Assembly: GCA_964036195.1 (NCBI GenBank)
Contig: OZ038450.1
Span: forward strand, 33,373,197 to 33,437,196
Direction: 5' to 3'
DNA from: Sphaerolaimus hirsutus
Lineage: Eukaryota; Nematoda; Chromadorea; Monhysterida; Sphaerolaimidae
DNA length: 64,000 nucleotides
In this document: piece by piece, positions 1 to 64,000 of the stretch
Numbering within the stretch: position 1 is the first letter of the stretch
Layout of the letters: each line of letters begins with the position of its first letter
The notes under the pieces: model-generated
The model's database searches: none
What the model was told of the DNA's origin: nothing
What the model saw: the letters and a program-made list of their open reading frames with translations, nothing else
Position numbers and translations under genes: made by a program

Positions 1-561
1 CCGAATGATACCTCTTTTTCATTCGTAAAGCCTCTTTTTAATTAAAACGTAAAATTTTAAATTTGTGATTTTAAAATTTTTCTTTAATTTCTGGGGAGTG
101 TGCGGTTCCGCCTAATTTACCGTAACCGACATTTTTGTTTCACTTGAATGGTTTTTATTTCACTTAGAAATATTTGCCTTTTCTTGCCTGCTGTAAACAA
201 CGGGTGATAAAGTTAATGACATTCATAACATTTAATCTATGTTTTTATTAATCTTTATAATTCTTTATGTCAACCCGTTTTCTAACGACATGCGACAGGT
301 GCAAAACCTGATATTTGCTTTAAAGTAGACACAATAAGCAATTTGCTCGCGTTTGAAGGTTAAATCGCCCATATGTAAGGCCGTTCTTGCCTAAAGAACG
401 GCCCAGTCTACGACTACTGATTTCTGAATTAAATGATTACTTTGTTTGATAGAAATAAAATATAAACCAGAACAACTTGAATAAATATCTGAATAAAAGT
501 TAAGGTTTCCGCACTGTAGAACGCAGGAAAAATAACCCCAATAGTGTGAAACTTTACACAG
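1..561. other. intronic or upstream sequence, no exon seen
   Basis: AT-rich, no recognised repeat. The exon that must precede 562 was not found here; GACAG|GTGCAAAA near 297 is a donor-like site without a convincing frame before it. Confidence 0.35.
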
Positions 562-620
562 GCGACGGGGGCGCCACCTCGCGCACGGGGGGCGCAGGCA
601 ACCGCACCGCGCGCAGTCTG
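562..620 (+). CDS. exon (first one visible) of Arg/Pro-rich protein gene
   Basis: The acceptor TTTACACAG precedes 562 and the donor CTG|GTGCCA follows 620. The exon enters in phase 1 (two bases complete a codon) and leaves in phase 0, encoding DGGATSRTGGAGNRTARSL. It is GC-rich against an AT-rich background, as is the next exon. Confidence 0.6.
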
Positions 621-3600
621 GTGCCAATCCCAAGCCCTGTAAAGTGTAAAGCAAAGTGTCAAATGTAAAGTAAAATGCAAAGTAAACTGTCAATTGTCAT
701 GCAAAGTTCAGTAATAAAATCTTTTCTTTTTGTTTTAATTGACACTTTACTTTGCATTTGACACTTTACTTTACACTTTACAGGGCTTGGGACTGCCCCC
801 AGGCGCACATTCCACCCGAAGAGCGCGTGTTCAGAGCCGGCCCGCCCCCCTGCAGCACGGCGCTGCCCTTCAAGAGGGAGCGCACCATGGGTTTGGGCGG
901 GCCGCAGCCGCAGGTCAACCAACCGCCCCCCAACAAGTATACTTATGATCCGTTCGTTTTCCAGGGGATTTTTTATTGATTTTCTAGATGCATGAATGAA
1001 TGTTAACATATTTTGATAAATGTGATGAATCTAATAATTTCACTTTCACATGAGATATCATAGATGTTTATGCATTTTTGCTTTCAGTGTTAAGTGTGCA
1101 TTTTGTAAACTACCTTGGTAAGTGGTTTCAATTATCATTGCGCTTTGCCATTGGCACCATGCCAAAAAAAAGTCATGACACTTCCAGCATCCGCTGGGCT
1201 GGTGCAATATCTTCAAGTTTATAACAAATCTGATCTGAAGCATCACAAAACAAACATGAATCCGTTTGCTCAAGAGTAGCCTAAAATTTTGGTCCTCGAA
1301 ATTGCTTCATCATATTCATTCGTCATATTTTACACTTATTTAAAGTTTTTGCCCACCAAGAGCAACTAGAAATACCTCAGAAATCATTCTTCGTTTATGT
1401 GTCAATTTTCGGCGCAGTTATGGCGACCCGCCGCCCAAAACTGGACGCACAACTGCGCGCCGCAGGAGAAATTCCATGCCAAATGACGGAAGGAGGACAA
1501 ATCGTAATCAGAATCAAAATCCTGTGAGGGATTTTAGAGTTTTTCTTAAAATTTGAAGCCTTGGGACCCTGGGTTTGGTAATGTCTTCTGGGGACAGTTC
1601 CAGACCCTGTAAGATGTCAAATATTTATCATCAAGGTGGTCAAAGTGATTGAAAATGTGAACTTTCATTGCCAGTCGTGTTTCAGACACTTTGCACGCTT
1701 TTGGGGACTTTCATTGCCAGTCGTGTTTCAGACACTTTGCACGCTTTTGGGGACTTTCATTGCCAGTCGTGTTTCAGACACTTTGCACGCATTTGGGGAC
1801 TTTCATTCCAAAAGTGCATACCTATATCCACAATTTTCAATTTTTCAAAATTGCATTTGAAAGTTTGGCGATGGCCCGGACCTAACTTTGCAGTGCTGCA
1901 CTTTTCAGATACCGTATTTCCTCGAAATACCCCCCCCCCCCCGAAATACACCCCCTCAAAATAGGCACTATGAATTTGTGGTCTGGGAAATGCATAACAG
2001 ATGTTCAAAACACTTACTGTGTTACGTTAGAACATTGTTTATACCATCTACATCCTTATATAAGGCTGTAAAAACTTATAAATGGTGGTTATTGTTGCAT
2101 TTTGCATTTTTCTCTCAAAATTTTCACTCTGAAAAAATAAACCCCTGGGGGGTAACTCGAGGAAATATGGTAGATCGGACATTCCTCTACAATTTTTGTA
2201 TCCACAAATTTTGTTGGCTGACAAATATTTAGGGAGTTATGTGAAATTTTGAAAATCACCCAAAATTGGGAACAAATCTGAACATTTGTAATTGAAAGTT
2301 AAATATCTTCTTGATGGTGCATCGAAAGATGCATGCATGATGGAGTGTCAAAAAGTACATTTACCTGAATTTTCAGATCTGTATATATACATGATCAGAC
2401 TGAAAAGTCCTGGACAGTGCTCGCCATTCACGCTAGGGGTTAGCTACAGTCATAAAACTTTAACATGTTAATATATCAGATGTTTTTAGTTTTCACCCAA
2501 AATTTCACCCCTCTAGCTCCACTCACTGCGGAACTGTGGGGGTTACAATTTCAGTCAATTTCTGATGTACACATGGTGCTCTAGCTCAATGCTGCTTTAA
2601 GTTGTGATTGTGAAACTTTGCCTAGTGTAAGCCACCAGTGTTGGCAATCTGCCAGCACTAAACAACATTAGCTATAATATTATAAGCCTAGTCCATTTTG
2701 CAATTACTGTCACTACTCTCACTACCAAATTCATCATTCTGCCTCTACGGTTGGTCAATACAGGTTAATACAGGATGTATTCTGCGTGCACACCAGAGTT
2801 GTTCAAATACCGGTATTTTTGGAAAACGTAAATGTAAACGTAAATACCTTTTCCAAAATGAAAGTATAAATACTAAAACGTAAGGTATTTTTAAAATACC
2901 TGGGAAAACGTAAAATAAAACGTAAACGTAAAAAAAATTTTTTACCATATTCCATCTAATACAAGGGTGTCCTTCCATGTTTCACCAATGTTGGAGACGC
3001 CATCTGTTGGAAGCTGCCCTTCTATTTTTTCGCCAATTTTTCAGTCAATTTTTCACGTTCTGTCAACGTTTTCCCAAGTGTTATGCCACAAAAAATTGTT
3101 AATTTTAGTATGATGATTCATAGAGTTATTTCAACATTTGATCTTCAAATAGCACAAAATCAATCGATGAAAGCAACTAAAAAACAGTGTCAGGTGACTT
3201 CTTTATTACTGATTTCTTTATATAACAATTCGAGTTTGGGAAGTAATACATAATACTCTGCATTGCAGGTGGGGTCGAACTATAGAATGATTTGAATATT
3301 GAATATACCTACCTATTTTGAAAATACGGCGTCGGTGGAGGAAAAGTGCGGAAATTTTTAAAATTGTCAGAAATTTATGGTGGAAGTTGCATTTTGCTGA
3401 AATTTTTTTGGTCTTACAACGTTTTTTACGTTTTCTCTGGTACCCGGGTATTTTGGGCAGGAAAACGTAACAAAACGTAACAGTATTTTATGAAAACGTG
3501 AATGTAAATGTAAGTATAAATACCCGAATAACCGGGTATTTTGGGTAAACGTAAATACGTTTTTGCAACTCTGCTGCACACTGCTGTTGAACACAGGTAA

Positions 3601-6600
3601 TGTGTCCACTACAGATTAGTAATGTAACACAAATGAAATTTAATTGACATAATTATTTACTGCACATTTCAAAACAACAATCAAATCACTGCAATACAAC
3701 ATGATCTCAGACGATCACCAAAAACATCCATCACAGTTCCCACATTTCTTGCACATCACCCTGATCTGCATATTAATTTTAACTTAATGGCAATGATGTT
3801 GATGTAAGTGTTGAATACTATCAGCACATTGCCAAACACACTGGCTTACACTAGCCAAAGTTCTATGATCACAACTTAAAGCAGCGTTGAGCTAAAGCAC
3901 CATGTGTAAATACATCAGTACAAAATGACCGAAATTGTAACCCCAACAGTTCCACAGTGGGTGGAGCTAGAGGGGTGAAATTTCGGGTGAAAACTCAAAA
4001 CACCTGATATGTTTACATGTGAAATTTTATGACTGTAGCTTACCCCTAGCGCGCACTGTCCAGGGACTTAGCAGCCCGACCATGTACAACCATATTTAAT
4101 TATAGTGCAAAATAGCTTCGGAAATTTACGTGTGCACTTTTGGAAATAAAACTTTTTTGCACTTGTGCACTTTTGAAATGAAACTCCAGCAGTATGAGAT
4201 GGACTTGTGCATTTTCGATGTGAAAATTGTGATTTTTCTGAACATCGGTACCACTGTATCACGGGAACGAGATGGACTATAACCTTAATTATTTTCTAAA
4301 ATGTGAAAACTATGCGTGGAAGTCAAATCCACGCTTAACTCGATTTTTGTAGATTTGGCGCTTGTGAACTTTTGAAATGAAAATCCCTATTTGTCCTTTA
4401 TCAGGGTTTTGTGGTGGCCCCCAACAGGACCATATTTACGTAATTATAAAAGGTCTTGCAGAACTTGCAACTAATTTGTCAATCCAGTCAATCTGTCTAA
4501 TCAAATTTGCGCCCAGGATCAAGCTGAATTCGATATGAACGGGCGGAGAATAAGACCTCCCGGCGAACAGGACAACAACAACGAAGGCAGTGGCACGAGA
4601 AGGGGAGGCAATAGGGATGCACAAAGACCACGGAGGAACAGTGCTGATGGGCGAGATGGGTACAGGTGCGCTTCCGGGGGACTATTCAAAAGTGCTCAAG
4701 TCAGACAGACATTTCATTACAATATTTTACTATTGGCACGTAACTATTGGCACGTATTTTACCATTATGCCCTCTGAAAAGTACATTTACTTGTGCAAAT
4801 GTATTGGCACTTTATTTTTTACATCACAAAGCAAGAATATTTATGGTGGAATTTTTCACCGTGCAGTCATAATTTTCCATATGCAAAGCTATTCAAATCC
4901 ACTTAGCAATATCAAATGTCATATACATATTTCAATTTCACATTTATTACAGATCCCCAGAACGGAAACCTACTGATCGCAATCGATATCCAGATGATAG
5001 AAATCGGTACCCAGATGATAGAAATCGGTATCCGGATGATAAAACTCGGTATCCAGATGATAGAAATCGGTATCCAGATGATAAAAATCGGTATCCAGAT
5101 GACAGAAAACGGTATCCAGATGACACAAAGAAAAACAGGAATAATGATAATTATCCTGAAGAAACCAGGTGTCAATTCCACAAGTAAACAAGTGACAGGT
5201 AAACATGTTTATGTGGTTTTAAAGCTACCGTATTTCCTCGAAATACCCCCCCTTGAATTAACCCCCCCCCCCTCAAAATACCCCCTCGAAATACCCCCAG
5301 GGGTTTTTGAGCTGGGGAAAAAATAACCCACCCCCTCGAAATACCCCCGTCTGTAATGATGTACATCATGTATGCAATGTACATGATTTACTTTATGCAT
5401 CATAATAACTACACATAGACTAGTATGTGTAGCCATGTACGTCTAGGTAAACAGCGTTCGGATCAGGTCCGGCAGTCAGTTTCTGACCTGACTGCTGGCG
5501 CTATAACTCCCGCTGTGGGGTGAATTAAGAGATGAAATTTGGGTGGGACGTAGCCGACATTCTCCCCCTACTATACTCCAACGCAGGGGCGACGGCGACC
5601 CCCCTAAGTGTGGGTCGCCCTATACGCGCAAAAAAATTTACAGAATTTCGATGTCCGCGTCAAGTCCGGCACCCAGTGGTTTTTCATCACTTCGGGTGCC
5701 ATCACTCTAGAAACGCGGACAGGACAAAGCTGAAACTGGGGGGATATAGCCGACACCCCTCCCCTTACTGTACACTAAATGGCGGGCGCTGGCGACCCAC
5801 CAAAGGTGTCGCTTGCGGGTATAACGCATTTTTAATAAATGTGCTGTCTGCATCAGGTCCAGCACCCTATAATTTTTTTCAAAAATGCTCAATGCAGTCA
5901 TGTAATGCAGTTTCATAATTCTACAGACCCATATGATACTGTACAATGCAGTGAGCTTACCTGTTAAGCGAAATTTTAGCAATGCCCCTACAGTTGCATC
6001 CTCAAAATTCACTTAAAATATATTTTTTTGTTAGACACTTTAAAAGTTGGTTTAGGATGCCCTCTAGGTAAGGGTTTAAGGTATAAAATTGCATAAAAAA
6101 CTTTACCCCAAAAATGCCCCACTAAGGAATTTTAATGGGGGTGACTGTTCTGACATCACCTATGACATCATCACAGTACAAATTTGTATGGTGATGATGT
6201 CATAAGTGACTTCATCACATTCACCCCCATTAAAATTCCTTAGTGGGGCATTTTGGGGTAAGGTTTTTTATGCAATTTTATACCTTCAACCCTTCCCTAG
6301 AGGGCATCCTAAACCAACTTTTCAAGTGTCTAATAAAAAATATATTTAAAGTGAATTTGGCTCGGTGAAACGCAAGTTGGTCCTGGGCCTGATGCGTACA
6401 CTGTATCTGTAAAAAAACAGCGTGGTATACGCAGTGAGCGACACTTTTGGTGAGTCGATGGTGCCACAGGATGTTGACTATAACCCCCCAAAATTTCAGC
6501 TATCTCGTGTTCGCGTTTCTGGAGTGATGGCACCCGAAGTGATGAAAAACCACTGGGTGCCGGACTTGACGCGGCCAGCGAAAATCTGTAAAAAAATTTG

Positions 6601-9600
6601 CGCGTATACGGCGACCCACACTTAGGGGGGTCGCCGTCGCCCCTGCGTTGGAGTATAGTAGGGGGGGAATGTCGGCTACGTCCCACCCAAATTTCATCTC
6701 TTAATTACCCCCACAGCGGGAGTTATGGCGACAGCAGTCCGGTCAGAAACTGACTGCCGGACCTGATCCGAACGCTGTTTATATGTCCTAATAATTGTCG
6801 TTTAGTCACGTTTATTGCTAGTTATGGGTACGTAAAAACCCATTCTCTACTACCATAGTTTACGAAAATTTCCGGCGAAATAATAACCCCCCCTCGAATA
6901 AGCTCCCCCCTCAAAATACCCCCCTCCCTCAAAATTTCCACTCTGAAAAAATAAACTCCCTTTGGGTATTTCGAGGAAATACGGTATGAGTAAATAGTAT
7001 TTAGGTCAAGTGTCAAGTAAACTCATATTGAGCTACTAAAGATACTTCTGACTTGCAAGCTCACTTGACTTATACTCGGATGACATTTCGCCGTACATTT
7101 TTCCGGAGGAACCACTCCATCATGACGTGATCACTTTCGTCTCCACCATCATCTCTCGCCATCAAGTCGTGTTCATGACGTCATCACTTTGCCGTCATCA
7201 CGCCTTCCATAAGTTCTCGGCTGGCCGTCTGCCAGCTCAAGACATAACTCCTATCTGTTTGTAGAGTATCGTGTCTGTCGAGTATACCTGACATGTCCTC
7301 ACTTGAAGTTGTTTACCATTTACCACTTATCTTGTCCCTTGTCACTTGTCACTTGCGGAATTGGCCCCAGGAGGAAACGGAATGAAGATGAGAACAAAGG
7401 TGTGTACCAAAAAAGGCCGGAAAGTGACCAGAAAAGGTATGATGAAAAGCATCAGCCATACAGCAACAAGGAACAAAGACCTCGCACATATTATTATGAT
7501 GATTATAATGATTCGGATCCAAACAGGTAGGCCATTTCATTATTTACATACCTCATTTGAGGCTTCTAGTTCCGATTGTCGGTATCTCCATCATTTTAGG
7601 TTTTTCCAAAATCGCATTTGAAACTTCAACGTTTTTCACGGCAATTTTCAAAGGAGAACCCTTGCCCAAAACTTTTTGAAAAGCTTTTCAGCTTTACATT
7701 TTCCATATTTTCGACCCTGCGGCCGACGAATACCGTATTACCTCGAATTACCCCCCCCCCTTGAATTAACCCCCCCCCTTGAAATACCACCCCTAAATTT
7801 CGGCTGAGGAAATAATAACCCCCTGAAGATTGTTCGATTTTTCTACGTCTGCGTATGGGGAATTTCCGATAATTTCTGGCGAAATAAAAGAGCCCACCCT
7901 CGAATAAACCCCCCCTCGAATTATCCCCCCTCAAATTTTGCTGGCGAAATAATAAACCCCCTGGGGGTATTTCGAGGTAATACGGTAGTGTTGTACGCAC
8001 GGGGCGTACAAAGTCGAGTTTCCGAGCGAGAAGACCAGCCCCGAGGACTCTGACTGAGCAAAAGGTGTCAGATCCTCAAAATGAGTGGCTGGCGACCGAG
8101 GAGAGTGGAACGTTCGTGTGTGGTGTGCGATTTAGTTTTCATACAACCGTCGCCCTGCGACACGGTTCCCAAATATTAAATATCCATTTCATGTGCGGAC
8201 TGGGGCAAGGAAATGGAGAGGAAAAAGGGGAAATGAAAACGTTCAACTGCCGAAAACGTGGCAGCCGCGCGGCCTTTTATACGCCGGCTCACGCAGCGCC
8301 CTTAATCTAATCCATGCGCCGCCATGACAGCGCAACGAACAGCCGCCTTAACTCGGCTGCGCGCTGCGCTGCCGCGGCGGCGCACGCGCAATAATCGGAC
8401 GCAGTACCGGCGGCGACACCCCCCCCCATGCTCGGGGCAGGGGTGCCAACAGAGCAAACTGAAAAAAAAACCGTAAAAAAACTGTCTCACCCGTAACGAC
8501 ATCAGTCAATTCCTGAGAAAACGAAAAAAATAAAAATCACCCGCTTTTTAAGTAAATATTGTGAAAAACTCCTATTCAATCGCAAATTGTGAATAAATAA
8601 AGCTTAGGCACAAATGTAAATACATTTTACAAATGGAAAATCCAACTAATCGTTTTTTAGAAAACTCATTTTACAAAAATAAAACCACTTTTCGAAAAAA
8701 AAATTTTTTGAAAAACCTCGCTGAACACAAAAAAATCACTTCCGCCCGCCCAAACTTTGCAAAAAAAAACCTGGCCTGATCTTCTAATGTGCCTTCTTGT
8801 TGCTGCCCTGCAGCCACGACCGCAGATCGGTGGTCACAACGCGGCGGCGCGGTGGGGTGCCGCCGGGGCTGGCGCCGAGCGGGGTGGGGGGGCGTGGGGT
8901 CTTTGTGCGGCTGGTGCTCGGCTGTGGTTTGAGGGGGGAAATTTGGGGGGGAAGACGCATAAACAGGAAATACGGCGTCAGTCCGGTGCGTCTCACCTGA
9001 GGGGGGGTTTGCGGCAGTAGATCGTCGTCGCAGTCGCTCAGGATGGGGCTGTGTTCGTGGTTCGGCGGCGGGAGCGTCTGCGCCGCGCGGTTGACGGTCG
9101 GGCGGGGCGCCGCTGTCTGCACCGCGCGGTTGCGCGTCGGCGGCGTGCGCGTCTTCTTGATCTGCTCGGCCATCTTCGCGCTGCTCTTGCGTATGGCCGC
9201 CGCGTCTTTCTGCGCCGCTTCCAAGCGTGCCACCGTCGCTCGCAGCGCTTCTTCGTTCTTCGCCAGCTCGTGTCGCGCCGCGTCGCGCTCGCCTCGGACA
9301 CGCCCCTCGGCGTCGAGGCTCCAGCGCAGCATGTCTGACGCTTCCTGGGGGTAGACGGTGAGTCGGTCGATGGCCGACTTGAGCAGTTGGTTCGCGCTGC
9401 GCAGTTCGGCGAGCTCGAACCGACCTGCGCCGGGGGTATTTCGGGGCATTTACGTGGCATGCGACCGGGAAAAATTCCCTCGGAACCCCTTCCCGCTTAC
9501 CATCACTAGTTGCTGGGGCCGAGGTCGGGGCCGGGTGGGGTTTGCGCGTCGCCGCCGCGCGCGGCGTGGTATCTGCAGCGCAAAAATTTTTCGTCACGCC

Positions 9601-12600
9601 GCTGTTCCAGAAAGTACGTGAAATAATTGGCTCACGTATGTCAATGCCGGATTCCGCGGCCGCAGCCATGCGGTCGGCTTTGGAACCAGCGCCCGCCGCT
9701 GTCGCCATGCCGCTGCTCGCGCGTGATTCTGCGTGACAGTCGCGCCATGACTTTTGGCCGTCTGCCAACTCGACCAAAACACGCTGGGTTTCAAAACCCA
9801 AAAAGGTTGGCGAACCGGTAGCCTCACCTTCTGACTGTGTGGCTGGCTGCACTCTGATCGCATTCAACGGGATCGGCGTGTGGCCGCCAGCGGGGCGGGT
9901 CGGCCCGTTTGCCTTCGCCACGGTGTGCACGAGCGCCGCCTGTTGCGTCTCGTGCGGCTCGGCCAGTGGTGCCTGCGTCAACGGGGTTGGGATTGGGGTA
10001 GGTTTTGGTGCCGGTTCCGGTGCAGTTTCGCTCGAGTGTCTCACGGAACTGACCCAGTTCGTGTGCGCTCGCTTCGGGCTCGGCGCCGGTGCCAGCGGGC
10101 TTGCCGGACGTTGTCGCGCTCGGCTGCGGTTCTGTGCCCCGGCGGGTTGACGCCCGCGGCCGCGGCCGCGGCGGCGGTTGTCGCCGTACTGCTCCGCGCT
10201 GTCGTTTCTGGACGCCATTTTGCTGCAGTTGATGGATTGGGTGTGGGGGGCGGGGATTGTTTTTTCGCTATTTTTCTTTTTTATTTCAATTTCATTTGCA
10301 ATCGTGAGTGTATTCACGGGGGCTCTTTGGATATATTCCCCTGTATCCACGAGGGCGATTGATTTATCCATTCCCACAACTTCGTATGGGCCGGTGCGTA
10401 GGGGGCGTATTTTCTGCTCAACAGCCATGCCCCATCGTGTCTCCATATACACTGTGTCTCCTACTCGTATTTCATTCCCCGCTTTTTTGTCGTGCGCTCG
10501 TTTATATCGTTCTTGCGCGCTTTTCAATTGCATTTTTGCTTGTTGCCATAATGTTTGTAGGTGCCCTGGCTGCTCTGCCCCTTTGGGTACTTTCGTCGCC
10601 AGGGACCTTAGCGTCTTTTGTAGTCTGGTATTGGCGCTGGGGGGGGTTTTGTCTTCGCTGTCGGTTGTTCCGTGCGGGTCGCCGCTCGTTCCTGCTAGCA
10701 GAGGTGGCATGTACCCGAATAACAGCTCGAATGGGGCGTGGGCAACGTCGCGATTGTACGCTACGTTCATGCGCAATGCGATTTCTGGCAGTGCCTCTGG
10801 CCAATTGCGTGAATTTGCGTTATTCTGCGCCCATTGACGAGTCAATTGTTCTACGCTGCGGATAGCTCGCTCTGCTAATCCGTTGGATTGGGAATGATAT
10901 GGGGTCGTTGTCCGCAACTTTATTCCCCATTTGTGTGCTAATTGTGCCACGTCTTTGTTGACGAATTCTGTGCCATTGTCGGTGATCAATTCTGTCGGTG
11001 GACCAAATCGGTGGATGACGTATTTCTCCAGCGCCGCTGTCACTGCGGTTCCAGTCAATTGTCGTAGTGGTGCGAGGGCTACTGCTCGTGTCAGATAGTC
11101 CACTGCGACTAGCAGGTGCTTATGGCCCTTGAATTCTGGCATGGGGGTCGTGTCTGCGGCAATTTTTTGCCATGGTCGGGTGCCTGGGTCGACGGGGAAT
11201 AATGGGCTGAAACCTTTCCGCTGGCCGTCTTTGGACACTTTGCAAATATGGCATTTTTTGACAAATTCTGCTGCGTCTTGCCGCATTCGTGGCCATGCTG
11301 CTACCCTGCCTATTTGTTGTGTGGTTCGTTCTGCACCTCCGTGGGCGCCCAAATTTCCCGCATGAGCTCTTTGTAATAGTCCTTCCCGCATGTGTGTGGG
11401 TGCCCATGGTTGGAACCCTTGTGGTCCTCTGTACTGGATCACATTATCTATCACTCTGTATTGGGCTTGTCCCATCGTGCCTTCCGAGAGCTTCTGTTTG
11501 ATTTTGTTGCCTTCTGGGTCTTTGATTTGTTCTTGTTGCCAGCTGATTTGGGCCTGTGTGCAACGAGCCATGTGGGGGCATAATTTGTCTAACGGGAGTC
11601 TGATGATTTCGCTGGCTCGTTGGAATGCCATTGTATCTGGGTCATCGATGGGATTTCGGCTCAGTGCGTCTGCGATGACATTTTGTTCGCCAGGGCAGTA
11701 TTCGATTGTTAGGTCTTTCAATGATAATCGCATCGCCCATCGGTGTGTCCACCGCTCGATTTTTCCATGCGCTGGTTTGATGAGTGCATTCACTAGCGCT
11801 TTATGGTCGGTTCGCAGGATGACTTTTTGTCCATCGATATAGTCGTCCAGTCGGTCCAGTGCCCATGTGCAGGCTAGCGCCTCTTTCTCGATGGTGGACC
11901 AGTTTTTGTGGGATGTGGGAAGTTTTTTGGATACGAACGAAACGGGTCGTAAGCGATTTGGGTCGGTTGCGCTTTTCTGCATTAACACTGCGCCCAGTCC
12001 CAGGTCACATGCGTCTGTGTACAAGTAATACTCTTTTGTGCGGTCTGGGTGCGCTAGGACTGGCGCCGAACTCAGCTTCAGTTTGAGCACTTCATACGCG
12101 TTTCTCGCGTCTGCCGTCCATTCCGCATGTGGGGGAATTGGGTCGTTGCCATTCACCCTGTACTTTCCTTTGGCCATTTCGTTTAGCGGTGCCGCTAATC
12201 GGTGGAAACCGGGGATGTGCTGGCTGAAATAACCTGCTTTTCCCAGGAAAGTTTTTATGTCTTGTTTTGTGGTGGGGGTGGGCATTTCGAGGATTGCCGC
12301 GATGTTGCTCCTTTTTGGGGCGATGCCATTCTTGCTCAGCTCGAATCCGAGGAACTTGACTTGTGCACAAAAGAAATGGCATTTTTCTGGTTTCAGTCGT
12401 ATTCCCGCCCATTTGAGCCTGTTGAAAAGTTGCACCAAGTGCTGCAAATGCTCTTCCGGGCTATTGCTGGCCACCAGACAGTCATCGATGTAGGCGAAAA
12501 ATGCTGGGCGTTCGGGCTCCTGGTTCAATCCTGTCAGCACGCAGTCCATGAGCCTCTGGAAACTCGCCCCGGCATTTTTTAATCCCAGGGGCATTCGCGT

Positions 12601-15600
12601 ATAGCTGTATTGGCCCCTGCTGCACACGAATGACACCATGTCTCGTGTGGCTGGGTCTGAGATGGTGACATTGTAGTAGCCGAAACTGGCGTCCATTGTT
12701 GAAAACACCGATCGTCCGCTCATCTGCTGGAACATGTCGGTGATTCTGGGGAGTGGATACGCATCCCGAACTGTGACGTCATTCAACTTGCGAAAGTCTA
12801 AGCATAAGCGGTAGTCCGTTTTGCCTTTCGGGACTATGACTAGCGGAAATGCCCATGGCGATGATGACGGGATTATTAGCTTCTTCTTGAGCATTTCTTC
12901 CACGGTTCGCCACACAAATGCTCTCTTTGGAGGGGTTTCAAATCTGGCTGCACATTTTATTGGTTCTGCGCCCGGCACTAGCTCGATTTTGTGCTCTGTG
13001 ACGTGTGTTTCGCCAATGTCATACTCGTTCATACTGAACAGCCCTTCTTGCTGTGCCAAGAGGTTCTTGAAACGTTCTTTTAATTCCTGGGGAAGTGCAT
13101 CGTGGCTCTCTTTGGGTAGGCGGGGCCAAATTTCTGCAATGCGGTCTTGCTCTTCTTGTGTGAGTGGCTGCCACTCGGGGATGTTGTCAGATGGGGGCGG
13201 TGGCTGTGGCAATTCCTTCAATCCCTGCGCTGCAGCCTCTTCTGGCTCTTCCAATGTGAGCGCGTGGGTTGTTGAGAATATTTCTGCGATTTTCGTGCGT
13301 GCTGGGATGTGGCACTCTGCACTTGTTGTGTTTGTGACCCATAGTGGGAATTCTGCTGTTTCCAACCATTCTCGGGTGGCCTGGAATGCTGCGTCACACA
13401 CGATGCCTGGCACTAAATGTTTCAGCCCGCCCTTTGCGTCGCGCTCGTATGGGTCCAGTGCATATGCGACTGTCTCCCCGGACCGTGTGTGTGGTGGTAT
13501 ATAGCTGCTCTTGTCAACCGCGACTTTGACCATGTGCTGTTGACCTGCAAAAATGGTTGTGTCATGCAGCGTGCACACGTCCGCTGTGCGGTGGGTGCTT
13601 TCCTCCATATCATTGCTTGTGCGGAGGATTCCTGTGTCTTGGTCGTATTCCATGGATAGTCGTTCTAATTCTTGGTGAGCTGTTTGGACGATTTGCAGCG
13701 GGCCTAAAATTGCTGCTCGGCCAATTAGCAAAGGATCGGCCGGGGGCAAAAATTCCATCAGTTTGACTACCGCTGGTAGGGTGTCCTCGCGGTGTACTCC
13801 GTCGGGGGTCTGGTGTGTTACAGTCATGTCGTAGATCCGGAGCCATTCACCTTTGATGACTTTTCCGGATGTGCGAATGTGGCTGCCTGTATATGGCCGG
13901 AATTTCGCCCGTTCGTTTTGGGGGTCTAATTGTGCTTTGGCCCAAATTCGCTCCAGGGTGGTGTCTTCAATGAATAGTCCAATATTGCACCCCGTGTCAA
14001 TGTGGCCCGTGATGGGAATTTTGTGGAACACAATTGTTGCCATGGGATCTGGTGGGCCTGCAGTTACGCTGCTTGAGTGTTCCTTTGTGCTCGCGACCGT
14101 GGGGAACCAGCCGTCAGATTCGTTGCCATCCTCGGGTTCTGGGTCGACGAAATTTTCCCAGGATTCTTCCTCTTGTTCTTCCTGCGTGCATCGGACATTG
14201 GGTGTTTCTTGGAATGTGACTTCCATTTCTCTGCATTTCCGCCGCATGTTTTCTCTGGCTTCATCTTCTGTTTTCCCCCGTTTGATCAGGGATTGCAAAA
14301 TGCTATCCGCTTTGCCCGTTTGGCATGCTGGGGAGGCGGGGTTAATGTAGCAGTTGTCGGGGTCATGGGGCATGGGTTTTAGGTGTAGATGGAATGTGCA
14401 CCAGGGTCCCTTGTGCGCTTTTGGGTCAAACATGGCTCGTACCCCGGCGGTCTCGCCGCTGCGCCCTTTCTGCTCATTCTGCCAGCCGGTGTTGTATCGC
14501 GGCCTGTATCTTTGAGTTTTTTGTTCATCTCTGCGTTTTGCCCGGGCTTGTTCTGCTTCTTCTCGGGCTGCGTCGATCATGGTTATCGCCCGGTTCAATG
14601 TGCAAGCCCCATCTTGCCACCGCGTACGCCACATGTACCAGCAGCTGACTGGGGCTAGGCTGGGGGCCTCCGTGAAAAATTTGTCTCCAATCATGTGCTG
14701 TCGGTCGTGATCCGACATTGTTTCACTCACATGGTGGAAATTTGCGCACAGGCGGGTGTGGAATGATGATGCGGACTCTCCTGCTTCTGGTTTTAGGTTG
14801 TACCAATTGGCTACCGAATGTACTGAGTGGTCGGCTTGGTACGCCTCGACTAAGGTGTCCAGCACATAGAGGATGTCGTGGCGTTTATTTACTCTCACTG
14901 CCTGGTATTTGTTCTGCGCGTCATCGGTGAGGCATTGCATGAACACACTGTTCCAGAAGAATTGCTGTTGGCATTCGGGTATTCCCAGCGCTTGCTGCAC
15001 AATCATGTGGAGCCAAAATCGGAATGGTCCTGTTCGGCTGTTTTTGCTCCCATCAAATTTAATTTGCTTGGTTGCCGTGGATGCCACGTGGCCGACGCCG
15101 ATTTTGTCTTTTGGCTGGCGGATTGTGCTCAGCGGCTGCAGGCCGTCTTCTGGGGCTATCACAAATCGCTCCATATACTCAATTATTTGCTGGAGCAGGG
15201 GGCCTTGACTCAAGGTTGCTAGCCGGTCTTCCGTCGACCAACGCCATGGGTCGCTGCTGGCTTGTCTCGTGGCTTGGGACGAACTGCTGAGGGTGCTATT
15301 CGCCACTAGTCGCTTGAGCTGCTCGATTTGCTTATTTTGCTGGTCGAATTGCTGCTGGAACATCGCTGCCATTGCGGCCAGATCGGACGTTTGCACTTTT
15401 GCTTCTGCAAACGGCGTGGGGGATGGGTCGTTTCTTTGGAATTTTGGCTGGAGCACCGGGGCTCTGGTTGCAGTTTCGTCGCCGCTGGCGTTCTCATCGC
15501 TGCTGTTATCGCTGTCATATTCTGGGTCAGCGATCGTTATTGTGGACAGCTGCGCTGACTCAAAATATTTGTCGGCCAAACGGATGAGCCGGCGACTCAG

Positions 15601-18600
15601 CGTTGAATTGCTGTCTTTGCTTGCCACCGTGCTCTTTGGCCATCCTGGTTTCCGCTGTTTGTGCAGCGCTTCTATCGCGTTCACCAGCGCTTTCCGCCTT
15701 CTAAAATCGGTCCATTCCGCGATTTTTTGGCTGAATTCATGCTCCGCATACGTTATCTGCGGTTGCCCCGTGGGGTTCCCTCGCGGGGGTTGGCTAACCA
15801 TCGGTGGGTTAGAGGTTTCGTGATCAGACATTTTTTTCTGTCTCTACGTGCGCTTTGTGGCGCCCCACTTGTCGCTCACGCTGGGGATGTGGGAAAAAAG
15901 GGGTCGCGGGGCCGCTGTGCAAACGGCGCTACCGCGCGTGGAAGTTTCACTGGGGTTTAAAGCTGTACGATCACCATGTTGTACGCACGGGGCGTACAAA
16001 GTCGAGTTTCCGAGCGAGAAGACCAGCCCCGAGGACTCTGACTGAGCAAAAGGTGTCAGATCCTCAAAATGAGTGGCTGGCGACCGAGGAGAGTGGAACG
16101 TTCGTGTGTGGTGTGCGATTTAGTTTTCATACAACCGTCGCCCTGCGACACGGTTCCCAAATATTAAATATCCATTTCATGTGCGGACTGGGGCAAGGAA
16201 ATGGAGAGGAAAAAGGGGAAATGAAAACGTTCAACTGCCGAAAACGTGGCAGCCGCGCGGCCTTTTATACGCCGGCTCACGCAGCGCCCTTAATCTAATC
16301 CATGCGCCGCCATGACAGCGCAACGAACAGCCGCCTTAACTCGGCTGCGCGCTGCGCTGCCGCGGCGGCGCACGCGCAATAATCGGACGCAGTACCGGCG
16401 GCGACAGTAGCTGGAGTTATGATGATTTGATTGACAGCAGGTCAGCAGATTCAGTGGAGATACCCTGTTTCGAGTGATTTTTTATGAAAAATCACTCGAA
16501 ACAGGGTATCTCCACTTAGTACATAGGATTTACTGGGCGGTGGTGGTGCACCGTTTTGGAGTCAATGCTGCCACTCCATGAGAATGGCCCCACTTGAGAG
16601 TAAATTTTGAGTGGAGATACCCTGTTTCGGACAAAGATTTTTTGGAGATACCCTGTTTCGGATGATTTTTTTCAAAAACTGGTTTGGAATTCTATACCGT
16701 AATTCGGATGATTTTTTCTGTTTTGTATGGGAATTTGGACACATTCCTTCAAATCTATACCGTAATTCTGATGATTTTTTCCGTTGGTCGAGATACCCTG
16801 TTTCGAGTGAAATTTTACCAATTTGAGGGTGGAGATACCCTGTTTTGGATGATTTTTGTTTGTTTTTGTTTTCTAAAAATAGGCATTTATGTATGTATCT
16901 CGGGAACAGTATAAGATATTGAGAAAATTCGTTTTCTATCATGAAGAAATAAGTGCACCTATCACAGATCCGCACTTAACTCATTTTTTTCCACTTTGGT
17001 CTTTACCGATATTCGGAACTAGACTAGATGCCTCATTTGCTTTAATAATTCCCTGGGGAATTATTATTTCATCGGACTTTTTCGAGGGGGGGGGGCTTTC
17101 AAGAGGGAGAATTATTCAAGAGAGAATAGCGATTACATCAAAATTTACAAGCAGTTTTCTATCAACTTATTTCTTGAAATACCGTATTACCTCGAATTAT
17201 CCCCCCTTGAATCAACCCCCCCTCAAATAAACCCCCCTCAAAATGGGCTGGGGAAATAATAACCCCCCCTCGAAATACCGCCGCCCCCTTCGGAATGATG
17301 TACGTCATGTAAACACCTTCCCGATCAAGTCCGGCCCCCCATTTTTTATTTTACTTGTGACGTCCTATCTCCTGTTCTAGGACGCGCCAGAAGCTGAAAC
17401 TTGGGGTAGATATTGGCGCAACCCCCCTCTACTTTGCATGAATTGGAGGGGTCGCGGCGACCCCCTACAGGGTGGGTCGCCGAGTGCAAAAAAAAATTTG
17501 CAGCTTTTTTAGTGTCCCACACAGGTCCGGCCCCCACTGATTTCTTTCACTGCGGGTGTCGTACCTCCACCTGCGGGAGGGGTATAAATCTAAAATTTTG
17601 GGGATGTGTCGCCAACACCCCTCCCCTACTATACACTGGCCAGGCGGTCTTTGGCAACTCACCACAGTGTGGGGTGCAAAGTTTAGAATTTATTAAAATG
17701 TTACTGTCCCACACAAGTACATCATCCAATTGAATTTAACAAAATGGACACTTTTGTGTTGTTTTAACTCTAATGTGGTTGACAATGTGAAATAACCATG
17801 AAATATCCTCTAAAAAATATCATATCCGACCTAAAACTGCCCACCACATGAACCCCTCCCCCCAAGTGGGTGACAAAAAAATCACTTTTTACAACTTTTT
17901 CATCAGACACTTGAACTGCTGGTTTACAATGATTTATAGAGGAGGGTTAAAGGTTTCAAATTGTGTAAAAAACATTACCTCAAAAATGCCTTCATAAGAA
18001 AATTTGCTGGGGGTAAATTTAAAATTGTGAATTTTGCCTACTTTTGTTCCTGCAATGATGTCATTTTTACAATTTGAAATTCACCCCCAGCAAATTTTCT
18101 TATGAAGGCATTTTTGAGTTAAGGTTTTTTACACAATTTGAAACCTTTAACCCATCCTCTATAAATCATTGTAAACCAGCAGTTCAAGTGTCTGATGAAA
18201 AAGTTGTAAAAAGTGATTTTTTTTGTCACCCACTTGGGGGGAGGGGTTCATGTGGTGGCCAGTTTTAGGTCGGATAAGATATTTTTTAGAGGATATTTCA
18301 TGCTTATTTTACATTGTCAACCACATTAGTGTTAAAACAACACAAAAGTGTCCATTTTTTTAAATTCAATTGGATGCTGGACTTGTGTGGGACAGAAACA
18401 TTTTAATAAATTTTAAACTTTGCACCCCACACTGTGGTGAGTTGCCAAAAACCGCCTGGCCAGTGTATAGTAGGGGAGGGGTGTTGGCGACACATCCCCA
18501 AAAATTTTAGATCTATACCCCTCCCACAGCTGGAGATACGGGACCCGCAGTGTAAGAAATCAACCGGGGGCCGGACCTGTGCGGGACAGTGAAAACGCTG

Positions 18601-21600
18601 CAAATTTTTTTCACATATATGGCGACCCCCTCTATAGTGAGTCGCCGCTGCCCCATTTATTCATGCGGGGTAGTGGGGGGTTGCGCCTTTATACCACCCA
18701 AGTTTTAGTTTTCCACCCCTCCTGCAACCAGAGATATGGCCTGCGAAGTGAAAAAAAAATAGGCGGCTGTACTTGATCAGGGAAGGTGTCTACATAATAA
18801 ATACGTCATGTATGCAATGTACATGATGTATATTACTGTTAATTTGCATTGCAGCCTCATTTTGTGTAGCTATCTACGTTTTTATATCCAAATATATCCT
18901 GTTTGGACACATTGATTACCTGTTTTGGGTATGTAAATTCCTACTATTTACTACGATTCTTATGAAAATTACTGACGAAATAATAAAAACAAACCTCAAA
19001 TAAACCCCCCCCCCCCCTCGAATTAACCCCCCTCAAATTTTGCTGGCAAAATAATAAACCCCCATGGGGGTATTTCAAGGTAATACGGTATGCTTAATTA
19101 ACAAAATAACATGGCATTTTTACAAGTTTTACACAAAAAATTTACATAGACATAAATACAGCGGGGAATTATTTCAGTGGGGAATTTTTCTCATCACTCT
19201 TCTAACAAGGGGAATTATTCGAGGGAGGAATGATTCAAGCAAATATGACAATTTATAAAAGATAGGTATACTCGGCAGACATCACACTTAGTATGAAAAC
19301 CTACCATAACCCATCTGAATGGGCCAGGCCTATTTCGCACATAAGCCTGTTTCACACAAACACCCGTTTCGCACATGCATGAAACCCGTTTCGCACAAAA
19401 ATGATGTGTGTGCGAAATGGGCCTATGTGTGAAACAGGCGTATGTGCGAAACAGGCGTATGTGCGAAACAGGCATATGTGCGTGTGTGTGACCGGGTGCC
19501 CCAACCTTACCCCCCCCCCCAGCACAATTGGTTCCAGGCAGCGCCGGCTGGCTGTATAATGTGCAGACAATGCAACATCTTGAATGACGCAGTGCGAAAG
19601 TCATGGAAAATGTCCTGCAAAATGGAAACTCGGTTGCCATATTGCAGGGCATTTTGCATGACTTTTGACTGTGTAAAATGTCAAATGTCATGCAAAGTGT
19701 CAAAATTCATGGAAAATCCCTTGCAAAATGAAAACTCAGACAGCTGGCGCCACCTGGAACTCATTGTGCTGCGGGGAAGGGGGAGGGTAATGTGGGTGCA
19801 CAGTCACACGCCAGTCGATGACACGCACATAGGCCTGTTCCGCACATACGCCTGTTCCGCACATAGGCCCATTTCGCACATGCATCAGTTATGTGCGAAA
19901 TGGGCGTTTGTGCGAAACAGGCATATGTGCAAAACAGTGCACCCTCCATCTGAATAATGACAAAAAATTATACATTTTTTCATGATAATATTTCATTTAT
20001 ATAATACTATGGAATAATTCATTATGAAATTTATCATAAGATTTTATTCATAAAATTATGGTAGGTTTTTGTACTAGGTGTGCTGTCCGCTGAGTATACC
20101 TGAATGGTATTCAATTGACAAAAGATGTAAATTAAAAGTGGATGTACAGGGTGAGGCAATTTAGACCTACGCTCTAAATTTCTGATAAATTGTCACTGGG
20201 TGGTCGGTTTCATGGTTGGTTTGAGTAAAATTCTTTTTACTAAAATTGTATTTTATTTTTCAGCTTATTTTATTTTATTTTATTCTGAAATGTCATTAAC
20301 AAAATAAAACAAAACCATTTAACAAAAATTTTACAAAAAATTGGAAATCTTGGATGCTAGAAGCATGCAAATCAATACAAAAAAATGTAATGTAGACTTG
20401 TGACACCGGTTGCGACACTGGTAGGTATCTTGAAATTCAAATTGTTGTACAATTATACTAAAATTTTACTGAAATTCAACTTTTTGTAAACTTGTATTTT
20501 TATTTTATTAATTTTCCACTTGTTTTTTATTTTATTCTCCAATTTGCCATTTTATTAGTATTTTATTCTTTTCTGAGATTTTGCCAACCCTGGTCAGATT
20601 AACGTAACATTTTAGGTCAACATTAAAAACTAAATAGGAAAGAATCCCTGAAAATATGACTGCGATAGCTCTACTCCTTCTCAAGTTATTCATGCAAACA
20701 CCAATACCTTGCTTTACAACGAATTATGCAAGCGCCCGCCAATTTCCTTATCAGTAATGCTGTGATTACAGCTCTGGCGTAAAATTGCCAATTGTAAAAT
20801 TGATTTTTGGGCAAAAAATTTATTACAGGTGGATGGATAAAGATATGGCGTTGTAATTTCAGTCAAAGAAAGCGCATATGCAGATGTTGCTTGTGTCTAA
20901 AGGTCATCAGTTTATTATAATTGTACTAGAAGTTATGAATTTTGGTGCAAATTTTATTAATTTTCCGCTGTAACTTACAGCACATAATTGAAAAATTTGT
21001 GCTAAAATTCATAACTCCCAGTACGATTAAAATAATCTCATGAGCTTTGGACACAAGAAACGTCAGCATCTAAGCTTTCTTTGACTGAAATAACAATGTC
21101 GTATCGTTATCCATTCATCTGTAATTAATTTTATGCCCAAAATCAATTTTACGCCAGGTCAATTTTACGCCCGAGCTGTAAAGCCGGAATTAGAGCTCAG
21201 CGTCGATTCGACGTGAAATGACGACGTGAAATGACGTCGTGAAATTAATTACACGAGTGTGGATCATGCTACGGGTCTACAATTTTCTAAGGATAATATA
21301 TGAATCAATACCTTAATCGTGTCCAATACTGAGTGTTATCAGCCACAACTAGAGCGAATTAAAAAATTCAATTTTTATCATTTCACGTCATCATCATTTC
21401 ATGTCACAGTGTCAGGGAACAACTTGACATTTCACGTCAGACTATTGCAAGCAGCAGTCTGACGTGAAATGTCAAGTTGTTCCCTGACACTGTGACGTGA
21501 AATGATGATGACGTGAAATGATAAAAATTGAATTTTTCAATTCGCTTTAGTTGTGGCTGATAACACTCAGTATTAGACACGATTAAGGTATTGATTCATA

Positions 21601-23824
21601 TATTATACTTAGAAAATTGTAGACCCGTAGCATGATCCAAACTCGTGTAATTAATTTCACGACGTCATTTCACGTCATCATTTCACGTCGAATCGACGCT
21701 GAGCTCTAATTCCCGCTTAATCGCAGCATTAGGCGGATTAGTGGCGCGCGGACGCATTTTGGCATGCCGCTGCGAACATAAAGAGAAAAAAAAACAGAAA
21801 ACAACAATCCCAATCCCGATCCGGGTCCCGAAAAGTGGATCCTGTTTGAAACCTATCACGGGGTGGTGGTAAAATGACAATTACGCGTTTGCATGAATAA
21901 CTTGAGAACGAGTGGAGCTATCGCAGCCATATTTTCAGAGATCCTTTCCTATTCAGTTGTTAATGTTGACCTTAAATTTGATGTGAATCCAAACACACGG
22001 TGACAAGTTATTCGAAATCCAGAGCGTAGGTCTAAAATGGCGCACCCTGTATAACAACGCCATCAGAAAACTGTCCATTGTTCCCGCGAAAGTGTACTGT
22101 ACTGCAAAACTGGACCGAAGGTCCGGAGCAAAATCATGCTAGTCTCCAGCATCCATAAATTCCAACACGCAAAAAACGTCTTTATCAGAGCCCCGCGTCG
22201 GGAAACGCCCGAAAAAGTGATCGTTACCCAACGACGGGAAACGCCCGAAAGAGTGATCGTTACCCAACGTCGGGAAACGCCCGAAAAAGAAACTGTAATC
22301 CGGCAACGACCCGCTTCCCGAGATCGGGAACCGCGTGTCGTCTATGAAGAACAACCAGTGAGACGCGCAACTCCCGAAGTGGAAACGCGTCCGAGGCCCA
22401 CTACCGTGGTCATGGTCAAGGATGGCAGACAGGTGCCATTCCTCAAGTGGTCAAGTGACAAGCAAAGTGCCAAGTCGTAAGTTAAAAGCAAGCGCATTGT
22501 CTGGGCGTGCAGTATAAAAGCCCCTATAGAAGTGACAAGCGGCCGCTGCCGAATCTCGTGTTCTATACGAGGGGCGCGGGTTCGATTCCCGCCTGTGACA
22601 GTGCAAATTTTGCACTCTTTGAGTCGCTAATTCACTGGCGACTAAATTTGTAATTGAAGTTAGTGGTCAGTTATAAGTGTACATACATATCATTTGATTT
22701 GCAGCCTTAAATTTCGTTTTCACTTATCACTATTCTTGTTGCTTGTCTGCTAGTGAAATTGGCCCCAGGAGACACCGCCGGAAAATCGCAGCTCGGTGAG
22801 TTCAAGTTCGCGGGTAAATTACAAATTTTCCTACAGTATTTTGGGCTGGATGAGAATTTGAAAAACCCTGGACTTTTGGAGATGGTTTTTATATTTCAGC
22901 GTAAATCAGCAGCTATTGGACTAAACAAAACCCCAACCCCCCGCCCCATTTCGCAGCGACCAAGTACCATAATAGTAGCTAAAACGATGAAACCCCGGTC
23001 CCCGATATATACAAGCCGCCGGCGCCCCAAGGACGTGTCGCCGCCGCACCAAACTTATGTCCGCAGGTAACACACACAGCAAAAAAATTAACTTGTTGGG
23101 GTTTATTCAAGCTGGGGTGAATTTTCGCTGAAAAATTGACATATGTTGTTATGGCCTTTTCCGATTTGAAAGAGGTATTTTATCAGATAATTTATTCTAA
23201 CATGCTCAGGTAATCACAAGGTGTTATTCAGAAATTCGTAAAGTCCAAGAAAATTTTGTGCCGATAGACATCTAACCCATTGTACATCTAGACCAGTTAC
23301 CCATCTTATTCTCCCTATAACCCATCTAGACCAATTACCCATCTATGGGTAATCTAAGTGAGGGATGACACTTGATCTTTTTTAACTGATTTTTTTTAAA
23401 TCAAAATACAAAATTTCTGATGGGCATGCACTAGGTATTTTGCAATTTTTGTGCGTGAGTGAACAATTTCACTTACAGATTGACATTGTTGGTTGTCTTC
23501 AATTGTTTTATTTGGTGTTACTGGCAAACCTTACATTTATGAATGCTACAATATAAAAATAAGCCATAATATGTTAGTGTAAAATACAAAATCCATCAAA
23601 TGTTCTTTCACACACTTCTGTATGTGTAATGGGTTAGATGTCTACTAGGCCTCAGCCATTCAGAATGGGATGTCTGATCTAACAATGGGAGTTACTCAAA
23701 GAGGGGGCTTATTCAAGCATATAGTTCTAAATTCAGTTTACATGTTCACAGGGAGCCAGTACGCAGAGAGACCACCACCACTGTGAGATCAGCCTGGACT
23801 CGCAGAGAACTCACTCCTCCCTGA
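562..23824 (+). CDS. Multi-exon gene for Arg/Pro/Asp-rich low-complexity protein (5' incomplete)
   Basis: Ten exons can be chained with consistent GT-AG sites and phases: 562-620, 803-936, 1418-1523, 4517-4665, 4953-5168, 7371-7526, 22189-22432, 22769-22795, 22900-23066 and 23752-23824 (stop TGA at 23822-23824). They give about 442 residues plus an unseen N-terminus; the first exon enters in phase 1, so more exons lie upstream. I do not recognise the protein. It has no signal peptide or membrane segment in the part seen. It is very rich in Arg, Pro, Asp, Glu, Asn and Thr, with seven RYPDD-type heptads in exon 5 and three RRETPEKVIVTQ-type 12-mers in exon 7, so it is probably intrinsically disordered. 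Three of its introns (after 620, 5168 and 22432) have element-like ends. The long intron 7527-22188 carries the LTR element in antisense. The chain is inference, but nine junctions agreeing in phase make chance unlikely. Confidence 0.72.
621..802 (+). mobile_element. Intron formed by family-1 inverted-repeat element (introner candidate)
   Basis: The whole 182 bp intron is a fold-back element. It starts GTGCCAATCCCAAGCCCTG and ends CAGGGCTTGGGACTGCCCCC then AG. The arms pair over CCCAAGCCCTGTAAAGTG and continue imperfectly with GTCAAATG/AAAGT words towards the centre. Flanking 8-mers (AGTCTGGT at 615-622, CCCCAGGC at 797-804) no longer match well. The same element is the complete intron at 33550-33744 and a free copy at 41790-41976. 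Confidence 0.7.
803..936 (+). CDS. exon of Arg/Pro-rich protein gene
   Basis: The acceptor is the end of an inverted-repeat element (GACTGCCCCCAG). The chosen frame (AHIPPEERVFRAGPPP...) has strong G/C preference at third positions; the other two frames do not. The donor is AACAA|GTATAC, phase 2. Read-through would give 14 more codons to a stop at 977-979, so a terminal exon is possible but would not join the next exon. Confidence 0.6.
1418..1523 (+). CDS. exon of Arg/Pro-rich protein gene
   Basis: Acceptor TTTCGGCGCAG, donor CCT|GTGAGG. One base completes the preceding codon and 35 codons follow, reading YGDPPPKTGR then Arg/Asn/Gln-rich sequence. Its composition and phases fit both neighbours. 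Confidence 0.6.
1661..1809. repeat. 46-bp minisatellite, three full copies plus part
   Basis: Unit starts ACTTTCATTGCCAGTCGTG and ends with TTTTGGGG or a close variant; copies at 1661, 1707 and 1753, then 11 bases of a fourth. Lies in an intron of the Arg/Pro-rich gene. Confidence 0.88.
1910..2172. mobile_element. CCGTATT-type MITE
   Basis: Inverted ends TACCGTATTTCCTCGAAATA / TCGAGGAAATATGGTA with C-rich and G-rich tracts inside; TA at both ends suggests Tc1/mariner-type insertion. Other copies: 5226-6986, 7731-7987, 17180-19090, 23907-24350, 29664-30105, 38000-38386, 41739-42036, 43996-44698, 48250-48690, 50806-51073 and 54167-54475. Confidence 0.75.
2389..4083. mobile_element. 1.7 kb element with about 260 bp inverted arms, split by another element
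   Basis: The left arm (from CATGATCAGACTGAAAAGTC) reappears reversed on the right (…GACTTAGCAGCCCGACCATG). Both arms contain the mirrored words for TTTCACCCCTCTAGCTCCAC. A hAT-like element (2794-3573) sits in the middle. Confidence 0.75.
2794..3573. mobile_element. hAT-like MITE, CAGAGTTGTT ends
   Basis: CAGAGTTGTT...GCAACTCTG with flanks GTGCACAC and CTGCACAC (7 of 8). The interior is made of AAACGTAAAT-type words in both directions. Same family as 35143-35955, 43169-43671 and 61493-62034. Confidence 0.75.
4517..4665 (+). CDS. exon of Arg/Pro-rich protein gene
   Basis: Acceptor GCGCCCAG, donor TACAG|GTGCGC. It is entered in phase 0 (DQAEFDMNGRRIRPPGEQ...) and left in phase 2. An ATG at 4535 lies within the frame and could be an internal or alternative start, but its context is weak. 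Confidence 0.62.
4953..5168 (+). CDS. exon with RYPDD heptad repeats
   Basis: Acceptor TTTATTACAG, donor ACCAG|GTGTCAATTCC. The exon encodes SPERKPTDRN followed by seven near-perfect RYPDD(R/K)(N/T/K) heptads. The 21 bp DNA repeat has synonymous and conservative differences only, which supports this frame. It leaves in phase 2. Confidence 0.75.
5226..6986. mobile_element. CCGTATT-type MITE interrupted by a giant palindrome
   Basis: Terminal halves at 5226-5350 and about 6880-6986 belong to one element. The middle is the palindromic element 5448-6781. All of it lies inside intron 5169-7370. Confidence 0.68.
5448..6781. mobile_element. 1.33 kb palindromic element, TAAACAGCG ends
   Basis: The arms are inverted copies almost throughout: TAAACAGCGTTCGGATCAGG at the left, CCTGATCCGAACGCTGTTTA at the right, with the centre near 6150. 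It has no coding capacity. TA at both ends suggests a TA target. Relatives: 17310-18792, 25506-27753 and a fragment at 54662. Confidence 0.82.
7371..7526 (+). CDS. exon of Arg/Pro-rich protein gene (Lys/Tyr/Asp-rich)
   Basis: The acceptor is GGAATTGGCCCCAG, an inverted-repeat element end; the donor is AACAG|GTAGGC. The exon encodes RKRNEDENKGVYQKRPESDQ and then a Tyr/Asp cluster (YYYDDYND), entering and leaving in phase 2. Confidence 0.7.
7731..7987. mobile_element. CCGTATT-type MITE beside the LTR element
   Basis: TACCGTATTACCTCGAATTA to TCGAGGTAATACGGTA. The LTR element has inserted at its last base. Confidence 0.72.
7985..7988. repeat. target-site duplication of LTR element, left copy
   Basis: GTAG directly before the LTR TGTTG, matched by GTAG at 16407-16410. 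A 4 bp duplication is usual for Ty3/Gypsy elements. The insertion is at the very end of a CCGTATT-type MITE. Confidence 0.85.
7989..8418 (-). repeat. 3' LTR (430 bp)
   Basis: It runs TGTTGTACG...GGCGACA on the plus strand, so TG...CA ends are present on either strand, and is repeated at 15977-16406 with no difference that I could find by reading. Confidence 0.93.
8419..8427 (-). other. polypurine tract
   Basis: Nine G residues on the minus strand abut the 3' LTR, where plus-strand priming is expected. Confidence 0.7.
8671..15831 (-). CDS. Gag-Pol polyprotein, single frame (reads on into ORF3 region)
   Basis: One frame of 2386 codons has no Gag/Pol frameshift. Gag is about residues 1-560, with a CxxH...H...C zinc motif near 478-495 in place of a classical CCHC knuckle. 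The aspartic protease has DTG near 611. Reverse transcriptase has YIDD at about 1114. RNase H begins near 1270. Integrase has an HHCC finger near 1490-1535 and catalytic D1560, D1618 and E1654, the last pair spaced by exactly 35 residues. A GPY/F module follows near 1811. These domains copy the RNA into DNA and insert it in the host genome. There is no stop after Pol: the frame runs directly into ORF3 exon 1, and its last roughly 280 residues (beyond 9501) are Arg-rich and look like out-of-frame translation of ORF3 exon 2. All catalytic motifs are present. The start is the first ATG after a 145 nt leader. Confidence 0.93.
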   Translation of the reverse strand: MSDHETSNPPMVSQPPRGNPTGQPQITYAEHEFSQKIAEWTDFRRRKALVNAIEALHKQRKPGWPKSTVASKDSNSTLSRRLIRLADKYFESAQLSTITIADPEYDSDNSSDENASGDETATRAPVLQPKFQRNDPSPTPFAEAKVQTSDLAAMAAMFQQQFDQQNKQIEQLKRLVANSTLSSSSQATRQASSDPWRWSTEDRLATLSQGPLLQQIIEYMERFVIAPEDGLQPLSTIRQPKDKIGVGHVASTATKQIKFDGSKNSRTGPFRFWLHMIVQQALGIPECQQQFFWNSVFMQCLTDDAQNKYQAVRVNKRHDILYVLDTLVEAYQADHSVHSVANWYNLKPEAGESASSFHTRLCANFHHVSETMSDHDRQHMIGDKFFTEAPSLAPVSCWYMWRTRWQDGACTLNRAITMIDAAREEAEQARAKRRDEQKTQRYRPRYNTGWQNEQKGRSGETAGVRAMFDPKAHKGPWCTFHLHLKPMPHDPDNCYINPASPACQTGKADSILQSLIKRGKTEDEARENMRRKCREMEVTFQETPNVRCTQEEQEEESWENFVDPEPEDGNESDGWFPTVASTKEHSSSVTAGPPDPMATIVFHKIPITGHIDTGCNIGLFIEDTTLERIWAKAQLDPQNERAKFRPYTGSHIRTSGKVIKGEWLRIYDMTVTHQTPDGVHREDTLPAVVKLMEFLPPADPLLIGRAAILGPLQIVQTAHQELERLSMEYDQDTGILRTSNDMEESTHRTADVCTLHDTTIFAGQQHMVKVAVDKSSYIPPHTRSGETVAYALDPYERDAKGGLKHLVPGIVCDAAFQATREWLETAEFPLWVTNTTSAECHIPARTKIAEIFSTTHALTLEEPEEAAAQGLKELPQPPPPSDNIPEWQPLTQEEQDRIAEIWPRLPKESHDALPQELKERFKNLLAQQEGLFSMNEYDIGETHVTEHKIELVPGAEPIKCAARFETPPKRAFVWRTVEEMLKKKLIIPSSSPWAFPLVIVPKGKTDYRLCLDFRKLNDVTVRDAYPLPRITDMFQQMSGRSVFSTMDASFGYYNVTISDPATRDMVSFVCSRGQYSYTRMPLGLKNAGASFQRLMDCVLTGLNQEPERPAFFAYIDDCLVASNSPEEHLQHLVQLFNRLKWAGIRLKPEKCHFFCAQVKFLGFELSKNGIAPKRSNIAAILEMPTPTTKQDIKTFLGKAGYFSQHIPGFHRLAAPLNEMAKGKYRVNGNDPIPPHAEWTADARNAYEVLKLKLSSAPVLAHPDRTKEYYLYTDACDLGLGAVLMQKSATDPNRLRPVSFVSKKLPTSHKNWSTIEKEALACTWALDRLDDYIDGQKVILRTDHKALVNALIKPAHGKIERWTHRWAMRLSLKDLTIEYCPGEQNVIADALSRNPIDDPDTMAFQRASEIIRLPLDKLCPHMARCTQAQISWQQEQIKDPEGNKIKQKLSEGTMGQAQYRVIDNVIQYRGPQGFQPWAPTHMREGLLQRAHAGNLGAHGGAERTTQQIGRVAAWPRMRQDAAEFVKKCHICKVSKDGQRKGFSPLFPVDPGTRPWQKIAADTTPMPEFKGHKHLLVAVDYLTRAVALAPLRQLTGTAVTAALEKYVIHRFGPPTELITDNGTEFVNKDVAQLAHKWGIKLRTTTPYHSQSNGLAERAIRSVEQLTRQWAQNNANSRNWPEALPEIALRMNVAYNRDVAHAPFELLFGYMPPLLAGTSGDPHGTTDSEDKTPPSANTRLQKTLRSLATKVPKGAEQPGHLQTLWQQAKMQLKSAQERYKRAHDKKAGNEIRVGDTVYMETRWGMAVEQKIRPLRTGPYEVVGMDKSIALVDTGEYIQRAPVNTLTIANEIEIKKKNSEKTIPAPHTQSINCSKMASRNDSAEQYGDNRRRGRGRGRQPAGAQNRSRARQRPASPLAPAPSPKRAHTNWVSSVRHSSETAPEPAPKPTPIPTPLTQAPLAEPHETQQAALVHTVAKANGPTRPAGGHTPIPLNAIRVQPATQSEGEATGSPTFLGFETQRVLVELADGQKSWRDCHAESRASSGMATAAGAGSKADRMAAAAESGIDIREPIISRTFWNSGVTKNFCAADTTPRAAATRKPHPAPTSAPATSDGKREGVPREFFPVACHVNAPKYPRRRSVRARRTAQREPTAQVGHRPTHRLPPGSVRHAALEPRRRGACPRRARRGATRAGEERRSAASDGGTLGSGAERRGGHTQEQREDGRADQEDAHAADAQPRGADSGAPPDRQPRGADAPAAEPRTQPHPERLRRRSTAANPPSGETHRTDAVFPVYASSPPNFPPQTTAEHQPHKDPTPPHPARRQPRRHPTAPPRCDHRSAVVAAGQQQEGTLEDQARFFFAKFGRAEVIFLCSARFFKKFFFRKVVLFL
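8784..10218 (-). CDS. Predicted spliced ORF3 of the LTR element (coiled-coil protein)
   Basis: Exon 1 runs 10218-9501 and exon 2 9424-8784, removing a 76-nt intron (donor ATG|GTAAGC, acceptor CCCGGCGCAG|G). The join is phase 1 and in frame, giving 453 codons with stop. The ATG at 10218 has a good AAAATGG context, and a splice-acceptor-like CAACTGCAG lies four bases before it, so a subgenomic spliced RNA is plausible. Exon 1 encodes an Arg/Gly- then Pro-rich segment. Exon 2 encodes a heptad-rich helix (FELAELRSANQLLK and on for about 90 residues) and a Pro/Thr/Arg-rich tail. There is no signal peptide or membrane helix, so it does not look like an envelope glycoprotein. Exon 1 is in frame with Pol, so a Pol-ORF3 fusion from an RNA spliced only here is the alternative. 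Inference from frame and splice signals only. Confidence 0.55.
15959..15976 (-). other. primer-binding site
   Basis: On the minus strand TGGTGATCGTACAGC follows the LTR end immediately. TGG complements a tRNA CCA tail. I could not assign the tRNA. Confidence 0.5.
15977..16406 (-). repeat. 5' LTR (430 bp)
   Basis: It matches the 3' LTR over its full length. A TATA box lies about 137 bp from its U3 end. GTAG (16407-16410) outside it completes the target duplication. Confidence 0.93.
16262..16269 (-). promoter_or_regulatory. TATA box in the 5' LTR
   Basis: TATAAAAG on the minus strand within GGCGTATAAAAGGCC. The position predicts transcription start about 30 bp further into the LTR. The same motif sits at 8274-8281 in the 3' LTR. 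Confidence 0.65.
16407..16410. repeat. target-site duplication of LTR element, right copy
   Basis: GTAG, the same as 7985-7988. Confidence 0.85.
16454..16860. repeat. GAGATACCCTGTTTCG hairpin and repeats
   Basis: 16454-16515 is a perfect hairpin built on GTGGAGATACCCTGTTTCGA and its complement. The words GAGATACCCTGTTTCG and TATACCGTAATTC.GATGAT recur to 16850. Confidence 0.7.
17180..19090. mobile_element. CCGTATT-type MITE interrupted by a giant palindrome
   Basis: Ends TACCGTATTACCTCGAATTA and GGTAATACGGTA; interrupted at 17310-18792 by a TAAACACC palindromic element. Confidence 0.68.
17310..18792. mobile_element. 1.48 kb palindromic element, TAAACACC ends
   Basis: The left arm TAAACACCTTCCCGATCAAG is mirrored by CTTGATCAGGGAAGGTGTCT; the centre is near 18040-18060. 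Mirrored blocks include TTCACCCCCAGCAAATTTTC. Confidence 0.78.
19321..19947. mobile_element. Element of alternating TTTCGCACATA words with 8 bp TSD
   Basis: ATCTGAAT flanks it at 19313-19320 and 19948-19955. Both ends carry clusters of GCACATAGGCC/TTTCGCAC words in opposite orientations, giving hairpins at 19330-19480 and 19820-19945. Same type as 51476-51703. Confidence 0.7.
20211..20592. mobile_element. hAT-like MITE, CAGGGTTGG ends
   Basis: CATGGTTGG...CCAACCCTG with flanks GTCGGTTT and GTCAGATT (6 of 8). Rich in TTTTATTTTA. Relatives: 29288-29586, 35984-36240 and 49579-50281. Confidence 0.65.
21183..21719. mobile_element. 537 bp near-perfect palindrome
   Basis: GGAATTAGAGCTCAGCGTCG at the left and CGACGCTGAGCTCTAATTCC at the right. 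The arms match almost base for base to a centre near 21447. Internal GACGTGAAAT words repeat. Relatives: 26114-26626 and a half copy at 39838-40085. Confidence 0.85.
22189..22432 (+). CDS. exon with RRETPEK 12-mer repeats
   Basis: Acceptor CTTTATCAG, donor GACAG|GTGCCATTCC. The exon contains three copies of RRETPE(K/R)VIVTQ or a close variant, then an Arg/Glu/Pro-rich stretch ending DGRQ. It is entered in phase 2 and left in phase 0. Confidence 0.75.
22433..22768 (+). mobile_element. Intron bounded by family-2 inverted-repeat ends
   Basis: This 336 bp intron begins GTGCCATTCCTCAAGTGGTC and ends CTAGTGAAATTGGCCCCAG, with the CAAGTG/CACTTG-type words of the family just inside. Junction 8-mers AGACAGGT and CCCCAGGA share CAGG. 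A TATA-like motif (22513-22520) and a tRNA-like fold lie inside. Confidence 0.55.
22532..22600 (+). tRNA. tRNA-Arg(UCU)-like sequence, probably degenerate or pseudo
   Basis: A perfect anticodon arm (CTCGT-GTTCTAT-ACGAG, 22555-22571, anticodon TCT) and a perfect T arm (GCGGG-TTCGATT-CCCGC, 22576-22592, good B box) are present. The acceptor stem GTGACAA/CTGTGAC has five of seven pairs, with a discriminator A. The D arm is only about 16 nt with a minimal stem, so the A box is poor. It is either a decayed tRNA gene or the tRNA-derived head of a short element. Confidence 0.4.
22769..22795 (+). CDS. 27-bp microexon of Arg/Pro-rich protein gene
   Basis: Nine codons (ETPPENRSS) lie between the element-derived acceptor AAATTGGCCCCAG and a strong donor TCG|GTGAGT. 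Both junctions are phase 0, so skipping it would keep the frame. Confidence 0.6.
22900..23066 (+). CDS. exon of Arg/Pro-rich protein gene
   Basis: Acceptor TTATATTTCAG, donor CGCAG|GTAACA. Entered in phase 0 and left in phase 2, it encodes RKSAAIGLNKTPTPRPISQ and further basic, Pro-rich sequence. Confidence 0.68.
23752..23824 (+). CDS. terminal exon of Arg/Pro-rich protein gene
   Basis: The acceptor CATGTTCACAG is followed by EPVRRETTTTVRSAWTRREL and TPP, then TGA at 23822-23824. The VRRET motif echoes the repeats of the earlier exon. No AATAAA lies close downstream. Confidence 0.68.
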
Positions 23825-23906
23825 AATGGACTTTGTGTGTCCGCAGATCTGAGAGATTTGTGGACCAACATTTTTGTCGGGCTGCCCGATTCATTGCATT
23901 CTGTTA

Positions 23907-24350
23907 TACCGTATTACCTCGAAATACCCCCATGGGGGTTTATTATTTCGCCAGCAAAATTTGAGGGGGGGTTAATTCGAGGGGGGGGGTTTATTCGAGG
24001 GGGGGTCTTATTATTTCGTCAGAAATTTTCATAAGGATCGTAGTAAATAGTAGGCATTTGCATGCCCAAAACAGGTAATAAATGTGTCCAAACAAGATAT
24101 ATTTGGACATAAAAACGTAGATTAGCCACACAAATATGTCCATGTGTAGCTGCAATACAAATAAACAGTAAATTACATCATGTACATTGCATACATGACG
24201 TATTTATTATGTACATGACGTACATCATTCCGAAGGGGGGGGGGGTATTTCGAGGGGGGGTTTATTATTTCCCCAGCTGATTTTGAGGGGGGGTTAATTC
24301 GAGGGGGGGGGGTAATTCAAGGGGGGGGGATAATTCGAGGTAATACGGTA
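23907..24350. mobile_element. CCGTATT-type MITE between two genes
   Basis: TACCGTATTACCTCGAAATA to GGTAATACGGTA; G-rich tracts inside. Lies just downstream of the Arg/Pro-rich gene and upstream of TXNDC17. Confidence 0.72.
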
Positions 24351-24896
24351 TTTATGCTGCCCCGGTGGCGATTCCGCGCCCGGTAAAATATCATGTAAAG
24401 TGAACAAGAAGTCTGTACAAAATTTGTAAAGAAGTCCGTACAAAGTGTCAAGTGGGATGTAAACATTGGCAATTCGCACTTCAGATGTCACTTGACAAAT
24501 ATTTTACCTTCTAAACGATAGTTTACAGAGTGTGTGTTCCCTGAACCACACTGAATAGTGCAGCATCTAATTCCAGGTACAATGTTTTTGGTTACCCGAT
24601 AAAGGTGTCGGCTAATAATTGAATTTGGTCCCTGGTCTGAAATCGCTGCGACAGCGAACTTTGACACTTTTCGCCCTTTTTAAAGCAAAAAATACGCGTT
24701 GTCCTTCTGTTTATTTGTGATTTCTATGTGATCCCATTTTAGATTGTGTTATTTCTTGAGGAAAATGTTGACAGAAACATTTTGAAATTTACCTGATTAA
24801 ATTTTTGACTTTTGGTAATTCTGTTGATAAGAAAATATAAAAATTTATCCTAATGCGTATCGAAACTCGATTTTGTTTCAAAAAGAAAATTGCGAA

Positions 24897-25047
24897 ATGG
24901 CTAAGAGGATTATCAGCGTGGAGGGTTACGAAGCGCTGAAACAGATTCTAAGCGGAAAAACGAAAAATGGCTCTCCAGTTTTCATTCATTTGAGCGGCGG
25001 AATTGATTCGAATACTGGGAAAAGTTGGTGCCCGGATTGCGTCACAG
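24897..25047 (+). CDS. TXNDC17: TXNDC17 exon 1
   Basis: Encodes MAKRIISVEGYEALKQILSG through WCPDCVT, containing the whole active site. Donor CACAG|GTAAGT, phase 1. Confidence 0.92.
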
Positions 25048-28000
25048 GTAAGTCGTGTAATCTGTTTTGGAACGGTGCCAGCTTATTTTATTGCGGTGTT
25101 TTCCGCTGCCAGTTTACCTGAAAGTCGCGTAAATTTTGAGAAGAATGTATACTGGTGCGTACTCGATGGATTTGATTTTTTTGTGGAAAACCCGCAAATT
25201 AAATTAGCCTGTCTAATTGAATTGACAAATAATTGCTGTCCGATTGAATGTAATGAAAGATCGTCGATCAGGAGCCGCTCACAAACTCTGTAACACGTTA
25301 CAAACAAAAATTCTGGTCATTTGACATTTTTCAGGACATGTCAAATGACCAGCAAAAAGTCAATTGACATTTTACCGGGCATTTTACATGACAGAATGCA
25401 TTGCATTTCACATTTTACAGGGTTTGGGAGTAGCCCCTGGGAGACAGAATACAACACGAATAAAAGGACTAATTTATTTTTTCACTCTCAAAAATAAACT
25501 AAATATAAACACCTTCCCGGTCACGTCCGGCACCCTATTTTTGATTTCATCATTTGTGACATCCTATCTCCAGTTCTAGGGCGCGCCAGAAGCTGAAACT
25601 TGGGGGAGATATTGGCGCAACCCCCCTCTACTTGCACGAATTGGGGGGGGGGGGTCACGGCGACCCCTTACAGGGTCTGTCGCCATAAGTGCAAAAAAAA
25701 TTTATGGGCTTTTTTGGTGTCCCACACAGGTCTGGCACCCACGGATTTCTGAGCTGTGGGAGAGGTATAGATCTAAAATTTTGGGGATGTGTTACCAACA
25801 CCCCTCCCCTACTTTTCACCATTCAATAATGTGATATGAATGTGAAAAATTTCTAAAAAATTCTCTTATTCTCTGAAAAACACCACCCCCAATAGATGGA
25901 TGACAAAAAATTCACTTTTTATCAGACACTGGAAGAGCTGGTGCCAGTTCCGCAAAATGAGAAGTGAGAAGTGAAATGGCAAAGATGAAATAAATGAGCA
26001 AAGGAACAGGCGGAAAGGCTGAAGGCGGCGGCTTGGCCTTTGCGCTTTTACTTTGCCTTTGCCATTTCACTTCTCACTTCACATTTTGCGGAACTGGCCC
26101 CAGGTTTACGACACCTTTAAGCAGAGATTACAGCTCAGTGTGAATTTGGCATAAAATGACGATGTAAAATTACATCATAAAATTAATTACATGAGTGTGC
26201 ATCATGCTATGGGTATACAATTTTCTAAGGATAATAGATGAATTAGTACCTTAATCATGTTCAATACAAAGTGTTGTCAGCCACAGCTAGAGCGAATTGA
26301 AAAATTCAATTTTTATCATTTTACGTCATCATTTTACGTCATCATTTTACATAGGGAACAAAGTTTACATTTCACGTCAATGATTGCATGCAACTGTTGA
26401 TGTGAAATGTCCCTGATGTAAAATGATAAAAATTGAATTTTTCAATTCACTCTAGCTGTGGCTGACAACACTCTGTATTGGAAACGATTAAGGTATGGAT
26501 TCATATATTATCCTTAGAAAATTGTAGACCCGTAGCATGATCCACACTCATGTAATTTATTTTAGGACATCAGTTTACGTCATCATTTTACGTCAAAATC
26601 ATGCTGAGCTCTAATCTCGGCTTAAAGGGAAGGGTCTGATGTTTAAAGTTATGTGAAGAACCATACCTCTAAAATGCCTCCATCCATTGGAAAATTTACT
26701 TGGGGCAAATGTTATGACATCATAATGACATCATTGCAGGAACAAAAATTTACACAATTCACACTTTGAAATTCCCCCAAGTAAATTTTGTAATGCAGGC
26801 ATCTTAGAGGTATGCTTCTTTACGTAACGTAGCGGCTGCCCCCCACCCTTTCGCAGGGCTCTGTATACAATCTGCCCCCCCCCTGCTCAAAAATCCTGCG
26901 TACATCTCTGTGTACACCCACATGGCATCGAGACTGCATAGCATGTGCTGGCATGTAGCCCGCTTGGCATCCAGCATTGGATAAATGCAAAGTGGGTCTA
27001 GATGCTAAGCAGGGGGAAATCCATCCTATCCGGGTTTAGATGCCATGAGGCACAGGTAGGGTTCAAACGGGATTGACTTTTCGGGATTGGGATCAGGGTT
27101 GGTTTTTTGAGATTTCGGGATTGTGATCGGGATTGGCGGGGATTGGGGTCATGGGATCGGGATTGGGGTCTTGGGATACAGATTTTGGCCAATGTTCTGG
27201 CATCCACAGTTGTTCATAAAGGTCTCAAAACACTGTTGGATGCCAGAAAATTGGCATAAAATGGATGCTGGGGGTTTGTGTTCACATTTTTGCATGCAAA
27301 AATGTCATTTTTTTCACTTTTTATTATTTCCACTAATTTTTCCGGGATCGGGATCCCGGACTTGGGAGTTTCTCGTGATTGGGATTTGAAAATTTTTGGG
27401 ATCGGGATCAGGATCGGGACTGCTAAATCCCGAATTTCACGGGATCGGGATCGGACTCCTGTTTGAACCCTAGGCACAGGCTCGTTGGTAACACATCCCC
27501 AAAATTTTAGATTTATACCCCTCCCACAGTTCAGAAATCAGTGGGTGCCGGACCTGTGTTGGACACAATAAAGCCAATAAATTTTTTGCACTTATGGCCA
27601 CCCACCCTGTAAGGGGTCACCGCGACCCCCCGAATTCGTGGTTGAGCTAATGTCTCCCCCAAGTTTCAGCTTCTGACGCGCCCTAGAACTGGAGATAGGA
27701 TGTCACAAGTAAAATCAAAAATAGGGTGGCGGACGTGACTGGGAAGGTGTTTATATGTCATTTTACAGCTGACCCGGTGATATCAGCAGCAGTGGAAAAA
27801 TTGCTTAAGAAAAGTGACAATGACTACACTTTTGTGCATTGCAGCGTGGGCCCCAGAGACGCGTAAGATTTTTTTGCAACTTACTTTTCTTTTAATACTT
27901 TTATTTTATCTTTCGCAACCTCCAATTTCCAACTCTCATGAGCACGTTTTTGTTGAGATATAACGTTCTCACACTTCTGCACGCAGTTGGAAGGATGCCA

Positions 28001-28442
28001 ACAATGCATTCCGCACTGACGCTGATCTCAAAGCCACCGGAGTGCCTACACTTCTCTTGTGGAATCAGGTGCCAATTTGAAATGTTTTTAAACATTTTTA
28101 TGCTGGGTTTGTTGCGTTGCGATCATGGATGAACAAAAATCAATTCTTTAGGTGCTCGATTTACTTTTACTCAATGTTACGTATTTTGGGGTTATTGGGT
28201 TTGCAGATGCACCATTTTTATATTCTCTGTGAAAGTGATTGTTAAGGAAAAAGTATTTGCAGAAAAAAGTATGAATTATCCCGCCATACCCAAATATTTA
28301 AACCTATCTAGATCTAATACTCAAATACTTTTGCCAACTAGACAATTTCAGTGCCCACTTGTTTCAGAACAAACGTCTGGTTGAGGCGCAGTGTGCGAAC
28401 AGCGATCTTGTGGAAATGCTCTTCGAGGAGGCTCTAGGATGA
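24897..28442 (+). CDS. TXNDC17: Thioredoxin domain-containing protein 17 (TXNDC17/TRP14 family), complete
   Basis: Four exons, 24897-25047, 27769-27862, 27987-28068 and 28368-28442, encode 133 residues, close to the usual size of about 120-125. Phases are 1, 2 and 0. The WCPDC active site lies near residue 46, the family's hallmark in place of WCGPC. Later exons carry the conserved ADPVI, FVHCSVG, WKD.NN.FR, TGVPTLL and LVEMLFEE stretches. The family are cytosolic disulfide reductases that are reduced by thioredoxin reductase and act on small disulfide substrates. The ATG at 24897 is chosen because the frame upstream has no other ATG and MAKR... fits the family N-terminus. Intron 1 is 2.7 kb, mostly nested repeats. 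No clear TATA box upstream or AATAAA nearby. Confidence 0.93.
25942..26100. mobile_element. Family-2-like fold-back element in TXNDC17 intron 1
   Basis: Ends GCCAGTTCCGCAAAATGAG and CATTTTGCGGAACTGGC are near-perfect inverted repeats. CCCAGG follows the right end, as at the exonic insertions. Confidence 0.65.
26114..26626. mobile_element. Diverged palindrome related to 21183-21719
   Basis: GATTACAGCTCAGTGTGAAT to GCTGAGCTCTAATCTCGGC, with the shared ATAATAGATGAATTAGTACC-type middle words. Confidence 0.7.
27057..27472. mobile_element. MITE of GGGATCGGGATT words with perfect 8 bp TSD
   Basis: GGCACAGG flanks at 27049-27056 and 27473-27480. Ends TAGGGTTCAAAC/GTTTGAACCCTA. The interior is tandem GGGATTGGGATC-type sequence. 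63299-63490 looks like a relative. Confidence 0.8.
27769..27862 (+). CDS. TXNDC17: TXNDC17 exon 2
   Basis: Acceptor CATTTTACAG, donor GACGC|GTAAGA. Encodes DPVISAAVEKLLKKSDNDYT and FVHCSVGPRD, the helix and central strand of the fold. Confidence 0.9.
27987..28068 (+). CDS. TXNDC17: TXNDC17 exon 3
   Basis: Acceptor CTGCACGCAG, donor AATCAG|GTGCCAATTTG. Encodes WKDANNAFRTDADLKATGVP and TLLLWNQ, including the cis-proline VPT of thioredoxin folds. The donor begins like the introner family (GTGCCAATT), but the other intron end does not match. Confidence 0.9.
28368..28442 (+). CDS. TXNDC17: TXNDC17 exon 4 (terminal)
   Basis: Acceptor ACTTGTTTCAG. Encodes NKRLVEAQCANSDLVEMLFE and EALG before TGA at 28440-28442. 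Confidence 0.9.
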   Translation, partial: NKRLVEAQCANSDLVEMLFEEALG

Positions 28443-28557
28443 CAAATGTGCATTTACTACCTGCCATTATATTTGTGTGCATTTTTTTGAATTTTGTTGA
28501 TTTTCAAAAATATGTGATTAAATTATTTTGGTACGTGAATAATTTTTTAGCGGTGAC

Positions 28558-28991
28558 CAAGGAATCCAGGGGGGGCGGGGGGGCTGCACCCCCCCCCCCC
28601 CGCTCCCGGGGTGAGACCTAAAAAATCCCGGGAAATGCAACTTTTCCTATACATTTTTCATGATAGGTGCAAAAATTTTACGCGCTGGCGCGCGTCCCTC
28701 CCCTCCAACACCTACTTCTCAGTGGATCGGTCCCCGGTGACACAAATCCATGAAATTGTGTGCCCGTCGCTGTATATGAACGTGTATTTACATACATATT
28801 CAGCGGTTTCTGGCGATGGCGCCAGCGCCAATTGCGCCAGGGCGTGGCGCCTATGAATGGCACCAGCGCCATGGCGCCATTCCGTCACTATGTAGGCGAA
28901 ATGTCAGGGGGGGCAGAGCCCCCCCCCCGTTCGCCGGGCTCCGTAAACAAGCAGCCCCTCCCCCCGCTCGAAAATCCTGGATACGTCCCTG
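28558..28991. mobile_element. C/G-tract element with perfect 8 bp TSD downstream of TXNDC17
   Basis: GCGGTGAC flanks at 28550-28557 and 28992-28999. Ends CAAGGAATCCAGGGGGG and CCTGGATACGTCCCTG. A GGCGCCAGCGCC-rich hairpin is nested near 28810-28890. Confidence 0.78.
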
Positions 28992-29287
28992 GCGGTGACA
29001 TATCCAAAGTCAAAGGGGAAAGTCTGCAAAGTTTTTAAAAATGGTCCGTTTTGGCTGAAATTTGTTGGAAGAAATTAATGGGGTAGAATTGTTCTCTCAT
29101 GCATTTTACACCACTTTTCGTCGAGTTCGTTAAATATTCATTTTGTTGTTTGTACACGGGAATTTACTTCGTTCGATTCACTTGATTTTGGTGCCGCTTT
29201 TTTATTCAATTTCACAATTTTTTTCTCTATCTAACACAAATGCATTCAATTAAAGTATTACCTATCACATCACGATTGACTCAAGTA

Positions 29288-29586
29288 CAGGGTTGGCAAA
29301 ATATCAGAAGAAAAAAAAATAAAATGGAAAAGTGAAGAAAAAAATAAAAAAATAAAATGAAGCAAGAATAAAATAAAAATAAAATACAATTTTTATACAA
29401 TTTTAGTAAAAAGATATTTACAGAAAAAAAACCCTGGTCAAGAACTGAAATAGAAAATAACAATAAAATGGAAAATTGAGGAGTAAAATAAAAATAAAAT
29501 GGAAAATTGAAGAATAAAATAAAATACAATTTTTATACAATTTTACTACAATTTTAGTAAAAATAATTTTACTAAAACCAACCCTG
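29288..29586. mobile_element. hAT-like MITE, CAGGGTTGG ends
   Basis: CAGGGTTGGCAAAATATC to CTAAAACCAACCCTG, flanks CTCAAGTA and TTCAAGTA (7 of 8). AAATAAAATG-rich interior. Confidence 0.75.
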
Positions 29587-29663
29587 TTCAAGTACTGCAG
29601 TCTTATATTTATGTTTGTGGAGTATAAAGACGTTTTATTGTGCAATAAATATACAAATCCATC

Positions 29664-30105
29664 TACCGTATTACCTCGAATTACCCCCCCCATGAATTAC
29701 CCCCCCCCTCGAAATACCCCCCCTGAATTTCGGCTGAGGAAATAATAAACCCGCCCCTCGAAATACCCCCTCTAAAATTGAGTGTAACGTGAACGTACAT
29801 GACAAATACCGTTGTTTGTGATCTGTAAAATGCAGAACACACGTTCAAACTGATGATTAAGTGACGTTAAGGAAGGGTTTTTGTGTGTATACAGAAATAT
29901 ATGCCTATAAACACGTATAAATCTATGTGATTGTTCGATTTTTCTACGTCTGCGTATGGAGAATTTCCGATAATTTCTGGCGAAATAATAGACCCCCCAC
30001 TCGAATAACCCCCACCCCCCCCCCCCCCTCGAATCATTCCCCCCCCCCTCAAATTTTGCTGGCGAAATAATAAACCCCCTGGGGGTATTTCGAGGTAATA
30101 CGGTA
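29664..30105. mobile_element. CCGTATT-type MITE
   Basis: TACCGTATTACCTCGAATTA to TCGAGGTAATACGGTA, with long C tracts. Confidence 0.72.
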
Positions 30106-30131
30106 CAATTGAACTATGACACTTTCAAGGT

Positions 30132-30290
30132 GGCACTGGTGCAATTCGCAAGTGGGGAAGTAAAGAACAAATTAAAATTGATATGTAAAGAGTGTTAAGA
30201 AGATAACTTTTTACCTTTCAATTTTTTTACTTTTTACTTCTCACTCAAAAATTAGTTTTTCCTTCTCCATTTGCGAAATTGGCCCGTGGT
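30132..30290. mobile_element. Family-2-like fold-back element
   Basis: GGTGCAATTCGCAAGTGGGG at the left pairs with CCATTTGCGAAATTGGCCC at the right. Not at a coding junction. Confidence 0.5.
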
Positions 30291-30565
30291 CATAGTAATG
30301 TGAACGGCCATTCCATCTCTAGTGGCCCGGATAAAAGACTGCAGTTGTGTAAAATGTTATAAACTCAATATCTATTTGTTTTACAAAAAACGTCGAGTGA
30401 CTTCTTGCTATACAATTATGTGAAATGAAACACTCCAATAAATGAATGAAATTCACCATGAAACAGGTGAAATCAACCCTATTTTCATACATAAGTATCC
30501 GTATCTAACTGGTCCAAAATTGTATGGCAATAAGTCACTAAAATTTTGAATATATATCCAACTAT

Positions 30566-30753
30566 TCAACGACAACAAGCATTTGCTCTAATAGCGAAAT
30601 TTTCCTCTCTCGGATGGTGTCCAGTTTTTGATAACACGTAATCACCAAATTTGTAATTATTGATGGAACTTTGATAAGCGCTGATTTCTGTGAATCCGGG
30701 AGGGCAGTTGCCCAGGGAAATTATGCAGTAGCCCCGGTCGTTGGTGATCCAAC
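30566..30753 (-). CDS. Collagen A exon 10 (C-terminal Cys domain)
   Basis: [20 protein letters not shown], then [20 protein letters not shown], ending NACCR and TGA at 30568-30566. It has four Cys residues (YC, NC, CC). Near-identical layout to the paralogue's last exon. Confidence 0.88.
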
Positions 30754-33700
30754 CTGAAACATTCATCTCTGGCTGCTAAAATGCACATTTATTAGTAAAT
30801 GCATATTTATAATTCTGTAATGTAATTTTAAATTCAATTGTAATTGTGTAACATTATCGTAAAATGTAAAATCTTTAATATTTAAGTCGACGTTCTTATG
30901 TTCGCTTTTATATTTAGTTAATTCAATTTATTACGATTCCATTTATAATTCACATTCCATTTCTTAACATCTTCACATTCGCCATTTAATATCTCAAGCG
31001 ATGTTGTTTACAACGTGCGCTTCACATCGCTCACATCTTTAGATCTTAGTCATTGCTCACATTCCGCCACATTTCCTTGACAAGCAGCACGCAAATACGC
31101 CGTCATGTTTATGTTAAGCGGCGGGCCCGCCCCGAGCGGGGGGCCGAGCCCGCGCGCCATTTCAAATGCTGTCTGGCTTGTCTCACATTTTCACTATCTT
31201 GCCATTTTAGCTCGCTTTTCATCGGAGAAGCGAGCGGGCAAGGATTGAACTTTCACAATTGGAAATGTTGGGTAAAAATCGGAGATTAGAGCCGACCGAT
31301 TGGCGCCAAACAAATCGCCATCGGTCTGGCCCTTAAAAGCCGATTTCACAGCTAGAATCGGCAGTGTTTGCAACCTCGTCAACTTCACACGAATCTCTTC
31401 CTAGGATCTAAATAAGCGCCGTAGTCACTTTATTTAGTCGCTTGTTTTTGGTGCTAAGTTTAACGCTTGGTGCTTTAAGTCACCTCAGTGCTTTATTTCA
31501 CACCAGCGCTGTTTTTGAGGTGCTTTATTCACAACCGCGCCACTTAATTGTCGCCTTTTGTCGTAATTGTAAATGTGAATTTTTACTTCACCACCCTTAT
31601 ATTTGTGCATTACGAAGTGCGGTAAAGCTTTGCCATTTACCGGACATTTCCGGTACGGCACGGTGGGATGATTCACAAAATTGTCGTTTTCGACCACAAT
31701 TTTACAGCGCTTGCCTGTACGGTGCGGAAAAAAGTGCGGCCAGCCAATGGCCATTGTGAGCAGTTATCCAACACCCGGTCCCTTTACCTTCTTAACCCCC
31801 CCCCCCTCAATTTGACAAAAAGTTGCAAAAATGCGCCGATTTGGCAAAGAGCCAACCTGGTAGTCCAGGAATGCCATCTTTGCCTGGTTCCCCCGGCTCG
31901 CCCGCGTGCCCGGGATTACCAGAGTTTCCTTGATCGCCTTTTCTGCCTGCGATTTTGTGCAAATGTGTAATTCGATGACGGCACAATCAAATTACCGTAT
32001 CCAACTGATTGAAAGCAATTTTTGCCCATCGATGACAGAATTTATGACATGGCCGTCGGTGAATTTTGTGCGCAAGACCATGTAAACGCTGCTGAACTTT
32101 TCATGTGACTTTATTCATATGAATACGGTCAAGTTTCTTGTATAGCATACAGTCCGTTCAGTAAAGATAAACGTTTTTAAGTGTATGAATTTACACATTT
32201 TTACCTGGCAGGCCAGCCGGTCCGGGCATTCCCGGCGCTCCAGCGGGACCTGTAAAGTGATTGACAAGTTGCAATTGAGTGCAAAAATAAGGTGAAAATT
32301 GAAAAGTGACAAAGTAAAATGCCATTTACGCCCGCACTGTTACTTTTCACAGTACCATCAATACAATTGTCCTGTAATGTGGCGTCAAAGGCGCATTTGC
32401 AAATTTTGCGCAGTTTTGCAAAATGTGATAATATGTCAATTGTCAGTTGCAAAAAGTACTTTTTGACAGAAAATCTGTAAAAATCGCCTTTGCCTAGTTC
32501 AGCAATTTTAACAAATTCAATTGTACGAATTCACATTTTCAAACACTTGATTTCATAGCTGAATTTTTTGGTGTCAATTATTTAGCATGAAGTATCATTT
32601 AGTTTCCCCATTCTTGTTTAAGTGAATAAAGTGAATTAAATTCCCATTTCTGGTCAAGTGAATAAGCACCCCCCCCCCCAAACGCACCAACAGGGCCGGC
32701 AGGGCCAGACTCTCCCCTGGGACCCTGCATGCCCGCCTGCCCTGCCAAACCCGGCTCGCCCTTTGGCCCCGGGTAGCCGTGCCTGCCGGGCATGCCGTCG
32801 AGCCCGGGCTCCCCCTTGTTGCCGGGCAGACCGGGCGGGCCGATGTCCCCGTCGTGCCCGTGCGACCCTGTGGGGGGGGGGGGGGGTTGTCGGGTATTTT
32901 TGAAGTATGGAGGCCGTCACAGACCCTGTAAAGTGCCATGTGAATTGTCAAATGGCATGCAAAGTGTACAAAGTCAAGTAAATAGTCAAATTTTCCTTTT
33001 TTTACCGGTTGTTTGACATTTTCTTTGACTTTAGACACTGCATGACATTTGCATTTTACAGGGTGTTGGAGTGGCCCCTGGAAAGAAACTCAGTTGTTAT
33101 TTTTCTAGTAAGCTTGAGTTCGAGTGACACACACCGAGGTTCTGCATACCTATTTTTAAAGTTTTGGCAGGGTTCTGAGTTGATTTAGCAAAAATTGGAT
33201 CTTGAGGAGAATTAATGATTGTAGAAAATGCAAACAGAATGTGAGATTTTTCATTTATACTTTTCAACTAGCCAAATATCGATTATATTTTTAAAAAATT
33301 TCTAGAAATCTTATGAGTTTACCTATACTGTGCCCACACACACCAGTTTTCAAAATGACAAAAAAAGAACCTTAAAACTAGTCTGTGTGAGCACATTCCA
33401 TCAAAAATCCACCATCCCAAAAAAGCACTCACCAGGAAGTCCAGGGTCGCCCCTGTCCCCTTTATCCCCCTTGGCACCCATTTCTCCCATGGGGCCCCTG
33501 AAACCTCTATCCCCCTTCTCTCCTGGCAAACCAGGATTGCCCTTTTCACCTGGGGGCAGTCCCAAGCCCTGTAAAGTGTAAAGTAAAGTGTCAAATGCAA
33601 AGTCAAATGCAAAGTAAAGTGTCAATCAAAACAAAAAAGAAAATATTTTATTACTGAACTTTGCATGACAATTGACAGTTTACTTTGCATTTGACTTTAC

Positions 33701-36700
33701 ATTTGACACTTTACTTCACACTTTACAGGGCTTGGGATTGGCACCTGGGGCCCCCGGGTAGCCCTGCGGCCCCCTGTCGCCCTTGATTCCCTGGGGCCCT
33801 TGCTCCCCCCGATCCCCTTTGGAGCCAGTGGGGCCCGCGGTGCCCTTGTCGCCTGGTTGGGGGATTGTCCATCAATTGAGCTTTTTACAAATGTTTTTAC
33901 ATTATTTTTCATATTGATGTTCAGAAGTTTGTACTAGTTTCCAACCGAAATTTCGAAAACACATAAATCAGATTTAACGCATTTAAGTGATCTAGAATGA
34001 GCCATTTTTGACATACGTCAACTAAATTAACGGATATATCATACTGTAAAACTGAAATCTGTTCAAAGCTTATTTTGAAATTGAGCCTGGGCACGTTGTT
34101 CAATACATTTTTCAAACCCTAGTTTTCACAATAACCATCTCTTTCTTGCCGCGATGCTGCATTCCAAAATCGCTGGGTTAGACGTTCCCATGTAGTTATC
34201 ATTTTGCACAAATGATTTCACTTATGTAAATCAATGAACTCCCTTGCAACGTTTATTTACCTGGCAAGCCTGTCAAACCGTCAAAGCCGCGGTCGCCCTT
34301 CGCGCCTGCAAACAGTATCCAAAACTTTAGTGCCTTAGAAAAAAGTGTCCTGAAACACTTCAAAAAAGATGTCCACATACCGGGATGTCCAGGGGGTCCC
34401 ATGGGTCCCTGGGGCCCGGGTCCAATTTGAGAGACCCTATTATTCAAATTCTTTATATGCCGCATGAGCAGTTGCAATTCGTGCGCGTGTCGTTCCAATT
34501 CCAAGTTCAAAAAACTCAACTCTGGGTTTTCCTGGGGCCAATTCCACAAGTGGACAAGTGATGAGAAAAGTGGTAAGTGCCATGTGAATGACAAGAATGA
34601 TCAGTGACAAGTGAATGAGTGGTGAGAAAAGTGACAGTTTTAAGTGGTGAATTAAGTGTCGGGTGAATGTTCAAGTGACAGTACCAAAACCAGGTGCCAG
34701 TCCCGCTCCCTGTAAAGTGTAAGGCATTTGACACTTGACTTTACACTTTCCAGGACTGCCCCGTGTGCACAAAAGTACTAATAAACTACCTAGTGTAGTA
34801 GTTGATTGAACTTACCATAAAGAAGTTCAATCAACTACTACTGTAGTAATGTAAAACATAAATGCCATTATGTAAATACTTGTGGCCGAGCCTTAAAAAG
34901 AGTGTATAGCATTTGGTGGCTGACACTATGTTACCCTAACGCTTAGCTATCCAAAAAAATGGATAATTTAGTTTGCAGAATACATAATAAAATAAAATAT
35001 TTTCACAGAAATTCTCTCAAAAGAAAATACAATTTTATCATTCTGGAAAAAGCTGAAGAAAATATAAAAATAGGGACAAGATTTTTTATAATCTTTTTTT
35101 GAACTAAAAATCTCGCTCGCTCTTTGTAACGGTTATGGACTGCAGAGTTGTTTAAAGGTACGTACGTTTACTTGAAAAATACGTGTACGCGAGTACGCGG
35201 TAAATATGTTTACATATACTTTTTCAAAAAGTAACGTACTCACATGTACGCGTACATTTTTGAGGCATACGCGTAAAGAAAATGTATTTCTGTGAATTCA
35301 ATTTGGCACATCTTTAAAAGGTGACTACGCTGCAATTTACTATATTTCCTCGAAATACCCATGGGAGTGATTGTTTTATAGTGAAAATTTTGAGGGGAGT
35401 TAAACAAGGGCTGGTATTTCGAGGGGTTTTTTTATTTCGCCAGAATTTTTCAGAACTCTCAGCACTAATTCGTTCTTTAATTATAACATACGCTGAGGTA
35501 GAAAAATGCAACAACAACCTCCATGTATAAGAGTATTTTTTTGACTTACATATATATATGTATTTAAATATAGATGGTATATACTCTGTTCTAACGTGAC
35601 TTGGTCATTGTTTAAACACGTGTTCTGCATTTCACAGAACACAAACTGAAGGTTTTAATATTTACGTTCCATTTACGTTCAATTTGGGGGGGGGGCTTTC
35701 AACAGGGGGTCAATTATTTAATTCGTAGGGCCATTTTGAGGGTTGTATTTCAAAAACGTACCCAGTTCTACATATTCTATGAAGAAAAGTGCTCGCTTTT
35801 GCATTTTAATGGGAAAAAAAATTTTACTCACATTTACGCGTGCGTACGAGTAAAAAAAAGGTATTTTACGTTTTCGATACTTTGTGGTGAGTAAAATATA
35901 AATACTTTACGTTTACATATACTTTTCAAAAAGTTCAGTAATTCTAACAACTCTGATGGACTGTACCTTGGTTGTCACTCGCCACCATGGTTGGTTTTAG
36001 TAAAATTATTTTTACTAAAATTGTATTTTATTTTTATTAAAAGTGTATTTTATTTTATTCATGTTTCATTTTTTATATTTTTTTATATTCTGAAATGTCA
36101 TTAATAAAATAAAATGAAATCATTTTACAAAAATTTTACAAAAATTTTACAAAAATTTTACAAAAATTTTACAAAAATTTTACAAATATTTTACAAAAAT
36201 TTTACAAAAAATAAGAATCTTGGATCGAAGGAAGTAAAACAACTTGCATGCTAGAAGCATGCAGATGAATACAAAAAATGTAATGTAGACTTTTGACATG
36301 GGTTGCGACATAGGTAGGTTTCTTGAATTTTGACCGTCACAGTGGCCGGGTAGATGGATGGAGAGTGCTACATGAAACATACTTGCCCACGAAACATACA
36401 CGCACGCAGTGTTATAACAATGCATGAGTGATGCAATGTGTGTACTGATAATTTGATAATTAGAGTATAATAGTGATAATTACTATGATTGGCATATCAG
36501 CGACTTCTATCAAAAAGTCGACACGAAATCTCCTTTTTTCACCAAATAACATGCCATTTTGGTTCAAATTCGACGGAACAAATTGATCATATGCATTAAG
36601 GGGGGGATTATTCAAGGGGGGTTTTTTTTTCCTCGCGTGTCGGTCAGAGGGAATTAATCATACAAATACGGCACTTTGTTACCCAAATAAACACCCCGGG

Positions 36701-39700
36701 AGTAATATTTCCATTATTATTATCAACTTTTTACTTGCTTTTCAATGGGATTATTAAAAAGTGAGAAGTTACCTATATGACGCGGGCACATACCGTACAT
36801 TACTATAACACCGCGTGAGTGTACACGGACTTGTATGTTTCATGGGCTTGTATGTTTCATGGGATCCTCCCGGATAGATGTGTAGCTAATTGCTCATACT
36901 GAGCGAAAGATAGCTAGGTATTTGTATAGGTATTTTTCAAATTTTTTGGTAGTTTTCAAATTTTTTGGGTAGTTTTCGAGAAAAAAATTTAAATAGTTTT
37001 CAAATTAAAAAAAAATTTTTTTTTCAAAACTTAATTGAACTCGGAACTCAACATCTTTATTACAGCTCAGACACACCGCAAGTCAATTTTCAATAGATTT
37101 AGAATGTTGAACTTAGAATACATATAAATAGCTAAAACGTTTTCAAATTTTCGAATCTGTTTTTGCCATCGTTACTCGTCACTAATATGGTCACTTAAAA
37201 TTCAGTTTCATCATTCAGTTTGTTCATGCCGTTTTACAATGCATACCCAATAAGACACATTGTCGTCACTTAAAAAACATGTTCACAGCTTTTGACAAAT
37301 ATCAACCACTTTGTCGTCCTGTCAGATTCTGCATGTGACGACAATCTGTGATCGTCACACTGTCGCAGCGTGAAAATCGAGTTTTTTCAGATTTGTCGGA
37401 AAGCTGTCGGAAGGCCCAACGGAATAAAAAAAATTCAACAGTCCATAACTATTTAATGACTAAGCCAATTGAACTGAAATTACACACCTAAGTATGATAT
37501 TTACTCAACCATTTTTACTCGTGAATATGGAACTTTATTCCGGAGTTATGGAACTTTAAAAAAAAGATTTGTCGTAGCCATGAAATCCGTGTAAATGCCG
37601 CATTATTGTTCAAAAACAAACCATGCAATTGAGCGCAGTTTCTGACTAATTTTCTAAGCTCTCACTTCTAACGATGGCAAAAAAAGATTCGAAAATTCGA
37701 AAACATTTTCGAATTTTCGAATTTTTTTGGAATTTTCGAATTTTTATTTCGCCCCTAGAAAAAACACTTAAAAATCGATTTATTTTTCAAAAAATTCGAA
37801 AATTCAAAAATTCAAAAATAGTTTTCGAATTTTTTAGGGAATTCAAGGCAACAAAACAGCATATTAAGTTCAACGTGCTAAATAAATCAACAATTGATAC
37901 GCGGCGCGTATGGAAAAGCGAAACGTAAAAAAACAACGTTGAAATGTCATCCACGGCAGAAGGGGCGGACTTCGAAGTTCGACACATCCGTTTTTTATAT
38001 TGTATTTTCTCGAAATATCCCCCCCTCGAAATACCCACCTCAAAATTTACACTATTAATTTAAAAAAACCCTCGAAATACCACCCCCCCCCCCAATTTGG
38101 TGTATCGTGAACGTAATGCAGTTTGTGATCTGGTAAACACAGAACACACGTTACCTAAACACAATGACGATGTTGTGTAGAACAGGGTTTGTACCATCTA
38201 CGTACTTATATAAGTATATAGAGTCTTATAAAAGGCAGTTTTTGTTGTGACATCTGTGTTATCTACAAACAACAATTTAGTACTGGGATATTGGAAAATT
38301 TCTGGCAGAATAATACACCCCCCTCGAAATACCCACCCTCGTTTAACCCCCCCCCCAAGTTTCCACTCTGAAAAAATAATACGGTATTTAAAGCCAAGCC
38401 AATTTTGTATTTTATGCTGATATTTTATTTGACGCCAATTTTTTAATTGTTGTTTTTATTGCATTCGCTCTGTTTGTGAATTAAATGTATCAATGAGTGA
38501 ATTAAATGAAGAAGCATGACACTGGTTTGCATCACTCACTGGTTTGTGGTTTCCACCATTTTTAATGCTAATTTATGGTTAAAATAAGGTAATAACAACT
38601 GAGCAGAACATGAAGACAGTCCAAATTCTGTGTTTAAAGCTTAAGATTCAATATTTTTCCAAAAAGATTCAAAAATTATTTGAAAAAATTCGAAAACTAG
38701 CCAAAAAAATTCGAAAATTGCCAAAAAAGATTTGAAAATTCGAAATTCGAAAATTAAATTCGAAATTCGAAAATTATTTTGAAGAAAAATTCGAAAATTC
38801 GAAAATTCATTTCAGAAAAAACACTTAAAAATTTAAATACTTTTTTTTCAACTGTTTGCCATCGTTACTCACTTCAAAACTGAGAATTTGGTGCCATTTT
38901 CAATAGTTCAGCTGTGATTTTCAGTGAGAAACAAAAGTCTGATAAAGTTTGTTTGTATGGGCCAATTAATCTCAAAAACTATCCTTATAAATATCCAAAA
39001 TATTATATTGATAGATAATGTCAAGGAAAAGTTATGAATTTTTGAAAAACAGCCTGAAAAATGATGAATTTTGACTTTGATCAATTTTTTAAGTAGGAAG
39101 ATGACATTTCCAGATATATGTATGGAAGAAAATTTTCAGTTTCTATGTCTGTAGATTCCAAATACATGATAAAAATGTGGTCAGAATTTTGGAACATAAA
39201 AGTTGCATTTTTGTATGACAGCACCCTTCCAAATTATGTTTACTAAAAATTGGGGATATACAAATGAAAGACCATGAAAAAATAACCTAAGTTTACGATG
39301 AAAACTTTTTTCATAAAACGTCATCTGAGTCTTCGGAGTGGGATTGTCTGTGATAGCGAAATGGGTGTTGGGCTGTTTCAAACTGTTGTGGAAAAAAAGT
39401 GCAGGCATAGTTTTTGATTTTATTTTTTTGAAATCAACTATGCAATTGAGCACAGTTTTTGTGTAATTTGCTAAGCTCTCACTTCAAAACTGAAAATTTG
39501 GTGCCATTTACAAAATTTCAGTCGTGATTTTCAGTGAGAAACAAAAGTCTGATAAAGTTTGTTTGTATGGGCTAATTAATCTCCAAAACTATCTTAATAA
39601 AAATCCAAAACATTATTTTGATAGATTATGTCAAGCAAAAGTTATGAATTTTCAAAAAACAGCTTGAAAAATGATGACTTTTGACTTTGATCAATTTTTT

Positions 39701-40764
39701 CAGTTGGAAAATGACATTTCCGGCTATATGTATGGGAGAATATTTTTAGTTTCTATATATTTTGATTCCAAATCCACGATAAAAAACGCCAAAAAAATTG
39801 TTGTGACAAGGAGGGAATGGGCATGTTTGGTTCTTAAGCGGGAATTAGAGCTCAGCGTCGATTCGACGTGAAATGATGACGTGAAATGACGTCGTGAATT
39901 TTTCAATTCGCTCTAGTTGTGGCTGATAACACTCCGTATTGGACACGATTAAGGTATTGATTCATATATTATCCTTAGAAAATTGTAGACCCGTAGCATG
40001 ATCCACACTTGTGTAATTATTTTCACGACGTCATTTCACGTCATCATTTCACGTCGAATCGACGCTGAGCTCTAATTCCCGCTTTAGGCAAAGCGAGTGT
40101 TAATACATGACTTAAGAAGGCTTGAGCACTGAGCACTATGCACCTGCACTGGGCACTTTGCGCACACTGGTCGGCTTGCGGAAGAGCACCTGGTTGGCGG
40201 CGCCCAAGTCGGGCAGGGCGGGCAGGCGCTCCCTCCGTCTGTCCAAGGCGCGCATGTCCGGCCTGTTCCTGCTCGTCTGCCGCTCTGCCCGCTGCAACGT
40301 TGCCACCTTCAAGCTTCACTCACACTAACTACAACATATTATGAACGTGACTTAATTCGTCAAAATAGGGTTACATACAATTTGTAGCGTTAAGGTACAA
40401 CTCTCAGACCCTGTCAAATGCCCTGAAAAATGGCAAATGAGATGCAAAAGTGTCAAAAGTCATGTAAAATTCACTGTAAAATGGCAAAACGTTTATCATT
40501 TTCCAGGGCATTTTCCATGACATCACTCGCTGTTTCGCTCCATCGCTGTTTAAAATAAAATTTTTAAACCTTTTCCACACAAACCTTCATTTCCATTTTT
40601 CCATCTTCTCCACTTTCTGTCTCGTCTTCTGCACTTTGGTCATTATGCAATCCGTCCACTGCTTCTTGGTCCCTTCTAAATCGAGTATCAGCCGCTGTGA
40701 CCAAATGCAACGTGCCCAACATGCACAGGAGCGCCATCGCGCAGCTCAACTTGTCCAACGGCAT
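30566..40764 (-). CDS. Secreted short-chain collagen A, complete gene model
   Basis: Ten exons in gene order: 40764-40585, 40291-40157, 34531-34381, 34305-34261, 33852-33745, 33549-33433, 32867-32688, 32249-32205, 31946-31857, 30753-30566. They total 1239 nt, 412 residues, with every junction in phase. The N-terminus has a signal-peptide-like or membrane-anchor segment ([20 protein letters not shown]) followed by a possible RFRR processing site. Then come an acidic and basic linker and a heptad-rich segment ([20 protein letters not shown]). About 190 residues of unbroken Gly-X-Y follow, with most exons split inside Gly codons (G|GN) as in animal collagens. The C-terminal domain of about 60 residues ([17 protein letters not shown]...ACCR) is Cys-containing, and is shared with the paralogue at 50495. 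It probably forms a trimeric extracellular matrix protein. I cannot assign it to a named collagen type. Confidence 0.82.
31857..31946 (-). CDS. Collagen A exon 9 (90 bp)
   Basis: [20 protein letters not shown] and on to GIPGLPG; acceptor CAAAATCGCAG, donor CCAG|GTTGGC. Confidence 0.86.
32205..32249 (-). CDS. Collagen A exon 8 (45 bp)
   Basis: [16 protein letters not shown] across the junctions; acceptor CACTTTACAG, donor CCAG|GTAAAA. Confidence 0.86.
32688..32867 (-). CDS. Collagen A exon 7 (180 bp)
   Basis: [20 protein letters not shown] and on to GPAGPVG. Acceptor CCCCCCCACAG, donor GTTG|GTGCGT. Confidence 0.88.
32921..33080. mobile_element. Diverged family-1-like fold-back element inside collagen intron
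   Basis: Begins ACCCTGTAAAGTGCCATGTG and ends TTTGCATTTTACAGGGTGTT. It lies wholly inside the intron 32868-33432 and does not supply its splice sites. Confidence 0.6.
33433..33549 (-). CDS. Collagen A exon 6 (117 bp)
   Basis: [20 protein letters not shown] and on to GDPGLPG. Acceptor GACTGCCCCCAG is element-derived; donor CCTG|GTGAGT. Confidence 0.9.
33550..33744 (-). mobile_element. Complete introner: 187 bp element plus 8 bp TSD forms a collagen intron
   Basis: The element is 33556-33742. ACCTGGGG flanks it at 33548-33555 and 33743-33750, so the target in the gene direction is CCCCAGGT. The intron starts at the GT of one copy and ends at the AG of the other, so splicing restores the target exactly. 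The inverted ends share TCCCAAGCCCTGTAAAGTGT. The interior carries further mirrored GTCAAATGCAAAGTAAAG words, giving a long hairpin. It sits precisely between two Gly-X-Y exons. Confidence 0.88.
33745..33852 (-). CDS. Collagen A exon 5 (108 bp)
   Basis: [20 protein letters not shown] and on to GYPGAPG. Acceptor CCCCAACCAG. Donor GCCCCAG|GTGCCAATCCC is made of the element target duplication. Confidence 0.9.
34261..34305 (-). CDS. Collagen A exon 4 (45 bp)
   Basis: [16 protein letters not shown] across the junctions; acceptor CTGTTTGCAG, donor CCAG|GTAAAT. A 45-bp Gly-X-Y exon is a typical collagen size. Confidence 0.88.
34381..34531 (-). CDS. Collagen A exon 3 (coiled coil into Gly-X-Y)
   Basis: The acceptor is the introner-type end GGAATTGGCCCCAG. 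Encodes [20 protein letters not shown] and on, then [15 protein letters not shown]. Donor CCCG|GTATGT, phase 1. Confidence 0.82.
34787..34850. repeat. short hairpin
   Basis: GTAGTTGATTGAACTT and AAGTTCAATCAACTAC are inverted copies around ACCATAAAG, in a collagen A intron. Confidence 0.65.
35143..35955. mobile_element. hAT-like MITE, CAGAGTTGTT ends, perfect TSD
   Basis: ATGGACTG at 35135-35142 and 35956-35963. A CCGTATT-type fragment (about 35338-35750) is nested inside. Confidence 0.82.
35984..36240. mobile_element. CAGGGTTGG-type element, partial, with TTTTACAAAAA tandem
   Basis: Begins CATGGTTGGTTTTAGTAAAA. At 36120-36205 the 11-mer TTTTACAAAAA is repeated about seven times. Confidence 0.6.
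37669..38867. mobile_element. hAT-like MITE, TAACGATGGCAAA ends, TSD confirmed by empty site
   Basis: CTCACTTC flanks at 37661-37668 and 38868-38875. The second unit of a surrounding tandem duplication (about 39475) reads AGCTCTCACTTCAAAACTG without the element. A CCGTATT-type MITE (38000-38386) is nested inside. Interior of TTCGAAAATTCGAAA words. Confidence 0.85.
38868..39840. repeat. tandem duplication, unit about 600 bp
   Basis: CAGTGAGAAACAAAAGTCTG and neighbouring sequence occur at about 38921 and 39530, with the same flanking words (GGTGCCATTT, AGTTATGAATTTT). Moderately diverged. Confidence 0.72.
39838..40085. mobile_element. half-deleted copy of the AGCGGGAATTAGAG palindrome
   Basis: Both ends (AGCGGGAATTAGAGCTCAGC and GCTGAGCTCTAATTCCCGCT) are present but most of one arm is missing. 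Confidence 0.75.
40157..40291 (-). CDS. Collagen A exon 2 (basic linker)
   Basis: Acceptor AACGTTGCAG. The frame has strong third-position G/C bias and encodes [20 protein letters not shown] and on to PTSVRK. Donor AAA|GTGCCC keeps phase 0 to the next exon. A donor slightly further on (GCAG|GTGCAT) would break the frame. Confidence 0.58.
40585..40764 (-). CDS. Collagen A exon 1 (signal peptide)
   Basis: ATG at 40764; hydrophobic core [20 protein letters not shown], then an acidic segment. Donor ATGAAG|GTTTGT chosen for its +5 G. An alternative donor 15 bp on (GAAAAG|GTTTAA, 40570) is also phase 0. Confidence 0.72.
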
Positions 40765-41738
40765 TGTTAATTGTGAGATTCTAGTAAATCGCTAGCACAT
40801 TATACCTTCTAAATTGCTAGTGATGACAAAGTGTATGATGGCAAAGTTTTCTTTGAAAAATAGAGCATTTGGGCTGACTATTGGCACATTAGGTTAGGTG
40901 CATTAGTGTAGGCAAAAACTAACGCAGTAACTAAAGGTACATACCTACATACATAGCTTTAGATATGCCCCACTTAATAGTCCTTGTTTTTAAGATTACA
41001 GTTTGTGAGGTCCTTTTCTGCCTTTTTACTTAGATGTATTGAAAAATAAAAAACTGTTTATAAGTGTCACAATGCAATCAAAGTTATCACACTCAAAATA
41101 AATCTAGTAATGACAAAAGTAAATAGTGTACAACAGGATGTGAACATCAAAAGTCGTTGTTTTAAACCCTTTTTTGACAATGGAGTCATACACTAATGAA
41201 AAATTGTAAGTTCAAAATCATGAACTGCATTCTTGTTCGTGTGGCCAGCAAAAGAAGGCCCAATTAATGCAAAAGTTGTTGTTATGCTGTTGTAATGCTA
41301 AATCTTTTAAAATGGCCAGTTGCAACTTCATTAAACTGCACATTTGAGACTAGATGAAGATCATAACTGTTGCAACTGCATTTCTGCAATCAACCCACAG
41401 AAAAGAATACATTTTGAGATGTGACTGTCATCACTCTATTCAAATGCATGCAAAGCTGGGTATATTTCAGTATGTGTAAAATAATTGCATGCACTTCACA
41501 CAATGAGGAAAATCTGTCTTAACAGTTTTGTGTCATTATCTGCAAGTTTGTAAAAACTATAAATAGTTGTAAATGGATTATGTAAAAAGATAAATACATG
41601 GCTGTACTTTGATGTGATTGCATGTATTCATAACTTTGAACATTCTACTTAATGACATTGTTAGTTTAAATTGTAATAGGTATGCATAACATGGGTGTCA
41701 TTTTTTGCATGCGCTTGGTTTGAAGTTAACGGGTATTC

Positions 41739-42036
41739 CGTATTTCGAGGGGGGGGGGTATTTTTTCCCCAGCTCAAAGACACCTGGAGGCAGTCCCAAG
41801 CCCTGTAAAGTGTAAAGTAAAGTGTCAAATGTAAAGTCAAATGCAAAGTCAAGTGTCAATCAAAACAAAAAAGAAAAGATTTTATTACTGAACTTTGCAT
41901 GAAAATTGACACTTTACTTTGCATTTGACTTTACATTTGACACTTTACTTTACACTTTACAGGGCTTGGGATTGGCACCTGGGGGTATTTCGAGGGGGGG
42001 TTAATTCAAGGGGAGGGGTAAGTCGAGGAAATACGG
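41739..42036. mobile_element. CCGTATT-type MITE hosting a family-1 element
   Basis: CCGTATTTCGAGG at the left and TCGAGGAAATACGG at the right, split by the element at 41790-41976. Confidence 0.65.
41790..41976. mobile_element. Family-1 element, non-intronic copy
   Basis: Also 187 bp, with the same ends as the collagen introner. Flanked by ACCTGGAG (41782-41789) and ACCTGGGG (41977-41984). It has inserted into a CCGTATT-type MITE whose uninterrupted relatives read CCCCTGGGGG here, so it is a transposition event outside any gene. Confidence 0.82.
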
Positions 42037-43168
42037 TGAATGTATAAATAATCAGTTTTTGCCTGTTGCTGCTCAATGACGGTTTATATTTCAGTAAATG
42101 TATCCGCTCTACGAGTCAGGTGAGATGTTTTGGCACTGAAGTGAGAAATTATTAGTACATTTTTCAATTGGAAACTTTGCCATCAATCATTAAGACACTT
42201 TTGAACACCTGTACTCAGAAATTACAACATGTTTATATTCGTTGTCTGGTACCAATTCTGCAAGCGGAAATGTGACAAGAAAGTGGAAAGTAAAGTAAAG
42301 CAACGTCAAGTGATAAGTCAAGTGAAAGTATCATTGACAGATTTCTAAGTAATCCAGTGAAAAGTGACATGTTACCTTATTATGGATAGTAAATTTCCAA
42401 CAGTGGCAGTGCCGCACCCTGTAAAGTATAAGTCAAGCGTCAAATGTTATGTCAATTCGAAATAGCAGGATTTTATTACTGAACATTTGACATTTTTCAT
42501 GACCTTTGACAAATTTGTGTGACATTTTACATGACATTTGACACTTAAATTTACAATTTACTGGGTACTTGTCAATTCTGAAATTCAGTTCGCCAGCACT
42601 AAATTTCACACCTAAAATGCAGATTGGCGCCAAAATTCTGTAAGGCAATTTTCTTTGATCGATCGCTGCGGCGCCAATAACGATGACAAACCCTCTGAAG
42701 AGAAGTGTCAAATTTTTAAGTGTTATTTTCGGAAATGCGTTTGAATTTTTCCAAAAATGTTTTCAAATTTCAATTGAGTTTCTGAATTTTTGGATTTTTT
42801 TAAAGAATCGATCTTAACTGTTTTTCTGACCGTAAAATAACAATTCAAAATATCTTTAAAAAATTCGAAAATCTTTCGAATTTCAATTTGCCATCGTTAA
42901 TAACCAGCCGCTCAATTGCCGAAATGCTCTGTCTACTCTGTCTCGCCCTAACTGTGCTTTTCTTATTTTACCTTTTCTAGGGGCTATAATATTTCATCAT
43001 ACCCGCAAATGTACGGTGCTTTGCGTTAGACTGGCGCTGGTGCGAAATGCAAATAGTAGTGGTAGAATGGCGCCAGCGCCAGCGCCACAGAGAGATTTCG
43101 GCGTTCGGCTGACAAAAATATTTAGCTTTGCATGCATATTAAACCGAAACACTTGAAATAGAATTTTG
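42037..43168. other. intergenic repeats, mostly partial elements
   Basis: Holds a half family-2-like end near 42247 (GGTACCAATTCTGCAAG), a diverged family-1-like fold-back at about 42410-42565 (ACCCTGTAAAGTATAAG ... ATTTACTGGGT), and a TTGCCATCGTTAATAA end of the TAACGATGG family near 42888. No gene. Confidence 0.4.
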
Positions 43169-43671
43169 CAGAGTGGCTAAAAGTACCGAACTTTTTTCAA
43201 AGTATACGTAAACGTAAAGTATTTAATTTTTTACTCATCCACTGACTACAGAAAGAGAAGAGAAATTTCTACTTTTACTCGCGAGTAAAAGTATTTTTAG
43301 TCCTGGAAAACATCAACGTGAGTATTTTTGATAATGTTCACCCCAATTTTCACTCAAAATCAATAATTTTCATAGCTTTTCACCTGTTTTTCAGAAAATT
43401 TTGGCTACATATGGGATTAAAAACTCGTTTTCAACTATTTCTCCCTATTTTGAGTCTTTTTTCTTACTATATCCCTTTTATCCCTTTGAACAGTGTATAT
43501 AAAAGACTTCGTTTTGATCTGAAATACGTTTTTTGTACTTGAGTACTTTCAAAAAGTATACGTAAATGCGAGTACCGGAACCTTTTCTGAGGAAGCATCA
43601 ATGTATTTACTCTGTACTCGATCGAGTGTAAGTATTTTTCGAGTAAAAGTAAATACGTTTTAACAACTATG
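43169..43671. mobile_element. hAT-like MITE, CAGAGT..ACTATG ends, perfect TSD
   Basis: GAATTTTG at 43161-43168 and 43672-43679. The interior is of GAGTAAAAGTA / TACTTTTACTC words. Confidence 0.8.
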
Positions 43672-43995
43672 GAATTTTGAGACAAATCTTGAAATTTTAA
43701 TTTTTAATTCTTGTTGTCGCATTTTCCTTCAGCGTGTGTCGTCTTTTTAAATCACAACTTTTTTTTAGTTTGAAAAACGATCACCAACCAAAGCGCTGGA
43801 TCAGATGGCTCGATCACTTCGAAGCATCATTTGGCGCTAGCGCCAGGCAAAATAATATTTCTGCCATCGCTAATTTTTATGGGTTCAAAATTTCTGTTTT
43901 GACACCTAGCGTAAAAACGACAACAGTTGCTTTGAAAACTTGAAGCCTTAGCTGAGTGAAACTTTCTTCTTGTACTATTATTGTGACGTTTTATG

Positions 43996-44698
43996 TACCG
44001 TATTTCCTCGAAATACCCCCCGCCCCCCTCGAAATACCCCCCCCTCGAAATACCCCCCTCAAAATGGACACTATGAACTTATAAACCCCCCCCCCTCGAA
44101 ATACCCCCCCCAAATTTAGTGTATAGAGAACGTAAATGACAAAGGCTGCGGTTTGTCATCTGGGTAATGCAAAACACACGTTAAAAACGATGACTCTGTT
44201 ATACTCGGCGTACATGATACTCTGCCCTCGCACTCATTTATGTCTCACGTTGGAAGCGTGCCAATGACGATAAAGCATGCGATTTTTGTATAAATAAATC
44301 AAGAAATGATTATTGTCAATAAGTCAACGTATAGCGTGAACGGAGATGATTTTTTTCCAACTTTGTATGAAAATCGCATGCGTAAAAAATCGTTGGCACG
44401 CTTCCAGCAGGAACCACGCGTGCAGGGTGTAAAGTAACTGGAGTATATGTGAGAACAATGATTATACGTCTACACACTTATACAAGTCTTTAGAGTCTTA
44501 TAAACGGCGATTTTTGTTGCATTTTCGACGTCTGCGTACGTTTCAGACGACAATTTAGTACTTGGTTTTCAAAAAATTTCTGGCGAAATAATAAACCCCC
44601 CCCCCCTCGAAATACCCCCCCCCCCTCGTTTAACCCCCCCTCAAAATTCTCACTCTGAAACAATAAACCCCCCGGGGGTATTTCGAGGAAATACGGTA
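43996..44698. mobile_element. CCGTATT-type MITE
   Basis: TACCGTATTTCCTCGAAATA to TCGAGGAAATACGGTA, 703 bp, the longest uninterrupted copy; a segment near 44190-44410 with GCGTGCCAATGACGATAAAG and its mirror may be a further nested element. Confidence 0.72.
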
Positions 44699-45649
44699 TG
44701 TGGTTTAGATAATTTACGTTTACGTTTGACTTTGACATTTTGGCCCGCCAAATGTCGCGTTTTTGTCAATTTTTTTTATTTTTTTTTTAATTCGAAGTTT
44801 GATCGGAACCGCCCAGAAATATGAGAAGCACTTTACTCTGAAATAAAATATAGAGAAATTTATAAAGTGTCACTTTTAGACAGACGCTGCTGAATGAATG
44901 CTAGTGAACCACTGTAATTAGGTAATATAAATGACGATTAGCATTGAAAAAAATCTCTGGGAGATTCATATTTAAAAAATCTCAGAAAATATAAGGTTTT
45001 CTGAGATTGATACTTTTTCCACGATTTTCCAGAGAGATTTAATTATATTTTTTTCTGATTGAGAAAATCTCTCTAAAAAGTGGGTATTTTTGAGAACTTT
45101 TGCCCCAATTTTTCTCAAAATCACCAATTTCTTAACTTAAACACATTTTTACCTTCATGTACCTTTTGCCTATTATCAGTTATTTTTAACTATTATGTAG
45201 GTACCTTTATGCCCATTTTGCTTATTTTCCCTTTGGCCATTTTAACGGTTTCCTCTTTTCTTTTTCTCTTCTATGGCTTGAAAAAACACAATATCGAGTT
45301 CTATTTGAAATACACTTTCTGTACTCAAGTACTTTGAAAACGTGTATGTAAACATGAGTACTGGTAGGGTTTAAACAGGATGAGCTTACCAGAAAAGAAG
45401 CATAAATTGGACATTAGAGGTTTATGTTCACATCTCATGGTGCAAAAACTTCACACATGCAGTACTGGTACTTTTTCAGAGCAAACATATACATATTTAG
45501 TCAGTACTCGAGTATACATATTTTTGGAGTTACCAAAATTTGGTGACAAAAGTCATCTGATAAATTATGTGGGGCACGTGAACATGGTGTATTCTATAAT
45601 GAGAAAAAATGTACCCAAATCATATTTTTGTTGATCATTCAGAAAGTAC

Positions 45650-48249
45650 CGTATTACTGTGAGTAAAAGTGGGTGTCCAAAAATTTTGAAATTCTAAAAA
45701 TTTCTAATGTAAATGTGTATACCGGTCATCTAGTGAATTTATGTAGAGGGTTGTTTACACTTCCGAGCTTACAGTAATCAAAACATTTCAGTTCTACTTC
45801 GACGTTGGGCGATTCGGTGGGCGGCGAACGTGGCGTTGACGTTTTTGGCGACGTTGCTGCGCTACACTGGCAACGTATATTTCTGTTTTTCCGGTGCCCC
45901 ATTGTGTTTTGTGTGTCCATTTGGCCGAGGAAAGGATTGGAGGTATTGAGGATCTGACACAAAGTTGACGCTGTGATGTAAATAGGTGTTTTTTTCAATT
46001 TTCTATATTTTTTATTTACTGGGAAGTGTTTTTAGAGTAAAAGAGTGTGACAAGTGAGATGGCAACAGTTTTTGTGGCAAGTTGACTAAAAGAATAATTT
46101 TTACCTGCAGTTTAGATTGCATATTAAAGTTTGATTTTTTTTTCCTCTAAGTAAAAAGGAGTGACACTGTTGTTACGTGTCGTATTGCGTGAATGGTCAG
46201 TGATGACTGAGGACACATAGGTTGATATTTGACTTTAACTTTCGCTGCAATTTTTGGGGATAAAAGCCGTGGCTATTGGTCTAGTATGCACTGTATATTT
46301 CCGCATTTCCGTTTGAGAGACAAAAAGTTGATTTGCAAGCGATTTTACAAAAGTACACTGGAATATAGTGGTGCGGTGATGATTGGTGTTGAGATGAGAG
46401 GTAATTAAAAGAATTGAGTCTAACTCGACAAACATGATTTCATGTTTAAATGCCTACTCCCTTGGCTTGCTGTGAGAGCAGCCCAGTCCGCCGATCTCAT
46501 CGAAACAAGCACCCATACAGTGACAAGTGTACTTATTTTTAGATTGAGCAGTTCGGTTATTTCGGGGTGTGGTTTTTGTGCAGTGTGTATGGGACCAAAA
46601 GTCATGGTTAACTAATTATAATTCTGGTAGCAGAATGAGTGGTGTAGCAGCGAAGGTGGTCATTTTCTGAAATTAAGTGTCTTCGGTGGTTAGTGGCTGT
46701 TGCGTTTCGGCATGTGGCAGTGGATTCACTTAAGTAATTGGTTCAGTTTTCACTTTCTAAGGTCATGCGATCTAAACATGCATTTAAGTTCTAAAAAGAT
46801 TGAAGTTGTCAAGTTTCTGGTTGCCAATCATTTGCATTCGTGTTTTGCGTCATACCAATTTCACATTTATTTCAACTTTAGGTTTGGTAGGGAATAGGTA
46901 AAACTAGATCATGTTAATTTTTGTCTGATTTTTTAGTTTTGCAACTTCGCTATTTTTTATCTACCTAATCCTAGATCGTTTTTGAGTATTTCCTTTTCCT
47001 AAACTGATAACTTGACATTCGGATATTTAGGAATTTATGCAAATTTCGTGATTGATCATTATTATACAAAGAGATGAAATAATAAGCCGCTTGTTTTTCC
47101 TGTTTTTTTCCCCAAATATTTTGATAAGTGTAAAGGTGATTTGATTTGAGTGCGTATTTTATCACTCTGATGGAATTTCCGCTTAGCGTCTTAAAAACGG
47201 TACCGTAATTTTATGTTTTCCTTGACAGTCGGTGTGAAAGTTAATTCCATTTGCCTTACCGGTATCCTAATTTCATCATGGATTATCCCCCTTACGACAT
47301 TTTGTCATTGTGCATTAATAATACGTGTGCGTCTTATGCTTTGGATATCAACGTTGTGTTCGTTTACTATACGCTCTTTTTGCTAATGGGATTGTTGTTC
47401 GCGTGCCTATTTGTTTCGCTTATCGCCGTGTGTTTTCCCGTTCGTGGAGGTGGTTTTGGATTTTCGGTAGAATTCGCTGAGTAATTTTTGAATCGCCCGC
47501 CATTTTTTCGCGCTAAAACTTGTTTTTACAGTATCTCCTGTGTTTTTCCTTTTCTTTCCATTCTTCTTGCATTCGTTCGTTTTCTATTTTTGTACTCGTT
47601 CCCATCCATTTTTGCGCCTGAATTCTCTGTGTTTTTGTGTGCCTTGATCGACATATCCTGTAAACCGACGCCGTGAATAATTTTAGGTATGCCCATTTTC
47701 AAATTCCGCGTGTCCGTCAAATCGGCTGTAAGCATGCTTCTCGTGGTATGTGGAAGTGTTGTCTGGACTTGGCTTATGTTGTTGCGTATAAAAGCGTACC
47801 GTAATTTAGAGTAGGGGTCGATTCAGTCGAATTGCTTCGGTTTTATTTCTTGGAGTAATTTCGAAGGTTTTGTGCCGCTGGTTAGAAACTCGCTCTCAGT
47901 GTGTTCCCTGTGTTCTATTTGAATGTGTGAATTCTGAGTCTAAAAATCGCCTAAAAATAAAAACTCCTCTAAAAACTTCGGACCCCTTGGTGTAAATTAG
48001 ACATTCAACTAATTTCTAGCGCGTTGATAAAAACGCCATTCGCTAAAAGCTAACATAATTGACGTAGCGTACACCTGTGAATTCACTCCGGTGGATTCAC
48101 CATTGTGCGTTGCGAATTAAATCGGTAGTTGTTTTTCCGTTGCCTTACTTTGACGCTCATCCAACGAGTAGGTGTGAGATCGGTAAAACTTGGCAGTGTG
48201 CCATAGTGGAATTTGGTTGAGTTAAAAAGCAGCCGGTGAAAATTCATGA
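45650..48249. other. low-repeat island without a secure gene
   Basis: This 2.6 kb lacks the MITE words that fill the rest. An acceptor-like AACATTTCAG at 45792 precedes GC-rich sequence to about 45960. The minus strand of that stretch has an ORF from 45998 (MKKTPIYITASTLCQILNTS...) that could be an exon with donor ACT|GTAAGC near 45770. Evidence is too thin to choose. Could hold promoter and 5' elements of collagen A or a non-coding RNA. Confidence 0.4.
47278..47484 (+). CDS. Small ORF with one hydrophobic segment, 68 aa, doubtful
   Basis: ATG at 47278 (TCATCATGG context) to TAA at 47482-47484. The sequence begins MDYPPYDILSLCINNTCASY and has a membrane-like stretch (VVFVYYTLFLLMGLLFACLF and on). 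It lies in the least repetitive part of the window. A second hydrophobic ORF without an ATG start (47488-47676) follows in another frame, so this may be a T-rich untranslated or non-coding stretch. No homologue recognised. Confidence 0.22.
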   Translation: MDYPPYDILSLCINNTCASYALDINVVFVYYTLFLLMGLLFACLFVSLIAVCFPVRGGGFGFSVEFAE

Positions 48250-48690
48250 CATTACCTCGAATTACCCCCCTTGAATTAACCCCCCCCCCTCGAATTAACC
48301 CCCCTCAAAATTGGCTGGGGAAATAATAAACCCCCCCCCCTCGAAATCCCCCCCCCCTTCGGAATGATTTATGTCATGTACATAATAAATACGTCATGTA
48401 CGCAATGTACATGATGTATATTACTGTTAATTTGCATTGCAGCTACACATGGAGTAGTTTGTGTAGCTATCTACCTACGTTTTTATGTCCAAATATATCC
48501 TGTTTGGACACATTTATTACCTATTTTGGGTACGCAAATGCCTACTATTTACTATGATCTTTACGAAAATTTCTGACGAAATAATAAAAAAAACCCTCGA
48601 ATAAACCCCCTCCCCCCTCGAATTAACCCCCCTCAAATTTTGCTGGCGAAATAATAAACCCCCATGGGGGTATTTCGAGGTAATACGGTA
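48250..48690. mobile_element. CCGTATT-type MITE
   Basis: Degraded left end ATTACCTCGAATTACC; right end TCGAGGTAATACGGTA. Confidence 0.68.
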
Positions 48691-49578
48691 AATGGTATTC
48701 ACTTGTTGCAAAAGTTTTTGCATTGCAACATCATCTTCAGCATGGTCTCCTATTGGATCACCCTGGATTGTTAGGATTCAGAATGGGTATATAAGCTGGT
48801 TTCCAACTCTACCTAGGTTTCCAACTAATGTTCCATTGAAATTTCATTGAAAAATCGAAACACCGGAATACGGTGGATGGTGCATGTTGAGTTTTGGACA
48901 TTATTGAGATAAATATTAGTATAATACTGGATCTACTTTCACATAATCAATTTCACAGTAAAATTTTATGATTGAATGAATTCTACTTTGTATAGGTATC
49001 CTGGCTGAAACCCCTTTGATTGTCCAGGATGCTCCAATGCAAGATGATCCTGAAACGGCAAAAACTTATGCATCAGACCAATAGTAAAAAGTGTGCTGTC
49101 ATGTCAGTAGAGGTTGTTCGCATTTGAAAATGTGAATAAAAAGCTTCAACAACACATGTTGCTTAATATCTACTGTTACTGGTTCAAGCACCTTGAAATA
49201 TGATTATAACTTGATTTAAGTTGAGAGATTTTCTGAGATTTTTTTGAACTGAAAGAGATTTTCTCAGAGATTTAATTATATTTTCAAAAATCACCCAAGA
49301 GATTTAATTATATTTTTTCTTGAGAGATTTTCTGAGATAATATTTAATTATATTTTCTAAAAATCGGTCATTTTTTTCAATGCTAATGACAATACAGGTA
49401 CTTCATGATTTCAGTGATAATGGTGCGATTCAAAATGCCTATAGGCACTTGTTGTTACAAATTGTGGTAAAAAATAAACATGAACACCATGGCACTTTTC
49501 GATCACAAATCGGTCGCTCAATAACTGCTGCAGTCAACTGAAATCCACCCACGATTTTGATAAAAAACTTACCACGAG

Positions 49579-50281
49579 CAGTGTTGGCAAAATCTCAGAA
49601 AAAAATAAAAATTAAAATAAAATTAAAATAAAATACAATTTTAGTAAAATTTTACAAAACTCGAGTGTCTGTTCAATTCTATAGAAAGTTTTCTATCATG
49701 TTGCTTAAGTTTTTAGCTGCCAATTTGCAGAACTAGTGCCTTGTTGTATCTTTCATTGTTGTGATTGAGAAATATTGTTGCTCAAAATTGCAAATTTTCA
49801 CATTTTTTAAAATATTTTCACCTTAAAAATCATTAATTTGTAATGTTTTTCTTATTTTCTGCGTTCCATACCGTGAAAAAGCCTATAAAAATATTGAACC
49901 CCGCAAGCCCCCCCCCCACCCAAAAAAACAACAACGCATTTTTAGCGATCTTCCCTTGGGAGGAGCAATTAGCTCCCCCTGAGGGTCAAAATACAAAATA
50001 CCTACCTCGCAACCCGTGTCACAAGTTTACATAATTTTTTTTGTATTCATCCGCATGCTTCTTCGTGCACATTGTTTTTTGTCCTTGCATCCAAGATTTT
50101 TGATTTTTTGTAACATTTTTGTAAAATATTTGTAAACTGGTTTCATTTTATTTTATAAATGACATTTCAGAATAAAATAAAATAAAATAAACTGAAACAT
50201 GAATAAAACAAAAATAAAATACAATTTTGATAAAATTAAAATACAATTTTAGTAAAAAGAATTTTACTAAGACCAACCATG
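49579..50281. mobile_element. hAT-like MITE, CAGTGTTGG..CCAACCATG ends, perfect TSD
   Basis: ACCACGAG at 49571-49578 and 50282-50289. AAATAAAATAAAAT-rich arms around a unique middle. Confidence 0.82.
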
Positions 50282-50305
50282 ACCACGAGATAACTTAGGA
50301 CAGAA

Positions 50306-50311
50306 TTTATT
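50306..50311 (-). promoter_or_regulatory. possible polyadenylation signal of collagen B
   Basis: AATAAA on the minus strand 185 bp beyond the stop codon, just outside a MITE. Confidence 0.4.
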
Positions 50312-50494
50312 GATAAGATTGTGGTAACAGTTTAGTGTAGTACAGGATCATTCAATGTGAAACCGGGCCATTTAAAATCAGATTTAAAAAAAACAAGAAA
50401 AAATCATACTGACAAGTTTCCTCTGAGATTATGACACTGAAATGTGTGGAACACGAAATTTTGAAGAAGATAAAAATTATCAGCACCCAAAAAT

Positions 50495-63140
<12,646 letters not shown>

Positions 63141-63298
63141 TTACCTGTATTTGATAAGTGAGTTTTTCCTTGTTGAAACTTATCTTGAAACTTGGTGGTA
63201 AAGTTGATTTTTTTGCACTTACATAGAGTGTAAAAACAGTAATGCAAATGTTGCCATTCAATATCGCAGCAGCTGATTTTGAATGTTAAGGTGCCAAT

Positions 63299-63490
63299 TA
63301 GGGTTGGGAATTTTAAATTCTGGGTTCGGGTATCGGGTATCGGGTCCAAAAAATTTTGGGTCGGGTATTGGGTATCGGTTCCAAAAATTTTGCGGGTATC
63401 GGGTTTGGGTATTGAGGTCGGGTATCGGGTTGGGTTTTCTGGTCTAAATGTCGGGTATCGGGTAATAGGATTGTCGGGTATCAGGTAAAA
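63299..63490. repeat. GGGTATCGGGT tandem array
   Basis: Opens TAGGGTTGGGAATTTT and continues with irregular GGGTATCGGGT units. Resembles one end of the element at 27057-27472. I see nothing coding from 63131 to the right edge. Confidence 0.65.
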
Positions 63491-64000
63491 AAATCATCTG
63501 GTATTGGATAAAACTGCAAAAATACAGCATAGTGTTGTGTATCTATCACAAAGAGTTTGAACTAAGTGCAAATACACATGTGGAAATGCAGCAGTTTTTC
63601 CAAAAAAATCATGTTGCTCAAGAAAAAGACATGACCATTGAATTGTGAAATAAAACATAGTATTTGGAGAGACCTAGGAGGGGGTCCATCAACCCTGGGT
63701 CCAGGATTGTATTCTGGGACTGTTTTGGCTGAACTGAGCTTACTTTTTAATGAGGCATAGTCACCAATCATTGAAACAACACCTTCACTGGTTCACAACC
63801 GAACTCACCTACCACACCTACTTAACTATAGCTACATTTGTTGCTGGATACCATCACACCATGGTGACTCAGGCCCCCAAAAATAGTGAAAACTATTTTT
63901 GGGGAATTCAGATTAGTCCGCAGTCTACCTCTGCATGCTTTGATAATAACTGCCCAAGCCATTGTACTGTAAACCTCGCAACCAGTGCAACTGAACACCA

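Follow-up and report, generated by a model that had tools for sequence, protein, structure and literature searches.

A probable, recently active introner derived from a Harbinger-type MITE in a collagen gene of Sphaerolaimus hirsutus

The window, i.e., the complete stretch of 64,000 nucleotides analyzed here from the nematode Sphaerolaimus hirsutus, carries a collagen gene on the - strand. One predicted intron of this gene is entirely filled by an inverted repeat, whose arms of 78 nt are 91% complementary (Table 1). Read in gene direction, the exon sequence GGGGCCCCAG is followed by GTGCCAATCCC...GGGACTGCCCC, a CAG triplet, and GTGAAAAGG. Joining 108 nt of upstream exon to 124 nt of downstream exon gives an unbroken Gly-X-Y pattern, and the two joined flanks match the Pfam Collagen family at 8.8e-22. 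The claim of an earlier note on this DNA, that splicing restores the Gly-X-Y reading exactly, thus holds on paper. Retention of the element in the transcript leads to stop codons, as computed from the sequence. Inside the intron, 40 GT..AG pairs lie at least 60 nt apart; three of them stay in frame without a stop, and the boundary pair is the only one that keeps Gly-X-Y. We infer from the sequence that splicing takes place at the boundary GT..AG. By eye, further introns of the collagen gene likewise seem to fall between the first and second base of a glycine codon.

Table 1. Features of the collagen site and further copies of the element in the window.
Feature	Position	Strand	Basis
Collagen exon segment preceding the element in gene direction, Gly-X-Y	33745..33852	-	Pfam match, joined reading
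Upstream duplication copy CAG, final exon bases ahead of the donor	33745..33747	-	3 bp from empty sites of other copies
Predicted intron of the collagen gene (195 bp), made up of the element and the downstream copy of the target duplication	33550..33744	-	sequence
MITE, 192 bp; in gene direction begins GTGCCAATCCC (donor GT), finishes GGGACTGCCCC	33553..33744	-	comparison of copy ends
Downstream duplication copy CAG, AG acceptor	33550..33552	-	3 bp from empty sites of other copies
Collagen exon segment following the element in gene direction, Gly-X-Y	33426..33549	-	Pfam match, joined reading
Second copy, 179 bp plus CAG; flanks CTG/CAG; possibly an intron, last coding exon of another gene	621..802	+	coding by eye
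Third copy; flanks CAG/CAG; repetitive, non-coding-looking DNA	41787..41978	-	sequence

To delimit the element, copies were collected from the genome. The strict set comprises 81 copies whose two ends lie no more than 700 bp apart; 18 ends without a partner were left out. In 79 of the 81, one GT-type end is paired with one GG-type end, and the remaining two (L099, L101) have GT-type ends on both sides, shares that are biased because it was mostly a GT-type end that served to retrieve the loci. On the two flanks of the copies, nothing is repeated but the adjacent triplet, in most cases CAG or CTG. Among the 79 standard copies, 71 show CWG on both sides (identical in 49), namely CAG/CAG in 32, CTG/CTG in 17, CTG/CAG in 13, and CAG/CTG in 9 cases; the other eight flank pairs are ATG/ATG (2), CCG/CAG (2), and four further ones. 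Paralogous empty sites contain a single triplet in most of the informative cases among the loci sampled: L007, L023, L048, L057, L074, L086, L100, L107, and L111 reveal one triplet, the matches of L006 are mixed, and the expected single triplet is not clear in those of L047, L065, L075, L079, and L109.

It follows from the copies and empty sites that the element is 192 bp long and the duplication 3 bp (CAG in gene direction), such that the intron of 195 bp is the element plus one CAG. The earlier note had described the intron as one transposon-like element with one copy of its duplication, which stands, but its sizes of 187 and 8 bp have to be replaced. The supposed 8-bp duplication, a match of CCCCAGGT, resolves into the 3-bp duplication and bases of element and host that agree by chance. 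Since the duplication has only 3 bp, the donor GT belongs to the element terminus and the AG alone to the duplicated target, so that the idea of a duplication supplying both splice sites finds no support. The bases around CWG form a palindromic target, CAC-CWG-GTG. On its left side, C is found at -1 in 53, A at -2 in 38, and C at -3 in 32 of 79 copies; on its right side, G at +1 in 40 of 78, T at +2 in 36, and G at +3 in 38. The CACCWGGT palindrome is a target preference, not an absolute requirement.

A genome-wide search with the element, as proposed in the earlier note, elucidated a high-copy family. In 348 Mb on 762 contigs, at least 82 element-similar matches were obtained from the best 40 scored of 2,285 candidates, and exact matches to the 27-bp element end amount to 254 + 242. 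Genome-wide, 1,997 GT-type and 1,719 GG-type ends adjoin CWG, compared to 0 in the reversed-pattern controls. One end, GTG[C/G]CA, is common to the aligned copies, and the opposite one reads ...CTGCCCC in all but a few; 41 of the 79 standard copies are exactly 192 bp long. The element is short, non-coding, of high copy number and uniform length, and carries TIRs, as is characteristic of a MITE. By eye, no transposase remnants were seen in the relatives of 1.3-1.8 kb.

For 68 copies of 150-240 bp, the median divergence from the consensus is 1.6%, counting substitutions only; five of them equal the consensus without gaps, and four outliers reach 14-17%. These values are biased low, as the sampled copies were picked by similarity or by an exact end. 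Despite this bias, the low divergence shows a recent burst of the element, in good agreement with the recent activity suggested before.

By its target and duplication, not by a transposase, the element fits the Harbinger3/NuwaI type. According to passages of Han et al. 2015 (PMC4482050), the NuwaI group of the PHIS/Harbinger superfamily duplicates 3 bp of its target, CWG, as empty sites confirm there, and the same duplication with empty sites is found here. The group was detected solely in animals in that study. Its TIR usually begins with GGG; our element has a GGGG-type terminus at one end and GTG at the other, as judged from 79 of 81 pairs chosen mostly by GTG. NuwaI families there carry DDE and Myb/SANT genes; in contrast, the collagen element has 192 bp, is non-coding, and bears GT at one end. 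The zebrafish transposon Harbinger3_DR, a reconstructed active element, integrates into the palindrome AAACACCWGGTCTTT (passages of PMC3016246), which resembles the CACCWGGTG on which our copies centre. Intron formation goes unmentioned in those passages, whereas the element described here is a putative intron-maker.

Matches to the transposase domain PF13359 number at least 163 in the genome, from the best 150 scored of 306 candidates. For the six of these listed in the first 23.4 Mb of C1, an exactly matching element end is absent from the neighbouring 5 kb, the nearest being 5.6 kb away, and no autonomous partner with matching ends was found among them. An excess of 192 bp in PF13359 matches of 633 bp had suggested that the transposase gene itself bears the element. 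This idea was ruled out on one copy, L112, which is without the element and apparently has two short ordinary introns.

Further copies lie in exons. Candidate loci were ranked by two amino-acid or codon scores, which served for this purpose only. The copy L005 (CAG/CAG) is inserted in sense orientation within a GT11 glycosyltransferase domain, and removal of the element yields a Pfam match across the junction (3.2e-7). At L101 (CAG/CAG), 42 residues of the stretch align weakly to N-termini of aromatic amino-acid decarboxylases (best E 0.0076); nine of its ten PDB matches at E up to 10 belong to this family, and the two alignments examined span the junction without a gap. Collagen, GT11, and the weakly decarboxylase-like L101 are thus unrelated exons in which the copies have GT..AG at their edges in gene direction, the frame is exactly restored, and the right-hand copy reads CAG in all three cases. 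Together with the TIRs, the target duplications, and the thousands of ends, these exonic copies whose removal restores the reading speak for the introner-type origin that had been proposed.

Five more copies, L010, L013, L062, L070, and that at 621-802 of the window, appear by eye to be exonic and in sense orientation, while L009 and L087 are located at apparent existing splice sites. The coding context of L050/L051, L054, L088, and L097-L099 is ambiguous. Being part of the starting window, the collagen copy and that at 621-802 do not count as independently sampled. Pfam searches gave nothing for the stretches of L010, L013, L050, L054, L061, L062, L070, L087, L088, L099, L101, and window position 621, and only three weak matches below cut-off for L091. 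No PDB match was obtained for L005, L013, L062, and window position 621; L099 gave four unconvincing ones (best E 0.27). A protein database search with the stretches of L062 and L101 gave no homologues.

Alternatively, the element might be an ordinary MITE that disrupts exons, its exonic copies being recent, mildly harmful or heterozygous, and not cleanly spliced. Such an explanation would accommodate that most sampled copies are not visibly exonic, and also two contrary cases that misfit splicing, L091 (CTG/CTG), which is placed within an open frame but lacks the AG acceptor, and L061, which is antisense within a coding-looking frame. It is also in line with our orientation test, which required the frame to stay open for 30 codons or more on either side of the insertion and dropped five of the 81 copies. 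No orientation bias was detected: at AG-class sites, 12 copies are sense and 11 antisense (of 46), at the others nine and seven (of 30). However, the collagen, GT11, and decarboxylase sites all show GT..AG in gene direction with an exact frame, and we regard the disruptive alternative as unlikely.

The splicing reading has its main uncertainty in the weak-looking boundary donor and the stronger-looking internal sites. A GTAAAG lies 18 nt inside the element and a TTTACAG 19 nt ahead of the acceptor; judged against the usual splice consensus, these competing sites look stronger, and the boundary donor CAG|GTGCCA looks weak. Splicing could hence run from the internal GTAAAG, presumably nearer to the donor consensus, to the boundary acceptor, a pair that remains in frame without a stop and adds six codons. 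This would, however, break the Gly-X-Y pattern of the collagen, and the six additional residues are at odds with the joining without extra residues that fits the GT11 profile and aligns gap-free to the decarboxylase N-termini; use of the internal donor thus appears very unlikely. That the element replaced or filled an older intron is hardly credible: the other collagen introns that also seem to cut the glycine codon after its first base would suit it, but no intron sequence is left beyond the element and the 3-bp duplication, and the exact fit is repeated at unrelated sites.

We therefore favour, as highly probable, the view that a Harbinger-type MITE, with the proto-splice site CAG|GT lying within its target, gave rise to a recently active introner. 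A non-autonomous 192-bp MITE of Harbinger3/NuwaI type, presumably mobilized by a Harbinger-type transposase, would have inserted into the collagen exon at CACCWGGTG-like DNA and duplicated CAG. The exon-side CAG and the element's own GT would then constitute the 5' splice site, where the opposite terminus reads GG; a step from GGG to GTG may have occurred at one terminus. The CCCC of the element and the second CAG would form the 3' splice site, and removal of the element with one CAG by the spliceosome would leave the mRNA unchanged. Selection may keep exonic copies in the spliceable orientation, although the open-frame count reveals no sense preference.

The two copies of the duplication are not always equal. 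The centre base differs between the sides (A vs. T) in 22 of the 71 copies flanked by two CWG triplets, and a centre that is neither A nor T occurs in only four of 158 flank copies. Among the place pairs listed on C1, a hand-typed and partly overlapping sample, 12 of 53 are mismatched, split 6 and 6. Mismatch does not go along with greater age, the median divergence being 1.7% (n=14) for mismatched and 1.6% (n=47) for matched copies, and L013 is mismatched yet identical to the consensus. Paralogous matches exist for six mismatched sites, three of which are informative and indicate that either side may be the changed one: the right in L023 (5 of 5 matches), the left in L100 (5 of 5) and L077 (a single match). 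Those of L029, L075, and L079 are uninformative on this point. L050 and L051 have nearly equal flanks and site and differ in the right copy, which, as the two are only presumed to be the same insertion, counts against a purely insertional origin of the mismatch to that extent. Four of the copies judged exonic by eye, L013, L062, L070, and that at window position 621, read CTG/CAG; due to the right-hand CAG, the AG acceptor is present though the exon side reads CTG.

Tentatively, and with somewhat less than even confidence, we suggest that Harbinger-type integration was pre-adapted to intron formation, as the target CACCWGGTG holds CAG|GT and a single G-to-T change at base 2 of one TIR would make an intron-maker, and that the centre base is often exchanged at insertion instead of being copied from the target. 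The exchanged base might be carried from the donor site; insertion into CTG could then still result in CTG|GT...CAG, which would be spliceable. In the open-licence literature searched, we found neither an exchange of the centre base of the duplication nor a Harbinger-type target that coincides with a proto-splice site in an animal.

An architecture with its own 5' splice site and a 3' site from the duplication belongs to a known introner class. As given in passages of Gozashti et al. 2022 (PMC9860276), introners occur in 175 of the 3,325 genomes studied; the 835 genomes of animals and land plants yielded them in two groups only, both of them animals. The elements reported there have TIRs and/or target duplications and make introns on insertion into exons. 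One of the families, from Chrysochromulina and without TIRs, contributes its own 5' splice site and takes the 3' site from a 4-bp duplication. The collagen element differs from this family by a 3-bp duplication and a palindromic target containing CAG|GT. Neither Harbinger nor PIF is named in the main text of that study.

If our reading is true, a named type of animal transposon with a known target motif would be tied to introns now being gained in an animal, a group in which introners are reportedly rare. New introns would be expected at CAG|GT proto-splice sites because the transposon prefers to land there. As a single genome contains similar ends by the thousand, presence/absence polymorphism of introns would be testable within one species.

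Longer elements sharing their ends with the 192-bp Harbinger3/NuwaI-type MITE, while differing from it in the interior, fall into two size classes in the fetched loci, and diverged partial relatives occur in the window itself (see the table). In the four elements of the longer class, no transposase was seen by eye. One of the three partial relatives is intronic and lies near a collagen exon.

Relatives of the element and other features
Feature	Location	Strand	Remark
Elements of about 320-520 bp	L032, L040, L054, L063, L066, L067, L071		ends as in the element, interiors different
Elements of 1.3-1.7 kb	L039, L045, L055, L068		ends as in the element, interiors different
Partial, diverged relatives	window 42417-42565, 32908-33081, 25361-25441		about 67-85% identity in pieces
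Single open frame	window 8671-15843	(-)	2,390 codons
Recurring CCCCCTCGAAATA-like repeat	window about 5300, 7900, 17200, 23900, 30000, 44000, 48300		
Similar loci L097, L098, L099	C2 about 29.30-29.32 Mb		one antisense insertion common to all three

As to a possible partner transposase, DDE_Tnp_4 (PF13359) has at least 163 matches genome-wide (150 of 306 candidates scored), and the family is very uniform among the matches listed. The transposase gene at locus L112, the single copy read, appears from its sequence to hold two short ordinary introns.

The long open frame in the window, judged by eye, looks like a Ty3/gypsy-type polyprotein. The CCCCCTCGAAATA-like repeat also serves as a target of the element, a copy of which is inserted at 41787-41978.

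In 22 of the 71 CWG/CWG copies among the 79 standard paired sites (one GT-type and one GG-type end) of the fetched loci, the two flanking triplets of the 3-bp duplication disagree at their middle base, one having A and the other T. The same mismatch is found in 12 of 53 CWG/CWG copies among the matches listed for contig C1, 0-23.4 Mb, a set that overlaps the former in part; no relation to copy age is visible.

At the three loci sharing an antisense insertion, CAG is followed by GTGG in L099 versus GGGC in L097 and L098, such that a GT stands at the insertion edge in one copy of the three.
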